This document shows, piece after piece, positions 1-64,000 of a stretch of 64,000 nt of DNA. The DNA is taken from the NCBI GenBank assembly GCA_004123355.1, contig SCHM01000003.1, forward strand, positions 4,297,058 to 4,361,057, given 5' to 3'. The first letter of the stretch is position 1, and each line of letters starts with the position of its first letter. Source of the DNA: Amphirosellinia nigrospora (Eukaryota; Ascomycota; Sordariomycetes; Xylariales; Xylariaceae). The translations under genes were made by a program, and so were the position numbers. The notes below the pieces were generated by a model, which saw nothing but the letters and a program-made list of their open reading frames with translations, was not told the DNA's origin and searched no databases.

Positions 1-558
1 TGGAGTGGCCGCCTCAGGCGTGTCGGTATATTATAGCTAAGTACATATCCATTCTAGGGAGTATCAGTGGCCAACAAAGAAGCGCATGAACTTTGTAGCG
101 CGCCTACTGCACTTCTTGCGAATGCGATGAAAAAATATGACATGATAATATCGGAGTATCCATCTGCAGTTAGTGAAGTATACAGCTCCTCGTCGTTACT
201 GACACGACATAACGAGCAAACATGACTCCTCGTCTATTCCTTTTTATAAGCCGATGCGATGATAGGTTATCGTCACTCATAAACTTCGCATTCCGGCCTT
301 CCAACCCATCTTGCTCCTCATCGTGATCTGTCTGATTTGTTCTCCCCAATCCAAGTATAGTACGAATTTATGCCATGCCAGCCAAATCACATCATCGCGT
401 GCTTCTCATCGAAGTGCCGGCCGTCGAAGAGTATAATTGTTTGTTTTTGGAGATGTCAAAACTATTTGAACCGTTAGTTCATAATCCACAGCCATCGAGA
501 TCAAAACTCGAAGAAAAACACTAACCGGATCGTCTTGCGCATAACTTGACAGCCTTTC
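1..558. other. intergenic, no gene seen
   Basis: Left edge of the window. No open frame of useful length, no tRNA-like T-loop and no repeat recognised. It may hold the 3' part of a gene beyond the edge, but nothing supports that. Confidence 0.5.
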
Positions 559-759
559 TTAATCCGACCAATAAGGGCAGTCGTTGCCATTACAATACTG
601 GTCCTTTAGCCAACGTGGCAGTCCCATCGTGATCTTCTCACAATACCGCGGCCGACGCTGGGCCTTCTTGCACTTCACCAGCTCGAACTTGTCTTTTCCC
701 CTCTCTGGGTCCTGGACACGACAGCCACACATGTAAAAGAAATCGTGCTGCTGACACAT
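559..759 (-). CDS. small cysteine-rich hypothetical protein (66 aa)
   Basis: A complete 66-codon frame with seven cysteines (about residues 2, 11, 13, 30, 40, 56 and 61), charged throughout, with no signal peptide and no hydrophobic segment. It begins MCQQHDFFYMCGC and ends NGNDCPYWSD. Very short proteins starting MC.. with a CGC/CGH motif and scattered CxxC-like cysteines are a recurrent type of uncharacterised fungal protein, possibly metal-binding. This is inference from composition only. No neighbour is close enough to inform its role. It could be a chance ORF; the regular cysteine spacing is the main argument for it. Confidence 0.4.
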   Translation of the reverse strand: MCQQHDFFYMCGCRVQDPERGKDKFELVKCKKAQRRPRYCEKITMGLPRWLKDQYCNGNDCPYWSD

Positions 760-2095
760 TTTCCCTTCCTGATATGCTCTCCTCCTTCCGCTCTTTCACG
801 TCGTAAGCGCGTGGGATCTCAGTGTTACCGAGAGGTCAAAGCTCTTGCTTTTTCCAACGAAGCAGATCGCGATTTGGGTATGTATTTTTAGATAATGAAG
901 CTGGAAACCGTGCCTGGAATTCACACAAAGAGGCGCCTCGTGATGTTGCAGCTTTGTTGCTGTTTTCTTTATCCCTTTACACTGCGCAGAGTCGCTGGTG
1001 GAAACTAGTGGAAAAGCCGAATCTTGGCCAACGACTTATTTAAAAGGGTGCAACAGTTGGTGCATGGCGGCACAAGACGGAACTCGGCATCGCACAGAGA
1101 GTTATTCCACCATGTAAGGGAGTTGCGCAGATGATTGCTTGCCCATTTATATCCCTGATGACACCCTTTCAATTTCAGGAAGGGTGGACGGCTGGATAGA
1201 GTTCAGCCCTATGTTAGCGTATGTTAGACTCAATATATAAGGATCATAGTTATGTATAAATTGTTCACTTTTGATGTTATTGGCCCCTCCTACGTTTAAT
1301 TAAGTTGAATCAGAAGATGCTGCAGCGTTACCCGCGTTACTCGGCGTGCAGTACCACAGAGCTGTGGGTACTGTTGTTTCAAACCAGCGCATTGCGCGCC
1401 ACTTGATTTTTCAAAGTTGCTTGTTAAATTCAGTGCTTAGGGAGATATAAATTGCAATAATTTTGTATAAAGTAAGGGGCCATCAAAATGTATCCCTACT
1501 TAATGTAGGCGGGAAATAGTTACGTACGATACCTTACGCTCATCTAGCTATATTCATGACCTAGTCTCGAGTATGTGTGACACGCGATAGATAATAAAAC
1601 ATGTTTATTTCGATACCGAAGTACTTTGATCAGGTAAAGGGGTACCCAACCTTTGTCACTATGCATCTGAATATGAATATTATCGCTTGAAGGAATGGGG
1701 GACTTCTGGCTAGGGATAGAAAACTAATAACAGAAAATTACCCTTCATTATAGAGATATTTTTATACCATTTGATCTTGATTCGTCGTTTCAACCGCTAG
1801 TTCCACGGTCGCTTTTTTGCTTGATGTTCGCTTCAATTCAAACATCCTAGTATAGTTGAAGAAATAATCCACCATGTTGGAAGAGTTTATCACATTTAGT
1901 AATCGGGTGGTCTTGTTCCGAAAGTCTGGGCTTGTTAGGTCATAGGAACTACTGAATAACCTTCCCCTGATAATCTTGATACAGAGTGGCTGTCAGAAGA
2001 AATCTTGGGTCGGTCTAACGACAATACGGGTTATTGATTTCAAATAACGTCCTGTTTCATTAGCACTGATACAAAAAGGACAATGGTTGTCTCGA
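760..2095. other. AT-rich intergenic region, no gene seen
   Basis: 1.3 kb with no supported gene. A 73-codon plus-strand frame at 822-1043 is not gene-like. The sequence becomes AT-rich toward the oxidase terminator side (about 1200-2090), with no recognisable repeat unit. Confidence 0.5.
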
Positions 2096-3477
2096 TTATA
2101 ATTCCGCTTTTGATGATGAGGGTCGAATATTTCTGAACTCTTCCGAGTTGCCAATACGCCAGCTCACATCAGCACTCCAGTCGCTATTCTCACTTCGGCT
2201 CTTCCATCGCCACTGTACGATCGATTGCTTACCGTCCCTCGTTCCCAGAAGAGCTACGACCCAGTTACCAACTATTGGAAACATCTTGAAGCCGTGTCCT
2301 GAATCCCCAGACAGTAACATCACCGAATTCGACGTATCCGGTATATAGTCAACAATGTAATCTGAGTCAGCTGTGTCCGCAAACCAGCAGAGCGATTTGT
2401 TGATGAATGGTCGATTTGCAAGGTAAGGAAGGGTTTGCGCAAGCAGTTGTCGGACTCGTTTCTCATCGTCGACGGGCATAAATTGGCTTTCTTCTAGGGT
2501 TCTGGGCGAATGAGAAACACCAGAAGAATCCGTATTTATATATCCGCCCCCATGGGGCATAATTTCAGCAGGTTCGTCCCGTTCTCAGGCTCAAAGAAGA
2601 AACCCAGGTCACGAGCATAGGTAACAGGAATTCCGCGTAGCACGGAGGCCTCGTTGTCCGTCAACTGGATGTGTGCGATAGACCACGATTTGGCGACAAC
2701 CTGTACTCCGAGTTCTGGTACCAAAGTTGAAGCCGCAGCCCCGGCTGCCACGATGACTAACTTAGCGTTGTAGGTGGCACCGTTAGACGTCCGCAGGCCT
2801 ATTGCCTTCCTACTTTGCTGCTGACCCTGATATAGGATCTCGGCAACGTTGCCAGCCTCACCCAGGAGGAACCGAACGCCTAACGCAACGCAAGCCTCGT
2901 GAACGGCTTTCAGCGCATTTGTCGAGTGTGCGTATCCGTCATAGCGGTTAAAGTACCCTTTCCAACCCGGTAGGGAGCCGTCCTGAAATTGCCAAACCTC
3001 TCTCAAGATGTCATCTCGATTATTTAGCGGAACGAGGGACTTGCTAACTTCAGGATGCCTCTCGGCCGACGCCCGAAATGAGTTCAGAGTTTTAAACGCC
3101 TTCTCAGGCGCTGCTTCAGATACACAGTGAAGAAACCCAGTCTGGTGGTAGTGAGGTGCAAAGAGTGGTGCCTCCCAAGCCTTCAATGCTTCCTATATAG
3201 GAGTCTTTAGCATACTATCTATCGTATAGTATATGGTTAGGATAGTGGGTGGGTGTTAAACTCACAACCGCAAGATTTGTGTAAAAGTCGTCATCATATT
3301 CGACTCGCAAGATCTTGTTTACGTCGTTAGCTGCTGAAAAAACGCTGGGACCGTTGCGCCCTTGTCCAGAACTAAGATATTGTAATACCCAGCTTGAACC
3401 AAGTGGAGGGCTGTGGACAAGCCAAAAGCACCTGCGCCCACGATTGCTATAGGGTCAGATTTGGAAACAGTGCCCAT
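2096..3477 (-). CDS. fructosyl amino acid oxidase (amadoriase), frame broken twice
   Basis: FAD-dependent oxidase of the sarcosine oxidase/fructosyl amino acid oxidase family, which deglycates fructosyl (Amadori) amino acids and yields H2O2. The start at 3477 (MGTVSKSDP) leads straight into the Rossmann dinucleotide motif VGAGAFGLST. An intron at 3193-3265 joins NLAV to EALKAWEAP. Late motifs are KSLCWFADTADSDYIVDY, whose Cys matches the covalent flavin attachment site of the family, and GDSGHGFKMFPIVGNW. Two breaks occur: near 3353-3365, where one G seems missing from a G run (DKG to RNGPS), and near 2550-2560, where one C seems missing (KLCP to HGGGYINT). Bridged, the protein is about 436 residues, the normal family length, which argues for sequence errors or very recent decay. 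The C-terminus SKAEL is not a clear peroxisomal signal. Confidence 0.85.
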
Positions 3478-5520
3478 GATAATTCGCAATAATACACGGC
3501 TTGTGTGGTTCAGTGTGGTTGTTTAGACAGACGTGGTAGTTTTACTTCAAGAAGACCTTAAAACTATTAATCTCATACGTATAGAAACATCTACTTGGAG
3601 TTCAGAGATATATATTTTAAGAATTATGGTAGGACTACTCTATTTCAGATCGTCTTCCCAGGCCAACAGTATCGTAACTCGTCTTGCCTGAACCCCAATA
3701 ATATGAGTTGGAGTAGTGCGGGGTATTTGGATGAGGGGTACGACGATCTCGGATGGGCATCCGATAGTATGGGGGATCGTCTCTAACACGGATGGTATTA
3801 CACGGATCCAGTACAGAGATAGTGTCACACGGATCCAGTACGGAGTTCGCTAAATGCTACCCTACGAGGCTGGAGCAGTCGTACGAAGTTATCGTGACTC
3901 TCAAGTAGACACCGAAGCTGAAATCGAACACCGAGACACCTAGTCTTCGGCTACATAGGTCTCTTTTCAGGTCTGCGGAGGTCCGTGAAGCTGAAGATTC
4001 TCAAGTGCAGTAAGAGGACCATTGAATAAATGTCTGACGTATCTGCTAAGAAGGGTAACCGAAAATCGTGAAGCCGCCTCCCAAACACAAGATGAGTTCA
4101 AGCTAGCAAGGCAGAGTCCAGTTGACGTGTCCTTTCGGCTATAGGACTTTAGTTTTATTCTGTGGCGTTTTTTGAAACAAGGCTGGCCATTCACGAAATC
4201 TTGCGATAATTAGTTATGATTAAATTTGAATTATAGAAGAATATTTGATTTCCCAACCCGAAAAAAAAAAAAGCATGTTTGTGCTTGATTTTCAAGAAGA
4301 TAATTGTGGCAAGGACATGTTCTCAAGTAATTGGAACGTCTGGTGCTGTTTCAGATAATAATATCTTTAGGTCTATAGAGCCTTTAGTTTTGTATCTCTT
4401 TCTACAAGGTGATGTCATCCTTCGCCCCTAGTTATAGACAAATCCAGAGCCGTCGGTAGACCTCCGGCTCTGGGCTCCTTGAGACGGGTCTGTACTATAC
4501 GAGGCTATTCTAAACCATACCGCTTCAATCTCCCTCTATATGTCTTGGCCTTTGGAAAAAGCTTGGAGAGCGGTCATCTTGGACTCTGTATGGCTCGTGG
4601 CCTTGTGGCATGTGGTTCTGCGGCTTGTGGGTTTCAAAAGGGGCTCGAAGAATTTCCACAATAGCTCCAGTATGGTCGGTGTTACAATGAAAATATGTCT
4701 ATAAGAGGATCTCTGATGTGACAAATAGTGTAAAGTGTAAGCTGCGGGTTTACTATGCATGTCTCTTTGAATTTTCATGTTCGGCAGCGTGGGATGGGCT
4801 TTGGCTTACGCGATGGGCGTTGGACGGATGCGTCTAAGTGGTGGCTGTGTGCAGTCAGCGTGGATGATGTTAGTTAGGAGGGCAAGGAAAATTTGCTTAC
4901 CTGGACATAGCCACTTGAGGTGGTGTAACTTTGGCCTTACCGATCAATGTATTCTAGACTCTAACGTAATACTGCGGTTTTTTCATCTCCGAGGGGCGCA
5001 GCAGGAAATGAAGTTTTTGAGATAGTCAGTTGTGGATCTAGATGTGGTCCAACGAACGAATAGCTGCTATAGCATCAAATCGTTAAAAATATCGTGCCGA
5101 TCTTTGCTTCACCGCAAAATGCCTTACTTAGCCACCTCTCTGCCATAAAACCTAGCCTGCTAAACTTGCTAAGTACGCGGGCAATGCACGCAGCCTAACC
5201 AATTAGGTTACCACCTACAAAAAGGATTAAAATAACCAAGGTGGCAGCCTTAGTTACTAAGCTATTATATATAAACATTAGGTAGCTATAGGCCGCAGCT
5301 GCACTGCAAGGTTACTCTACGGCTGTGATAACCCCCCGCGTCACTAAGGCTTCGCCCCGAAGACCTTAACGTTTTTAGGTAAGGTAGTTTGGAGGGGCTT
5401 AGGGCCTAGTAAGAAAGAATATAAAATTAAATCTGGGAGCGCTAACTATCACTTAATGCGACTAAAGTCTATGTTATTAGTTGAGAAGAACAAAATTATG
5501 AATGAAAAAAACAAGGAACC
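3478..5520. other. intergenic, AT-rich, RIP-like from about 5100
   Basis: 2 kb without a supported gene. It holds a short direct repeat near 3800 (listed separately) and an A12 run at 4261. From about 5100 to 5450 the DNA is rich in TTA/TAA/CTA words (tattatatataaacatta, taaggtagtttggagg), the texture of RIP-mutated fungal repeats. No element end could be recognised. Confidence 0.45.
3785..3845. repeat. short direct repeat ACACGGATCCAGTAC
   Basis: ACACGGATCCAGTAC occurs at 3800-3814 and again at 3827-3841. A partial third copy (ACACGGAT) lies just upstream at about 3786. The copies contain a BamHI-type palindrome. No gene is associated. Confidence 0.7.
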
Positions 5521-7362
5521 ATGAATGAAGACGGACACAGTACGCCGTCAGCCGTCCGCGATACAGAGTCCACTGACACACCCTATCCGCCGACGGAAGG
5601 GAAACCAGCAGAAAATCCAAGTGGTGTCAAGTCTCTACCCCCGAAAAGCCTAAAGCATTACACTGTCAAGCAACTGTGCAAAAGGCATGTCAGGCCCTGG
5701 ATAATCTTCTCTGTACTAGCCATTATTACGGTACTCATTGCCAACTCACTCGGAATTACCAGCCCCCCTAATCCAGATGAGTGTAAGACCTCAGGCAGTT
5801 CCGAAACAGAACAGTTGTTTCGTATTAATCTAGTCGTAATAAAGAGACTCTCATTTACGGAAGCGAAATCCATTGATCTCCTATGGGACACGGTTATAGG
5901 TCAAGGGGGCGTTTCGTACATGGCTTGGTTTTATACCAGCTCGTCTCAAGAGCGTTAACATTGCTGCTTGAGCGTTCGACTTTACCTTATATCTTCTTCC
6001 TTCGAGTCAAGTTCTCTACTGTTTCTATTGAGTCTCTTTTAGCTTGTCTCCGCATCTTGTTTTCAAAAACCCCAATTCGCACGACAATTATAGCTATCGG
6101 CCTATTCTTCGTTATGGCTCATGGTTTAGCGTTCGCTACTATTTGGAGTGCGGCTACTGGGTATGAGGCGGATACGATTCCTGCATATGACATACTGAAT
6201 TCCGGGTATTCATTCTAAAAGATTCTGATCAACTCACAACTTGTTGGTCTGTCCAGGACTTCAACCGAGTTGAGCCAGGTCTAGGCGAATCCATCACTGG
6301 CCCGACGTTGGCTCAAGCATACGGAAGTTGGGGAAATTTAGGAGACGGGAAGGAGTTTATACGACTCAAAATGAAAGCCAAAGACCCAGGGGTAAAGACC
6401 TCTGAAGAGTTTAGAAATATATATGCTTGTAGGTTTACCATACAAGACCTGGATAGGAGCTGTGGAACTAATTTATGATAGATGCATTAGCTAAAGAGAC
6501 ATTTCTCCATCGCTACGGCCAAATAGGTTTTCCAGACATAGAACAAAGCAACAGCACTGACACATGGTACGATGAAAATTGCGATAAAACCGGTTCTGAG
6601 ACAGCAAATGGTTATGATTTTACGGGGCCATGCACTAGCCGCCTCTCATACACATCCGTGGAGGGCTGGCAATATGCTGGCGTGGGACAAAAAGAAAGTG
6701 AGAATCTCCCATTAAGCATGATAAACGGAGCCTTGGAAGATTTCGCTTACGCCCCATATGATACTACCTTCCTTCTTGATCCGGAAATAAAAGCAGCAGA
6801 GCGTGTGGTACCCTATAACTCGACCTTATGGTGGAACAGGACTCGGATTGCATTGAACGCACCCTTCTTAAATATAGGGGCCGATTGCAGGTGGTCTGGC
6901 GGTAGCCTTGGTTTGTGTCTCTGTTTGGAGGGAAAGGTCCTCTCGAAAGATTTCCGAAGTTCCCGTCACATTTGTTTGAATGATACAGGGTATAAATGGG
7001 GCTTCTCGGGTTTCGTGGTTCTGATAGGCTTGGCTCTTGAAACTGCTTGGTTACTAATATGTACTGTGATGTGGCTCGTCATTATAACGAAGAGTGAGCT
7101 CGTTAAGATGCACAGGCCTGGGACTGGAGTCATACGAGGCATTCTGGATATTGCTGAGGCAATGAATTCGAGCCTAGGCACAGACACTGGCGCATACGCC
7201 GAAGACGAGCTAGAGAAAGAACTAAAAAAGTGTCCGCCCGTTGGCTATGACATTGACGACAGGACAGGATCCGGGTATGAGTGTATTCGGCTACGTCCAA
7301 TGGGACAGGGTATGATAGTGAGGAGGAAGCTACGAGTTAAGCGTCGGACGTTGTATGGCTGA
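5521..7362 (+). CDS. fungal multi-pass membrane protein, unknown function (frame broken three times)
   Basis: Three successive frames form one protein of about 614 residues. The N-terminus (MNEDGHSTPSAVRDTES) is hydrophilic. TM1 is WIIFSVLAIITVLIANSLGI (about residues 62-81). The next block reads IDLLWDTVIGQGG then RFVHGLVLYQLV, a motif of a widespread uncharacterised fungal membrane family. TM2 is TTIIAIGLFFVMAHGLAF. A Cys- and Trp-containing, probably extracytoplasmic part follows, with possible N-glycosylation sites (NST, NRT). The last TM is GFVVLIGLALETAWLLICTV, and the cytosolic tail is basic (RRKLRVKRRTLYG). Breaks lie near 5909 (one G missing from a G run), 6216 (one T) and 6473 (one T). 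With three bases restored the length is an exact multiple of three. Function unknown; a pseudogene is the alternative. Confidence 0.65.
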
Positions 7363-9849
7363 CCGCTCCAAATTACAGTTGAGATAATGTGACAAACTAG
7401 ATCGATTTGGATGTGGGTAAATCAAGTGAAATTTGTTGATAAGTACTCCATTTCATTCATTGTCATGATCCTCGCAAGGGTAGGGTGTAAACATCTGTTG
7501 TTGCACAGAGGACCAGTGAAGTCATCTCCGTGGGCTCTACGTGACTATATGGCTATATACGAGGAGTCTCTTTGTCTAACTGGTCTCTGATCCCTGTTCC
7601 TGGCATTCATAAACCTTAATTTACCACAAACAGTGGTCTATTATTTCTTGTAAATAGTACCCTAGCCTACGTTGTCATGAACCCGGTATATGGTAGGCAA
7701 CAGACACTTGTTGTTGGACGAGGACGAGGCTCTAGACCTATCCTCGTGGAGGCTATCTGACCATGTACAAGGCTATCTTTGTCTGTGCGTGCGTTGTGAC
7801 ATGTGTGGACAGAAGCCGCTTGGCTTTTTACCAACCCAGGTTGACAATGACCCTCAACAGAATTTGGGATCCCGCATCATGAAATACTCATATCATCTCG
7901 CACAATATATCCCATGTCGCTCGATGTCATGCTAAAGCAGGCATCAAGGCACTCTTGAGCGTCGCTTATTTCATTTAGCTTAACTGTTAGTTATAAGTGT
8001 CACGAAGGCATGTTGACAACACCCAAATCATAAACAACTTATAGTTCTCTTAATCGTAAAGTTAGTCTCCTTTTGAAATCGTCTATTCTGACTATAGAGA
8101 GGGTTCGAAATGAGCTCCCTCCTATCATAGGTCAATACTCTAGCTTTGTAGAAAACTGATCAAGCACCCCTATCTTGTAGTACGCTGTATATTTACCAAA
8201 TTGCGAGCCTCCATCTTAAGATAGTAATCTCGTCGGGGTAAGGCGCCAAATATTACGGAGGTACGGGAGGCGTAACGCATATACCATTAACTGCATAGTC
8301 TTCCATTCTGATGTTTATGAACTTATCCTTTGACATGATGCTGGGCGAGGGCGATAAATGGCGCCCCGGTGGGAGGAGCGAGAGCATGGAGAGCATGTTT
8401 TCCTTGAATTGTTTGGCCCGAGGAGTGGTTGGCTCGGATGTGTGTGTGTCGCTGGATTTTCGAGGTGTGTTAAGTGATAATTGAGAAGGCCAGCCTTGCA
8501 TGTTAGTCTGATTAACATGGCCCGGTGATACCGTTGTTGATGATGGCGGTGTCGGCCTCCTTTTGTCTCTGGTTCTAACCTGGCTTCTTGTTGATAATGT
8601 GCCTGACTTATATTTGTTTATTTCTCCTTGATTTTTTTTGATGCCGCGGTTTGGATATGATGTTGTGACGTTTCCTGCCTGGGAAGTATGCGAAGAAAAA
8701 GTCGACGAGGAATGTAGTGAAATGTCATTGCAAGACTGTGTAGTCCGTCACGTGGTTCTCCATATATAAATCCATATCAAAGTCGAGTATCAGGTCAAAT
8801 ATTCCACCCTTATGTGAATGGGCCTCCTTTACCTTTGGTGGCGGGTCATTTGCAGGTTATGGTATGGGCATCATGATTGATTTACTGTAGTGAGCATTGT
8901 AAGGCATGTTGGGAAGCATTCTGCTAACTACTAACTGAGAATTGTAATGATGCTCAGTTTGAATAGACCAGTTCTCTCTGTTGATCGTCTGTGCCCGTCA
9001 ACAGACTGAGAAGCACAGTGAAGGGGACATGGAACAGGGCATTAGATTACCATGACCAGCTATGTAGAAGGAATTGGGGCAAACTTGAAATTCGATTCTC
9101 GGTTCACATAGTTTTGAGTAAGTCTGTATAGGCCGCATGGTTGGTTGTATAAGCGACGGACGGCGAGCATTGCCACCGCGTTAGGTCGTCCCTGTCAACG
9201 CTTATGTAGACCTAAACCAGTCAAGACTTCACATGTACAATAAGCCAATGATTATGAAATTCTCATGTATTAACGCCGAGTGTTCCACGCTACGCATCAT
9301 TCTACAATCTTGTATGCAAATTAATCATAGGGATCTTGATCGGACAATTATATATTGTATCCTGGTAGTTTGACCAGGATAGTTTAGAGCATTACATTTC
9401 AGAGAGCGAGGAATACGATCTATACGCAATGCCAGAGCCTCACGATGACCTGAACAGTCACTGCTCGCTATTATTCTTGCGTGAAATAGAAAACGGCCGT
9501 ATCTGTATGCGGGTTTGTCAATTTTACCAATTAAATAATCAACCCAGCTAGCGGAGTTGGGAAAGGAGGTGAAGGAGACCTTATTCCAGGTCGTGCGTCG
9601 TTTTTGAAGAAGGCAGTATTTGGTTTGGATGCATGCGTGAGTCCGATGTTGTGCAGACTCTGCATTTCTAGACGACAGTTATCTTTTAAATAAAATAATA
9701 TTTAGATTGACAGTTAACACACTGTATACCCAGTCCGACTAGGTACATTTCCAGCCATTAAGACCATGAGACTTATGTCTTTCACCGCGCTCGCTATATA
9801 CTCCCATTCCTCACCTCATAGGATATGTCAATTATACAACTGACATGAA
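7363..9849. other. intergenic, no gene seen
   Basis: 2.5 kb between convergent genes (membrane protein and rad17). Short frames at 7690-7935 and 8253-8518 lack recognisable motifs and look random. No tRNA or repeat noted. Confidence 0.5.
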
Positions 9850-12494
9850 TCAATCGTCTTCTATATCATCATCACTTAGCACAAGCTTCTGCACTTGCAG
9901 AGAACCCACGGAACCACCAGTATGACTGCTGTGTCGTATGGCAAGGCTCTTCTTTCGCGGGGATGATTCTTCGGTAGGTCGATCTGTGGCCCAGGGTTCT
10001 CCCGTCCCACCAGGGTTTTCGTCTAAGTCCACAGCATCCTCGTCGGCAGCCATTCCAATGCCTGAAAACGACACGACTTTCTCAATATCTTTTAACCGGA
10101 CTGTAGTGCCTGGTATTGTGCGTTGACGGGCGATATGTGACATATAGGGGAGTCTTTCGAGTAGCATTTCGCGACGAGCAGAACTACCGAGGGATAGCAA
10201 TGCGGTGGACTGAACTGGCGTTTGTTCTGGAGTTTGATCTGGCTGCTTGACGCGACCGATATTTCGCTGAAAGCTCGGGTTACCGTTAGCGATATTCTTC
10301 GGGCGCCGAAAAGCAGATGCACCATTAGTCACGTCATGCTCTGAGTCATCGCCCTTTAGCAGAATGGAAGACCAGTGATCAACTAGACTTTCCAACTCCT
10401 CCTTCTCCCGCCATAATTTTAGACTGGTCGGGTAAAACATTTTAAATGCATCACCGCCGCCCGCTTAGAACCAGTCGCTATTCTCTTAACCGGACTGGGA
10501 AGAGAGAAAAGTAAACCGCGTGTGGCCACTTGAAATGCTATTTCTTCTTGGCGTAGTACATGACTCGCCGAATCTCGACCACGAAACCTTGAAGCCCCGA
10601 CACCGCGCCCACCGAAGAACACATCCCAGGAAGGACATAAGAGATCGCTCTCAGATAGATAGTCGATACACTCCCACATAGTCCAATAATGAGTTTGGAT
10701 CGGAATGGCCCGTTGGTTCGCAGGACAGGACGTAGTTTTCATGGAGAGCCGAAATGAAGGTATGCGTATCGGTCCCGGTTTCATCGATTAAGCTATCAAC
10801 AGACACCTCGGATCTTTTTGGCCTGGAACATGTAGCTAAATGATCGGATAGTATCTCAGCCCTACCTTCTAGAGATTGAGGGTCCATCGGAATGTCTTCT
10901 CTTTTGTTATATACGACTTTTCCAATTGCGTGAAATATACCTAGGCTTGCCTCCCGCTGGGAAACGAGCTGCAGCGTTTCCACCTCTCCTCGTGTTAAGG
11001 GACGGAGCTTTTAATAGAACGCTTTGGTTTACCAAACTTAACTTGAGAACCCCAATCAGCTTCTGCATCACCTTTCAGGCAGAGAAACTGAAGGGCAGAG
11101 ATAGCACTTCTGATGTCTCCGATCTCGCCTAGTTTTTTGAGTACGAGCGGTCCTGGCGTACGCCGCCGACCTTTCATCTTAGCTTCCTTTTGCACCACCA
11201 ACTCTAGAGCAGCAGCGAGTAGAGTTGGTGCTATAGCATTGAATTCAATGATGCAAGTTCCAGGATGACGAGTGATTTCCGGGCCTAGCAATCGATGGGT
11301 GGTGAAGCTATCCGCAGACGCCGATGTGGTTGTCAAAAGTGTCTCAGATATGATCATAACGACTGGCGTAATGGGATTTTTAGAAGTCTGCTTTGCGAAG
11401 AGGGCAAGCGATGGGGTATTTGTTGCCAGAAACTGCATGACGGACTTGCGAAAGGACGTCATAGCTGTGGACGAGCGAGCAAAAGTATTGGGAAACTCCT
11501 CGATGAGCATAATCTTCCGCGTGTCATCACCAATTCCGTTGTCCTTGGATGTTGAATCTTCTAGACCAATATCCAACTGAGAGAAACTTGCCCCCTCTTC
11601 CCATGAATTCTTCAAACTGGGCGGAGGCGGATTGGAACCCTAGGGCCTCCTAGTGATGCTGTGGGTTCCGCCATTCCAAAACTTCGCATCGCATTTCCTT
11701 CGCAAGGAGCCGTAGTGTGGTAGTTTACCAGTCCAGCTGCTCCTTGAGAATAAGAAGTCGCTGTCGCAATTGACCGGCCATAACACCCTCCAACCATCGC
11801 TTGACATCCGCGACCTTTTCTTGTGAACGGCAAGCTCGTCTAGGTTCTTCGGGCCAAATCTTTCGGACACGGCCTTTGTTCGTCGCCTGCATATTCGTTT
11901 TCTACGGTAAAAATAGCGGGCGCGGACGTTCGCGCGATACAAATTTTGGATTGGAGGCGATATTCGTCGAGACCGTAGTACCCCTAGCGTGTATGACGTT
12001 GGAACGTTTTCGGGAAGCCAAACTAACATGGCTGATGGTTGAAGCCCTGTGCTCCCCCACTTCTTCATCGTCAGATATCGGATCGCTAATTATGTCTTCC
12101 AACTTGGCGGGTGGTCCCGCCGCTGCTCGTTCGGCTTGTCTGGAGAACAGAGCCTTCAGATCGGGCGTTTTCCCCTTCTCGTCGAATTTGCTCTTAGTCC
12201 TGTTCTTTTCCGGGCTTGTACTTGTGCTCTTCCTCCCGCCTTTCGAGCTCGATCCATTAAGAGACAAGGATTGCGGTGGTTTAGAGTGGGTTTGGGAGGT
12301 TGGCTAAGGACTACGCGGGACGATTTTCGGGTTGGGCTCGGCGGTTCGGGGCGGGAGTCAGACGTATTCTTTGTCTTTGCGTCGGGCGAGGAGAATAGGT
12401 ACTTGGTTAGCGTGTTGACGGGCGGTTTCGAGTCTTCTTCATCGTCTGATGTTTGCACTATGTTGCGTCTCCGGCGCTTCGCAGGCGGCGGCAT
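9850..12494 (-). CDS. rad17: Rad17/Rad24 checkpoint clamp loader (several frame breaks)
   Basis: DNA-damage checkpoint AAA+ protein that, with RFC2-5, loads the 9-1-1 clamp at damaged DNA in the nucleus. The start at 12494 gives a basic, disordered N-terminus (MPPPAKRRRRN, then Ser/Pro-rich stretches). The core has SERFGPKNLDELAVHKK, then a Walker A that reads GAAGTGKT once missing bases are allowed for (about 11715-11750), and KIMLIEEFPNTFARS (about 11489-11515), the Rad17 form of Walker B. The C-terminal part contains TLQLVSQREASLGIFHAIGK, DYLSESDLLCPSWD and an acidic end, VLSDDDIEDD. Frame changes occur near 12267, between 11700 and 11830 (several), near 10985, near 10670-10690 and near 10430. 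All that I resolved need one added base. The total span corresponds to about 880 residues, normal for filamentous fungi. No intron is needed. A conserved checkpoint gene this broken suggests sequence error. Confidence 0.88.
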
Positions 12495-13119
12495 ATTGCA
12501 TTTACTGGCACGGCATTCGTAATTCTATCTTGGTCTTGATTCAAGATATAGTTGCTCAATTGTAAACTATTCATATGGACTCATCTTTCACGTACACGAC
12601 TGGTACGTAATCGAATTCGCGAGGTGGATGCGCTTTGACGTCGTGAACACTTAAGCAGGGCTGAACGTGCTTTTAATGGGGGGAAGCGGGGGCTGTTAGT
12701 GGTGTGATGCGTGTTTTAGGGCGCGTCCACTGTAACTAGAATACGCGCTATCAGGGATTAGGTAGCTAGCTCTTACCAAATACAACTGTAAACACCCCAT
12801 TGAGCTCGAACATATCAAACATGTATTTATGTCCAGAAGAAACCCTAAGTACATACACTTAAGTATATAGAAACAACTTTGCCGGTCAAACTATCACTTC
12901 ACATAGGGAGAAAGGCCAAAAATCCAGATAATGTATTGTATAGCCCTAAATGATGTATAGGCAGGTGTCATGAAATTGTGAGCAGTCAGAACATTATCCA
13001 GATTTTTGATGACATTATACAACAAGCAAATGAGATCAGTCTGCCGTTTGACCAAGCTCGCTGTTGCACACTAAAGAAGACATACCTACTTAATACACAT
13101 CAGACAGGATGGTTGCTTT
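12495..13119. other. rad17 upstream region
   Basis: 625 bp between the rad17 start and the questin-oxidase-like stop, both on the minus strand. It probably contains the rad17 promoter. Two CGCG-containing words lie at about 12720-12750, but no exact MluI-box is present. Confidence 0.4.
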
Positions 13120-14453
13120 TCAGCGGCGAGGCCCAACCCCGGACCACCCTTGAAAGTCATCAGCAAATCTAACAGCCGCCGCCAGATAGCGCTCATGCAC
13201 ATCTCCCCACGTCCTTGCCATCTCTTCATCGCACGTATAGCTAGGTACTGTTAGCTGAGACTTCATAGGCGAAGGAAGTTTTCAAACCTTTCACAAAATG
13301 GGCATCCGTCGAGTAGCCCCGTTCAAAGCTTTATCTTCCACATAATTCCATTGCTTCCCGCCACATCACTGGGCTTGATATAGTCGGGGTCGATCTTGGG
13401 GCACTTGAAGATAGCGTAAACGGCAATCGTCAACAGCCACCATTGCCGTACCAGTTATATGAAACTTCGCGGGATAAAGGGGAGAAGGATTCGCACTGCG
13501 TGACTTGCAGTAAGAAGATGGACGATAAGAAAAATTGTAGGAATGTGTTCCGGGAGGACTGTAGCTACAAGAAGAGCGACTGCGGCCTCCTGGGACTCTT
13601 GGAACTGTTTTTTCGGGTCATCCAAAGACAAGCGTTCCAGTACTCAGGAGAAGGCTCTCGTGATTCTCGAAAAGAGGATTGAGATTATCGAAGCCCGGTT
13701 CCTTGAATAAATCCCCTACCGCTTGTCGTTGGCCATCTTGTTGATCAACTCAAGCGGATTTGACGTCTTGAAGGATGATGGCTTTGTATACGATGGATCG
13801 TCGATGTACTTGTGGAGGAAATTATACTGTGTCGAGGCCAAGCCTAGGGCCTCAATAGCAATCTCCTTACTGTCCATCTCATAGGCATATCCAAGATGAA
13901 TGAGAGGGTGTGCAACTATAAATGTTAGCGAGGTGGACATCTCACTGCGGTAGAGCGACATACGACCACCAATGAGGCCATTTACAAGTGGCTCGTCACC
14001 ACCGAACATATACTCCTTTACCAACTTCTTCCAATCATAATTATGTCTCATCACCAGAGAATCTTCAAAGAAATCAATGAAGGCGCGTTGATACTTCCTG
14101 TTCCCCAAGAACGACCGCCAGTCATCCTTTGTGACTTCGGCAGGAGACGGTGTCCATGGCTCCAGCTCCTGGGATTCTGAATCGTAGACCTTATGCAATT
14201 GTGTGTCCGATGCACCAAGGAGATATGCCGAGGATAATATATGAGGCATATGATTGTCAAACTCTAAGTTATGATAGAGGATCGAATGGTTAACATGGTT
14301 CGCCCTTAGAAGATGCTTTAAGGTTCTGGGACGTTTCTCTGGTGCTGTCTCCACATTGTGAACCTCGACAGGCGCGAGGTCGATGGAGCGGGACTCGTCA
14401 TTGGTGTTGATGAATTGGTTAACAACCGGAACATACGACAGAATTGACGCCAT
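13120..14453 (-). CDS. questin oxidase-like protein (several frame breaks)
   Basis: Member of the questin oxidase-like family (PF14027 type; relatives act as Baeyer-Villiger-type enzymes on anthraquinones). The first 245 codons are open (13716-14453) and carry TLKHLLRANHVNHSILYHN, FDNHMPHILSSAYLLGAS, EPWTPSPAEVTKDDWRSFLG, VNGLIGG, AHPLIHLGYAYEMDSKEIA and YNFLHKYIDDPSYTKPSSF. Downstream, similarity continues through changing frames: FKEPGFDNLNPLFENH, QESQEAAVALLVATVLP, LLTASHAVRILLPFIP, and finally RAMK..RTWGDVHERYLAAA and DDFQGWSG before a stop at 13120. A 47-nt intron (13241-13287, donor GTTTGA) joins HFVK to AIRAMK. Each resolved break is a lost single base. Span fits about 430 residues. 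No PKS or other cluster gene is nearby, so a pathway cannot be assigned. The start codon lies in a 10-bp tandem duplication. Confidence 0.82.
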
Positions 14454-14470
14454 TATCAGCCATTATCAGC
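14451..14470 (-). repeat. 10-bp tandem duplication over the start codon
   Basis: CATTATCAGC is repeated exactly twice at 14451-14460 and 14461-14470. On the minus strand this places a second ATG 10 bases before the annotated start, out of frame with it. Confidence 0.85.
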
Positions 14471-14962
14471 TTCTTTTTGCAGTATTGTTGGAAGGAACTA
14501 TACCCAGTAGCTGAGGGAAAAGGGCAGATATGACTTCAGTAACGTGGAGCAGGAGGAAGACGATAGGTATATATTTAAATGTGATGTCATTATCCGGTTT
14601 TGAGGTATACTAGACCACCTAGGCACCTAGGCAGCACCAACTTATTGCAACCCGGAAAGAGGGACTCCAACGGGCATTGCAATCGTCAAATGGTACCTAC
14701 GGGTCTTGGAAACAACCAATTCAAATAACGCGTTTTGTGACTCCTTTAACTAACGGCGGCTTGATGAATTCGTCATTAACCTTACATGTGCCAAAACTTG
14801 AGTGTACCTCCTTAAGTATTGGATTCGGCATAATGAAATATAATAAGCTAAACCGTTGCATCCCTTAGCAGGGCTTACTAAGATACCCAATAGGTACCTA
14901 GGTACGTATAATTACCAGGCGCGTATTCCTGAACACAAGGCTTTCTTCCTCAATCATCCAAC
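14454..14962. promoter_or_regulatory. divergent promoter region, questin-oxidase-like / HECT-like gene
   Basis: 509 bp between two divergent starts. It contains several TAGGT/ACCTA words (cacctaggcacctaggcagc at about 14617-14636; taggtacctaggtacgta at about 14891-14908). No TATA box was singled out. Confidence 0.45.
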
Positions 14963-16591
14963 ATGCCGCGCTCACAGCGGATTCTCATCTATGCAGAGTT
15001 TCTATCCAATATTCGGCAAGTTTCACTTGGATGCACTCTGCCAACACCCATCTCGCAAGCTACTCATGCTAGCGTCCGCCGCTGATGGTCGGACCCAACT
15101 GTTGCGCACGATGGATCTACCGAGACCATCCAGCTGCCTGAGAGCGTAACGCCATTTTCACAATTGCCCATCAGGGAATCAGGAGAGGGTACCAGTCTGT
15201 CATGGAGGCCTACCACTCGCTACACCCGCGACTGGCGGCGTCTTGGCGCCAGAGGAGTCAGTCCCGTGGTCCGCCATCGACCTCAAACCAGGCTCGGCCG
15301 TGGTATGCAGGTCGTGCAAGTCAACCATTGTCGACGCCGGCACGCTCAAGGTATGGAAGGACCTGCCAAGCGAGAACTGGGCGGAAATGATGGAGTTTTG
15401 GCACTGCCATAAACCGCACAATCTCACACACGGCAACGACGAGGAGCACCTCACCAGCCGTGGCTACGGGGCGAGCTCGCGTATAATAGCGCAGCCGGGC
15501 GTAGGCTTCATCGATCTGACGTCATTTCTCCTATCAGACTCGGATTTGATCACAAACTCGGTAAGTTTCTTTCCTTTGTATTTGCGTGCACGGCATTTTG
15601 GACAGTCTCAAATCGATGATCAGTTTTCCTGGGTATATAGAAGGTGGCCAGAACCAGCATTTCAGCTTCTCAGTGGGCTGGCCACCGATACTCTTACCCT
15701 AGAAGGATTATTTCGCTTCCGATCACGGTGCACTGGTTTATTAGACCCTGCGTCTATGACTATGGGACCAATTGCCGGTGTACCTGGAAGTCAGCCTCTG
15801 TTTTTTCACTGAGAGTTTGCTTGGACGTGTAAGTCTCGGGATTATGCAGAGGTACACGAGTATATGTATATATCTCCAGAATTTATTGAAATGCAGTATT
15901 CATATTTGGCTTTCGATATGATCTATTAGCCAACGTTATACCATCTATCCGCCCACGCACAAACTGCTGATGTGACGAATTTTAGATTGTAGTCTCAGCA
16001 GGTATCAATAAGCCGGGTAGCGAACTCAAAGCAACGACCACCTGCACTGTACCTCCTGCAAAGTAAACCTAGGCGTGCGAAATGACCAGGACACATCAAC
16101 ATCGCTATTCAAATGGCAGGTTCTCGTCCAACAGCAAAACCAGGCTATCCAAGAAGTACACCCAAGTCTAGCGCAGTGCGTCAGTGCCATGCTTCTAGCG
16201 ACGATGGCTCGCTCTGGCTGTTCCAAGTCCATTCTTCTTCCAATAAAACCGCAGATTAGTGATGGCACCACGTCTGAAGACGCGAGTCAAGTGCGAGACC
16301 CTACTAAATATATGGGTGTTCAATGCTAATATCACATATTCGTCGACTGAAGCACCTACATCACCTGCCAACGCCATCAAGGTGTTCTACCGAATGGTCA
16401 GTCAGCAAGAGGCAGACAAAATGTTGGATTCCATCACCTCGGATGTCCAGGATATTTTGCTACCCGCTGCAGCCATCATAAGAATATCCGACTTACTATG
16501 TAAGAGTAATAGCTTTGTGCCAGAGAGTGATCGCAAGTTCAAAGAGTGGATAGTTGGTCTCCTGGCAAAATGGAATGGTGGATGTGGATGA
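14963..16591 (+). CDS. HECT-like E2-binding ubiquitin ligase (UBE3D type), several frame breaks
   Basis: Protein of the HECT-like ubiquitin-conjugating-enzyme (E2)-binding family (PF09814, human UBE3D). The start at 14963 (MPRSQRILIYAEFLSN) agrees with the short N-terminus of fungal members. Diagnostic motifs in order: the first zinc-type pair VVCRSCKSTIVDAGTLKVW (about 15299-15355), LPSENWAEMMEFWHCHKPH (15362-15420), HLTSRGYGASSRIIAQPGVG and GFIDLTSFLLS, the second pair DHLHCTSCKVNLGVRND (about 16036-16085), LFKWQVLVQQQNQA, LAQCVSAMLLATMARSGC, and the terminal FYRMVSQQEADKMLDSIT and FKEWIVGLLAKWNGG. An intron probably starts at GTAAGT 15561, and another may start at 15830. Between 15640 and 16030 I could not define exons. 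Several one-base breaks occur near 15105-15250. Convergent with atp4 (372 bp apart). Confidence 0.8.
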
Positions 16592-16963
16592 GAAATCTTT
16601 GGTTAGCATGACTCGAATTGTAGTACTGGACAATCATTATTGTAGTGGTCTGGACGTTGGAAAGGCTTCTATCAGTGTAATGGTAGAAGAACTATCCCCA
16701 TGTAACGTAAACTAGATTCGTATAGATCCGGTACGTGGGTGGCAATGGGGAAGGTAGCAGAGTCTACCCAAGCAATCAGAGGGCATACTAGTCTGCTTTC
16801 CACAGATTTGATGAGGAAGCAAGCGAAGAATGAAAAAAGACAAAATTGAAACGCATAACGTTGAATGTTTCTCTTGACTAATGCACAAGGTGTTCTATAG
16901 ACACAGGTTGGTGAAACAAAGGAAAATCTTGTCTGCGTTTAGGGAGTATCTTAATTATGCCGT
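16592..16963. other. convergent 3' region
   Basis: 372 bp between the converging ends of the E2-binding protein and atp4. It should hold both 3' UTRs. Nothing else seen. Confidence 0.45.
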
Positions 16964-17903
16964 CTATTGAGCCTTTGATGAAACAATCCCTACGAAGATA
17001 TCAGCATTTGGAGAAATTGGTGCGCCATGGTTGTGAGAAGAAAAACTTACTCTCCACATCAGCGATACTCTGTTGAAGTATCTGCTGAAGGGCCTTAGGA
17101 CTCTCAAGCTCCTTCTTTACCTTGGCGATAATGCTCTCAGCTAATTCCCTCTGTTGACGCTGCTTGACCTGGCCCTCGTATCGTACCCAGGAATCCAAGA
17201 CCGACTTCGCCTCGGCAGCCACAGCGGTGGTCTGCTCGAGCTCGTAGGCCTGAGCCTCAAGCTTGGCAGTTTCCTATGGAATTCTAATCAGCTTATTGTT
17301 CCGTTCCCTCTCATCCAAACTTGTATTCTTTGCCCCCTACCTTGGAAACCTCGAAAAGGGCCTTGGTGACGTCAACAACACCACCCATCTGCTCGACGTT
17401 GTCGATTCGGTTCTTAACGGCCTGAGTGTGGTCGGCACGGGCGGCATTCAAGATGCCCTTGATCTTCTCATTCTGGGCCTCGGCCCACTCCTTGTACACG
17501 GGGCCGCCGAACTTGATCAGGCCCGCCCAGACACTGAGTAGGCAAAAGGCGACGACGGATTCCTCGTTGACGACGTAGTACTCGCTGCTAATTGCGTAGA
17601 TAGAGAGGCCGGCGGCGGAGGACAGGATGGCGGTTTTAGAGATGAGCGAGTTGCCGGGGAGCGAGTCGATGATGGACTGAGCCTTGGCTTCAGGCTTCTC
17701 CGACGGTAGGTTCGATGCGGATCGTGAAGCCGTCAAAGACGAGGCGACGGCGGGCAGAGTAGTGCGCGGGCTGATGCTTGGGCGGGCGCGGGCGGCCCTA
17801 CGGACACAAGACGAGCGGGTGAGCATAGCTGATAGCGACCGAACGGTAGACAATTACTTTAATCAAACTTACCGAAGGCGCGTGCAGCTAAACGCGAGGC
17901 CAT
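16964..17903 (-). CDS. atp4: mitochondrial F1Fo-ATP synthase subunit b (subunit 4)
   Basis: Peripheral-stalk subunit of mitochondrial ATP synthase. Four exons: 17903-17873 (MASRLAARAF), 17797-17341, 17273-17051 and 16989-16964 (ending VERIVSSKAQ). Introns are 17798-17872, 17274-17340 and 16990-17050, all GT..AG. The N-terminus is Arg/Ser-rich without acids, a mitochondrial presequence. Two membrane segments follow (KTAILSSAAGLSIYAISSEY and SVVAFCLLSVWAGLIKFGG), then a long charged helix (KEWAEAQNEKIKGILNAARA to KKELESPKALQQILQQSIAD). The exon 1-2 join needs one extra G in the GGG at 17796-17798, another one-base deficit. With it, the CDS is 246 codons (245 residues), the usual length. A downstream Met in the first intron (MSTVRS..) is rejected because the presequence exon is better. 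Shares a promoter with noc4. Confidence 0.93.
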
Positions 17904-18276
17904 TGTGAGATGGTGGTTAGGGGGTGCGGGCGACGGGGTCGGGGATGGGAGAATTGTACTGCTTGCCGGGAGCAACACACTGTCTGTCTGCATTGGAGCT
18001 GTGTTGGACACTTGAAAATGAGGTTTTATTCGGCTTAACGGTACCTCTCCAATCGGCTACTGTGATTGGCTGCAAGGCACGTGATTAGTGGGCTTCTCAC
18101 TGCCAAATTCCCCTGTCGGAGGGGCAGCTATGCTGAAAGTAGCAGTAAGTGGCCCTAGTGGCAGCAGCCTTGTTGCCAATTCTCCTCGAGGCTGGTGTAC
18201 CTATATTTTTAATTATTCACCCTGCTTCCGCTGCCCTATTTCTACCATTTACTCCTACTCAGGTCCGGCAAGCAAA
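17904..18276. promoter_or_regulatory. divergent atp4/noc4 promoter with CCAAT boxes and an E-box
   Basis: 373 bp between two divergent starts. A tight cluster holds CCAAT at 18049-18053, an inverted CCAAT (ATTGG) at 18065-18069 and a palindromic CACGTG at 18078-18083. CCAAT boxes are bound by the HAP/CBC complex, which controls respiratory genes in fungi, and this fits atp4. The assignment of binding is inference. Confidence 0.6.
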
Positions 18277-20009
18277 ATGCCGACTGCCATCGACGGAGCG
18301 TCCTTAAAAAGGAAACGACCAAAAGCGCCGGAAAATCCGAAGAAGCGAACAAAACCCGAGAGCGACGAAGAAGACGAAGAATACCAAACAGAGATCCTAC
18401 TGCTGGAAGAGGAGATCCTTAAGTCTAAGAAAAATTATAACAACATTGCCGTTCTCCTTGACCTCGCCAACAACCAAGATGAGCCTGAAGCCGCAGTATT
18501 TGCTACAGTTTCTCTGTGCAGGGTTTTCTTGAGATTACTAGCATCTGGGAGCCTGTCGCGCAAGGCAGGCCAGTCAGAGAGGGAGATCGTGGTTATTCAA
18601 TGGCTCAAGGGGAAATTATCCGAATTCAAGAAACATTTGTTGCTTTTATTAGGAGAGGAGTACTCGGCGTCAACCGCCCTCACGATATCTATGCGGCTGC
18701 TCAAGGCTGAGACCCAGATCACCGGCGAGAACGGCGAATCCAATTTTCCCAAGGTATTTTTGAAGGAAATTGTTGGAGTTCTCGTTCGTAAACAGTTCGA
18801 GGAGGTGCAAGAGGAATTCTGTGAGAAGTATCTGGGGAAGTATGCCGATGTTCGCTTCTATGCTTTCCAGGCGCTGAGGTAGAGTCCTTGCTGACAACGT
18901 ACTCTCCCACATTGGCTAATTATCAGCAGCGATATTCTCTCGAATCACCCTGCTTCCCCAATCGAAGACGACCTATTCAACAGCGTTTTTGACATGCTAT
19001 CGTTCTTTGATAGTGCGCCTGAAAGTACCGAAGAGCTCGGATCTTTATACGTCGATCTCCCGAAGAAGAAGTCTGATCTGGTGTTATCATTACACCAGCA
19101 AAAGAGGCAATGCCAGTCAGCTTGGGTCGCGTTGCTCAAGCTTAATCCTAATCGGCAGCAAAGAAAGCGGTTGTTGGAAAGCATGGCAGAGTCTATAGCT
19201 CCCTTTTATATCCAACCGGAACTCCTGATGGACTTTTTAACTGATTCATATAACGCCGGAGGATCGCTATCTCTACTTGCACTATCTGGTGTCTTCTATC
19301 TTATCCAAAACCGGAACTTGGACTACCCCTTGTTCTATCAAAAATTATACTCTTTGTTAGACAGCGAGATTTTACATTCCAAGCACCGATCGAAGTTCCT
19401 ACGGCTACTCGATATCTTTTTAGCGTCAACCCATTTGCCTGCGGCCATGATAGCCAGCTTCATTAAGAGGATGGCCCGATTGTGTCTTCAGGCGCCCCCC
19501 TCCGCTATAGTGGTCGTCGTACCATGGTTTTATAATCTCTTCAAAAAACACCCTCTCTGTACCTTCATGCTACATCGTCTCATACGGGACCCAGCAGTCA
19601 AAGCCATGGTAGAAGGTGAAGGAATGGATGATCCCTTTGATGAAGAGGAAGAAGACCCCATGCAGACCAGAGCTATTGAGAGTTGTTTATGGGAAGTCGT
19701 AACATTACAGTCGCATTACCACCCCAACGTCGCTACAATCAGTCGCATAATGTCAGAGCAATTCACTAAGCAATGGTACAACCTTGAGGATTTCTTGGAC
19801 CATTCATACAGCAGTGTAAGTGGCGGTTATATTCATATCTCAAGTAAGGCCACTAACCACGTGTCCAGCTTGTCGACGCCGAACTATCAAAATCAGTCAA
19901 GAAGCCACCCGTAGTTGAGTATATGATTCCTAAGCGGATTTTCTTGCCGAATGATTCCGCATCTGGAGTTGAAGATAACCTCATTGCCAAGCTATGGGAG
20001 TTTGAATAA
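18277..20009 (+). CDS. noc4: Noc4, nucleolar complex protein (small-subunit processome)
   Basis: Ribosome-biogenesis factor of the CBF/Mak21 family, which with Nop14 supports 40S maturation and export in the nucleolus. Three exons: 18277-18878, 18930-19815 and 19869-20009. Introns are 51 and 53 nt. The sum is 1629 nt, giving 542 residues with no frame break. The N-terminus is basic then acidic (SLKRKRPKAPENPKKRTKP, ESDEEDEE), typical of nucleolar proteins. The CBF/Mak21 domain is visible at about residues 320-480: SKFLRLLDIFLASTHLPAAM, FIKRMARLCLQAPPSAIVVV, PWFYNLFKKHPLCTFMLHR, and the acidic DPFDEEEEDPMQTRAIESC with SCLWEVVTLQSHYHPNVAT. The C-terminus YMIPKRIFLPND..LWEFE is conserved in Noc4. 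The start at 18277 follows AGCAAA; an upstream in-frame Met at 18088 is less likely because it adds a non-conserved stretch. Confidence 0.93.
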
Positions 20010-23000
20010 CCTGCGCCGGCCAACGGGTTCGTCAGGATCAATGGACTACGCTTAGAGCGAGGTGGGATGGGTCTAAGAGCTCCGATCGCAGAGCGTTATG
20101 AGTCAAAGATACCACAGTTACTAATTGGGCATACCACACGCATCTTCCAACATCTCCTCCCCCACATCATAAGGTTTACTTGCAGTATTCTCCGTTCCAA
20201 CTATACTACATCTGGCGAGTCTTGCTTCAACTTAGATGAATTTGCCAACAAAGACATACTATTTCTGTAGCACGGTTTGAACAAGCAAATGGTGTATCCG
20301 GGCCTACTGAGCTTGTCCACACCATTGCTTGCGGGTCGCTACCAGCCTCTACACCGCCACGCAAGATATTCGTTGACAAATGCACACTTGCCACTTCACA
20401 TTTCCTTGAGCATCTCGACACATAAATACTGGGCCCCGCTCCGAGCTACGTAGGGCAAAGTGGAGGGCGCTACCAGATACCAAAGTTGGGCACCAGTTTG
20501 GTTTCAGAATACCCCAGCAGCTTCACGACGAGTGGCTAGACGGAATTGGCCAAAATGGAAAGAGTTTTATTAGGGCACAAGCCGGAAAAGCTTCCGACTT
20601 ATCAGTGTTACACCGCCTATCACCGCCTATCTTTACTTAAGGTTGACGCTGAAGGACATACAAATATAAATTCAAACTTGCCAAGGGGAACTGATCATAG
20701 CAAGGCGGTACACCGTGACTCAGATAATACAAACGATGGTCCCTTTCAGAATGCCTTGGAAGGAGATGTGCCAGGAAAGATGCTCGCATCTGATGCCACG
20801 AGGTGGCAGGTGGGTTCGAAAGTACCATACCGACACGCTAGCTCTGCAAGAAACCGTGAACCAGGAATTACTCTTTTTCACGAGAAAGGCCTCAACCACT
20901 TGGAGGGACTAGAACACATGGGACAACAAACTTGGTCACCAGATGATAATCAGCCCAGTTCGTACGACTGTGCCTCACGAGATTTTTATTATCCATGTGT
21001 TTCTTCACCACGGTCGTTCGTGAGCTTAGTGACAAGGTCAGTTTAGTGGCTGAAATTCTCACCGTTGGTTCCAGACAGGAACTATTACTACGATTCATAC
21101 CACGAGAGTCCAGCAGGCCTCCGGATGGTACTTTCTCAGCCTAAGAATATTATGAAGGTTCCCTAAATCGTGTATTGTTGACTTGGGCTTTCTCCTCTTT
21201 GACTATTTAATCGCACTAGAGTGAGATAGGTAATTCGATCACGTCTCGCAGGACCTGGCCACGCTTTAATGCGGCCGCGATCACATTCTAATTTGTGCCT
21301 AATGCTTCCCAACTTGGACAGGGCTCCACTAGCCGCTCCTTTTTGTCGCGTAGGTAGGTTTTTCGGTATACACTACACCTGACAAAACTGTTGTTATTCC
21401 TAGGTTGTATTCCCGACTCGGTGAAGGAGCAGGCCGACCCGTGGACAATAACCGTGAAGTAGCGTAGGATCCGCCCCGATTTGGCCAAAACTGCGTCACG
21501 TATCGAGAGTTGATCGCGATGTCTTTAACACAAATGCGTCATAAATCATCAACTTTCAACCGCAATACTCACAGCCCGGCCGTATGAATCTTGCAAGTCA
21601 GCTACAACCGCGCGCAATTCACGAAACGCCAAGCATGGCCTAGTTTGTGAAGAATTTAGGAAAACGTATGCCAATCACCCAATCGTCTGCTCAAGGCGAA
21701 CTATATTTGTTCATCCGTCATCACACTTTACGCTTCGCCGCCGCGCTCCTAAGATTCCGTGGTTTTAACCGCAATCGTTGATGGTACAGTCGCACGGCGA
21801 AAATATGATACTTCATTTGCCCCTTCAACCTTAGCGACGGTGCCGAACGCGCGCCTCTTTCGAAAATACTGACCAGAGCCAATCAGCGTGACAAGGATCT
21901 TCACCAACCTCGCGTAAATATTGACATGCGGTCGGAAAATAGGCCAACTTCCGCCCCATTTGTATCAGAAAGTTCCGAGGATCATTCGTCTTCGCCGAGC
22001 TTGCGCTCCATTGAAGGCGCGCTATTATGACGAGCAGATACATATTCGAACGCGAACAAGCGCCGCCCAGTTGTTTATCTTACCAGAGCCTGGCCCGGTC
22101 TAGCTGCCTTTTCGGATATACCAAGCGGGATGGAATAGGATTCTGTTTGTAAGGAGGCGAAATATCCTTTTCGAATACCCATTGATCGCTGCAACGAGCC
22201 ACTTACAAGTCGTCTCGGCAAGAATGCATCAACAATTTCCATACGCCTGCGTTCTGGATGAGCTTGGCAACAACTCGATGCTAACTTCGAACTAGTGCAG
22301 CTTGTCTATCATGAAATGCAACTAACAAATAGACTTTCTTTGATGTCTGTTCATCAATCCACATCAAACCCCGAAATTCATCGAAACCACCGCAATGCTT
22401 TTCCAGTAAAGTGATATCTCGAAAGTAGAGGAAAGTCCTATGTGACTTAGCCGTACCTATGGCCCGTGCTCAAGTTCCCGCCCGGTCGTTCCCGTGCTTT
22501 TATTAGAAACATCTTCACCGCAAGAATAATTTTTACAAGGGAAAATTCAAGGTGGGCCGAGAGTTTCAGCATTTGATACAAAGCATCGAGCCATTTCAGA
22601 TGCCAATATAGTCGATATGATCATCAAGCGTATTCCAAGTTGTTCAATGGTGGCATTATGTCACTTCAACACGTGCAGTGCGCAGCATGGTGTACAGTGT
22701 AGCGGGAAAATGAGCATGGGTGACAGAGAGATCGACTCCGGGCTCCTTGTCTAGCTTCGATTTGATATGTGATATTCCCGTCTCCCGTTCCGAGACCCAA
22801 GCAAGGTCCCGTGGCGGGCCAAGATATTGAAGCTTCGTAATCTATATAGGGATATAAGAATGACTATACGAGTGATAGGCGAGGCGATCACGATGAGCGT
22901 TAACGGGCTCGCGGCTAATTGTTGTTCAACGAGCGCGCCCAATAAGGCAGAGGGATATCCGCCACAGAAACCTCAGGGTTGGTCTCTCGCACAAATATCA

Positions 23001-25325
23001 TGGATCATCAACCGAGAAGGTCATGTGACCGGTAAAGGCAGCGTCCGTCGTTTCTCAGTCAAAGTCGCGACGAGGGCCAAATAACTCCCGAAGGCTGTAT
23101 CATGAAAGGCTCTCTACGGCACTTGCGCGAACATAGCATTAGCATCAGCATCGGTATCGTTTCGTATCGCATCTGCTATGTCAAACACATCGTCGTCTCG
23201 GAGTTCCTTATCACATTACCAATCACTAGCCAAAAGTCTCGATCTGCTCTCTGCCACCAATAACGTCGCCGTCGGCGTTGGGAATGGCTTCTGAATGGTC
23301 GAGAAAGCAGCATGAGACTAGTATCATCGTCTCGAGCGTGGACTGATCCGGTGCCGTATCGCAAAGTGCAACAAGAGCTCATGGCCAGTGCCTGGCAGTG
23401 ATCTTTGTCATCCCTGATGTCCCGAGCAATAGGAAGCGCGACAAGACTTCCAGTGTCGTAGGCGCCGTGGTGTGCATGGCTCTAAGAGCGGTTAGGTAGC
23501 AATTCGCACCCAAGGTCGTCATGGTCATCGATGCCCAACCGCACCCACTTCGGTACAAAGGTACTTTATTCTCTACTTCTGACGGTTAGGGCACAACCGC
23601 GAATCGCTTTTCGGCAGCTATTATGTAGCTCCTAACGGAGTGATGCTCGTATAACGTCTATCCTCTGCGATCCTACCGTATTGGAGAAAAACTGGCATTC
23701 CACTGTCTCCCTTCCCGTTTCTGTCACTCGAACCAGCCAGCCAGTCGCATGCTCTGACTGATAGGCGGGCGTAACTTTCCACAGGGCGTCGTTGTTCTAC
23801 TCTCTGCTATACTTTGTAGAACCGGCTATACGTACTAATTCGCCTAGACAGCTCTGGAATTTGCCATCCCACGATAGCCATACAGATAACTGAGCGATGG
23901 CAACTTGATTCGCCAGGCTTTTAATAGAATACTGTAGAGACTCGCAGCTTGGTTTCCTGGTGTCCCAACTGTTGATACATGTACAATGTTCGAGACGATG
24001 GATAATGCAACAACGCACACAGAACAAGAACGGGAACGTATCGATCGTATCAGAAGCTGGAGCAACCAGTAGGTAGGTACTCGTTCAGTCAAGAGGCCGA
24101 CGGTTTTCCGATGCTCCTCACCTACTTTTTCACTTTCGGTGACAGTTATCTAGACGGTGGGGCCTTGGTAACGGCCTAAGAGTCTTGGCTAGCTAGGTAG
24201 AGAGGGTCACATCGACCGGAACAGCTTCCATATCGCTGTCCCTCGTACACCCCCCGTACACGGCCTCAACCCACGTCCTCAACCACCAACTCCAGCCCAC
24301 TCCAGCTCCTGTTCGTCAGCCGGAGGGTCTCATGGGTCTCATGGGCTTCTTCCCCACTGCCTCGACAGACATTCTTCTGGCAGTCCCCCGTCTCCGTACC
24401 ACTGCTGCTGCACCGCTATGAGGTACAGGATACTATAGTACAGATGTGCGATGTAAGTACGTACCTCGATCCATCCATCCATCCATCATCCATAGTCCGT
24501 AGCTCGAAGCATCCCTGCTGCAGTCATTCAGCGACCCAACTCCAACCTTTGGTGTGTCCCTCATTCCTTAAGTACCGCGAGCTTCCTCTTCCCCCGTCCA
24601 AATCGCGCCCCCGACTTCATAGTAACAAACATCTTCATTGTTGATATTGTCGAGATTTACGCCATCTCGCATCCCACTGCAGCCTCTAAGTCCTACGACG
24701 GCTTTGGACCAGTTTCTTCTTATTATCATTATTATTCCCCGCTCTGTTTTCGCTTAGATAAACGGATCGCTTCCGAGCACGTCTTGTAGACTCATCTGAA
24801 GAGAGTGTAAGTCGAAGGAAATTCAATTATGGTTATCTACTACCTATTTCCCTCCCCCTCCCCCTCCTTCTTCAACCAGACCACCACCCGGGTGTCCCGC
24901 TCTTACCACGACCGTCCCACACACTCCAAAATCCCCAACACCCACACACCACTGACACCTCAATACTACCTTGCACACTGCCCAACCTCTTTGTCTCTCT
25001 CCCATACGCATTACTTATTATACTCCCTCTACCCCCCTCGAGATTGTTCTTCTCCACTGTCTTTCCCAGACCTAAGCATCACATCTGCACACACCCTCTT
25101 GGCTATTGTCCCCGGGGCTTCAGGTCTCCTTGAAGACAAGACATCAAATTTCTGCATCGAATCATTCAATTTTTGCATTCCGTCTCGACGGCGTCATCGT
25201 CCTATATGACCAGTCTTCATACTAATACGACATATCCAACAGAGCTATACGCCAACCTCTTCACACAATACTCTTCAACATCCAAATAGTTCTCTGGTCA
25301 CAACAAACTCTCACAACCCTCAGCA
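20010..25325. other. 5.3 kb gene-poor region with possible coding relics
   Basis: No confident gene. Stretches that look protein-like but match no family I recognise are at about 20250-20429 plus (VARFEQANGVSGPTELVHT .. FVDKCTLATSHFLEHLDT), about 21900-22020 plus, and about 22940-23085 plus (GYPPQKPQGWSLAQIS). Frames are short and interrupted, so these may be relics or a gene hidden by base deletions. From about 24200 the sequence is pyrimidine-rich and is probably the promoter and leader of the bZIP gene. Confidence 0.45.
24469..24491. repeat. (ATCC)n microsatellite
   Basis: About five ATCC units (atccatccatccatccatc) lie upstream of the bZIP gene, in its probable promoter. Confidence 0.8.
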
Positions 25326-27174
25326 ATGGGCTCCACATATCAGCACATGCAGGCCTTTTACAGGCCTAGTCCTTTAACGGTGGACACAAGTCAGGCCCAG
25401 AAGTTCTTCGAGGAGGACGACGCCGGCATACTAGACGATGGTATCCTGGACCGGAATACCATCGACTCAGGCCTGGAGATGTCACCTCACATGGGCGACA
25501 GCCGGAGAGATTCTTTCGCCGTAGCAGGCGCACTATTCTCTCCCAAGACCGAGGATTGGCAGTCGGTAGACATGCAATCTTTGCCGTCGAACAACCCCTT
25601 CTTAGAGCCACAAAACAACAACCCGTTTACAAGGCCGGAGCCTACTCACGCCACCTACGGCTCGCATACTCAGCATTGGTCCATGGGGCATAGTTCTGGA
25701 ACTTGCACCCCCGTCCAGTACGATGGGCTTGAGGCTACTTATGATAACGGCCCATCCATCTTCCAACGGCCATTACCCATGCAAACTCCATTCAGCAATC
25801 CCACCGGCCATGTCCCATTGTTCTCTGCAGTCGGACCCAGCAACACATCCATGCCAACCTCCCCCCAGAAGGATTGGATGAGCACCGACTTCAAAGCCCA
25901 GTCTTTGAAGCGATCACAGGTCGAGAGCTCAGCCATCCGCTCACATAATGAGATGCGTCGTGGTGACGGCATCCGTAAGAAGAATGCTCGGTTCGATATA
26001 CCTGCTGAGCGGAACCTTGACAACATCGACACCTTGATCTCACAGTCCACAGATGACCAGGAGATCAAGGAGCTCAAGCAGCAGAAGCGACTCCTCCGCA
26101 ATCGGCAAGCTGCCCTTGACTCCAGACAGAGGAAAAAGCAGCACACGGAGCGACTCGAGGAAGAGAAGCAGTACACCGGCGTCATCTCTTCCATGGAAGA
26201 GGACATTGCGGATCTCAACGGGAAGCTAGCTCAACTCCTACGCGAGAAGGAATTCTTGCAGAACCACATCGAAGACCTTCGCTTGGAGAAGGAAGAGATG
26301 GTACAAACGCACACTATTGAGACTGGAGAGCTGCGCAAGAAGGTCAGCATCCTGACGGACCACGTCCAGCGACTTGAACACGCTACTATGCCGGTAACAA
26401 CGGGTTTGGCAACGGTTTCAACGACATGGACAACATCACCATGGATGGCACTTGGGACAACATGACTTACATGGAAGATTACACCATGGACACCGACGTC
26501 AAGCAAGAGGTGCAAATTGTTCACCAGAAGAAGACCGAGGTTACCCTCGCTACCGAGGTCGAGAAGCCCGCCACCCAAGGCGGTCTCCTCTTCATGCTGT
26601 TCCTGGTCGGCGCCTTTGTTCTTTCGAACCGGTCGACCCCAACCTTTCCTCGGGTGTCGGAAGACATGCGCGAGGCCTCAGCCAACCTGCTGAACAACAT
26701 CCTCAAGGATGTCGATGTGAGCCATGCCTCCAATAATGCGATCGAGCCTGCAGCTCCCCAGCCTTCTGGTGCGACATGGGCGACAACCGCTGCAGTGCCG
26801 ATGGCCAGCCACGTTATGGATAGTGTGGCCCCGTCGATGCTCGGAGATTTGGCAGACACCTCACACAGCCAACCGAACAGCAAGCCAATGAGCAAGTCTT
26901 CTCCCTCACACCGGCACAATACAATGGAATCACTTCACAAGACTTCATTCGCGCTCCGCAACCCCCTTCCACTGGCCACAAACGCCGCAACCTTGCCGAG
27001 GCCATGGCCAGCATGCGTCCCAACGAAAAGCAATCGGCGTCGGAGGTGTACACTCGATCTCTCCTCTGGGATCAGATCCCTGGCGACGTCGTACGCAACT
27101 TTGCCAAGATGGTGGCGGAGTGCAACGGCGCCGGCAATGGACAATCGGCCTGTAACGATGTTGCAAGCTCATAA
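25326..27174 (+). CDS. bZIP transcription factor with a putative membrane segment (two frame breaks)
   Basis: The start at 25326 (MGSTYQHMQAFYRPSPLTVD) follows a long CT-rich leader. Ser/Pro/Gln-rich N-terminal half. The basic region at about residues 255-275 is KRLLRNRQAALDSRQRKKQ, with the bZIP signature NxxAAxxSR. A leucine-zipper coiled coil follows (ADLNGKLAQLLREKEFLQN .. HIEDLRLEKEEM .. LTDHVQRLEH). After a one-base break near 26390-26400 the frame continues NNGFGNGFNDMDNITMDG, and at about residues 418-436 there is an uncharged stretch, GGLLFMLFLVGAFVLSN, flanked by charged residues. A second break near 26845-26875 leads to the terminal block QVFSLTPAQYNGITSQDF, TGHKRRNLAEAMASMRP and EVYTRSLLWDQIPGDVVRNF, ending at 27174. 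With two bases restored the CDS is exactly 617 codons. No family name is assigned. The hydrophobic stretch could be a transactivation element instead of a membrane anchor. Confidence 0.85.
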
Positions 27175-30100
27175 CGACTTACGAACATGTGACGACGATC
27201 ATGAATGAAAAAAACGACTCATTCCTCTACGCTTAAATTGATTCTATTATTAATCACCTCGATTCCTCTGCATATACTCGACGCTCCCGCGTAAACCAGA
27301 TCCATCACTGCTCACGCAACACCGGAATCTATGATCTACTTTATCTCGATTTCTTTCCATGTCCAGATTAGCAAGCGAGCCAGCATTTGAGTCTTTGTCA
27401 TGATTGATTTCATTTCTTGTGCCACACGATGATGCATCCATCGGTGCGGTATTACTTCTTTTCCTCTTTTCAACAGCACATTTTGGGTAGCGGTATGGCG
27501 AAAACGGCGGTTGGGACGGTGGTGGCAGGTTGGAGCCAACACAATTTCTTTGTACAATGGTCACGGGCATTGGGGAAACAGGACACATGACAGATGCTTG
27601 TCAATGCAGTGTGCCGGCAGCATCGACAGTCACAGATACGTATTTGGGAATTTCTCTTTTCATGGGGCTATTTGGTCCCACCTCCGCCAGAGACCGGAGA
27701 GAGAGAGAGCGCTATGAATTAGCAAGGCACGCACATATTTCGGTGTTTCTTGGGTTTGAAACACGACGAGATAATGTCTCACGACGCGAAATAGGTTGTG
27801 TCCTCAGACCGGACTTCGTGGTGGGGTGGCGGACTACGGAGACGAGCGACATGGGAGGCGGTATTGGTTTCATTATTCACTGGTTCTTCAACCGACATTT
27901 CCTTTGTTTTTTCATTTTGTTCGCGCAATATCCAATCATGGGTGGTATTCAACATTTTCGGGGCCGTATTTTCCACGACCAAACTTAAGAATGATGACCG
28001 TCGGGGGATATCGAAGGACGAGCAATTAGCCACAGTCAACAGTCGGCTTACTGGCTACTGGAAGGTGAAAAGAGGCATCGGAGTAGCTAACCGATATCTC
28101 TTGTCATGTTACATAACTAGTTAGCGATAGATAATTCCGTCAACAAATTCATATACCCCAAAATCCAAGTTCCAAACATGCATAGTGATCCAAATGCGAT
28201 GCGCCTGATCAAGATAGATTTTCGATATTAACGTTTGTAGTAAAGTGCCTGGTTCATCCAACACTCCAAAGCACCTGTAGCTGCACTGATGTACATGCGT
28301 CTATCCGTCGGTGGGCATGCAGTATGGATACGTTAGGTAAGTAGATAGGTACATATCATGCGAGCGCCGTGGCACATATGTCCAGTGTCTCCCAAAGTCC
28401 CAAAGTGAGCCTGATTCCTCCCTCCTAATTCTCCCTCGACAGTCCTCGTCAATACGTAACGATAGACTACCTAGTCTTGACACTAGACAGCGACAGCAAT
28501 TGCCGCGAATTGCGTGGGACAGTACTCTGCGACTTGCCCGGGGTACAACGACGCACTCCAAAACTCTTATTGTCTACCTATAGATAGGTGCGATATTCGT
28601 CGGCAGCACAGCATAAAGTACTGCAACCCACAGCTGCGGGCGTTGCTGTACGCTGCATGCAACCCCCTCCAAAGTCAAAGTCTCACACACACACGCCAGT
28701 GACTCCAGGGAAGCGTTCGCGAATCACTTTGGCGAAGCCCTGATCACACCCCCCACGCGCTGCACATGCGCCCACTCCGTCATACGGTAACGCTAGGATG
28801 GGCAAGTGGGTGGGCGTCACGGACGGGCGAGTGGCTGGGAATAAATTCGGGTGCGGTTACAGCTGCGAAACGTCTCTATAGGCTTACAGAATCCGGTGTG
28901 CCAAGACATGCTGCCCTCCCCCCCTCCCCGGTGTCTTGGTACTAATATATGACATGTACATGCTGCTTTTATGAAGGGTGATACATATCCAAGGAGCCCA
29001 GTAGGTAACATCCCGCGTAACGGGCTCGTCACGCACTGAGTCCTCAAAATGGAGGATATCGCTAAGGTAGGTATTGTCTGAGCCCCGATGCTGCTTAATT
29101 AGCGAGGTAGGTAACGCTTAGGTTAAGAGGTAATACAATGATTACAGCTTGGAATTTATGCAAGTTAGGCTGGGCTCGACCTAAAAGCGCCATAGCTTAG
29201 GTATAATTCCCGTTTCGATTAAGCTTGGTTCTAGCCGGTCCCTCCATTCTCCATCCCGCCGCAGGCGATCTCACATGTACAATCTAGCTTGTATGCAAAA
29301 GCGCGCGGGGCATGTCAGGTGTTCCGGTTTTGGACTTTTCTAGCACTATTCCCACTCCCCAGTCTCACTCACCCTCTCTCTCTGTCTCTCTCTCTTTTGG
29401 CCTTTATTGTTTCTTGGAGATCAATGCCTCATAAATACTATAGCGCTTACGAAGCGTGAATTTACAGACAACCTATGCTGCTTCATCCATGGTTTGAATG
29501 GGCATTGTACAAAATGCATCTTCCTTTCGGAAATACCTCGTGATGACAATATCTGACCATGGCTCTACACTGCCGCTGAGGGTACTTCATATTAGTCTCA
29601 GGCAGTCAGCCGAGACTCCTTCTAAATTGAGAGAGGCCTCTGACCACGCAAGGCACTTCAAAGCTAAACCGAGACAGTGGGCGGACATGGCCGTGACCAT
29701 CCATATACACTACTGTAGAGAGTATATTCTCGGCTCTTCTATCCACTCTTCACTCCTAGCTAGCTAGGTTTTGGAAACACTATAGCAGGTAAGCAGTCAC
29801 CAAGATTCAGTGAGACATATGAGTTTTGGATTGAATAGACACTACGTTTCATTAACCTCTTATCTTGGTTACCCGTGTCTCACACATGCCTTATACATGA
29901 TGTCAAGACGGTGACGGAAGGTTTATTTGGCTTATGTAATAGACCACCACTGGCACCGCTAAGATACTGGTGTCTTTGGTTGTTTGTTATCGAAGATAAT
30001 GTCTCTGGTCATGTACACACCCACTCGCGAAAAACCACACCCTCCTACCTAGGTACCTACTCCAATGCATGCAACTTTACCCAGCACTTGGCCCATCCCC

Positions 30101-33100
30101 AATGCACGTTTCCTTGGTTACCTTGGTTAATTACATCACGACATCTTTTCTCGTACTTAGCCTCTGCGAACTGGCTTCCGTATTCGTCCATGAGACGCCA
30201 TCTTCAGTCACATTAGGCACATACCTCGTCTGCTTTCGTCCACGAAGAAAAGGAATGTCATGATTGAGCAGTTTTGCGCTCAGAGGATCGACATCGATAC
30301 AAGCCAAAACGAGCGAGGGGAGATATTTACACCCGGTAATTCTGAGTGATGACGATGACAGGAATAGAGCAGCGATGTACTTAAGAGCAGCTATGCTTTG
30401 CACCCGCTCCAAGGCGAAGCCTTTCGCGAAGCCTTTCTCCCTTCGCTCGAATGTCTGACCACCCCTCTCTCCATGTGCTCCCCCAAGCCACGCCTGACAG
30501 ATAGCAAGTGCGCGTCCGGGAGTGAGCAGCCGTGCTTATGTCTGCGTCCGGGCCCCCGATCTTCTGTCCCAGGCAGGCTGGGAGACACATACGCGGCTGT
30601 GTTGACCACTAGCCAGCGAGGTATTCCAGCGCGTTACATGATGAACCTGCACTTTTCTTCTATTCGTTGCCGAGAATGTCATTGTTGCGTTGATCTACCA
30701 TGTCGTTCCACCGAGCATCGCTAAGCGGTCATGGGAGCGGCATTCGTGCGATGCGAAATCCAAATACTCTCTCATGGTTGTATTATAGGGTAGCAGGGCC
30801 GAGTTCGGGGGCCTGACTGATATGCAGGCTCTCCCCACTTCCCCGTCTCGACCGACGGTATTGGTTTAAGCTGTCCAATAAACAATCCAGTGGGATAGAC
30901 TATAGGACGATCGTCCATTCGTTTTTCTACCAGGATCCTTCGTACTATATGCATCAACGGGGTACGCTGCCGAAAAACTCCACAAATCTCGATAAATATC
31001 TAAAGTTCCTGGACCCAGCATACTCTTTTTCTTTCTACATGCTGGATGTGGAGAGTGGTTCATGCTCAGTTTGTATTAACTGCTCGCGTTGGTCCAAAGA
31101 GCACCATGCTGCAGCTAGCGTGGCCTTTGACGATACCTGCGAGATTATCATCTTGTGTGTCCCATTTTTCGGGTACTCCAGATATACCACGATATTCCAT
31201 GGAACGAGACGCATAGCCCACTTCACAATATTTTTTTAATTTTTATTTCGTATTCCTCTTTGAAACTAGGTTACTTGATTGTGTGGTACGCAGTAACCCG
31301 CCGTCACTCTCCCGCCGGCAGCTGATCTGCGTAGTCGGCCTTCCAATCCCGGGACCTGTATCCGAGCTGACATGATCCACAACGAAACCCTTTACATCCC
31401 GGGAGCAGATGGGTTTGGCATGAGGCTCTAGACTTCTCCACCCGCTCGACATCTACATATGCATGTGTAGAAATGGTGGTGTATGACTAACCATACGGGC
31501 ACGGGCACACGCACCTGCTCGACTGAAACATATGGAGCAAGGCTGCCGTGTTCCGACTGTTTTGAAAGGGCTGCCCGCTAGGGCATCGCGATGCGTTTCA
31601 TAAGTTCTAGACTCGCAGCGCTGGAGAAATAAACCTGTTATTAAGCGAAGAATACTTAAAAAACGCCATCGAAAGCCACCATATGTAGGTAAAAAAGGTG
31701 TTACCATTTACACAAACCAGGACTCCCATGCGTATATTTTGCGACTTAATTTTCCCATATTAGCTGCATAACGATGTTTGACCTGATGCTCACTACTGCG
31801 AGCGCACAGGTACAGACAGTCGATGAGTTCTCGACCAAGCCAATAGGGGCATCGTGATATCCTTCAGAAATAACTCCCCGATACGAACTATGCAAATGCC
31901 GTACATACAGTTTGCCTGGGGCATCCTAGACCCGCAAAGAGATACGCTTCTCTTTAATGGGTAACTGGATGCGATGGCATACTCCCCACCCCCCTGCCCC
32001 TTGCACGTCTCTGCGGCTTTGCCCGCCTTGAACCATGTCTGCTGCATACTATACTCCAATGACAAATTGTCTATTCTCTTCTTCTTTTACACAATAGAGA
32101 CATAGACAAACAAGGTTTCAAGTAACTAATTAGCCTAGCCAAGCTGTCTAATGGCACATATTGAACGATGAAACACATAGTTGACAGCTTTCTGTAACTT
32201 CATCTCCATTCCAAGCTACAAAACTAGTTTGATGCGTAAGTAGCGCAGAAGACTAAGCAAGACCCTGGAACCTCGTCCTCGGCGGAATATGGGGCAGGGC
32301 AGCGGATGTACCCGCGCGCCTCCAACCTCATCCCATAATTCTCGCATCGACATACTCGATTCCTTTTCCATTTCCTTCGCCATTCTTCTCCCGCCGCAAC
32401 ACATACACACACGCGACTGCACGGACAACGTGAACGTTGGGGACGTAATGACACAACAGCAAGAGTGCCCATCTGACATACCTATCGTGCTGCGAAGAGA
32501 GATTTGGTGTGATGGGAATAGTAACTGCCGACATATAACACATGCACGACGTGACTTTTGCGTCTCCAACTGTACTCGTCACGACGGAGTGATAGGTGAA
32601 TGGGCCAGGTCAGCCTGCCAGTCAGCCAGTCAGTTGGTGGTATTAGGAGGTGTTCTCGAACGAACCCGCCCCCAGATCCATATACGTAAGCAGATAAGCA
32701 AGGCGAGAAAGGTGTAGCAGATTAGATTCATCCATTACCACGGAGGAGCAGCGTGGGTTTTTTTTCAACCAGCTATCACCACGCCTGTCCGCAACCAACC
32801 AACCAGCAAACAACGAGAAGTAAAATAGGACGCCTTATTACCGGGACATAGAAAGCCCCAAAGGCTTCCTAAACTTCCCTACTCCACGCAATGAAGGGTT
32901 ACCGGTAGATCCCGATCTCCCCCACGATACCGAAACATACTCCGGAGCTTCGCCTCGTTGTTCGTTCGTGCGCGTGTGTTCGTGCGTTCATCCGAGAGAG
33001 GGCTAATTAAGCTTAAAAAAATCATGCCACGACGCGGATTTTGTTGCTAAGTATAGCATGCAGTTATAAAAAAATAAAAAGAATAAACATATCAGATCGA

Positions 33101-34037
33101 AATGGGCCCCCATCTTCCAGCATAACGAGATCAAAGCGTGCCTCGACGCAAGGGTAACAGCCAAGAATTAAAGAAGAATGAAAGAAAAAGAAGGGGAAAG
33201 GAACTTACACCAATAAGCTTTTGATATCCCCCTTGAAAAAAAAGATAAAGCATGAACGCTCGTGAGATGCGTAAACATGCAACACAACATAATAAACAAG
33301 GAACTCCCCAGCATGAACTTTTTTTATTACTTTTACAGTTGTATATAAAATAAAATAAAAGATATGTAGGACCCCACGTGAGTGAAGCCCGACGCGCAGC
33401 TTCCTTGACTTTGCAGACGGCTGGAACCGCACCGACGATTTGCGGGTTTTATGCCTTAACCCGGACCTTGGCCATTGCATAATAGATCTTTTGAAACACG
33501 AACAGAAAAAACAAATCCAAAAAAGTCTGCATCGCTATCTTAGCTAACCCTGTAAAAGATTTGTGTCTCGGGTATTTTCTACAGCGTTATTGCGACAAGT
33601 AGCCTACTCCAAGTACGGGGTACGGTGGAAGAGAGAATTCTCAATAGTCCACAAGCTTACTCCCTGGAGAAAAGATGGGCAACGCATTGCGAGGGCAGGA
33701 GAAAAAAAAATCACGCCATCCAAGATGCCAGTTTGATGTAAGCCGTGTGATATATGATAGATCTCTTGCCAAAATCGTTTGTTATCTCCATAGGAACTAG
33801 ATAGTTATAGTCTATACGCGCATATCTCCGATGATTATCATCATAGTAAGCACCTCGCGTTTTCACATGAACTTTCGTCCCCTTCGTCCAGACAGATGTT
33901 TACAAACCAAAACATCCCGAGGTCTATCCACATCGATCGTCCGTCCTCAACGATTGACTTCTAAGCCAGACAGATCCCAATCGTCGCTCGGCTCTCCTAG
34001 CCGATTGAATAGACCCAGGGGTGAGCCAACTGCCAAC
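27175..34037. other. 6.9 kb gene-poor region
   Basis: The longest gap in the window. Frames up to 152 codons exist (for example 27530-27988 and 32289-32717 plus), but they lack motifs and are overlapped by equally long frames on the other strand. No tRNA, rRNA or transposase was recognised. It contains TAGGTA-type words (28331-28349, 29066, 29105, 30046-30060), a CT microsatellite (29373-29396) and A-rich tracts near 33060-33350. It may hold a long non-coding transcript or UTRs, but nothing demonstrates this. Confidence 0.5.
29373..29396. repeat. CT microsatellite
   Basis: ctctctctctgtctctctctc, an almost pure CT run with one G interruption. Confidence 0.8.
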
Positions 34038-36951
34038 TTACTTCGGATTGTATTTCTCCTTCCAGATCCTGTGTGTGAACGTGTCAAGTCAGTGTCCAGA
34101 ACTTCAAACACTAGTTCACTAGTCTAGCATAGGGGCCCATGTCTGCACATAGGGTGCTTTTCAGGTGTCGCAGATAAGGCAAAGTTGATCGAGCCCGAGA
34201 TATATCAGCCGTAGTAAAGTGGGCAAAAAAAGGTCCTGAGGTGCATGATGGGAAGAATAGGGAACTTGATGCGTTGTAGTGCGCACTTGCACTAAAGGAC
34301 AGACTGGTGCTCAGTAGTTGATGGGTCTCCCGATTAGGCACAACGAATAAGTGCAAAGAAAGTGCACTTTTCGGTGTGAAATATGGCTTTGGTTGGCTCG
34401 TCAAAATCGACTAAAAATCTCCCCAGGGAATTGAGAGAGAACCCGCGAATGACGGAGTGCAGAAGGCTGGCCGCAGCTATGCGACCTCGTGGAGTAGGAG
34501 AGATGGAAGACGACTGGACATTGACTCGATGGGGCCGGCTCGAAAACCGTTTAGCCTGTTGATTGGCCAATTGCACCAGAAACGTACATCCACCATGGCC
34601 ACAAAACGGATATACAAAGGGACAAAGACAAACAGGGCGAGTAGTGTGGGTGCCCGACGACCTATCAGCTTGGGGATGTGCGAGTCATTCGAAACCAAGG
34701 CTTGTGGTCCGCATCTGTACCTTTAATGCATGGGGTAGATCGCATGTGCATGAGAGCCATGTTGGGGAGCGAACGCGACAGCAAAGTCTACGAATGAAGA
34801 AGAATTGAGGTTCAAAGTGGTGGGGAGTCGTAGGTGCGAATAAAACGCTTGCTTACCAGGTATTTCCTAGTGTCTTGCTACCACTCTTCTCAGCCAACCG
34901 GTAGTATCGTGCTGCTTGGAACTATAGGAATGGCAACCATCGAGTTAGCCGTCTAACATCGTCGACTTTCCCAGCACTAGAAAGGGAAGGGGTTGGGGGA
35001 CAAGATGGTGGCGTGGGTTCCGATTTGCCAGACCGGCAGGGAGTGAACTCAGCGAGCGTACTCTAAGTTGCTGCCCAACACGCGCGGTGATCCGAACCTT
35101 AACAACTCAGCTTCAAACTGCTGAGTTCCCAAGGCGCAGCGAAATAATCTAAGCTAGCGGCATCCATTGGTGGTAGTAGTGGTAACCAAGTAGAGCAAAT
35201 TGGTAAGACGTTGATCGTCTGAGGCTTCTCGACCACACAGCTCCTCTCTGCTTCTGGTATGGCTGAAATTTGGCCAGCCAGGGACACTCGTCCGAGAGCT
35301 TGCAAGATCTGGTGTAATGAGACTATAGATCTGCCTTTGTGCCTAATCAACATACCTTGTCCTTCTTGCATCCGAAGCCCTCGAGATAGCACCATGCAGC
35401 CTCGTTCATGGCGTCTGTACTAGATATTAGCCGTCCGAGTTCGCTGGCCCCTCTACAAGTCTGTGACTCAGACATTGCTGGCATGAAGAGCGCGTTGGTA
35501 GAGTGGGTAATGAGCTCACCAGTGTCTCCAAGATTCGCTGCGGTTTCGTAATACTACCCAACACTCTTCGTTAGTTGTTGCGTAAACAAGAGATCTCGGT
35601 TCTTAGTCGCTGCTGGAAGACGGATAGAGTTGTAATGGCAGGCAGTTAGAGGAGCATCTGTTGATCCATTGACCACCGTCCCATGTCCTTTCGGCGTAGT
35701 CTTTCCATCGTGTTCGTCCTGAGATGCCGTAGCAACCCCGAAGATGAATGAAAGCGAGGTAGCCTACCTGCTTGGCGGCAATTGGATCTTTCGCAATGCC
35801 CCAGCCGTGGCGGAAGCAGTTCGCCAACTCGAAGATAGCGAGAACCAGCTCACCCTTTGCCGCACCCCCTTTCTTGGCGCCCGCCTTCAGGGCCATCGTC
35901 TCTACGGTCGCCGCGTTTGATGCCGCCGCTGAAAGGTAGGTGACGGCGCGCTCGACATCGGGCTCACAGCCCCAGCCATGCCTATGTAGATCTTAACGTT
36001 AGCTCACAAGATATTGCTTTGCGCGCTCTCTCTCTATCCTCCGCACACGGTATGGACCTATCTGGAACCCCGGTGTCTTGAGTGCCTTTGGCACTATCTG
36101 GGCCTCGAACACGATGATCAGGAGCGCCGTCTCCATGTTGGCATACGAAGATCACTAGCCACTAACCTCAACGCAAGCCCGTATAATACCTGGCTTAAGG
36201 GGTTATTCGCACCATACGGATCAGCAAGACGCCCGAATAATTGTGTGGACTTCTCGAGGTCTCCTTCCTCATGCAACCGTATGGCTTCCTGGATATCCTG
36301 ATCGATCTCTTTGGACGAGACGACGCCGCTCGACGCTCTGGGTGGCGATGTGTCTATGCCGCCGAGATTCGTATAGGACTGCGAGGGCGAGGGCGAGGGC
36401 GAGGGCGACGCGGACACGCTCTGTGATCTACTTCTCTGTCGCTCCTCATTGGTGGTTGCGAGGATGGTGGCGCGCTTTTCCCACAGCTGCTCTCGGGCTT
36501 CTTTGGCCTCCTTGGTCTCGGCGGTGGCGGGGTCGTCAGTGGTGCTGACGTTGATCTGAGGCAGGTTCTCGGGTAGGTTGTCGGGCACGTACTCAGACGT
36601 CTTGGACGCGCGGCGAGACAGACCCAGGCGATGCGACAGGCGGCGATGTTCCTTTTTGGTGGGGCTGTCGCTATTGTCGTCGCCCGAGGCGGACAATAGG
36701 CTGTTACCCCGCGATCGCGGACGGAACACGTCGAGGCTACGGCGGGTCTTGGACGCTGCCGAGCCCGTCTCGCGCGCACTCAGGTGCCGGTTATTTGTGT
36801 TGAAGGTAGGTGGGTAGATGATCTCGCGTGTATTTGTGTCGGAACGAATAAAGGTGAACTCGGGCCCAGCCAGTCTGTTCAGTGTCTCGGAATAGGCTGC
36901 GTCGCTCTCGCCGAGCCGGTCCTTCTTTTTGATCAGATCACGAAGCCCCAT
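34038..36951 (-). CDS. Sel1-repeat protein (Nif1/Dsf2-like), six exons
   Basis: The start at 36951 gives MGLRDLIKKKDRLGESD. Exons: 36951-36167, 35981-35768, 35553-35520, 35414-35356, 34921-34857 and 34068-34038. They sum to 1188 nt (395 residues), and every phase and GT..AG site fits. The N-terminal 215 residues are Ser/Arg-rich and disordered, including a Ser-Pro hexanucleotide repeat (VSASPSPSPSPSQS). Sel1/TPR-like helices begin at DQDIQEAIRLHEEGDLEKST and continue as RLADPYGANNPLSQVLYGL, HGWGCEPDVERAVTYLSAAA, GELVLAIFELANCFRHGWG, YYETAANLGDTDAMNEAAW, CYLEGFGCKKDKFQAARYYR and LAEKSGSKTLGNTWIWKEKY. The order and the ending WIWKEKYNPK match the fungal Sel1 family that includes S. pombe nif1 (a Nim1-interacting mitotic inhibitor) and yeast Dsf2. 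Function by homology only. Introns 4 and 5 (434 and 788 nt) are unusually long. No frame break. Confidence 0.88.
36381..36409. repeat. hexanucleotide repeat coding Ser-Pro
   Basis: GCGAGG-type unit repeated almost five times inside exon 1 of the Sel1 gene. On the minus strand it encodes the SPSPSPSP run. Confidence 0.85.
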
Positions 36952-37944
36952 GGCTTGTTAGCCCGTCCCGTATTATTGTATTATTGCCGCGCTGTGTAAT
37001 AAACAGCATGCACTTTAGGGCAAGTTGAGGCGAAGTAAGTGTATGGAGAGAGGTATGGTACAGTGCTATACGATGATGCGCCGTGATGCGATACAATACG
37101 ATGCGATTTATGTGCACATATACGCGTTATGTCTATGACCGACGGCCAAGATGGAAAACGGGAGGCGTTCTCAGCTCAAAAGCGATGATATATTGCTCGA
37201 GTGCGGCGCGCGCATCATACTGGGCTTGGTGCTTGGTGCTTGGTGCTTGGTTATGCGCCGGTCTTTGTTGGACTCGATCTTGGTGGATAAGCCGCCCGGG
37301 GTGGCTCGGCGCGTCTGAAACCATCCCCATCTGGCCACTTGGCCCTGATTGTGTCTTTGTTGGAGGACTTGGGGGCCGCTTTCGACATGTCCAGCAGCTA
37401 TCATCCAATCCCCTCATCTTTATGTAAGTAAGGTCAAGCAAGTGGGCAAGTGGGCGGTGGTTCTTATTGAGGGGCACGGGGCGCGGGGCGGGGGCTGGGT
37501 TTGAACCACCCTAAGCCACCCCAAGCTTGTATCGCTGTCGCCTGTTTTTACAGGTAGGTAGGGATAGGTAAACACAAACAGTTCTAGAGCACTAACTTTA
37601 TTGCTATTTTGACCTCAAGCCATTTGAACCACAACTGGCCCGTCTTTCTTTTATCTTCTATTACTCGGTAAAAAAAGTGCTATCCGATTTTCATCAAGTC
37701 AAGCGTGCCTAAACTCAGTCGAATTTGGGTATCACAACCATATGGAATCATCGCATCCAACGCCAACCATTTCCCATTATCTACCTTCGGTGCAGAGCTC
37801 AGCCGCGAGATGGTTTGTATTTTCACAATAACGCGATAGCCAAGGATGGGAGCACACCGACGACGTGCAACATATCTGGGGCTCTCAGCCGGCTGTGTCG
37901 TTCATCGTGGAACATACCTATAGGATCAGTAGCAGCTTCAAGTA
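36952..37944. other. intergenic with GCTTGGT repeat
   Basis: Region upstream of the Sel1 gene and downstream of the CCCH gene, both on the minus strand. It contains four tandem copies of a 7-bp GCTTGGT-type unit at 37224-37250. Frames of about 114 codons on both strands at 37083-37477 overlap each other and look random. Confidence 0.5.
37224..37250. repeat. 7-bp tandem repeat GCTTGGT
   Basis: gcttggtgcttggtgcttgg and one further copy; about four exact units. Confidence 0.85.
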
Positions 37945-39542
37945 TTATGTAAAACCGATGAAGTCTTTTTGTTCTGCAAAACTCATATCATCGTCATTGT
38001 GGCCGATGAATTCTTCGACCTCATCCGAGTCCACATCATCACTGTCCATGATGTCCTCGTCTTCGCTGGACAGGTCATCCATTTCTTCCGAGGACGTTCG
38101 TTTATTTGCTTTGCGGAGAATACTTGCCCTTTCAATATGAGGCCGTTTACAGCCCTTCAGTTTACAAACGCCGTTGTTGCTAAAATCAGGGCATTCGAAC
38201 ACGTGACGAGCTGGACACCGGGCACCCTTTTCGCAGTACCCGTAGATGCCAAACGTCCGACATACAGGGTCAGTCGGAGAATGCTCAACGTGGATGTACG
38301 AACACGACGGGTTGTTGCAATTCCCGTTGGCATAATGCATACAAAGCGGAGTCCTCTCTTCGGTGATGTCGTGCGATAGGTCGCAGTTGTCGCCTTTGGG
38401 GCAGTCACCTTCACGAGCCAATTTCTGCAGATTGCCGTCTTAGAGACATCGTGGAGGTATCGACAGGTAGGGCCTTTCGGGCAAGTGCCTGGGTCAAATG
38501 TTAGTGTTCCTGGGGGGGCTTACCACACTGCCTCCTTTAGAAATAGAGAGTGGGGCAGGCGTTTCTTTTAGTTGAAGGAAGACGATACCAGTCCATGAGA
38601 AGGCCTTGCAATTTTCGTTGACCTTTTTAATGCCGCCGGCGTGTCTGTGGCCGTGTTAGACTGCAAGATGGCCGTGCTGATTTTGACATACCGTTGCGCT
38701 TGTACTATTCCGTGCCTCACGAGATTGCCGTTCTTCGTACGGTGGAACTTAACACCAAATAATGAAGCCACCTTCGGTGTGGCGTTGGGTGGGTTTAGGT
38801 CATCTAGAGGCCGATTATCAGCTCTCGGCAGCGGTACTATCACAAAAGCTTGTAGAACCCACCAGGAGCTTTAACGAGCTTGCTTCCTTGTTGGGTGACG
38901 TGAAAGCGGACACCGTCAACTTCTACTTCGTATCGAGAAGCTGGCTTAGACGAGTTAGAAAACACAGCCAAACCATCCCCACCAGCTTGTTGCATGTTCC
39001 TGAAAAATTGTGCCTTCTCCGACGATCCCTGTTCAGTTGCTTCTGTTTAAAGCTCTGTTCAATCGCTTGTGCACGTTGTTGGGTTTCTCGCTCGTATATA
39101 TCACGATTAATTAGCTGGAGGTGGCGGTCCGTCTTGGTCACCCATGCCGGCGTTGTGGGGTCTGGAGGCTGGTTCTCTAGGTTAGAACCAGAAGATTGGG
39201 GCCCTCCATTGAGAACGAGAGTCTTATTGCGATAAGTAGGCGCAAATCTCCCTCGACCCCCACGGTAGATTTGTTGAGGGTATGGTGCCGATCGGTGATA
39301 AGGGCCTCTACTGCTGGCAAGGAGGTCCGGGCCTGAGGTTTCACAAGGTGAGTGGAATACACTTGATGATACGGTTTGGGAAGCTTCACCATGGGTTACG
39401 CACTATGATGAGCCTCCTTGTGGCGATTTATGCGACCTATGAAACAGTGAGCATATATCGAAAACTGTGGCGAATTGCTGATTGTAGAACACACTGGCTA
39501 GTTTGCTGATTTGTCCTTAAGCTCTTGATCTTCTGTAGACAT
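37945..39542 (-). CDS. CCCH zinc-finger protein, ZC3H3/Red5 type (several frame breaks)
   Basis: RNA-binding protein with five tandem CCCH fingers, the arrangement of human ZC3H3 and S. pombe Red5 (nuclear RNA 3'-end processing, export and elimination). The start at 39542 (MSTEDQELKDK) is followed, after one missing A and a 58-nt intron (39437-39494), by RINRHK, as in fungal relatives. A middle block has TDRHLQLINRDIYERETQQR and VDGVRFHVTQQGSKLVKAP. A 100-nt intron at 38489-38588 splits finger 1 (CKAFSWTGTCPKGPTCRYLHD after splicing, C-x8-C-x5-C-x3-H). Then follow CPKGDNCDLSHD, CMHYANGNCNNPSCSYIH, CRTFGIYGYCEKGARCPARH and CPDFSNNGVCKLKGCKRPH. The tail is acidic (EEMDDLSSEDEDIMDSDD), ending FIGFT. 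One-base breaks lie near 38410-38430, 38650-38850 and 38930. Confidence 0.85.
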
Positions 39543-40605
39543 GGTGACGGGTGATAGCTGGAAGTAACGTTACTGCGGTCAGAACTTGCACAACTTGATC
39601 GAAAACCTATAATGCAGTGATAAGGTGAAAGCGCCCTTACTTAGGGTCTAGGGAATAAGGAGTTTGACGTTGATGAGGACGGATAGGATAGCGTAGTTAT
39701 GTAACTCTGTGAGTGTACCACTCAAAATCCTTTGGGCAGGCGGCACAAAGGGCGGGAGAGTGGATGGGGGTATGCGGGATCGTAGTTACTTGTGTGAGGG
39801 ATAGGATGGAAAACTGGTTATAATGATGACAGATGTAATCTATCAGGAAAACAAAGCGGTAGAGACAACGGGGAAGACTGCAGTCGGGCCGCACAAAATC
39901 AGCACCTTAAAAATCTTGTTTAATCTCCCTATAATCCCAACTGAACTGTGACAGCGTCTTCTTTATTTGTTTCTTTCTTTCTTTTCTCGGGTATGAGACT
40001 GCGACTATGTCGTCACTCGGCGAAGTAGCTGCAGAAATCCTGTAGGAAAATTGATGTTGGTAACAATTACGGGACGGCAGAGCCTTCAGCGGTGGTGGCT
40101 ATTTCTCCAAAGGAAGTTAAGCCCTCAGCCGCAAGTGGTATTTTGTAATATGGTTGTTGCGAGATGGAATACTGCTGGATTGATGGAAAATAACAAGCGC
40201 ATTTAAAGTGTTGAGAATACAGTTCTATCACGGAACCTTACCAGACATCATTGTGGACGGTGGCGTAAGGGGGGTGCCCACTTGGCACTGCACAGGCTCT
40301 GTACCACGTGATTTCGCTCTGTACCATGCTGCATAGGTATTGTTAGCGGCTGCAAACGGATGACGCCAGCAGCTGGCAAGGCTGAACTTGTCATGCTCCT
40401 AACTTACCTAATGTACCTACAGATTACCTAACTAGAAGTACTGGGGTAGGGTGCCTTAGGTAGCCTCCGATCCCTACGCGACCAACCATTTGCCATTTGC
40501 CATTTCCACTCCCTTCGCATACCACTACGCTAACGATATTAATACTCGCTCACTTCGTTCGATATCGATCTCTCCACCTCCAAAGACACCCGGCATCTTA
40601 TCGCT
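39543..40605. promoter_or_regulatory. divergent promoter region, CCCH gene / TFIIF beta
   Basis: 1.06 kb between divergent starts. It contains TACCTA words at 40404-40428 and TTAGGTAG at 40457. A CT/TTTC tract lies at about 39958-39985. No gene frame. Confidence 0.45.
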
Positions 40606-41916
40606 ATGGCGTCCGTGAAGGCGGAACCCATGATCAAACCCGATCCAGCTGTTAAGCCCGATCCCGATGCCATGAGCACGCTACCTAGTGCGATGGACGA
40701 GGACGACATTTATGAAGATGCCGGCGATCTCGAATTTACCAACTTCGACCCCTCCACGAACCTGCTGCCGCGATGTCTACTTGACGCATGTGCCCGGGTA
40801 CCTCTACCAAGCCTGGGCGAATCTAGACGACGATGAAGAAATACGCATAGGGATGTGCGCAAATGGATCGAGGTGGCCAAAGATGGCCGCCAGACGGTGC
40901 GTCGTAAAATTCCGCTGTCGCACTTGGAATCTGCATTTGGTCTGACTGTGGTTTCGTAGGAACGGATGGCGTTACTGCTAGACCATACAAAGCCAAATCA
41001 CCAGACAATTCCCAAAGAGTACACTCTGGAAGCGAAGGATATGGACCTAGCCAATTCATTCTTATTCACCGAACAGGACCTCCCGGGTTTCAAGTCTAGA
41101 TCCCACGGAGCCAACAGCAACTTGCCTCCCATCTACGCCGTAGGCAGGAGCAGCAGCAGCAGCAACGCTCGGATGAGAAGACGCAGCCGGACGGCGGCGT
41201 GAAGAAAACAAATATCAGCCCCGCTACCGAAAGGCAATTCCAAGTTCGTTGGTCCTTTTGTTTTCTCGTGCAACAGTACTGGCATCTATACTAAACATTG
41301 TTGCACAGAAAAAACACCTTGGCTGGGAGGTTCAGCAGGGAAATAAATTGCTTGCCTGTGTGGACAGAAGAAACAAAACATCTGTTGAAGACGATGAATG
41401 ATGATGCAATGAAACCCAAGGTCTCAACAAGCATTGTCAAATCCTTCGACCCGAGTGGAGTTATCCAAGCTGGTGCCCATGTGGCCCATGAAAGATTCAG
41501 CAACCTCGTAGAGTACATCGTGTGACAGCACGTATGATGAGGCTAACCATAGTAGCGCACGGCTCCGGAACAGAAGAAGAGCAAGAAGCAAAAAGAGGAA
41601 AAGGCCGCCCGACTACCTCAGAGCGAGCTGCGCGATCGCATCTTCCAGTGCTACGACAAATATGCCTACTGGTCTCTCAAGGCATTCAAGCAGGCCTTGC
41701 TTCAGCCTGAGGCGTGGCTGCGTGAGAACTTGGAAGAGCTAGCCGTGTTGCATAAATCCGGGCGTTTTGCAAACTACTGGGAACTCAAGCCAGAGTACAA
41801 GCGACTCAACATGCAGTCAGTTGAAGGTGCACCCCGAGTCCGGAGCGAATGATTCGGACTTTGACGGTGACGACGATAATATCGAGATGGAAGATGTCAA
41901 ACCAGACATGGAGTAA
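40606..41916 (+). CDS. tfg2: TFIIF small (beta, RAP30/Tfg2) subunit, several frame breaks
   Basis: General RNA polymerase II initiation factor subunit. The start MASVKAEPMIKPDPAVKPDP is followed by acidic DEDDIYEDAGDLEFTNFDPS. An N-terminal dimerisation region continues after a base loss: YLTHVPGYLYQAWANLDDDE, DVRKWIEVAKDGRQT, intron 40897-40959 (63 nt), ERMALLLDHTK, IPKEYTLEAKDMDLANSFLF and TEQDLPGFKSR. A polyglutamine stretch (AGC/CAG repeat at 41149-41164) precedes KYQPRYRKAIP, intron 41244-41308 (65 nt), then LAGRFSREINCLPVW. The C-terminal winged helix is RLPQSELRDRIFQCYDKYAY, WSLKAFKQALLQPEAWLREN and LAVLHKSGRFANYWELKPEY. The end is acidic (DNIEMEDVKPDME). At least four one-base breaks. 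Essential in eukaryotes, so decay is implausible. Confidence 0.88.
41149..41164. repeat. AGC trinucleotide repeat (poly-Gln in TFIIF beta)
   Basis: Five AGC/CAG units. In the frame that continues the protein they encode a glutamine run, RQEQQQQQR. Confidence 0.75.
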
Positions 41917-42522
41917 TACCCGACAGCATCTCATATAATACAAACGCACAGGAATTGGTGTTAGGGGAGCCTTCAGTTGGAATTTTGTCAATTCGTCGTT
42001 TTCTGGATGTATATTAAAAGATACCCTTAAAGCTGCTTTGTGAACTGGGAGAGTGCTCCAGGTGGGAAGTCAGCTTGTAGCTTTATGACAGAGAACTAAT
42101 TTGGGAAACTACAAACGAGAATGGGTATGGAAAGTGTATGTGAGGTCTAACATATAATTCATTTGATACTAGTTCGCGTGCGGCTTCATTTACGATGGAC
42201 GATGCGCGTACATATATATATATGTGTGGATATGCTCTGGCCCTATCATGACGCAATTCGGGCGTGTCTCGCAGTCTGAACTTGTTCTAAGTCGGACATT
42301 CTTAAGAACCCTCCGATCGACACTAAGTAATCATGCCAGATTCTTCACTTCTTCCGGTAGATGGATGAAAGGTAGGTACTTAAGTAGATATCCAATCACG
42401 AAACCCCGCCTTCTGTACCCCATTTTACTCTAGGCCAAGAGCTCTTCCTTGAACTGCAGTAAACAACCTTAACAGATACCCCAAACTTCCCCCTATCTAG
42501 AGCTCAACTAACACCATACAAA
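41917..42522. other. intergenic, TFIIF beta to HAD phosphatase
   Basis: 606 bp. It contains a TATATATATA palindrome at about 42210-42222 and an AGGTAGGTA word at 42371, the latter probably within the HAD gene promoter. Confidence 0.45.
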
Positions 42523-43488
42523 ATGAGTATCTTTCTGGATTTCGATGGAACAATCACAACGGAGGACACGGTGACCCATCTAGCCAATTTCGCGCTGCGC
42601 TTTCAGTCTGAGCGCCAGTCGCTTGAGGAAGGTCGAAATATAGTACATGGCCCGTCGTCCACATCCACCTCTACGCATGCCCCTTTAGTAGACGCTGCAA
42701 CACGAGAGCAGGAGAAGGAAGACCTCTCATCCCGCTGGGATGATGTGGTGCATGCATATGTATCAGACTACAAATTCCACGCCTCCTCGTATGCACCGTG
42801 CGCGTCGGATCGCCGATGCGTAGAGGACGAAGTCGCGTTCCTGCGCTCGCAGAAGCACGTCGAGACGAAATCACTGGGCCGGATCAACGAGTGCGCGCTA
42901 TTCCAGGGGATCGGCCGGGACGCGTTCCGCGAGGCGGGGCGCGCGCTTGTCCGGGACGGCACCGTGCGCCTCAGGCCTGGATTCGCCGACTTCGTGCGCG
43001 CGGCCTTGGCCAAGGGCTGGCGCGTCAACGTCGTCTCGGTGAACTGGTCCTCGGCCTTCATCGAGGGCGCGTGCGGGTTTGCGGAAGGTGAGGTCTGCGT
43101 GTTTGCGAACGAGGTGCGCGAGCGCGACGGGGCTGTGCTCGGGCCCGGCGTACTGGCTGGGGATGGCCTGCTAGGAGACGAGCTTCCACGGGGTCGGAAT
43201 CTCACCAATTCCCGTGATAAGCGCGACGCTGTCCGGGAAGTGATGCGCAGGCACGGCGTAGAAGATAAGCCGTTCTTTTACTTCGGAGACTCGACGACGG
43301 ATATGGAGTGCTTGCTCGAGGCTACCCGGGGTGTCGTGGTTGCGGATGATGAGAACTCGACGCTAATCAACACATTAAGGAGGATCGGGAAGAGCGTCCC
43401 CCATGTGCGGGATGCCGGGACGGGCGACGAGTTAGTATGGATGTCGAACTTTGAGGAGGTCATGGGATTTACGTTTGACTTTGCGTGA
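42523..43488 (+). CDS. HAD-superfamily phosphatase
   Basis: Intact 321-residue enzyme, no intron. Motif I is at residues 6-12, DFDGTIT (DxDGT, with the nucleophile Asp and the acid/base Asp). Motif II is the Ser in WRVNVVSVNWSSAF (about residue 175). Motif III is probably the Lys in NLTNSRDKRDAVREV. Motif IV is FFYFGDSTTDMECLL (GDSxTD, Mg2+ binding). An insertion rich in Ser/Thr (GPSSTSTSTHAP) sits between motifs I and II in the cap region. The fold resembles the fungal cytosolic HAD phosphatases related to Cto1 and to methylthio-phosphopentane phosphatases. The substrate cannot be read from sequence. The coding DNA is clearly GC-richer than its surroundings, especially 42780-43150. ACAAAATG at the start is a good fungal context. 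Confidence 0.85.
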   Translation: MSIFLDFDGTITTEDTVTHLANFALRFQSERQSLEEGRNIVHGPSSTSTSTHAPLVDAATREQEKEDLSSRWDDVVHAYVSDYKFHASSYAPCASDRRCVEDEVAFLRSQKHVETKSLGRINECALFQGIGRDAFREAGRALVRDGTVRLRPGFADFVRAALAKGWRVNVVSVNWSSAFIEGACGFAEGEVCVFANEVRERDGAVLGPGVLAGDGLLGDELPRGRNLTNSRDKRDAVREVMRRHGVEDKPFFYFGDSTTDMECLLEATRGVVVADDENSTLINTLRRIGKSVPHVRDAGTGDELVWMSNFEEVMGFTFDFA

Positions 43489-45763
43489 CCGGCCGGTTCA
43501 TACTGGGTTGATGCACTAAAGACTGGCAGGCGAAACGCAGATTCTTAACCCCCGGGCCGCTGGAAGTGCACCTTTGTATATGTGCGGTAAGTGGATGTTA
43601 CGTCTTCCTTTTCATCACTCCCTTATCATTATTTTGATGGTCTGCTGATCTATTACCTGGATCATTAGCTGTATAAAAAAACTTAGAACACTTTTAGGAA
43701 AACCGAACCCGTCAGTTTAAAGTTGTATTGACCACATTAGCTATAGAACGATCATCAGGCCAAGAGTCGCACGAAGAATATTGTTGGTATGGCGAAGTGC
43801 CTAAGCGGCCAGTCCTACCACGATGGTTACCTTTACAAGCGCCGACTTCATCTTATGTTAACGTCTCACAGCCTAGTTTATTTAGGTTATATCATCCACT
43901 TTTAGAGATATAAGAGAACATAGGAAAGGCCATTTCCGAGCCCTCTACTCTTCATAGCTTAAATGCCACAATTTCAAAGACAAATGTAGGGAGTTCCTCA
44001 CGATCCTGACTCGGAAATTATTGGCCACTATATACTACTATTCTATAAGAATATGCCGTCGAGGCAAAAAGTCGACCACCCGATACCTGCTTGTTACGGA
44101 ATTTCGGTGCATGAGTCCCCTACCAGAGCTAGATTGCCCACTGACCAAGACTTGGCCTATGATGGGCAGCGGCTGATAATTGACGACTTCTCAGCGGGTG
44201 TCGAATAGGTCATCGCCGAAGAAATCACATCAATTCGAGGTGTTGCACTCGTCATCCAACTTTTTCTAGGTCACTCTCGGGTCACAATAATTGGGCGATG
44301 TTTATAGGCTCCTGGTATCCCACCTTATAAGGGAGCTATTGCGAAACCCTTTTTCTTCCGGAGCAAGGGAAGAATGAAGACAGGGGTTGGTTCTCACTCC
44401 AGGCGATCTGACCGCTAGGTTCTGAGAATAGGAACTCAAGGTCAGAACCGGATTTGTGGTAATATGTTGATGAAAACAAAAGTTCAGCTCTACCATTCAA
44501 TTCGGTAAAGCAGTATTTCAACATATGTGACGCGTTCCTACGAAAGTGGCTCTCTCTCCTTGAGTATCAGCCTCCGTGTCGCAGGTGGTAGGCTAGAGTT
44601 GCTCTCCGAAACTCATGACGATTGAAGAGCGATAGGGCAAACCGTTTCAGTTGCATCATTCTCTCCCTAAGCTTGGGAGCAGAAGGGCGCTTTATGCAGG
44701 GAGCTGTCCCTGCCGGACTAAGTTCTCGGGCGAAGGCGTTTGCGGTATAACATATTAGATGTTGGGGAACGGTAAGCAGTGATAGGGATAGACCATCTTT
44801 GTCGCAACTTGAGTAGAAATGATTCGGAGCTTAGGTAAGCCCCGAATTCTATGCCAATAGTTTGATACGATTACGTGGCGGGCATGTCGACGTCAATCAG
44901 TCTCTTGAAAATCCACAATATAGTGGAATATAAGGGGCCGAGATACTTTGTGACAATTCTTGTTTTTCTTACTCGCAAACAATTCCATTTCGTTCTTTGG
45001 ATTGTTGAGTTTTCCCTTATGTCATGCGAAAGGGGGAAAAAGCGATGAGTACATGGCTGTCGATCCGACTTCACATGCAAGGGCAGGAGGGATCCCTTAA
45101 ATAGGACTCTCCATTCAGTTCATTACACGAATGAATTCTTCGGCGGGGCCTGATGGCAGCAAATAAATTGATTTTCTGGATTCGTAGGCACGTGCTGGTC
45201 CAAGTCATTGGATGCGGCCATCTGCCAGTTCGCCGAATGGTAACACGCGGGGCAATGGACTCAGGCTGCAACACGTGGTGCTTGGGAGCCAGCAAGATAA
45301 GCTTTTGTGTGTCACCAGCAAGCGACGGTATAGTTGTCATGGTTGTCATGGCTGTTAGTGTTGGTGTTGGTGTTAGTGTGTTAGTGTGTTAGTGTTCGTG
45401 TTGGTCACCACCACTTTACACCACTTTACTTGGCCCTGAGCTCAAGAAGCAAAGGGAATGGTGTGGATCATCCCACGTCTCGTCTCGTCTCGGGCGTCGC
45501 GCAACAAACAAGAGCTATACAAGTTGCAGCCCTACGAAGACGGACTGAGATGGCACATAAGTACTCACACAGGGAACACAAAGCAGGGCCGAACATGGTC
45601 ATTTTCCCTACATGGTGAGGACGCTACGTTGCGCAACTTTAGTTTAGTATATCTGCCAAACGCTCTACCCGTCCCCTATTTTATTTCTCGTCTCAATAAA
45701 CACCAATACGCCCATCGAAGTTCGCCAATAAGCTACGGTTTTGTTTTCTTAGAGAGTCGCGCC
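43489..45763. other. 2.3 kb gene-poor region
   Basis: No confident gene. An open stretch of about 53 codons at 44052-44210 plus (VDHPIPACYGISVHESPTRA ..) may be a relic. A GTGTTGGTGTTAGTG minisatellite lies at 45354-45404. The last 350 bp before 45764 are likely promoter and leader of the next gene. Confidence 0.45.
45354..45404. repeat. GTGTTRGT minisatellite
   Basis: Imperfect tandem array of 6-8 bp GTGTTGGTGTTAGTG-type units. It is preceded by a doubled GTTGTCATG and followed by a doubled CCACTTTA. Confidence 0.8.
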
Positions 45764-47343
45764 ATGTCATCATACCCACCGCCCGGTTTCGTACCGCCAC
45801 GCCGGCGACGCCCCAATTTTCGGGCTATCCTTCTCAACTCCCAAACCGCCAACAGTTTTCGCGATCTCCACCACCGCAAGGTCACCTACCCCCAAACTAT
45901 CCTCCACTATACCCTCAACCATTCTCAAGTAGTCCCCGACGCTTGCGTTCTCCTCCACCACCATGTTCTTCTCCACTTTTGCATTATCAGCAACCAGCCA
46001 CAAGCCCTCCATATGAGTACCTCCTTGACGCCGCCTATACTACCAATTGCACCCAAGAGGTACAATATGGAGAACGGAGACGTCGCAATTCAAGCACGCT
46101 GCCCGGCGCCAATGGCTGCGCCAAAGTCCTGGATGTTGAGCTTGAGAAGCCCAAGAAGAAGTCACCAGCGGTTGCCGCACTCCTGGAGAAGCTGAGCCGG
46201 TACCCGACAAAGCAACCGGATCCTATTCCATATGGCCTGCTGCTTCACATGTTCCAGCACCTATACGGGCACATGTTAGATTCGGTCAGATTCGTAACCA
46301 GAGATCTCCTTCGAATCAGTGACCCGGACGAAGTTTCGTGCAGGGCTAAGATTTGCCGCTTCGACAAACGCGACACTTGGAGGGTGTACAAGTCACGACC
46401 AGGGGCCCAGGATCACTTCTATTGTGCGCCCCATATTGAGGTCACCTTGCCATTTTTCCCAACTCGCGCGGCGGCAAGAGAGATCATCGAGGCCGTTCAA
46501 GACACATGGGCGAGGCTCGGGAGACATATGCAACCCGCCTATAAATTCAAGACCCGGAAGTATTCGTGGAAGTTCGAGCCCGGGATGGTTTATGAATGCG
46601 TTGACGCAGATCATATGGTGCCGAAACTCGTCGTCAATGAAAGCGAGCATGACGAGAACAACTTGGAAGAAGACCAGCCATGCGAGCAACAAGACGAAGA
46701 GCTGACGCTGATCACCTGGCCGGATCAGAAGAGCGAGGAAGAAAGCCCTGGGATGAAGGAAGGGGGTGCGCTCAGAACTTTGGAGGAAGTCAAGCAAGAA
46801 ATACGAGACGGTCCAAACAAAACCCAGTGCAAAGAAACCATAAAGAGTTTGCTGGCGAATGCATTTGGGCTTGACATTCGACGGATATCGGTGTGGTTTT
46901 GGGTCAAGGAGGTTCAACTCAACGATCACAAATGGTATCCCTGGGGTAGCCTCGATAAGACATACGGCTTGGTAATTTCGACTCGAGAAGTGGTACTATA
47001 CAACGAGGAAGAGGCCAAGAAAAACGCCAGGAGGTATTCAAGATCCGGTCGCAAGGAGAAGGAGCCCCGAGATATCGCTCCCACGCTACGAATAGTGTTG
47101 CCGGTAGAGCGGACGAAGTTCGCCAAGGATGAGGAAAACGTGGAAGGGCTGAAGAAGTGCGTAGAAGAGATAAGGCTGCGATTGGCTAGTGCGTCTGTTT
47201 TGCACAGTCGAGCGGCCTTCTGTATCTCCTGGAACAAGGAGAAGAGAGAATTTGCAGACTGGTTTTCTCCCCAAGTCGTCTACAAGCACACTAAAGATAG
47301 CGACAAATATGTATTGGAAAGCGCAGGTGGTCGTGAGAAATGA
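45764..47343 (+). CDS. hypothetical fungal protein (about 526 aa, one frame break)
   Basis: Not recognised. The start at 45764 gives MSSYPPPGFVPPRRRRP. One missing base near 45810-45820 shifts the frame; with it the whole span is exactly 527 codons and continues as a Pro/Ser-rich tail (QFSRSPPPQGHLPPNYPP) into the uninterrupted frame at 45943. The folded part begins near residue 120 (KKSPAVAALLEKLSRYP) and has many aromatic residues: IPYGLLLHMFQHLYGHML, WRVYKSRPGAQDHFYCAPH, ITWPDQKSEEES (acidic linker), ISVWFWVKEVQLNDHKWYPW and LHSRAAFCISWNKEKREFA. There are no membrane segments and no zinc ligands in a clear pattern. It lies 468 bp upstream of the NLR gene on the same strand. A functional link is possible but unsupported. 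Confidence 0.7.
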
Positions 47344-47811
47344 TGGTCTACAGCATGGACAAGAGAGATAGAGAGAGAAGAAAATCCAACTTGAGAATCG
47401 GGTTAATCCATGTACGGATATATTGTAGTCGCTGTAAAACCAGCTCGGGCAATCTTGACGAGGAGATAGACTCCTTTTCGAGAATCATTTTAGGTTAATA
47501 ATGTAATCTACGTGTCATATATAGTCATATTTGACAATGTTTATTTTGATTCTAGAAACCGGTACTTACAGGTCGCACAGTTGCAGGCCGAACGCGGTAC
47601 CTACCTACTTGACGTGCCCTGGAGGTGGTGCCACAGGCGGTCGTTTGTTCCATCCCTGCCTGCACCTGCACATCTTAGGTAGCAAGGGATGACAGCCTTT
47701 CCAGCCTCAAAGTTTAACCTTATAAACACCTCCTCTTTGTCTTCCTCTACAAGTTACTGCGCGTTTATTTCGTACTCCGCGCTCTGTCACAAGGCTGCGT
47801 TTTTTTTGAAC
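47344..47811. promoter_or_regulatory. probable promoter of the NLR gene
   Basis: 468 bp. It contains GGTACCTACCTACTT at about 47597-47611 and TAGGTAG at 47674. No open frame of note. Confidence 0.45.
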
Positions 47812-50800
47812 ATGGCGCCAAGACACGCTCTGTAAGGAACTTCCAACCTAATTTTAATGACGTTCTTGGTATTCTGACTGTTCAAACCAGAATCGTGCTT
47901 ATCAACGGCATAGAGTGTTGCAATGACTTTCTAGGTGCAAGCAATGAAGCCGAACACGTGAACCGAAAGGCCGCAATTCTGGAGCGGTTTCCCGGCTCCA
48001 GAGTCATAGAGTTCAATGCATTTCCGGGCCCGGAGGTTCGATCGAACTTCCCAATGGATGATTGGATCAGACAAAGCGCCATGGAAGCGTTGCAAGATTT
48101 AGAAGATGCCTCTCAGGTATATATACTACTTTTCCTCTCCTCGTTAAACACGTAATTTCGGAAATTAACTGCAGTAGAACACCCTTTCTTCTCAGCCGAT
48201 TGTCTTCATTGCAAATAACATAGGTGTTGCATTAGCGAAACAAGTAAGCAAATATATGTGAGGTTCGGGAGTCTTCAGCCTTCTGACCAGCTAGCAGATG
48301 ATACTGCTCACCTTCAACGGTAGCAACACTTTTGTATCGGCTTATCGAATTGTGGCTATGGTACGCTATCTTTGATGCAATTTCTTAGATATTTTTTATC
48401 TCACCTGCGACAACTTCATTAACTGGCCTGCAGTTTTTCGCCGGCTACCCCGATGTCAACGGCACGATACAACACCGTCATTACCAGCAATTAATATCTA
48501 AACTCTCACTGGACAACGCGCACAGACTTTATTCCGAAACATTAACGGGAATGTTCAATATACTGCCTGGCGTTCTCTCTACGATAGATAGCGAGTTTGC
48601 TACCGTTGATGTTAGATATTGCCCAACATATGTAAGTGCATGTCTTGCTCGAGATTCATATTAAACCCTTGCCGCCGCCTGTTATCGACTGGAAGGTATT
48701 GCACGAGGAGGCATTGGGTGACAACATGAACACCACCTGAGCTACGTTGATATGAGAAATTATACCACTTAGCTGACGGCCAACTAGCTACCATGTCTTC
48801 CGTTGAGCCTCGAAGATTTCTTCCCTGAATTGGAGCAGGCATTTTATACAATCGATCATATAATATGCAGAGAACACACTCGTATGTATTCGCTTCTCCC
48901 ATTGTGTGGCATTGAACTGAGCCGGGTATAGAACTTTTACCAACGTACACGTTGTTTTTACAATGTGCCAAGGAAATGGCTTCGGAACTTCGAAGACCTG
49001 CACTTCCTCGAGAGAACATTGATTCAGCTGCATGGGTGCTGAACCACACCACTTTCAAGGAGTGGAGGGAACTAGGTTCGTCCCCACACTCTTTATCAGT
49101 GGCCCGCCAGGTTTTGGAAAGAGAATGTTGTCATGGTCTCTTCCATATCTCTTAAACGCCCAGAACCAAAAGATAGGGAACGGTCAGAGGGAACTTTACC
49201 TGGTGTTTAACTTTGGCCGCTGCAATACCCGGCTCGATATAGAGCAGAACCTTGTTATGTCTCTTGTCTACCAGTGTCTCGCTCTACGACCACAACTCTT
49301 CCAAAAGGCCAAGGCGATGTGTCAGTTAATACGTAATCTTCGCCCCGGGTCCGTCTCCTGTAGCCGATTGTGGTCGCTTCTTCTCCGACTATTATTGTTC
49401 TCGGACGATCACCGGATATATCTGATCCTGGTTGATATAGATCAAATCCAAGGGGGGCGAATTGGCCCGTTGGACATCTTCAATAGCCTACATCAGCTTA
49501 CCACCAGTTTGATGATGCCGGAGAAACTCAGGATCTTAGTAACAGGGCGCGCTATCGTTAAAACGGAATCTGACCAGCCGATGCAAATAGACTTAGCCGA
49601 TAGCGAGGAGTCGAGAGTCGCCATCCAACGAGCTTTGTTCCAGACAGCTTTGAAGATTATGTCAAAAAGACCAGCTTGGAGGGGTCACTTCGAGGAAATC
49701 ACTGAGAACCCTTGTTTTTCTGATTCAAGCTACTCCGACACTATGTTGAGAATTGCATTGCTGGAGCACGCCACGGTTCAGTCCACGAGAACCTCGTTAA
49801 CACAAGCCCTAAAATCAGTTGAGTCGATCAGCTCAACTGACGGGTTATATCAACTCTTGCTTGACAATCTTGATAATTTCAGCCTGGTTAGGGAAGCCCT
49901 TAATTGGATCTTTCATGCAACTCGGCCCTAACGATACCCGAGCTGTCAGTCGCAATAACACTGTCCTCTATCTACGAGAGCAACGGGAACGGAGCCATAG
50001 GGTTCTCAGAAGACGAAAATATGATGAGATTGCTCGAGGATAATGTATCCTGGGATCTTAGAAGGGATCTTGAGGGCATTTTTGACAAAGTTATCGAAGT
50101 GGTCGGCTCTATGGGCAACGTCCGCATCATCCACAACAGCTTTCGGCAATATTTTATGAGTCGCGCAGATTTAATTATTCCCGACTTCCACTCAATCGCC
50201 ACTGAAAACTGTATAGCTTACCTTTCAGCTGCTTCAAAACAGGAGGGTCTCGGGGATCCTTCAAGGGCGCTCGAATTCCTTAGCTATGCAGACCAGAACT
50301 GGCCTGAACATTACAAGTTATCGGAGCCAAATCAATGGCTAGATCAGGCGGTCTTTAGATTCCTGGGATATGAAGGACAAGCCTGGGTTGACAGGTTCCT
50401 GACTAATGCCGGTGATATCTCGGATGCGGTTGGGGGAAGCCCCCTGGCGATGATGGCAGAGCGAGAACTAACTAACATAGTGAATAGTATGGAGCCGGGC
50501 CTCCACTCACCCGTGATAGAGGCCTGGGAATCCGAAGTGGCCCTTAAAGCGGTAATATGGCGCAACGACCTTGGCATGTTTGGAAAACTTCTGACTACGG
50601 TAATGCCCTTTCTAGAGCCCACATCTCTGCAGGATTGCCTCCAAGTGGCTTCTGAGAGTGGTCGTACCGAACACGCCATCATGATTCTCTCACGTCTAGA
50701 TGTTAGTGACGTCGATACCCTAGCAAAATCACACGAGTCCCCTTGTTTGGTTGCTGCAAGAAATGGCCACATGGAGACAGTAGAAGCGCTGCTGGACCGA

Positions 50801-53800
50801 CTACCCGAGGAGGCCATCCTGCAAACAGACTCGTCGTCTCGCACGGTATTTCACTGGGCAGCTGCGTGGGGGGATGTGAACGCCCTGAGAAGTTTAAGCA
50901 GGCGGAAAGGCGCAGGTGCTAAAATACTTTCAGTTGGCTGGATGACTTCTACGCCACTGTGCTTAGCAGCCGCGGCGGGATCGGTAGAAGCCGTCAAGTT
51001 TCTATTGGGATTCTCGAAGGAGTTGCTCCCGAAGAAATATAATGACATCTTAGCTGTCATACGCATAGCCGTCGAAGAAGGCCACGAAGATGTCGTGAAC
51101 ACATTAATAATGGCCAGGGCGGATGCGTGGCTTGTGGATGAAGATAGCGGAGACGCCAACAACCTTCTCAATCTAGCAGCGGAGGCCGGTCATCTGTCCG
51201 TATTTTCCCTGCTTGTAGACGAGATAAAAACCAGTTTGGGAGAAAACTCCGGTCGGAGAGAAGGCCGAAAGAGGTCTGTCAATCGGTCTGACGGCTCACT
51301 CTTGAAGTCGGCAGTACTCAGACTAGTGCTCGATTCGAGTTTGAACGTAGCCGCACGCGCTGGGCACAAACATATCGTTCACTACATTCTACACGAGGGT
51401 GGCAAATATACCCCCACAATAAGACTCGGGTTCTTGATACGGAATTACTTTGAATCGGATTGCAACGACACGGTCAGGATCATTCTCAAGGAGAAAGGGG
51501 ACCTCATAAAAGTGGAAGGAGCCGGTTTGATATTGCTAGGGGGTGCCATAAAAGCTAGGCGACCGGATCTAGTGAAGTACATGATAAATACTATGGCTGG
51601 AGAGCCACTTAAGGCTTCGAATGTAAATTTTCGATTTGGAGGGAATTTGTTGCATTATACGGCGTGGAGTGGCCATCGTGCAGTGATGCGGGAGCTACTA
51701 CAACACCCTACAGCAAGTCTACTCCTACAAGACTCGAACATCTCGGGTGGCAAGCCCTTAGATGTTGCTGTATTGAATGGGCAAGAAGGAGTCGTGAAAG
51801 AAATATTGTGCATTAGCAAGGGGCGGCGGCAGTTTCGGACTATCTTCAGGGCGATTAAGACCAAACGGGTGTCGATGGTGAAGCTCCTCCTAGACAATGG
51901 GTGGGAGGCTAGCTCTCGGGATGGACACGGCAATACGCCTCTGCACGCGGCTATTGAAACCGGACAAAGTGGAACAGCCCAGCTCTTACTCCAAAGGAGC
52001 GACCCGGCATTATTAAATGAACGGAACAATGCCGGCGACACCCCGTTGCATATCGCCGTGTCCAAGAAGGATAAACATATCGTCAGGTGGCTTCTCGATA
52101 ATGGCGCAGATCCAAACGTCTTGAACTCGATCACAGGCTTGTCGCCATTACATTTGCTATGCAAGTTAGGGGATGAGGATGTGGAAGAAATGATTAAAGA
52201 ATTTCTCTCGACCGAAACCGGCATTAGAGAAACCGGCGGTGTGCTTCGTCAAGTGACAGATTTTAATCTGCCTGCGGCCGACGGCTCAACGCCACTTCAC
52301 TATGCCGTAGGCTTACGGAACTTTAGTTTTATCAGAGCCCTCTTGAAGCACAGTCCGAACCTAAACGCCGAGGGCACTGAGGTCAGAGCAGAAAGGCTAG
52401 GCATAGAAGTGATCAAGCTACTCCTCAATTCCCAGGCAAACACAGACCCGAGAAAAACGGATCGTGAGAACAAGCCAGCACTAGACATAGCTATTGACAA
52501 GGAAGAGTGGTCCATCGTCAAAGAGTTGGTCGACGCTGGGGCTGAAGTTAACCCCAAACACAATGGAGACAACCCGACTCCGTTATATGCCGCGACGTTA
52601 AAGGGCAACCTACCAACGGTCGAGCTTTTATTAAGCAAGGGAGCCGATCCCCATGTCTCTGGACAGAGCTCGTTACCTGCATTCGAGCTTGCCCTCGCTA
52701 AGGGGTACGAGGATATTGCAAAGGCTCTCTTGAAGTCAGACAACTTTGACGTCAGCAAAGACTCAGCACCGTATAGCTTCGGTTCACACTTACATGCTGC
52801 CTTGTGTACAGGGATGTGGGAGATATTTCACATCCTCGTGGCGAAACGAGCAAACACTGAGCAGAGCGCGCCACCCTATGGAAAACCTATTCATGCGGCC
52901 ATATCTATCGGCTACGACTTCGAAGATGCTCAATCACTTGTCGAGAACCTTGTTGAAATTGGGTCACAGATAAATGACAAGAATATCAGTGGCCGCACTG
53001 TTCTTTCTCTGAGCGCAACAGGGTACCCTGATTCAGACCTTGCCTACCTGTTGAATCTCGGCGCGAACCCAAACATACCCGATCAACTTGGATCTACACC
53101 TTTACATTATGCCGCGCAAGCCGGTGCAAAAGATAACTAGAGAGGTTTATTGAGGGTGGAGGGGATGTGAGGAACAAAGATAAGTGTGATCGAAGTGTCT
53201 TATACCGAGCCGCAGGGAGCGGCGACCACGACACGTTTATGACGGTGATGAAGAATTTACCAGAAGATTGCCGGAAGGATCATCTGGCTTCAGCCATCTT
53301 CCCAGCGATTGCAAGAAGAGCATCAGATATAGTGAAGACTATTCTCGAAGAGACTACGATCTGCGTCGATGCCCGCGATCGCAATGGATGGACGATTCTA
53401 GAGGTTGCGGAAGCCTATGGAGAGAAATCAATCCTTCGTCTTCGTGAGAAAACTGGAGATTCAGTTGAGGCGAATCGAGCGGAGAAAGTTTTGCCATCCG
53501 CATGGTCTGCAAAAGACATAGGGCCCAGGATCCGGCTGTTTGAAAACGACATGGGAGGCTCTATCAAAGGTTCGGCCTAAACTCGTCCTATTGCCTTCAG
53601 GCACTGCTAATAGTCATTTAGGTGCAATTGAGCCGCTCGCTAATATTGGACCAACCAACCTACGAGCGAACGCTTGCATGTGCCCTGATCCCGACACAGG
53701 TGTCTTTTACTTCGAAGTGACAATCTTTCAAGCTAAGTAAGTCTACTGGTAGCCCCAAAAGCCCGATAAAGCTTAAAAAATAGAACACTCTGTGATTATA

Positions 53801-54483
53801 AGGACAACTGCTGATATATATTGGCCACGTAACTAGTCTCGTCTGTGTCGGCTTCTGCGAAGAATACATGATGCTGGACGAAACGGTAGGCCTAGTCAAA
53901 GGGAGCTGGGGTTACCACTCGGACGATGGCCGCGTTTACTGGTTCGTTCCTTAAAGTCTTTTCTACCCCCTTTTGACAATTTTTGGCCTCAGTTGCTCCT
54001 GCATACCCGCGAGACATTGGTCAAATTTTGCCCTTTATGGTAATTACTGACTCTAGTGGTTAAATAGGGGCAGCACGCAGAAAACGAAGAACTATGGCTC
54101 AAGCTTTAGTTTGGAAGATCGGGCGAGAGGGCAGGAGGCTGTTATTGGATGCGGAGTGGATTTCCGAAACAGAGTGGCCTTCTTTACTATTGATGGGGAG
54201 AACCAAGGTAAGCACACATCTTAACCTTTAAGCTTGCCTTGTTCTAGTTCTGCTCGGCATCCATTCTATGCTGCAAATAGCTGACGGGTTTCCAGGGAAC
54301 GTGTTTGATAATATCCACGGGCAGCTATACCCAGCTGTTTCACTGGTTCCGGGAACGAAGGAATCTCGCGTGCTTGTGAACTTTGGGGCACAGCCTTTTC
54401 GGTATAATTTGAAGGACCGAAAAGTTAGTTCTAGGCGATTAGTGAAGCCGTATAGGCGGCGTTTGAACCGAATCAGCCAATAA
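47812..54483 (+). CDS. NLR-like receptor: esterase-like domain, NACHT, ankyrin repeats, SPRY
   Basis: Large STAND/NLR protein (roughly 1900-2000 residues). The N-terminal alpha/beta-hydrolase-like domain (SesB/DUF676 type) runs FGPEVRS-like segments into QPIVFIANNIGVALAK (48196-48243) and FFAGYPD (48434). Introns: 48117-48195, 48244-48297, 48361-48433 and a larger one after 48632. The linker ENIDSAAWVLNHTTFKEW leads to NACHT: P-loop FISGPPGFGKRML (about 49100), Walker B RIYLILVDIDQI, sensor KLRILVTGRA, winged helix ALNWIFHATRPLTIPELSVA and RIIHNSFRQYFM. Ankyrin repeats fill about 50500-53500 (GNTPLHAAIETGQSGTAQLL, GDTPLHIAVSKKDKHIVRWL and more). The C-terminal SPRY spans spliced exons: FYFEVTI, VGFCEEYMMLDETVG, GSWGYHSDDGRVYW, VIGCGVDFRNRVAFFTIDGE, GQLYPAVSLVPGTKES; introns 53737-53836, 53942-54067 and 54208-54295. 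One-base breaks lie near 47820, 49065, 49928, 53136 and 53560. Exons at 48630-48950 are unresolved. Confidence 0.85.
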
Positions 54484-55176
54484 GCCATTCCTGTGTTTTG
54501 AGCATTAGAGGTACGAGTTTACTGAAAGCTGGAACTAAGCAGACACAGACTTAGATATGAACACATATGCATTGCTTCTACTCATCTATTCGCTAACCTA
54601 TGATTTGTATTCATTACATGCAATCTCTCTAACTAATCAGGGAGTTTTATATTTATTTTAAGTAATAAGCCCAATCCTTGGGCGCGAGCGGATACTTAAA
54701 TCTTAATTAAAGCTTAGAAGTAAGCAAGCGGCTGGGTAAAATTCAATAAGGAGCTTAGTGAGCAATGGTCCAGAGATGTTTCCTTTGCATGATATGGCCG
54801 AGAATTTAGATGCGCCTCATATAGTGCCTTGTTCATCCGATAAGATGAGAAAAGTACTCGGCTAATCTTCTTTGTGACATACTGTATCATCCATAGGCTT
54901 TATTAATAAAACACAAGGCTTTGATATTATTGGATATCCAGCAAAGATCATAACAATGCCATTGACCTTTTCATAATTGGATTGTACATCTAATAAAAGA
55001 GGGGATTTAATGATCTCACGATGCTATCTTATTACTTACCTCAGACAATCGGATATAAATATCAGCCTGGGCTGCTTGATATGGCCTTTTTTTTCAATCA
55101 AACAACCAACACTATCAAGATCTTCAATTTTAAATCATACCAATAAGCTTCACCAATTCCCTCCAATCCGATCATC
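54484..55176. other. AT-rich intergenic region
   Basis: 693 bp, strongly AT-rich, between the NLR and SKP1-like genes. No frame. It contains the SKP1-like promoter. Confidence 0.5.
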
Positions 55177-55694
55177 ATGTCTACCAATGATATGGTTACT
55201 CTCCTCAGCAGTGACAATGTTGAGATACAGGCAACTTATAAAGCCGTTCAACAATCTATAACTATCAATACTATGCTCGAGCTCCTTGACGAAGAGCTCA
55301 CAAAGGGCCTTCCCATCCCCGTTCCCGGGGTCGAAGGTGAGACTTTGAAGAAAGTAATGGAGTGGTGTGAAGCTCACCGAGACGACCCCGTCACCAAGCC
55401 GAACGACAAGCCAACCAAAGCAGTATATGTAAGCCACCTTCCCGAATGGGAACGTTCCGGTTACTTCGACTGTGACAAAAACTTACTTATCGAGGTTGCG
55501 AATGCGGCTAATTATTTGGAGATCCCCTCCTTCTCCAGTACACAGTCTTCTTAATTGCTCGCCGTCTAAGAGGAATGAGTACAGAACAGATGAGGGAGTA
55601 TCTAAACATTGAGAACGACTTTTCTCCCGAGGAAGAACAGCGCATTCGCTTAGATAACGCATGGGCTATGAAAGCAGCGCATCCGATTAGATAG
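55177..55694 (+). CDS. divergent SKP1 paralogue (one frame break)
   Basis: SCF ubiquitin-ligase adaptor family. The start MSTNDMVTLLSSDNVEIQ aligns with the SKP1 N-terminus. The POZ-like part has SITINTMLELLDEELTKGLP, IPVPGVEGETLKKVMEWCEA and HRDDPVTKPNDKPTKAVYVS; then FDCDKNLLIEVANAANYLEI. The frame stops early at 55554, but one missing base near 55529-55535 restores PSFLQYTVFLIARRLRGMS, TEQMREYLNIENDFSPEEEQ and RIRLDNAWAM, the SKP1 C-terminal helices that contact F-box proteins. Restored length is 172 residues (519 nt), normal for SKP1. It differs at many positions from canonical SKP1 (for example no CKTVANMI), so it is a paralogue, and may bind fewer F-box proteins. No intron, whereas typical fungal SKP1 genes have several, which hints at a retro- or accessory copy. 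Set in AT-rich DNA beside the NLR gene. Confidence 0.8.
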
Positions 55695-55712
55695 CGCTTG
55701 GGCTATTGATTA
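55638..55712. repeat. 37-bp imperfect tandem duplication at the SKP1-like 3' end
   Basis: CAGCGCATTCGCTTAGATAA at 55638 is repeated as CAGCGCATCCGATTAGATAG at 55675, a 37-bp spacing. The second copy lies out of frame and supplies the stop codon (TAG at 55692-55694). Confidence 0.75.
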
Positions 55713-56621
55713 AACCCCGTTTTCCAGACATCTAAATCAGAAATCTAAAATTCAACTCTTCCTATTCACCTTCTTTCCTTCTTTTCTTAAGTTTCACCTA
55801 GTAATTTTGTGATACCAATGAATTATTTTAGCAAAGAGCTATATTATTACGTACTATAAATCATCGCGCCGTGTAAATAAGCACGTAAATTTAAGATTTA
55901 ACCTTGATCCTTAAGACTATATAATTAAACGGCTTTACTTTCCCTAACACGTATTGGCAATGACAATCAAGTGGAAGAGAAACTAACCGTCAAAATGCTC
56001 TAATAGTAACCCTTAAAAATGTATATTTCTTTACAACGCTCTGATCAGTCCATGAAAACTTTGCAAGCCTCCTATTAGTTAAAGTTTAAATCGAAGCATT
56101 AACTATAACGTATTTATACTTACATAGACTACATACCTAGCTTACGTACTGTAATAGAAAACATAATTACTAACGGGCTCTATATCTTAATACGAAATAT
56201 TTAAAATAGTTGCTTTATTATTAACGATAAAGCTTTCCATTCTAGTAACGACTTGCTCGGCGCTACCGGGTATTTTCAAACATGACTTGAATTTATTAAC
56301 ATTTAAACTTATAGGCAAAATTTTGCTTTATCATTAATCCCAGACTACGTACCAGGTAAATTCCAGCTTATGAGTTCTAATTTATCGTTAGACTAACGGA
56401 GAAAGTCCGTCAAGATAAGACAGCCACGGGGATTTCCCGAAACTTTGGGCCAAGGGTATTGATTAAGGGTTATAATTAGGTGAGAGGGTATTTATAAATA
56501 TGATTTATAGATAGAGTTCAACGTCAAGTCCCTTGTGTGGCCGAGCAGGTTAAGTTGGCATCATACAATTCACAGCCTCTCGCACAATATCAATCTCATA
56601 GTATCACAACCCCCACCCAAA
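55695..56621. other. AT-rich, RIP-like region
   Basis: 927 bp, very AT-rich and rich in TAA/TTA/CTA words (ttaaagtttaaatcgaagca; taattaaacggctttac). No gene, and no recognisable element ends. The last 100 bp are the SDR promoter and leader. Confidence 0.5.
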
Positions 56622-57491
56622 ATGCACAACCTCAAGGGAAAGATCGCAGTCATCATCGGTCTAGGCCAAACAGGGTCCGAGGGCTGGGGGATAGGTGCCG
56701 CCAGCGCCGTAGTCTTGGCCCGACAAGGCGCCATCATCTTCGGCGGGAACAGAACGACAGCGTCCACCACGAAGACGCGCGAGACAATCGAGCGCGAGGG
56801 GGGCCAATGCGACATCGTCGCCACAGACGCGACGTCGTCCGCGTCCGTACAGGCGCTCCTCGAAGCCTGCGTGGCCAAGCACGGACGCATCGACATCCTC
56901 GTCGCCAACGTCGGATACTCACAGCCCGGGTGTCCGGCGACGATGGGGGAAGACGTCTGGGACGGACAGATGGAGGTGAACCTCAAGAGCGTGTACCTCG
57001 CCTGTCACCACGTATTACCCGTCATGGAGTCCCAGCCCAGCGGTGGCGCTATCGTCTGCGTCTCTAGCATCGCGGGCCTGAGATATATCGGGAAGCCGCA
57101 GGTCGCTTACAGCAGTGCTAAGGCGGCCATCATGCAGTTCGTGAAGACGACGGCCGTGATATATGCACAGAGAGGCGTGAGGTTGAATACCGTTGTCCCC
57201 GGCCTCATGGAGACACCATATGTCCGGAGTCTAGCTACGCGATTCCCCGCAGCGACACCGATAGGGGGAGAGGAAGGGGAGAAAGGGTACGGAGCAGCTG
57301 AAGATGAATACGAGGCATTCAAGCGCATGAGAGATGATCAGGTTCCAATGGGTAAGATGGGGGATGCGTGGGATGTTGCTAATGCCGTCTTATTCCTGGT
57401 TTCTGACGAGGCGAGATATATCACGGGACAGAAGATCGTGGTGGATGGTGGCATCACGTCTTCCACGGGAGAACGCAGATTCCATAAGTGA
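56622..57491 (+). CDS. short-chain dehydrogenase/reductase (SDR)
   Basis: Classical NAD(P)-dependent SDR, intact, no intron. Start chosen at 56622 (MHNLKGKIAVIIGLGQTG), where the Rossmann strand begins at residue 8. An in-frame Met at 56535 would add a non-conserved tail. The cofactor motif is IGLGQTGSEGWGIGAASA, with a few extra residues in the glycine loop compared with TGxxxGIG. Next are the D of TDATS, the NAG-like VANVG, the catalytic Ser in VCVSSIAGLRYIG, and YSSAKAAIMQF (YxxxK). The C-terminus has AVLFLVSDEARYITGQKIVV and DGGI, as expected. An insertion of acidic residues (GGEEGEKGYGAAEDEYEAF) lies in the substrate loop. Length 289 residues. Distinctly GC-rich against AT-rich flanks. 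The substrate is unknown; no obvious cluster partner. Confidence 0.9.
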   Translation: MHNLKGKIAVIIGLGQTGSEGWGIGAASAVVLARQGAIIFGGNRTTASTTKTRETIEREGGQCDIVATDATSSASVQALLEACVAKHGRIDILVANVGYSQPGCPATMGEDVWDGQMEVNLKSVYLACHHVLPVMESQPSGGAIVCVSSIAGLRYIGKPQVAYSSAKAAIMQFVKTTAVIYAQRGVRLNTVVPGLMETPYVRSLATRFPAATPIGGEEGEKGYGAAEDEYEAFKRMRDDQVPMGKMGDAWDVANAVLFLVSDEARYITGQKIVVDGGITSSTGERRFHK

Positions 57492-59092
57492 AAGATAGTT
57501 AAAGAGCGAATGCTATACATCATGTCGCCATCAACCGATGTCGTTAGTATTTACAGACTTATTAATCAAGTGGTCTAACCACGTCACTAGTCAGAGCAAC
57601 AAACAGTTTCAGCCGACTTTTGTATTGTGAGAGTAGCAAGTTTTGTCTCTCTAATCCCAATAGAATAGTTTGATTTGATCTTACTACAGATCGCATAATT
57701 TCGACATGATAATCGATTCGGTATCCGACGTATCAAAGAGCTCAAGCGGTCTCCAATTCTAATTTACTCCATAACTACTCATCGGACATACAATCCTACG
57801 GGGTAATTCTCATCGGGCCTAGAAAACGCTACGAGGGAGTGAACGTCAGTTCCCTGGTATCGTAGACTGTGAATAGATGTGCAACATCTGGGCGTAGACT
57901 TCATCGCCACCACCTCAAATCTCACGATCTACACAGCAATTATTCATACTGTACCGGGGTAAATTAAAGACTCTCACCACAACACTTTGTATAGAAAATG
58001 TCAATCTCAGCCCACCTGCAGCCCCTGGCTGCAACAATAGTCAGTGTATTCGACCCATTCTTGCTCAGATGAGGTAGTCGTGATTGGCATCGTGTGAAAG
58101 TGCTTCAACTCGCAGTATGCCCTAGCAGTCCAGGGAAGATGCGGACCTACCCGATCGATCTCGATATGGAAGGCCGATGGAAGGCGCCATAAAGCCACCA
58201 AATTCTGGTGCTGTTGTTACTAACCTCGACGGTTCAGTGGAAACTTGTCCTTCATCCAATCATCCGTATTTGCGGCTATGCCAGGTCATTTCACGTGGCT
58301 CTAAGCAGGCGCGTGGATGTCATGGTCCTCGTAGCTGGAATGGGAGAGAGGGGCGATGGGTTTCGCTATTATCCTGCTGGCTAGTTGTCTCAACGACTTT
58401 GCGAATAAGCGCGAGGATGCTGCACGCAGCGTTAGAATTAGAAACGCAAGGCATGGGGTGATTTCTGCCCCACCGAATGAAGAATTACAGATAGCTAGGG
58501 CCTGAGCTAGGAGTTGTAACAGACTATGTACTGAGGATGGGGAAGTGCGGAAGTTGGACGCTCATCTACGGTCGCGACTTGGTTAGCACGGCCTGTTCTG
58601 AGCATCAAATGGTTCGATTGTAATAACGGAAGCCGTGGTGGTGGAGATACTTGCAATAAATCTCGATAATCATGCGAGGTAGGTATAGTTTCGCGCATTA
58701 GTGGCGTATAGCTAGGCGAATGAAGCTATTCGAAATAGATCCTGTTAATCAACCCCTATCTTAGTCAACTTTGCCGTATAATACATATACTATGTAGATA
58801 GCGAAATTCAACAGATGGTCGAGTCCTCATAATACTAACATACTAATGTCACAATGAGAGTCCACGATATCGGGCCGGTGACCGGGGTTGCCGAGTAAAG
58901 CAACAGCACAGATCGCGCGATCGACGCGAGATCGAGATCTCTCGACAGTGGGGTCGGTCAATAGACGAGGGCCGTGCCTCTCCTGCTCCGATACAAGGCG
59001 GTGTGCTATCGTGCAACCTGTCACGGTTCCGGGATGCACAATAATGTACATGCATAAGTCGATGCTATTTCGGATATTTCCTCAAGCCAGCT

Positions 59093-59306
59093 CCGTCTCC
59101 CCCGTCTCCCCGTCTCCCCGTCATCCTGAACGTCTTCGTTTCTCGACAAGCACCGAAGCTGTCAAGAAGAGTGAGATGGACCCTGAAACAAGAAAATGCA
59201 GGGTGCAAAGACCCAAGAGCCCCAAGAGCCCCAAGAGCCACATGCCTAGTCAGTGTAATCCCCGTCGCGGACGCGCAAGCAGGTCTGAGCAGGTCTGAGC
59301 AGGTCT
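59093..59306. repeat. cluster of short tandem repeats
   Basis: Three separate arrays within 220 bp: CCGTCTCC (about four copies, 59093-59122), CCCAAGAGC (three copies, 59212-59239) and AGCAGGTCTG (three copies, 59278-59306). Confidence 0.8.
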
Positions 59307-59967
59307 CCTAGCCGACCGGGAGGGAGGACCCTTTGCAGACTATAATAAATGTACATGGAGTAGCGTAGCAGGCTATCCCGTGTGTGCCTGACTACAAACT
59401 TGGCAGTAGGCTGTGACAGTGGCATACCTACGTCACTCTGCGGCGCCGTTGGGAGATGAAGAAAATATGCCTCTGGGTCCGCCCTAGGCTAGGAGGTAGG
59501 GTCTGTCTGGGGCCTGTCTGGGGAAAACAGAGCTACGGGAGGAAGCTGCAAGATGATGTCGTATCATGTTCAAAACACCTAAAGCTGACTACATGACACT
59601 AGGTACAGTGTCGTAATGCAATTAATACTGTACAATGGGCACAGTGTTAGGTTCATCGAGCACACGCAGTTCTACCTTGCACTTGTCGTGGCTCCTCCAA
59701 AAGGAACCCCTCCGCTCACCCCATTCCTACATACACTACCTGCTTTAGCCCCAGCTTTCCCAGCTTCCCAAGCCCCGGAACAATCAAACTATTTTTGACC
59801 ACCACGCTTCATGGCTGCCCAGCCAATCCCACCGCCCCCGATTCCTACAGAACACTACGGCCAGGGTTCAACCTGGGCCTCCTCCGAGCTAGCCGACGGG
59901 ATAATATTGTAGTGTAAGTGGTAGTCCACGGTAGAAGAGAGAAGAAGAGAAAAAATAGTCATCTTGC

Positions 59968-59990
59968 AAAAAAAAAAAAAGAAAAAAAAA
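59968..59990. repeat. poly-A tract
   Basis: A13 then G then A9. Confidence 0.85.
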
Positions 59991-61558
59991 GGTACCCGTC
60001 CACGCTACCTTCCTTTAGCGTACACCGCCTGTCACAACAACAGACAGCTGTTTGCCATCGTGACTGCGTACCGACCAAGGTTATCATCCTGGCGAAGGAA
60101 GTAAGCGTGGCCCCAAGCTTGGGGGCTTCATGTAGCAGGATGTAGGGCCAATTAGGCTCACCGAGGATGTTTGACGGTGATGATCAGTCAAAAACTGCTG
60201 ATCTACCTTTGCCAGCCTACGCGAGCTGGAGGTTAACTCCCTGGCGGATAGATTCACGGTTGATTCGACAAGTGATCCTCAGTAATGTTGGGGGACTTAA
60301 GGTCAGCTGATCTATCTAACCCTGCATAAAGGGAACATATAGTCATCTGGTTCGCTTCGTCCTGAACGTCAGAACAAACCACCACAACTCTGCTACTTCA
60401 AAAGTCAACAGTATAACCAGAAGAAAAAAGAAAAAAACCAAACGAATAGCTGTCGATTATAAACAAAACGTGAAATTCATACTACTTTAATTTTCTATAT
60501 ATTTTTATATGTTTTCATTATCTTTTTCCTCAGGCTTTAACGTGTGAAATAAATGCGTATTTGCTAGCGCGATCTTTTGTTCTGAAGGGTCTGCACATAT
60601 TAACATCGATCCACGCACTCGGGACCCGACTCCGACGTCATAGTAGGCGGGAAGAGCAAATTGGAAAGGATCATCAGTTTTCCCGTCCCCTTTCTTGGCG
60701 GGTCTGTCCCTGCTGCCCAATGAATCCTACGCATCTTATTAGGGACGGTAAGAAGTCGTCCTAGCTAGCCGCAGCCAAAGAAGGTAATGTCCAAAAAAGA
60801 GATGGTGTCCAGCAAACGGCATCCTAGACAGGAATGGTATCATGCCTGGCCGAGGAAGAATTAGCCACGTGCGTTTTTATCTATAGCCCCCTTATTGAAA
60901 GGAGTCCACTAGAACTCGCTTAGCAGCTTCGCAATTTCTGGTGCGTAGATTCACTGAAGTCGACGAGGACACAAATTAAGATAGACATTAGAATCGTATA
61001 TTCATTGAACCGTCACTCTCGTTTTCATATACTATCTAACCCATCATAGCATGATGCTGGTAGCTGGTGCCTCAACACAAATCGTACACCTGATGCATGA
61101 CTTCGACTCGGATGCTGCCGGAAGCACTCCTCGGCCCAAGTCTTCAAGTCTATACATATATATTCGCAGTGACTCGTCAATATGTGCCGAGAATAAGTAA
61201 GAAGGGGCATATCCTCAATATGCCTGACACACGGATACTTTGATCGTGTGAAATAAAGCAATTCCTCATTTGATTGCTCAAGCGGCTTCCGCAGCCGTTT
61301 TATATAATGCAAAAGCAGTGTGGTGCGCCGTCATATGCTTGCGACCCCTGGTATCAAATGCGAGCCATTAAAATTGAGAGCCATGAAAATACCGCCAACG
61401 CCGTCCAGAAAAAAATCGCCAGGCCTGCTTTTGCATAGCTAGACGAGAACATAGTCGAAGACACATCCACCCAGGCTGGGCGACCGAGATTCGCACTCTA
61501 TAGATGCGCCACAGCTTGATGGGTGGCAGTATCCATACGCGTTAGGAGAAGCGTAAAC

Positions 61559-62503
61559 TTAAGCACCCTCTTGGCAGGCAATGGCTGCTAAGGCGTCTAA
61601 GCCGCTGCTCGTTCGTGCAGCGCCCGGGCGACTCAGAGGTGCGCTCAAACTTCTCATATCCCAGGCCCCAGTCGGAGATGGCATGGGCATAAATTCGCTG
61701 CCATATTGCTCGACGTCCCACATTTGTATGTCACGCGAAGCTCGACTACTCTGTGTCGAGGAGGATGACTTGGAGGAAATGGATGCACGCTTCGATGATG
61801 TCAAGGAGGAACTCTTCGATTTGGAAGTGCTGGATGCCCTCGACTTGTCTTTGAAGTGGGTCTCAAGGTGCTGTTTCATATTGTCTGCCCGAGTAAACTT
61901 TTTATGGCAGCCTGGAAATGTGCACTGGACGGCCTTCTCAGCTGTATGGATCTTGGAGTGACGCGACGCATGGCCTGATGTGGTGAAAGTCTTCTCGCAA
62001 CCATGGCTTTCGCGATAACGGCAGGGATAGCGCTTGCCCGATTTTTCTTGCGAGGCGTTTGAACTATCATCCTCGTATGAACCAGCGCGATGGGTGGCAA
62101 GGTAGGCGGAGTGTTTCATCTGGGGCTGCTTATCTTGAAGATAGTCGTCGCAGTAGGGTCGCGCTGAGCAGTCATAGACAATAGGTGTCACCGGCGAGAG
62201 TGCGTCGTAGCTGGAATTGGAGTCATATGAATCCGAGCGCATGAGCTCTGGGGTATGAGTAATTGGCGACAAATCACCTCCTGATGAATAGTGCGTTGGT
62301 GAAGGGTATGATGGGCTACTCGTGTAGATGTCATCGTTTAGTAACGATACTTGACGGCCCGTGGCGTCTCGAGCTTGCATCGTGCTGTTTGGTGAATTTG
62401 AACCTAACGGAGAAAAAGACGACAGTCGGGTAATAAAGCGCCAAATGAGCACTTCAAGTGGCGTAAATCCTGAGGAAGCGCGGAATTTGCAGCGTTTAAA
62501 CAA
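61559..62503 (-). CDS. C2H2 zinc-finger transcription factor, NRG1/RGM1-like
   Basis: Two C2H2 fingers: CRYRESHGCEKTFTTSGHAS continuing RHSKIH (C-x7-C-x12-H-x3-H), and CTFPGCHKKFTRADNMKQHL continuing ETH (C-x4-C-x12-H-x3-H). The pairing FTTSGH..RH..IHT and FTRxDN..QH..TH resembles the yeast repressors Nrg1 and Rgm1 (glucose and stress repression); orthology is not claimed. The fingers are followed by a Ser/Lys-rich tail (SRASSTSKSKSSSLTSSKRA) and preceded by a Ser/Pro/Tyr-rich region (YTSSPSYPSPTHYSSGGDLS). The frame is open from 62503, but a better start is the Met at 62380 (MQARDATGRQVSLLNDD), because an intron acceptor-like CCGTTAG at about 62404-62410 lies just upstream. From 62380 the protein is 273 residues. 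No frame break. Confidence 0.82.
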   Translation of the reverse strand: MFKRCKFRASSGFTPLEVLIWRFITRLSSFSPLGSNSPNSTMQARDATGRQVSLLNDDIYTSSPSYPSPTHYSSGGDLSPITHTPELMRSDSYDSNSSYDALSPVTPIVYDCSARPYCDDYLQDKQPQMKHSAYLATHRAGSYEDDSSNASQEKSGKRYPCRYRESHGCEKTFTTSGHASRHSKIHTAEKAVQCTFPGCHKKFTRADNMKQHLETHFKDKSRASSTSKSKSSSLTSSKRASISSKSSSSTQSSRASRDIQMWDVEQYGSEFMPMPSPTGAWDMRSLSAPLSRPGAARTSSGLDALAAIACQEGA

Positions 62504-64000
62504 CGCTCAGTCTTTAATGGAAGTTGTCGACAAGTGAAGTGGGCCTAAATGGGCTAGCGGAAAAGGTTTTGGACCTGGAACCACAGAATGTCCCAAGCGT
62601 GTTGGCACAAATGATACGAAAACGCAGCACAAATCGTATCAACGATAAAAGGTGCAGTTACCACAACGGTGCGTCAATACACGGTTGAATTGTTTGAGTC
62701 GGCAGATGCTGATACCGGTACGGCTACCTTCTATCAGATCAGAAATCTAAGAAGAGAGCGACGGAGACAGCAGCACGCTAGATGTAAACGTAGGAGTTGA
62801 TGGCCGATGGCTGGGTGATGGCGAGCAAGGGGTCCAGGACTGGCGCCAATGGGAGAGTTGTGAGGGTGAAGAGGGTTGAAAACCGGTGGACGTGATGCCA
62901 GAATGGTGTAGTAGATATCCTGGTTGCTGATGGTGGGATGTGATGTGGGAAGGGAGCCAGAGCAGGGCAGAGCAGAGCAGAGGAGCAGAAATTGTGTGAG
63001 GAACAGACGGGATGCGACACGGGCGGACGTTGCATTAAAAAGACAAACATGGGAAAGCGATGAATCCCATCGAGGCCCGTTTTCTGGCAGCAGAAGCCGT
63101 GGTACCGCTCGTCATGCCCGTGTGGGCTAGTGCACCTATAGTGGACTGCTGTTGCGGGTCGCCGCCCACGCCATGGCCACCCCTTCCAAGCGGGCCCCAC
63201 CAGCACAGTACTTACATGTGTACCTGACCACTAGTGCCGCTGGGGCCGTTTCTGGCTTTTCTGGGACCGAAGAAAGGGTCGCCAAGTGGGAAGCGGGCCC
63301 ACATGGAACAAGGGTAGTCCTGAGGGGCTGCAGGAGCAGGCATGGGCGCCAAGAGGACTCCAGGACTCCAGGGCTCCAGGGCTTGCAGGGGCAGGTAGCG
63401 CACGCTGCCTGCTGTTGCTACCGCTGGGCAGGGCGGGCAGAGGGCAGAGGGGTATTTTCCCTCGATAGCATGGGTATTTCCTGGTGTGATGAGATGCGCA
63501 GATGTCGCTATTAGAAGTACATTCCGCCCTAGGCGGTGGAGTATAGGCAGGATGGCAGGGTGTCTTCTCGGTATGTGGCATGCCATATTGAAGATGACAA
63601 TACATGTGCCCCGTCGAGAATGTATTCCCCAAGTATAGCGCTCGCTGTACTACCGTTGATGATCTCTTATCCAACCCCATGCTGGCAAGAGATGCGCATG
63701 TGCATTGTCCATGTGCTCATGCATCATGAATACTGGAGCAACCATCAAGTCGATACTGGTACTTATTCAGTACGTTGGATATACATATGGATAATACTAT
63801 GATGATGGATCTAGCGATCTCTTGGCTATTTAATTATATCCGTATCCTAACGCGTCCGGCGATGCCCAATCAACCAATAAGTAGATTTGTTCCCATTAAC
63901 GCTATGGATAACTTGCCAGTTGTCGTGTGCCATAATTTCCTCCATAAAATTTATATCTACCGATGTCTTCAACTACAGTAGCAGATAAAATGGTCACAGC
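62504..64000. other. upstream/edge region, no gene seen
   Basis: Probably 5' leader and promoter of the C2H2 gene followed by unassigned DNA to the right edge. GC-rich, purine-rich repeats occur at about 62958-62985 (gcagagcagagc) and 63353-63380 (ctccaggactccagggctcc). Frames of up to 149 codons overlap on both strands and lack motifs. Confidence 0.45.

Follow-up and report, generated by a model that had tools for sequence, protein, structure and literature searches.

Related NLRs and the layout of the window gene

The closest described systems include fungal NLRs that combine a nucleotide-binding domain with ankyrin repeats. According to the parts consulted of a PLoS Genetics 2025 survey (PMC12258605), SPRY occurs in 46 Sordariales NLRs, where it is always C-terminal and always accompanied by ankyrin repeats. 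Its authors propose a sensor role for SPRY, with the teleost NLR-B30.2 receptors as a parallel. The passages searched in PMC9815663 contain no SPRY; pseudogenes, and frameshifts in the WD40 repeats of related genes, are mentioned in the part seen of PMC12222747. The sections consulted of PMC4986451 (Dyrka and colleagues) describe NLRs with SesB-like, NACHT and ankyrin domains and report that non-canonical P-loops are recurrent in fungal NLRs. The portion seen of PMC9528088 states for two plant pairs, RGA4/RGA5 and RRS1/RPS4, that a P-loop is needed in the helper and not in the sensor.

The window analysed here is a stretch of 64,000 nucleotides of Amphirosellinia nigrospora (C5:4297058-4361057; the genome amounts to 48.1 Mb and has 11 contigs); coordinates given without a contig are window positions on the plus strand. 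A gene at about 47.8-54.48 kb, read from open frames and spliced exons, carries in this order a hydrolase-like segment, a NACHT domain, an ankyrin array and a SPRY domain. It is probably a single fungal NLR whose domains run from a SesB-like hydrolase through NACHT (NPHP3_N type) and ankyrin repeats to SPRY, and in which an ankyrin/SPRY sensor would be joined to catalytic sites that are weakened or lost. The gene shares its NB domain, ankyrin array and C-terminal SPRY with the Sordariales SPRY-bearing ankyrin NLRs (PMC12258605, parts consulted). Its domain order is that of the SesB-like/NACHT/ANK NLRs but, unlike these as the sections consulted of PMC4986451 present them, it has no Ser in the elbow, a non-canonical P-loop and an added SPRY. 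Like the teleost NLR-B30.2 receptors, as portrayed in the same parts of PMC12258605, it is an NLR that ends in a SPRY-type domain with a presumed role in ligand binding; those receptors, however, are animal NLRs and the window gene has an ankyrin array, and the likeness is one of layout that does not imply descent. The preliminary description had called ankyrin repeats with a terminal SPRY a less common layout, which is right but already published for the 46 Sordariales NLRs (PMC12258605, parts consulted). The layout is not new, and the window gene, a further example, provides a closely read ankyrin-SPRY fungal NLR with a candidate origin for its SPRY in a RanBPM/Gid1-type gene, based on similarity and shared introns.

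For the 547-codon open frame directly before the gene (45700-47343), Pfam gives no hit at E<=0.01.

Ankyrin array and SPRY domain

The ankyrin array (50732..53472) has 19 repeat matches above -2 bits when scored against a typed consensus, shows no tandem repeat at the DNA level and contains a frame change near 53.14 kb. The SPRY domain begins with an exon piece at 53491..53569, in the same frame as the last ankyrin repeats, and continues in a second exon at 53601..53736; the 31-nt gap between them represents a very short intron or else a further frame change. Three more SPRY exons follow: 53837..53941, which contains the GYHSDDG motif, 54068..54207, and 54281..54483 with the stop.

The profiles support the presence of NACHT, ankyrin and SPRY in one fungal NLR gene, with Pfam matches to NPHP3_N (1.5e-11), to Ank_2 (9.8e-80 and 1.8e-6) and to SPRY (PF00622, 1.4e-16). 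The profile searches, whose failure on NACHT or SPRY would have counted against the preliminary description, thus bear it out for the three domains that it had named after its hydrolase; the hydrolase part, for which there is no profile match, is the weakest item in its list. Support for a single gene also comes from an exon shared by ankyrin repeats and SPRY. The open frame 53137-53569 carries the last ankyrin repeats unbroken into LPSAWSAKD, with which a RanBPM-type SPRY begins, and it is at the first residue of this segment that the alignment with RANBP10 starts. An ankyrin NLR with a separate SPRY gene beside it might be suspected from the frame change near 53.14 kb and the possible intron at 53570-53600, but the exon that holds both parts in one frame argues against it. 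So does a second SPRY-NLR of the genome, L023 (C1:13.57 Mb), which has SPRY, NPHP3_N (8.8e-9) and ankyrin matches in the same order. The published SPRY-NLRs, all of which have ankyrin repeats according to the parts consulted of PMC12258605, argue against it too. Separate ankyrin and SPRY genes therefore appear very unlikely, and this reading is given next to no weight.

Type and candidate origin of the SPRY domain

There are four SPRY matches in the genome: the window gene and L023, both NLRs; L025, which is RanBPM-like; and L024, which by reading is presumably Ssh4-like. L025 has a SPRY match at 1.2e-26, a LisH match that falls just short of its cut-off (20.6 against 21.6 bits), and a further piece without any match. 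Against the PDB, the window SPRY matches RANBP10 (3.2e-12) and RANBP9 (3.7e-11) over residues 1-200, with the LPxxWS start included; the best match is a secreted SPRY protein, 7 bits above RANBP10. Within its own genome the nearest sequence is L025 (41% over 85 residues), followed by L023 (36% over 64), and no match to L024 is obtained. The LPxxWS start and the GYHxDDG motif are features of the RanBPM/RANBP9-10/Gid1 SPRYs, and GYHxDDG is common to the window gene, L023, L025 and RANBP10. Compared with this group, the frame of the window gene ends at 54483, after SPRY.

Two introns of the window gene correspond to those of the RanBPM-like gene in place and phase. The intron preceding the GYHSDDG exon is of phase 2 and lies strand-to-strand as in L025 and L023, within the loop that follows the FEVT strand. 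The length of this loop differs among the three genes, the intron being 4, 7 and 8 residues beyond EVT; here the agreement extends to phase and loop only. The intron before the last exon is of phase 1 and follows the (N/D)GxxxG/A segment in the window gene, L025 and L023, at the same place to the residue. L024 has neither intron and, by reading, runs through both places. With two non-NLR SPRYs for comparison, the window SPRY is classed as RanBPM-type, closer to RanBPM in similarity and gene structure than to the other SPRYs of the genome. RanBPM/Gid1 is a ubiquitin-ligase subunit. Given the similarity and the shared introns, a RanBPM/Gid1-type gene is the probable source of the SPRY, introns included, one RanBPM-like and one other SPRY gene being compared here. 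Among the literature matches listed, titles and the starts of abstracts contain no pointer to a RanBPM origin of NLR SPRYs, although it may be reported elsewhere.

NACHT domain and P-loop

A linker at 48916..49080 (LPRENIDSAAWVLNHTTFKEW) leads into the NACHT domain and is followed by a frame change near 49.08 kb. The NTPase lies at 49083..49550 and matches PF24883 (NPHP3_N) with 45.2 bits against a cut-off of 24.8, while the genome search with the older NACHT profile PF05729 (E<=0.001) has none of its matches in the window. A winged-helix-like region, recognized by reading, follows at 49870..50200 and contains a frame change near 49.93 kb. NPHP3_N matches number 111 in the genome, a large NLR-type repertoire, though pieces from separate exons or frames each add to the count and the number of genes is lower.

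The P-loop, at 49101-49124, reads GPPGFGKR and departs from the canonical GxxxxGK[S/T] in having Arg after the conserved Lys; the corresponding segment of L023 is TPQDIGSA. Lys followed by Ser/Thr is found in 13/13 other NACHT loci, one of which has Cys for the last Gly. These 13 are strong or ankyrin-linked matches, and 20 weaker ones (E 5.8e-19 to 7.2e-8) were added for this reason; GK[S/T] is present in 18 of them. Altogether, Lys-Ser/Thr is kept in 31/33 of the other NACHT loci examined (30 GK[S/T], one CKT) and is absent in the window gene and L023. Loss of the P-loop motif is thus seen in 2/2 SPRY-NLRs against 2/33 others, with odds of about 0.01, calculated by hand and post hoc with comparators that are not a random sample. 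The two other loci with a degenerate P-loop, L072 and L076, lie away from SPRY matches, and the match in L076 falls in a 1382-codon frame.

Since P-loop variants have been reported in fungal NLRs, GPPGFGKR would lower confidence in NTPase activity more than in membership of the NLR family. The same reports of recurrent non-canonical P-loops (PMC4986451, sections consulted), together with the retained Lys, would fit an ordinary NLR of full competence, whose P-loop tolerates the Arg and whose hydrolase relies on another residue. This is quite unlikely, however, given that Lys-Ser/Thr is present in nearly all the other NACHT loci and that Asn stands at the nucleophile position of the elbow; a gene with weakened or lost catalytic sites is the preferred reading.

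Hydrolase-like N-terminal region

The first exon of the hydrolase-like part (47813..48116, in the open frame 47718-48155) appears to align collinearly with some of the genome's SesB-like genes. No in-frame ATG is found upstream of its FPMDDW stretch, and translation from the ATG at 47812 meets a stop after seven codons. The second exon, 48196..48243 (PIVFIANNIGVALAKQ), is the nucleophile-elbow exon, whose donor is of phase 0, as in 3/11 SesB-like elbows of the genome. Exon 3 (48298..48360) is placed from splice signals only. Exon 4 (48434..48631) contains FFAGYPD..., which we take to be the counterpart of the FFGTPHRG strand. The tentative assignment to the hydrolases is based on apparent collinear similarity to some SesB-like genes of the genome and a shared intron place. 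Searches with the region find no Pfam family at E<=1 and no PDB hydrolase at E<=10, but the Pfam test is a weak one here, as L039, a SesB piece that does bear the Ser, is likewise without a Pfam match.

In the window gene the elbow is IANNIGV, with Asn at the Ser position of the HS.GG elbow; in L023 this position is Gly. The comparator SesB elbows (n=12) have Ser in 11 cases and Cys in one. Eleven of them are the distinct elbows obtained from 11 matches (one at L088; the two seen at L089 recur at L090) and L097 is the twelfth; L092-L096, L099 and L100 were left out, and L098 is the same gene as L086. With Cys counted as kept, the elbow is lost in 2/2 SPRY-NLRs and 0/12 comparators (odds of about 0.01, again by hand, post hoc and with non-random comparators). 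The elbow with Cys for Ser, GHCLGG, is in L089 (plus strand, 1738), where it adjoins a second SesB-like gene on the opposite strand. Of the esterase-like N-terminal effector proposed at first, the collinear SesB similarity is tentative, and neither a profile match nor the elbow Ser is found. Because Asn occupies the nucleophile position, the domain is likely to be a pseudo-enzyme.

Frame changes and assembly noise

The frame of the window gene changes near 49.08, 49.93 and 53.14 kb, and perhaps also at 53570-53600; L023 likewise has several frame changes within the gene. As a control, the HSP70 and CCT families were searched in the same assembly. A break was counted where neighbouring matches in different frames abut within 5 profile positions and overlap by 4-19 bases in the genome, which leaves no room for an intron; cases with gaps or longer overlaps were not counted. 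HSP70 shows 6 breaks in 20 matches (11,703 matched bases) and the CCT-type genes 5 breaks in 25 matches (14,211 matched bases), together 11 breaks in 25.9 kb, or about one per 2.4 kb. Examples of split control genes are C8:855379-857197, C7:1398639-1400274 and C1:3159051-3160463. Junctions seen directly show an excess of -1 in L029 and of -4 and -1 in L041, whereas L030, L044, L045 and L046 are each aligned in one frame.

Since the HSP70 and CCT genes break too and cannot all be dead, frame breaks in this assembly are in general assembly noise. At the control rate, 2.5 breaks are expected in 5,851 bases of the window gene and 3 are seen, with P(>=3) of 0.45, P(>=4) of 0.24 and P(>=5) of 0.11. 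The noise level is enough to explain the frame changes of the window gene. As the control genes break as often, these changes are no evidence of a pseudogene; frame breaks in this assembly are not to be taken as such a sign, and gene models made from it need polishing. An apparent frame change near 26.4 kb in a bZIP gene at 25290-27208 is perhaps the same noise, or an intron.

A decaying NLR pseudogene, with relaxed selection behind both the frame changes and the loss of catalytic residues, would account for three to five frame problems, the lost elbow and P-loop residues, and the comparable losses and frame changes of L023. The break rate, however, is equal in conserved HSP70 and CCT genes, 49904-53140 reads as one open frame of 1078 codons, and the P-loop Lys, the splice signals and the SPRY core are all retained, which leaves decay a minor though real chance.

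Proposed working of the gene

Taking the gene to be an NLR with weakened or lost catalytic sites, the ankyrin array and SPRY would bind a protein ligand that is either non-self or a modified form of self. Binding would change the oligomer state of NACHT, the putative switch, and the N-terminal domain would pass the signal on by contact. Because both catalytic sites are degenerate, signalling by contact seems more likely than signalling by hydrolysis. By analogy with plant sensor NLRs that have integrated domains and work with helper NLRs, the SPRY-NLRs of this genome could form a sensor class, with a RanBPM/Gid1-derived SPRY as bait and their own hydrolase and NTPase sites lost, acting through another, competent NLR. 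No second NACHT match that might be a helper candidate occurs within the 64-kb window, and a class can hardly be defined from two SPRY-NLR genes; we regard a sensor class as unlikely. The gene raises the question of whether SPRY-NLRs are catalytically inert sensors.

A Skp1-like gene lies 0.7 kb behind the NLR at 55177-55694 and is read in two frames (Skp1_POZ 1.4e-12, Skp1 1.2e-18); the genome search gives one other Skp1 match, on C1.
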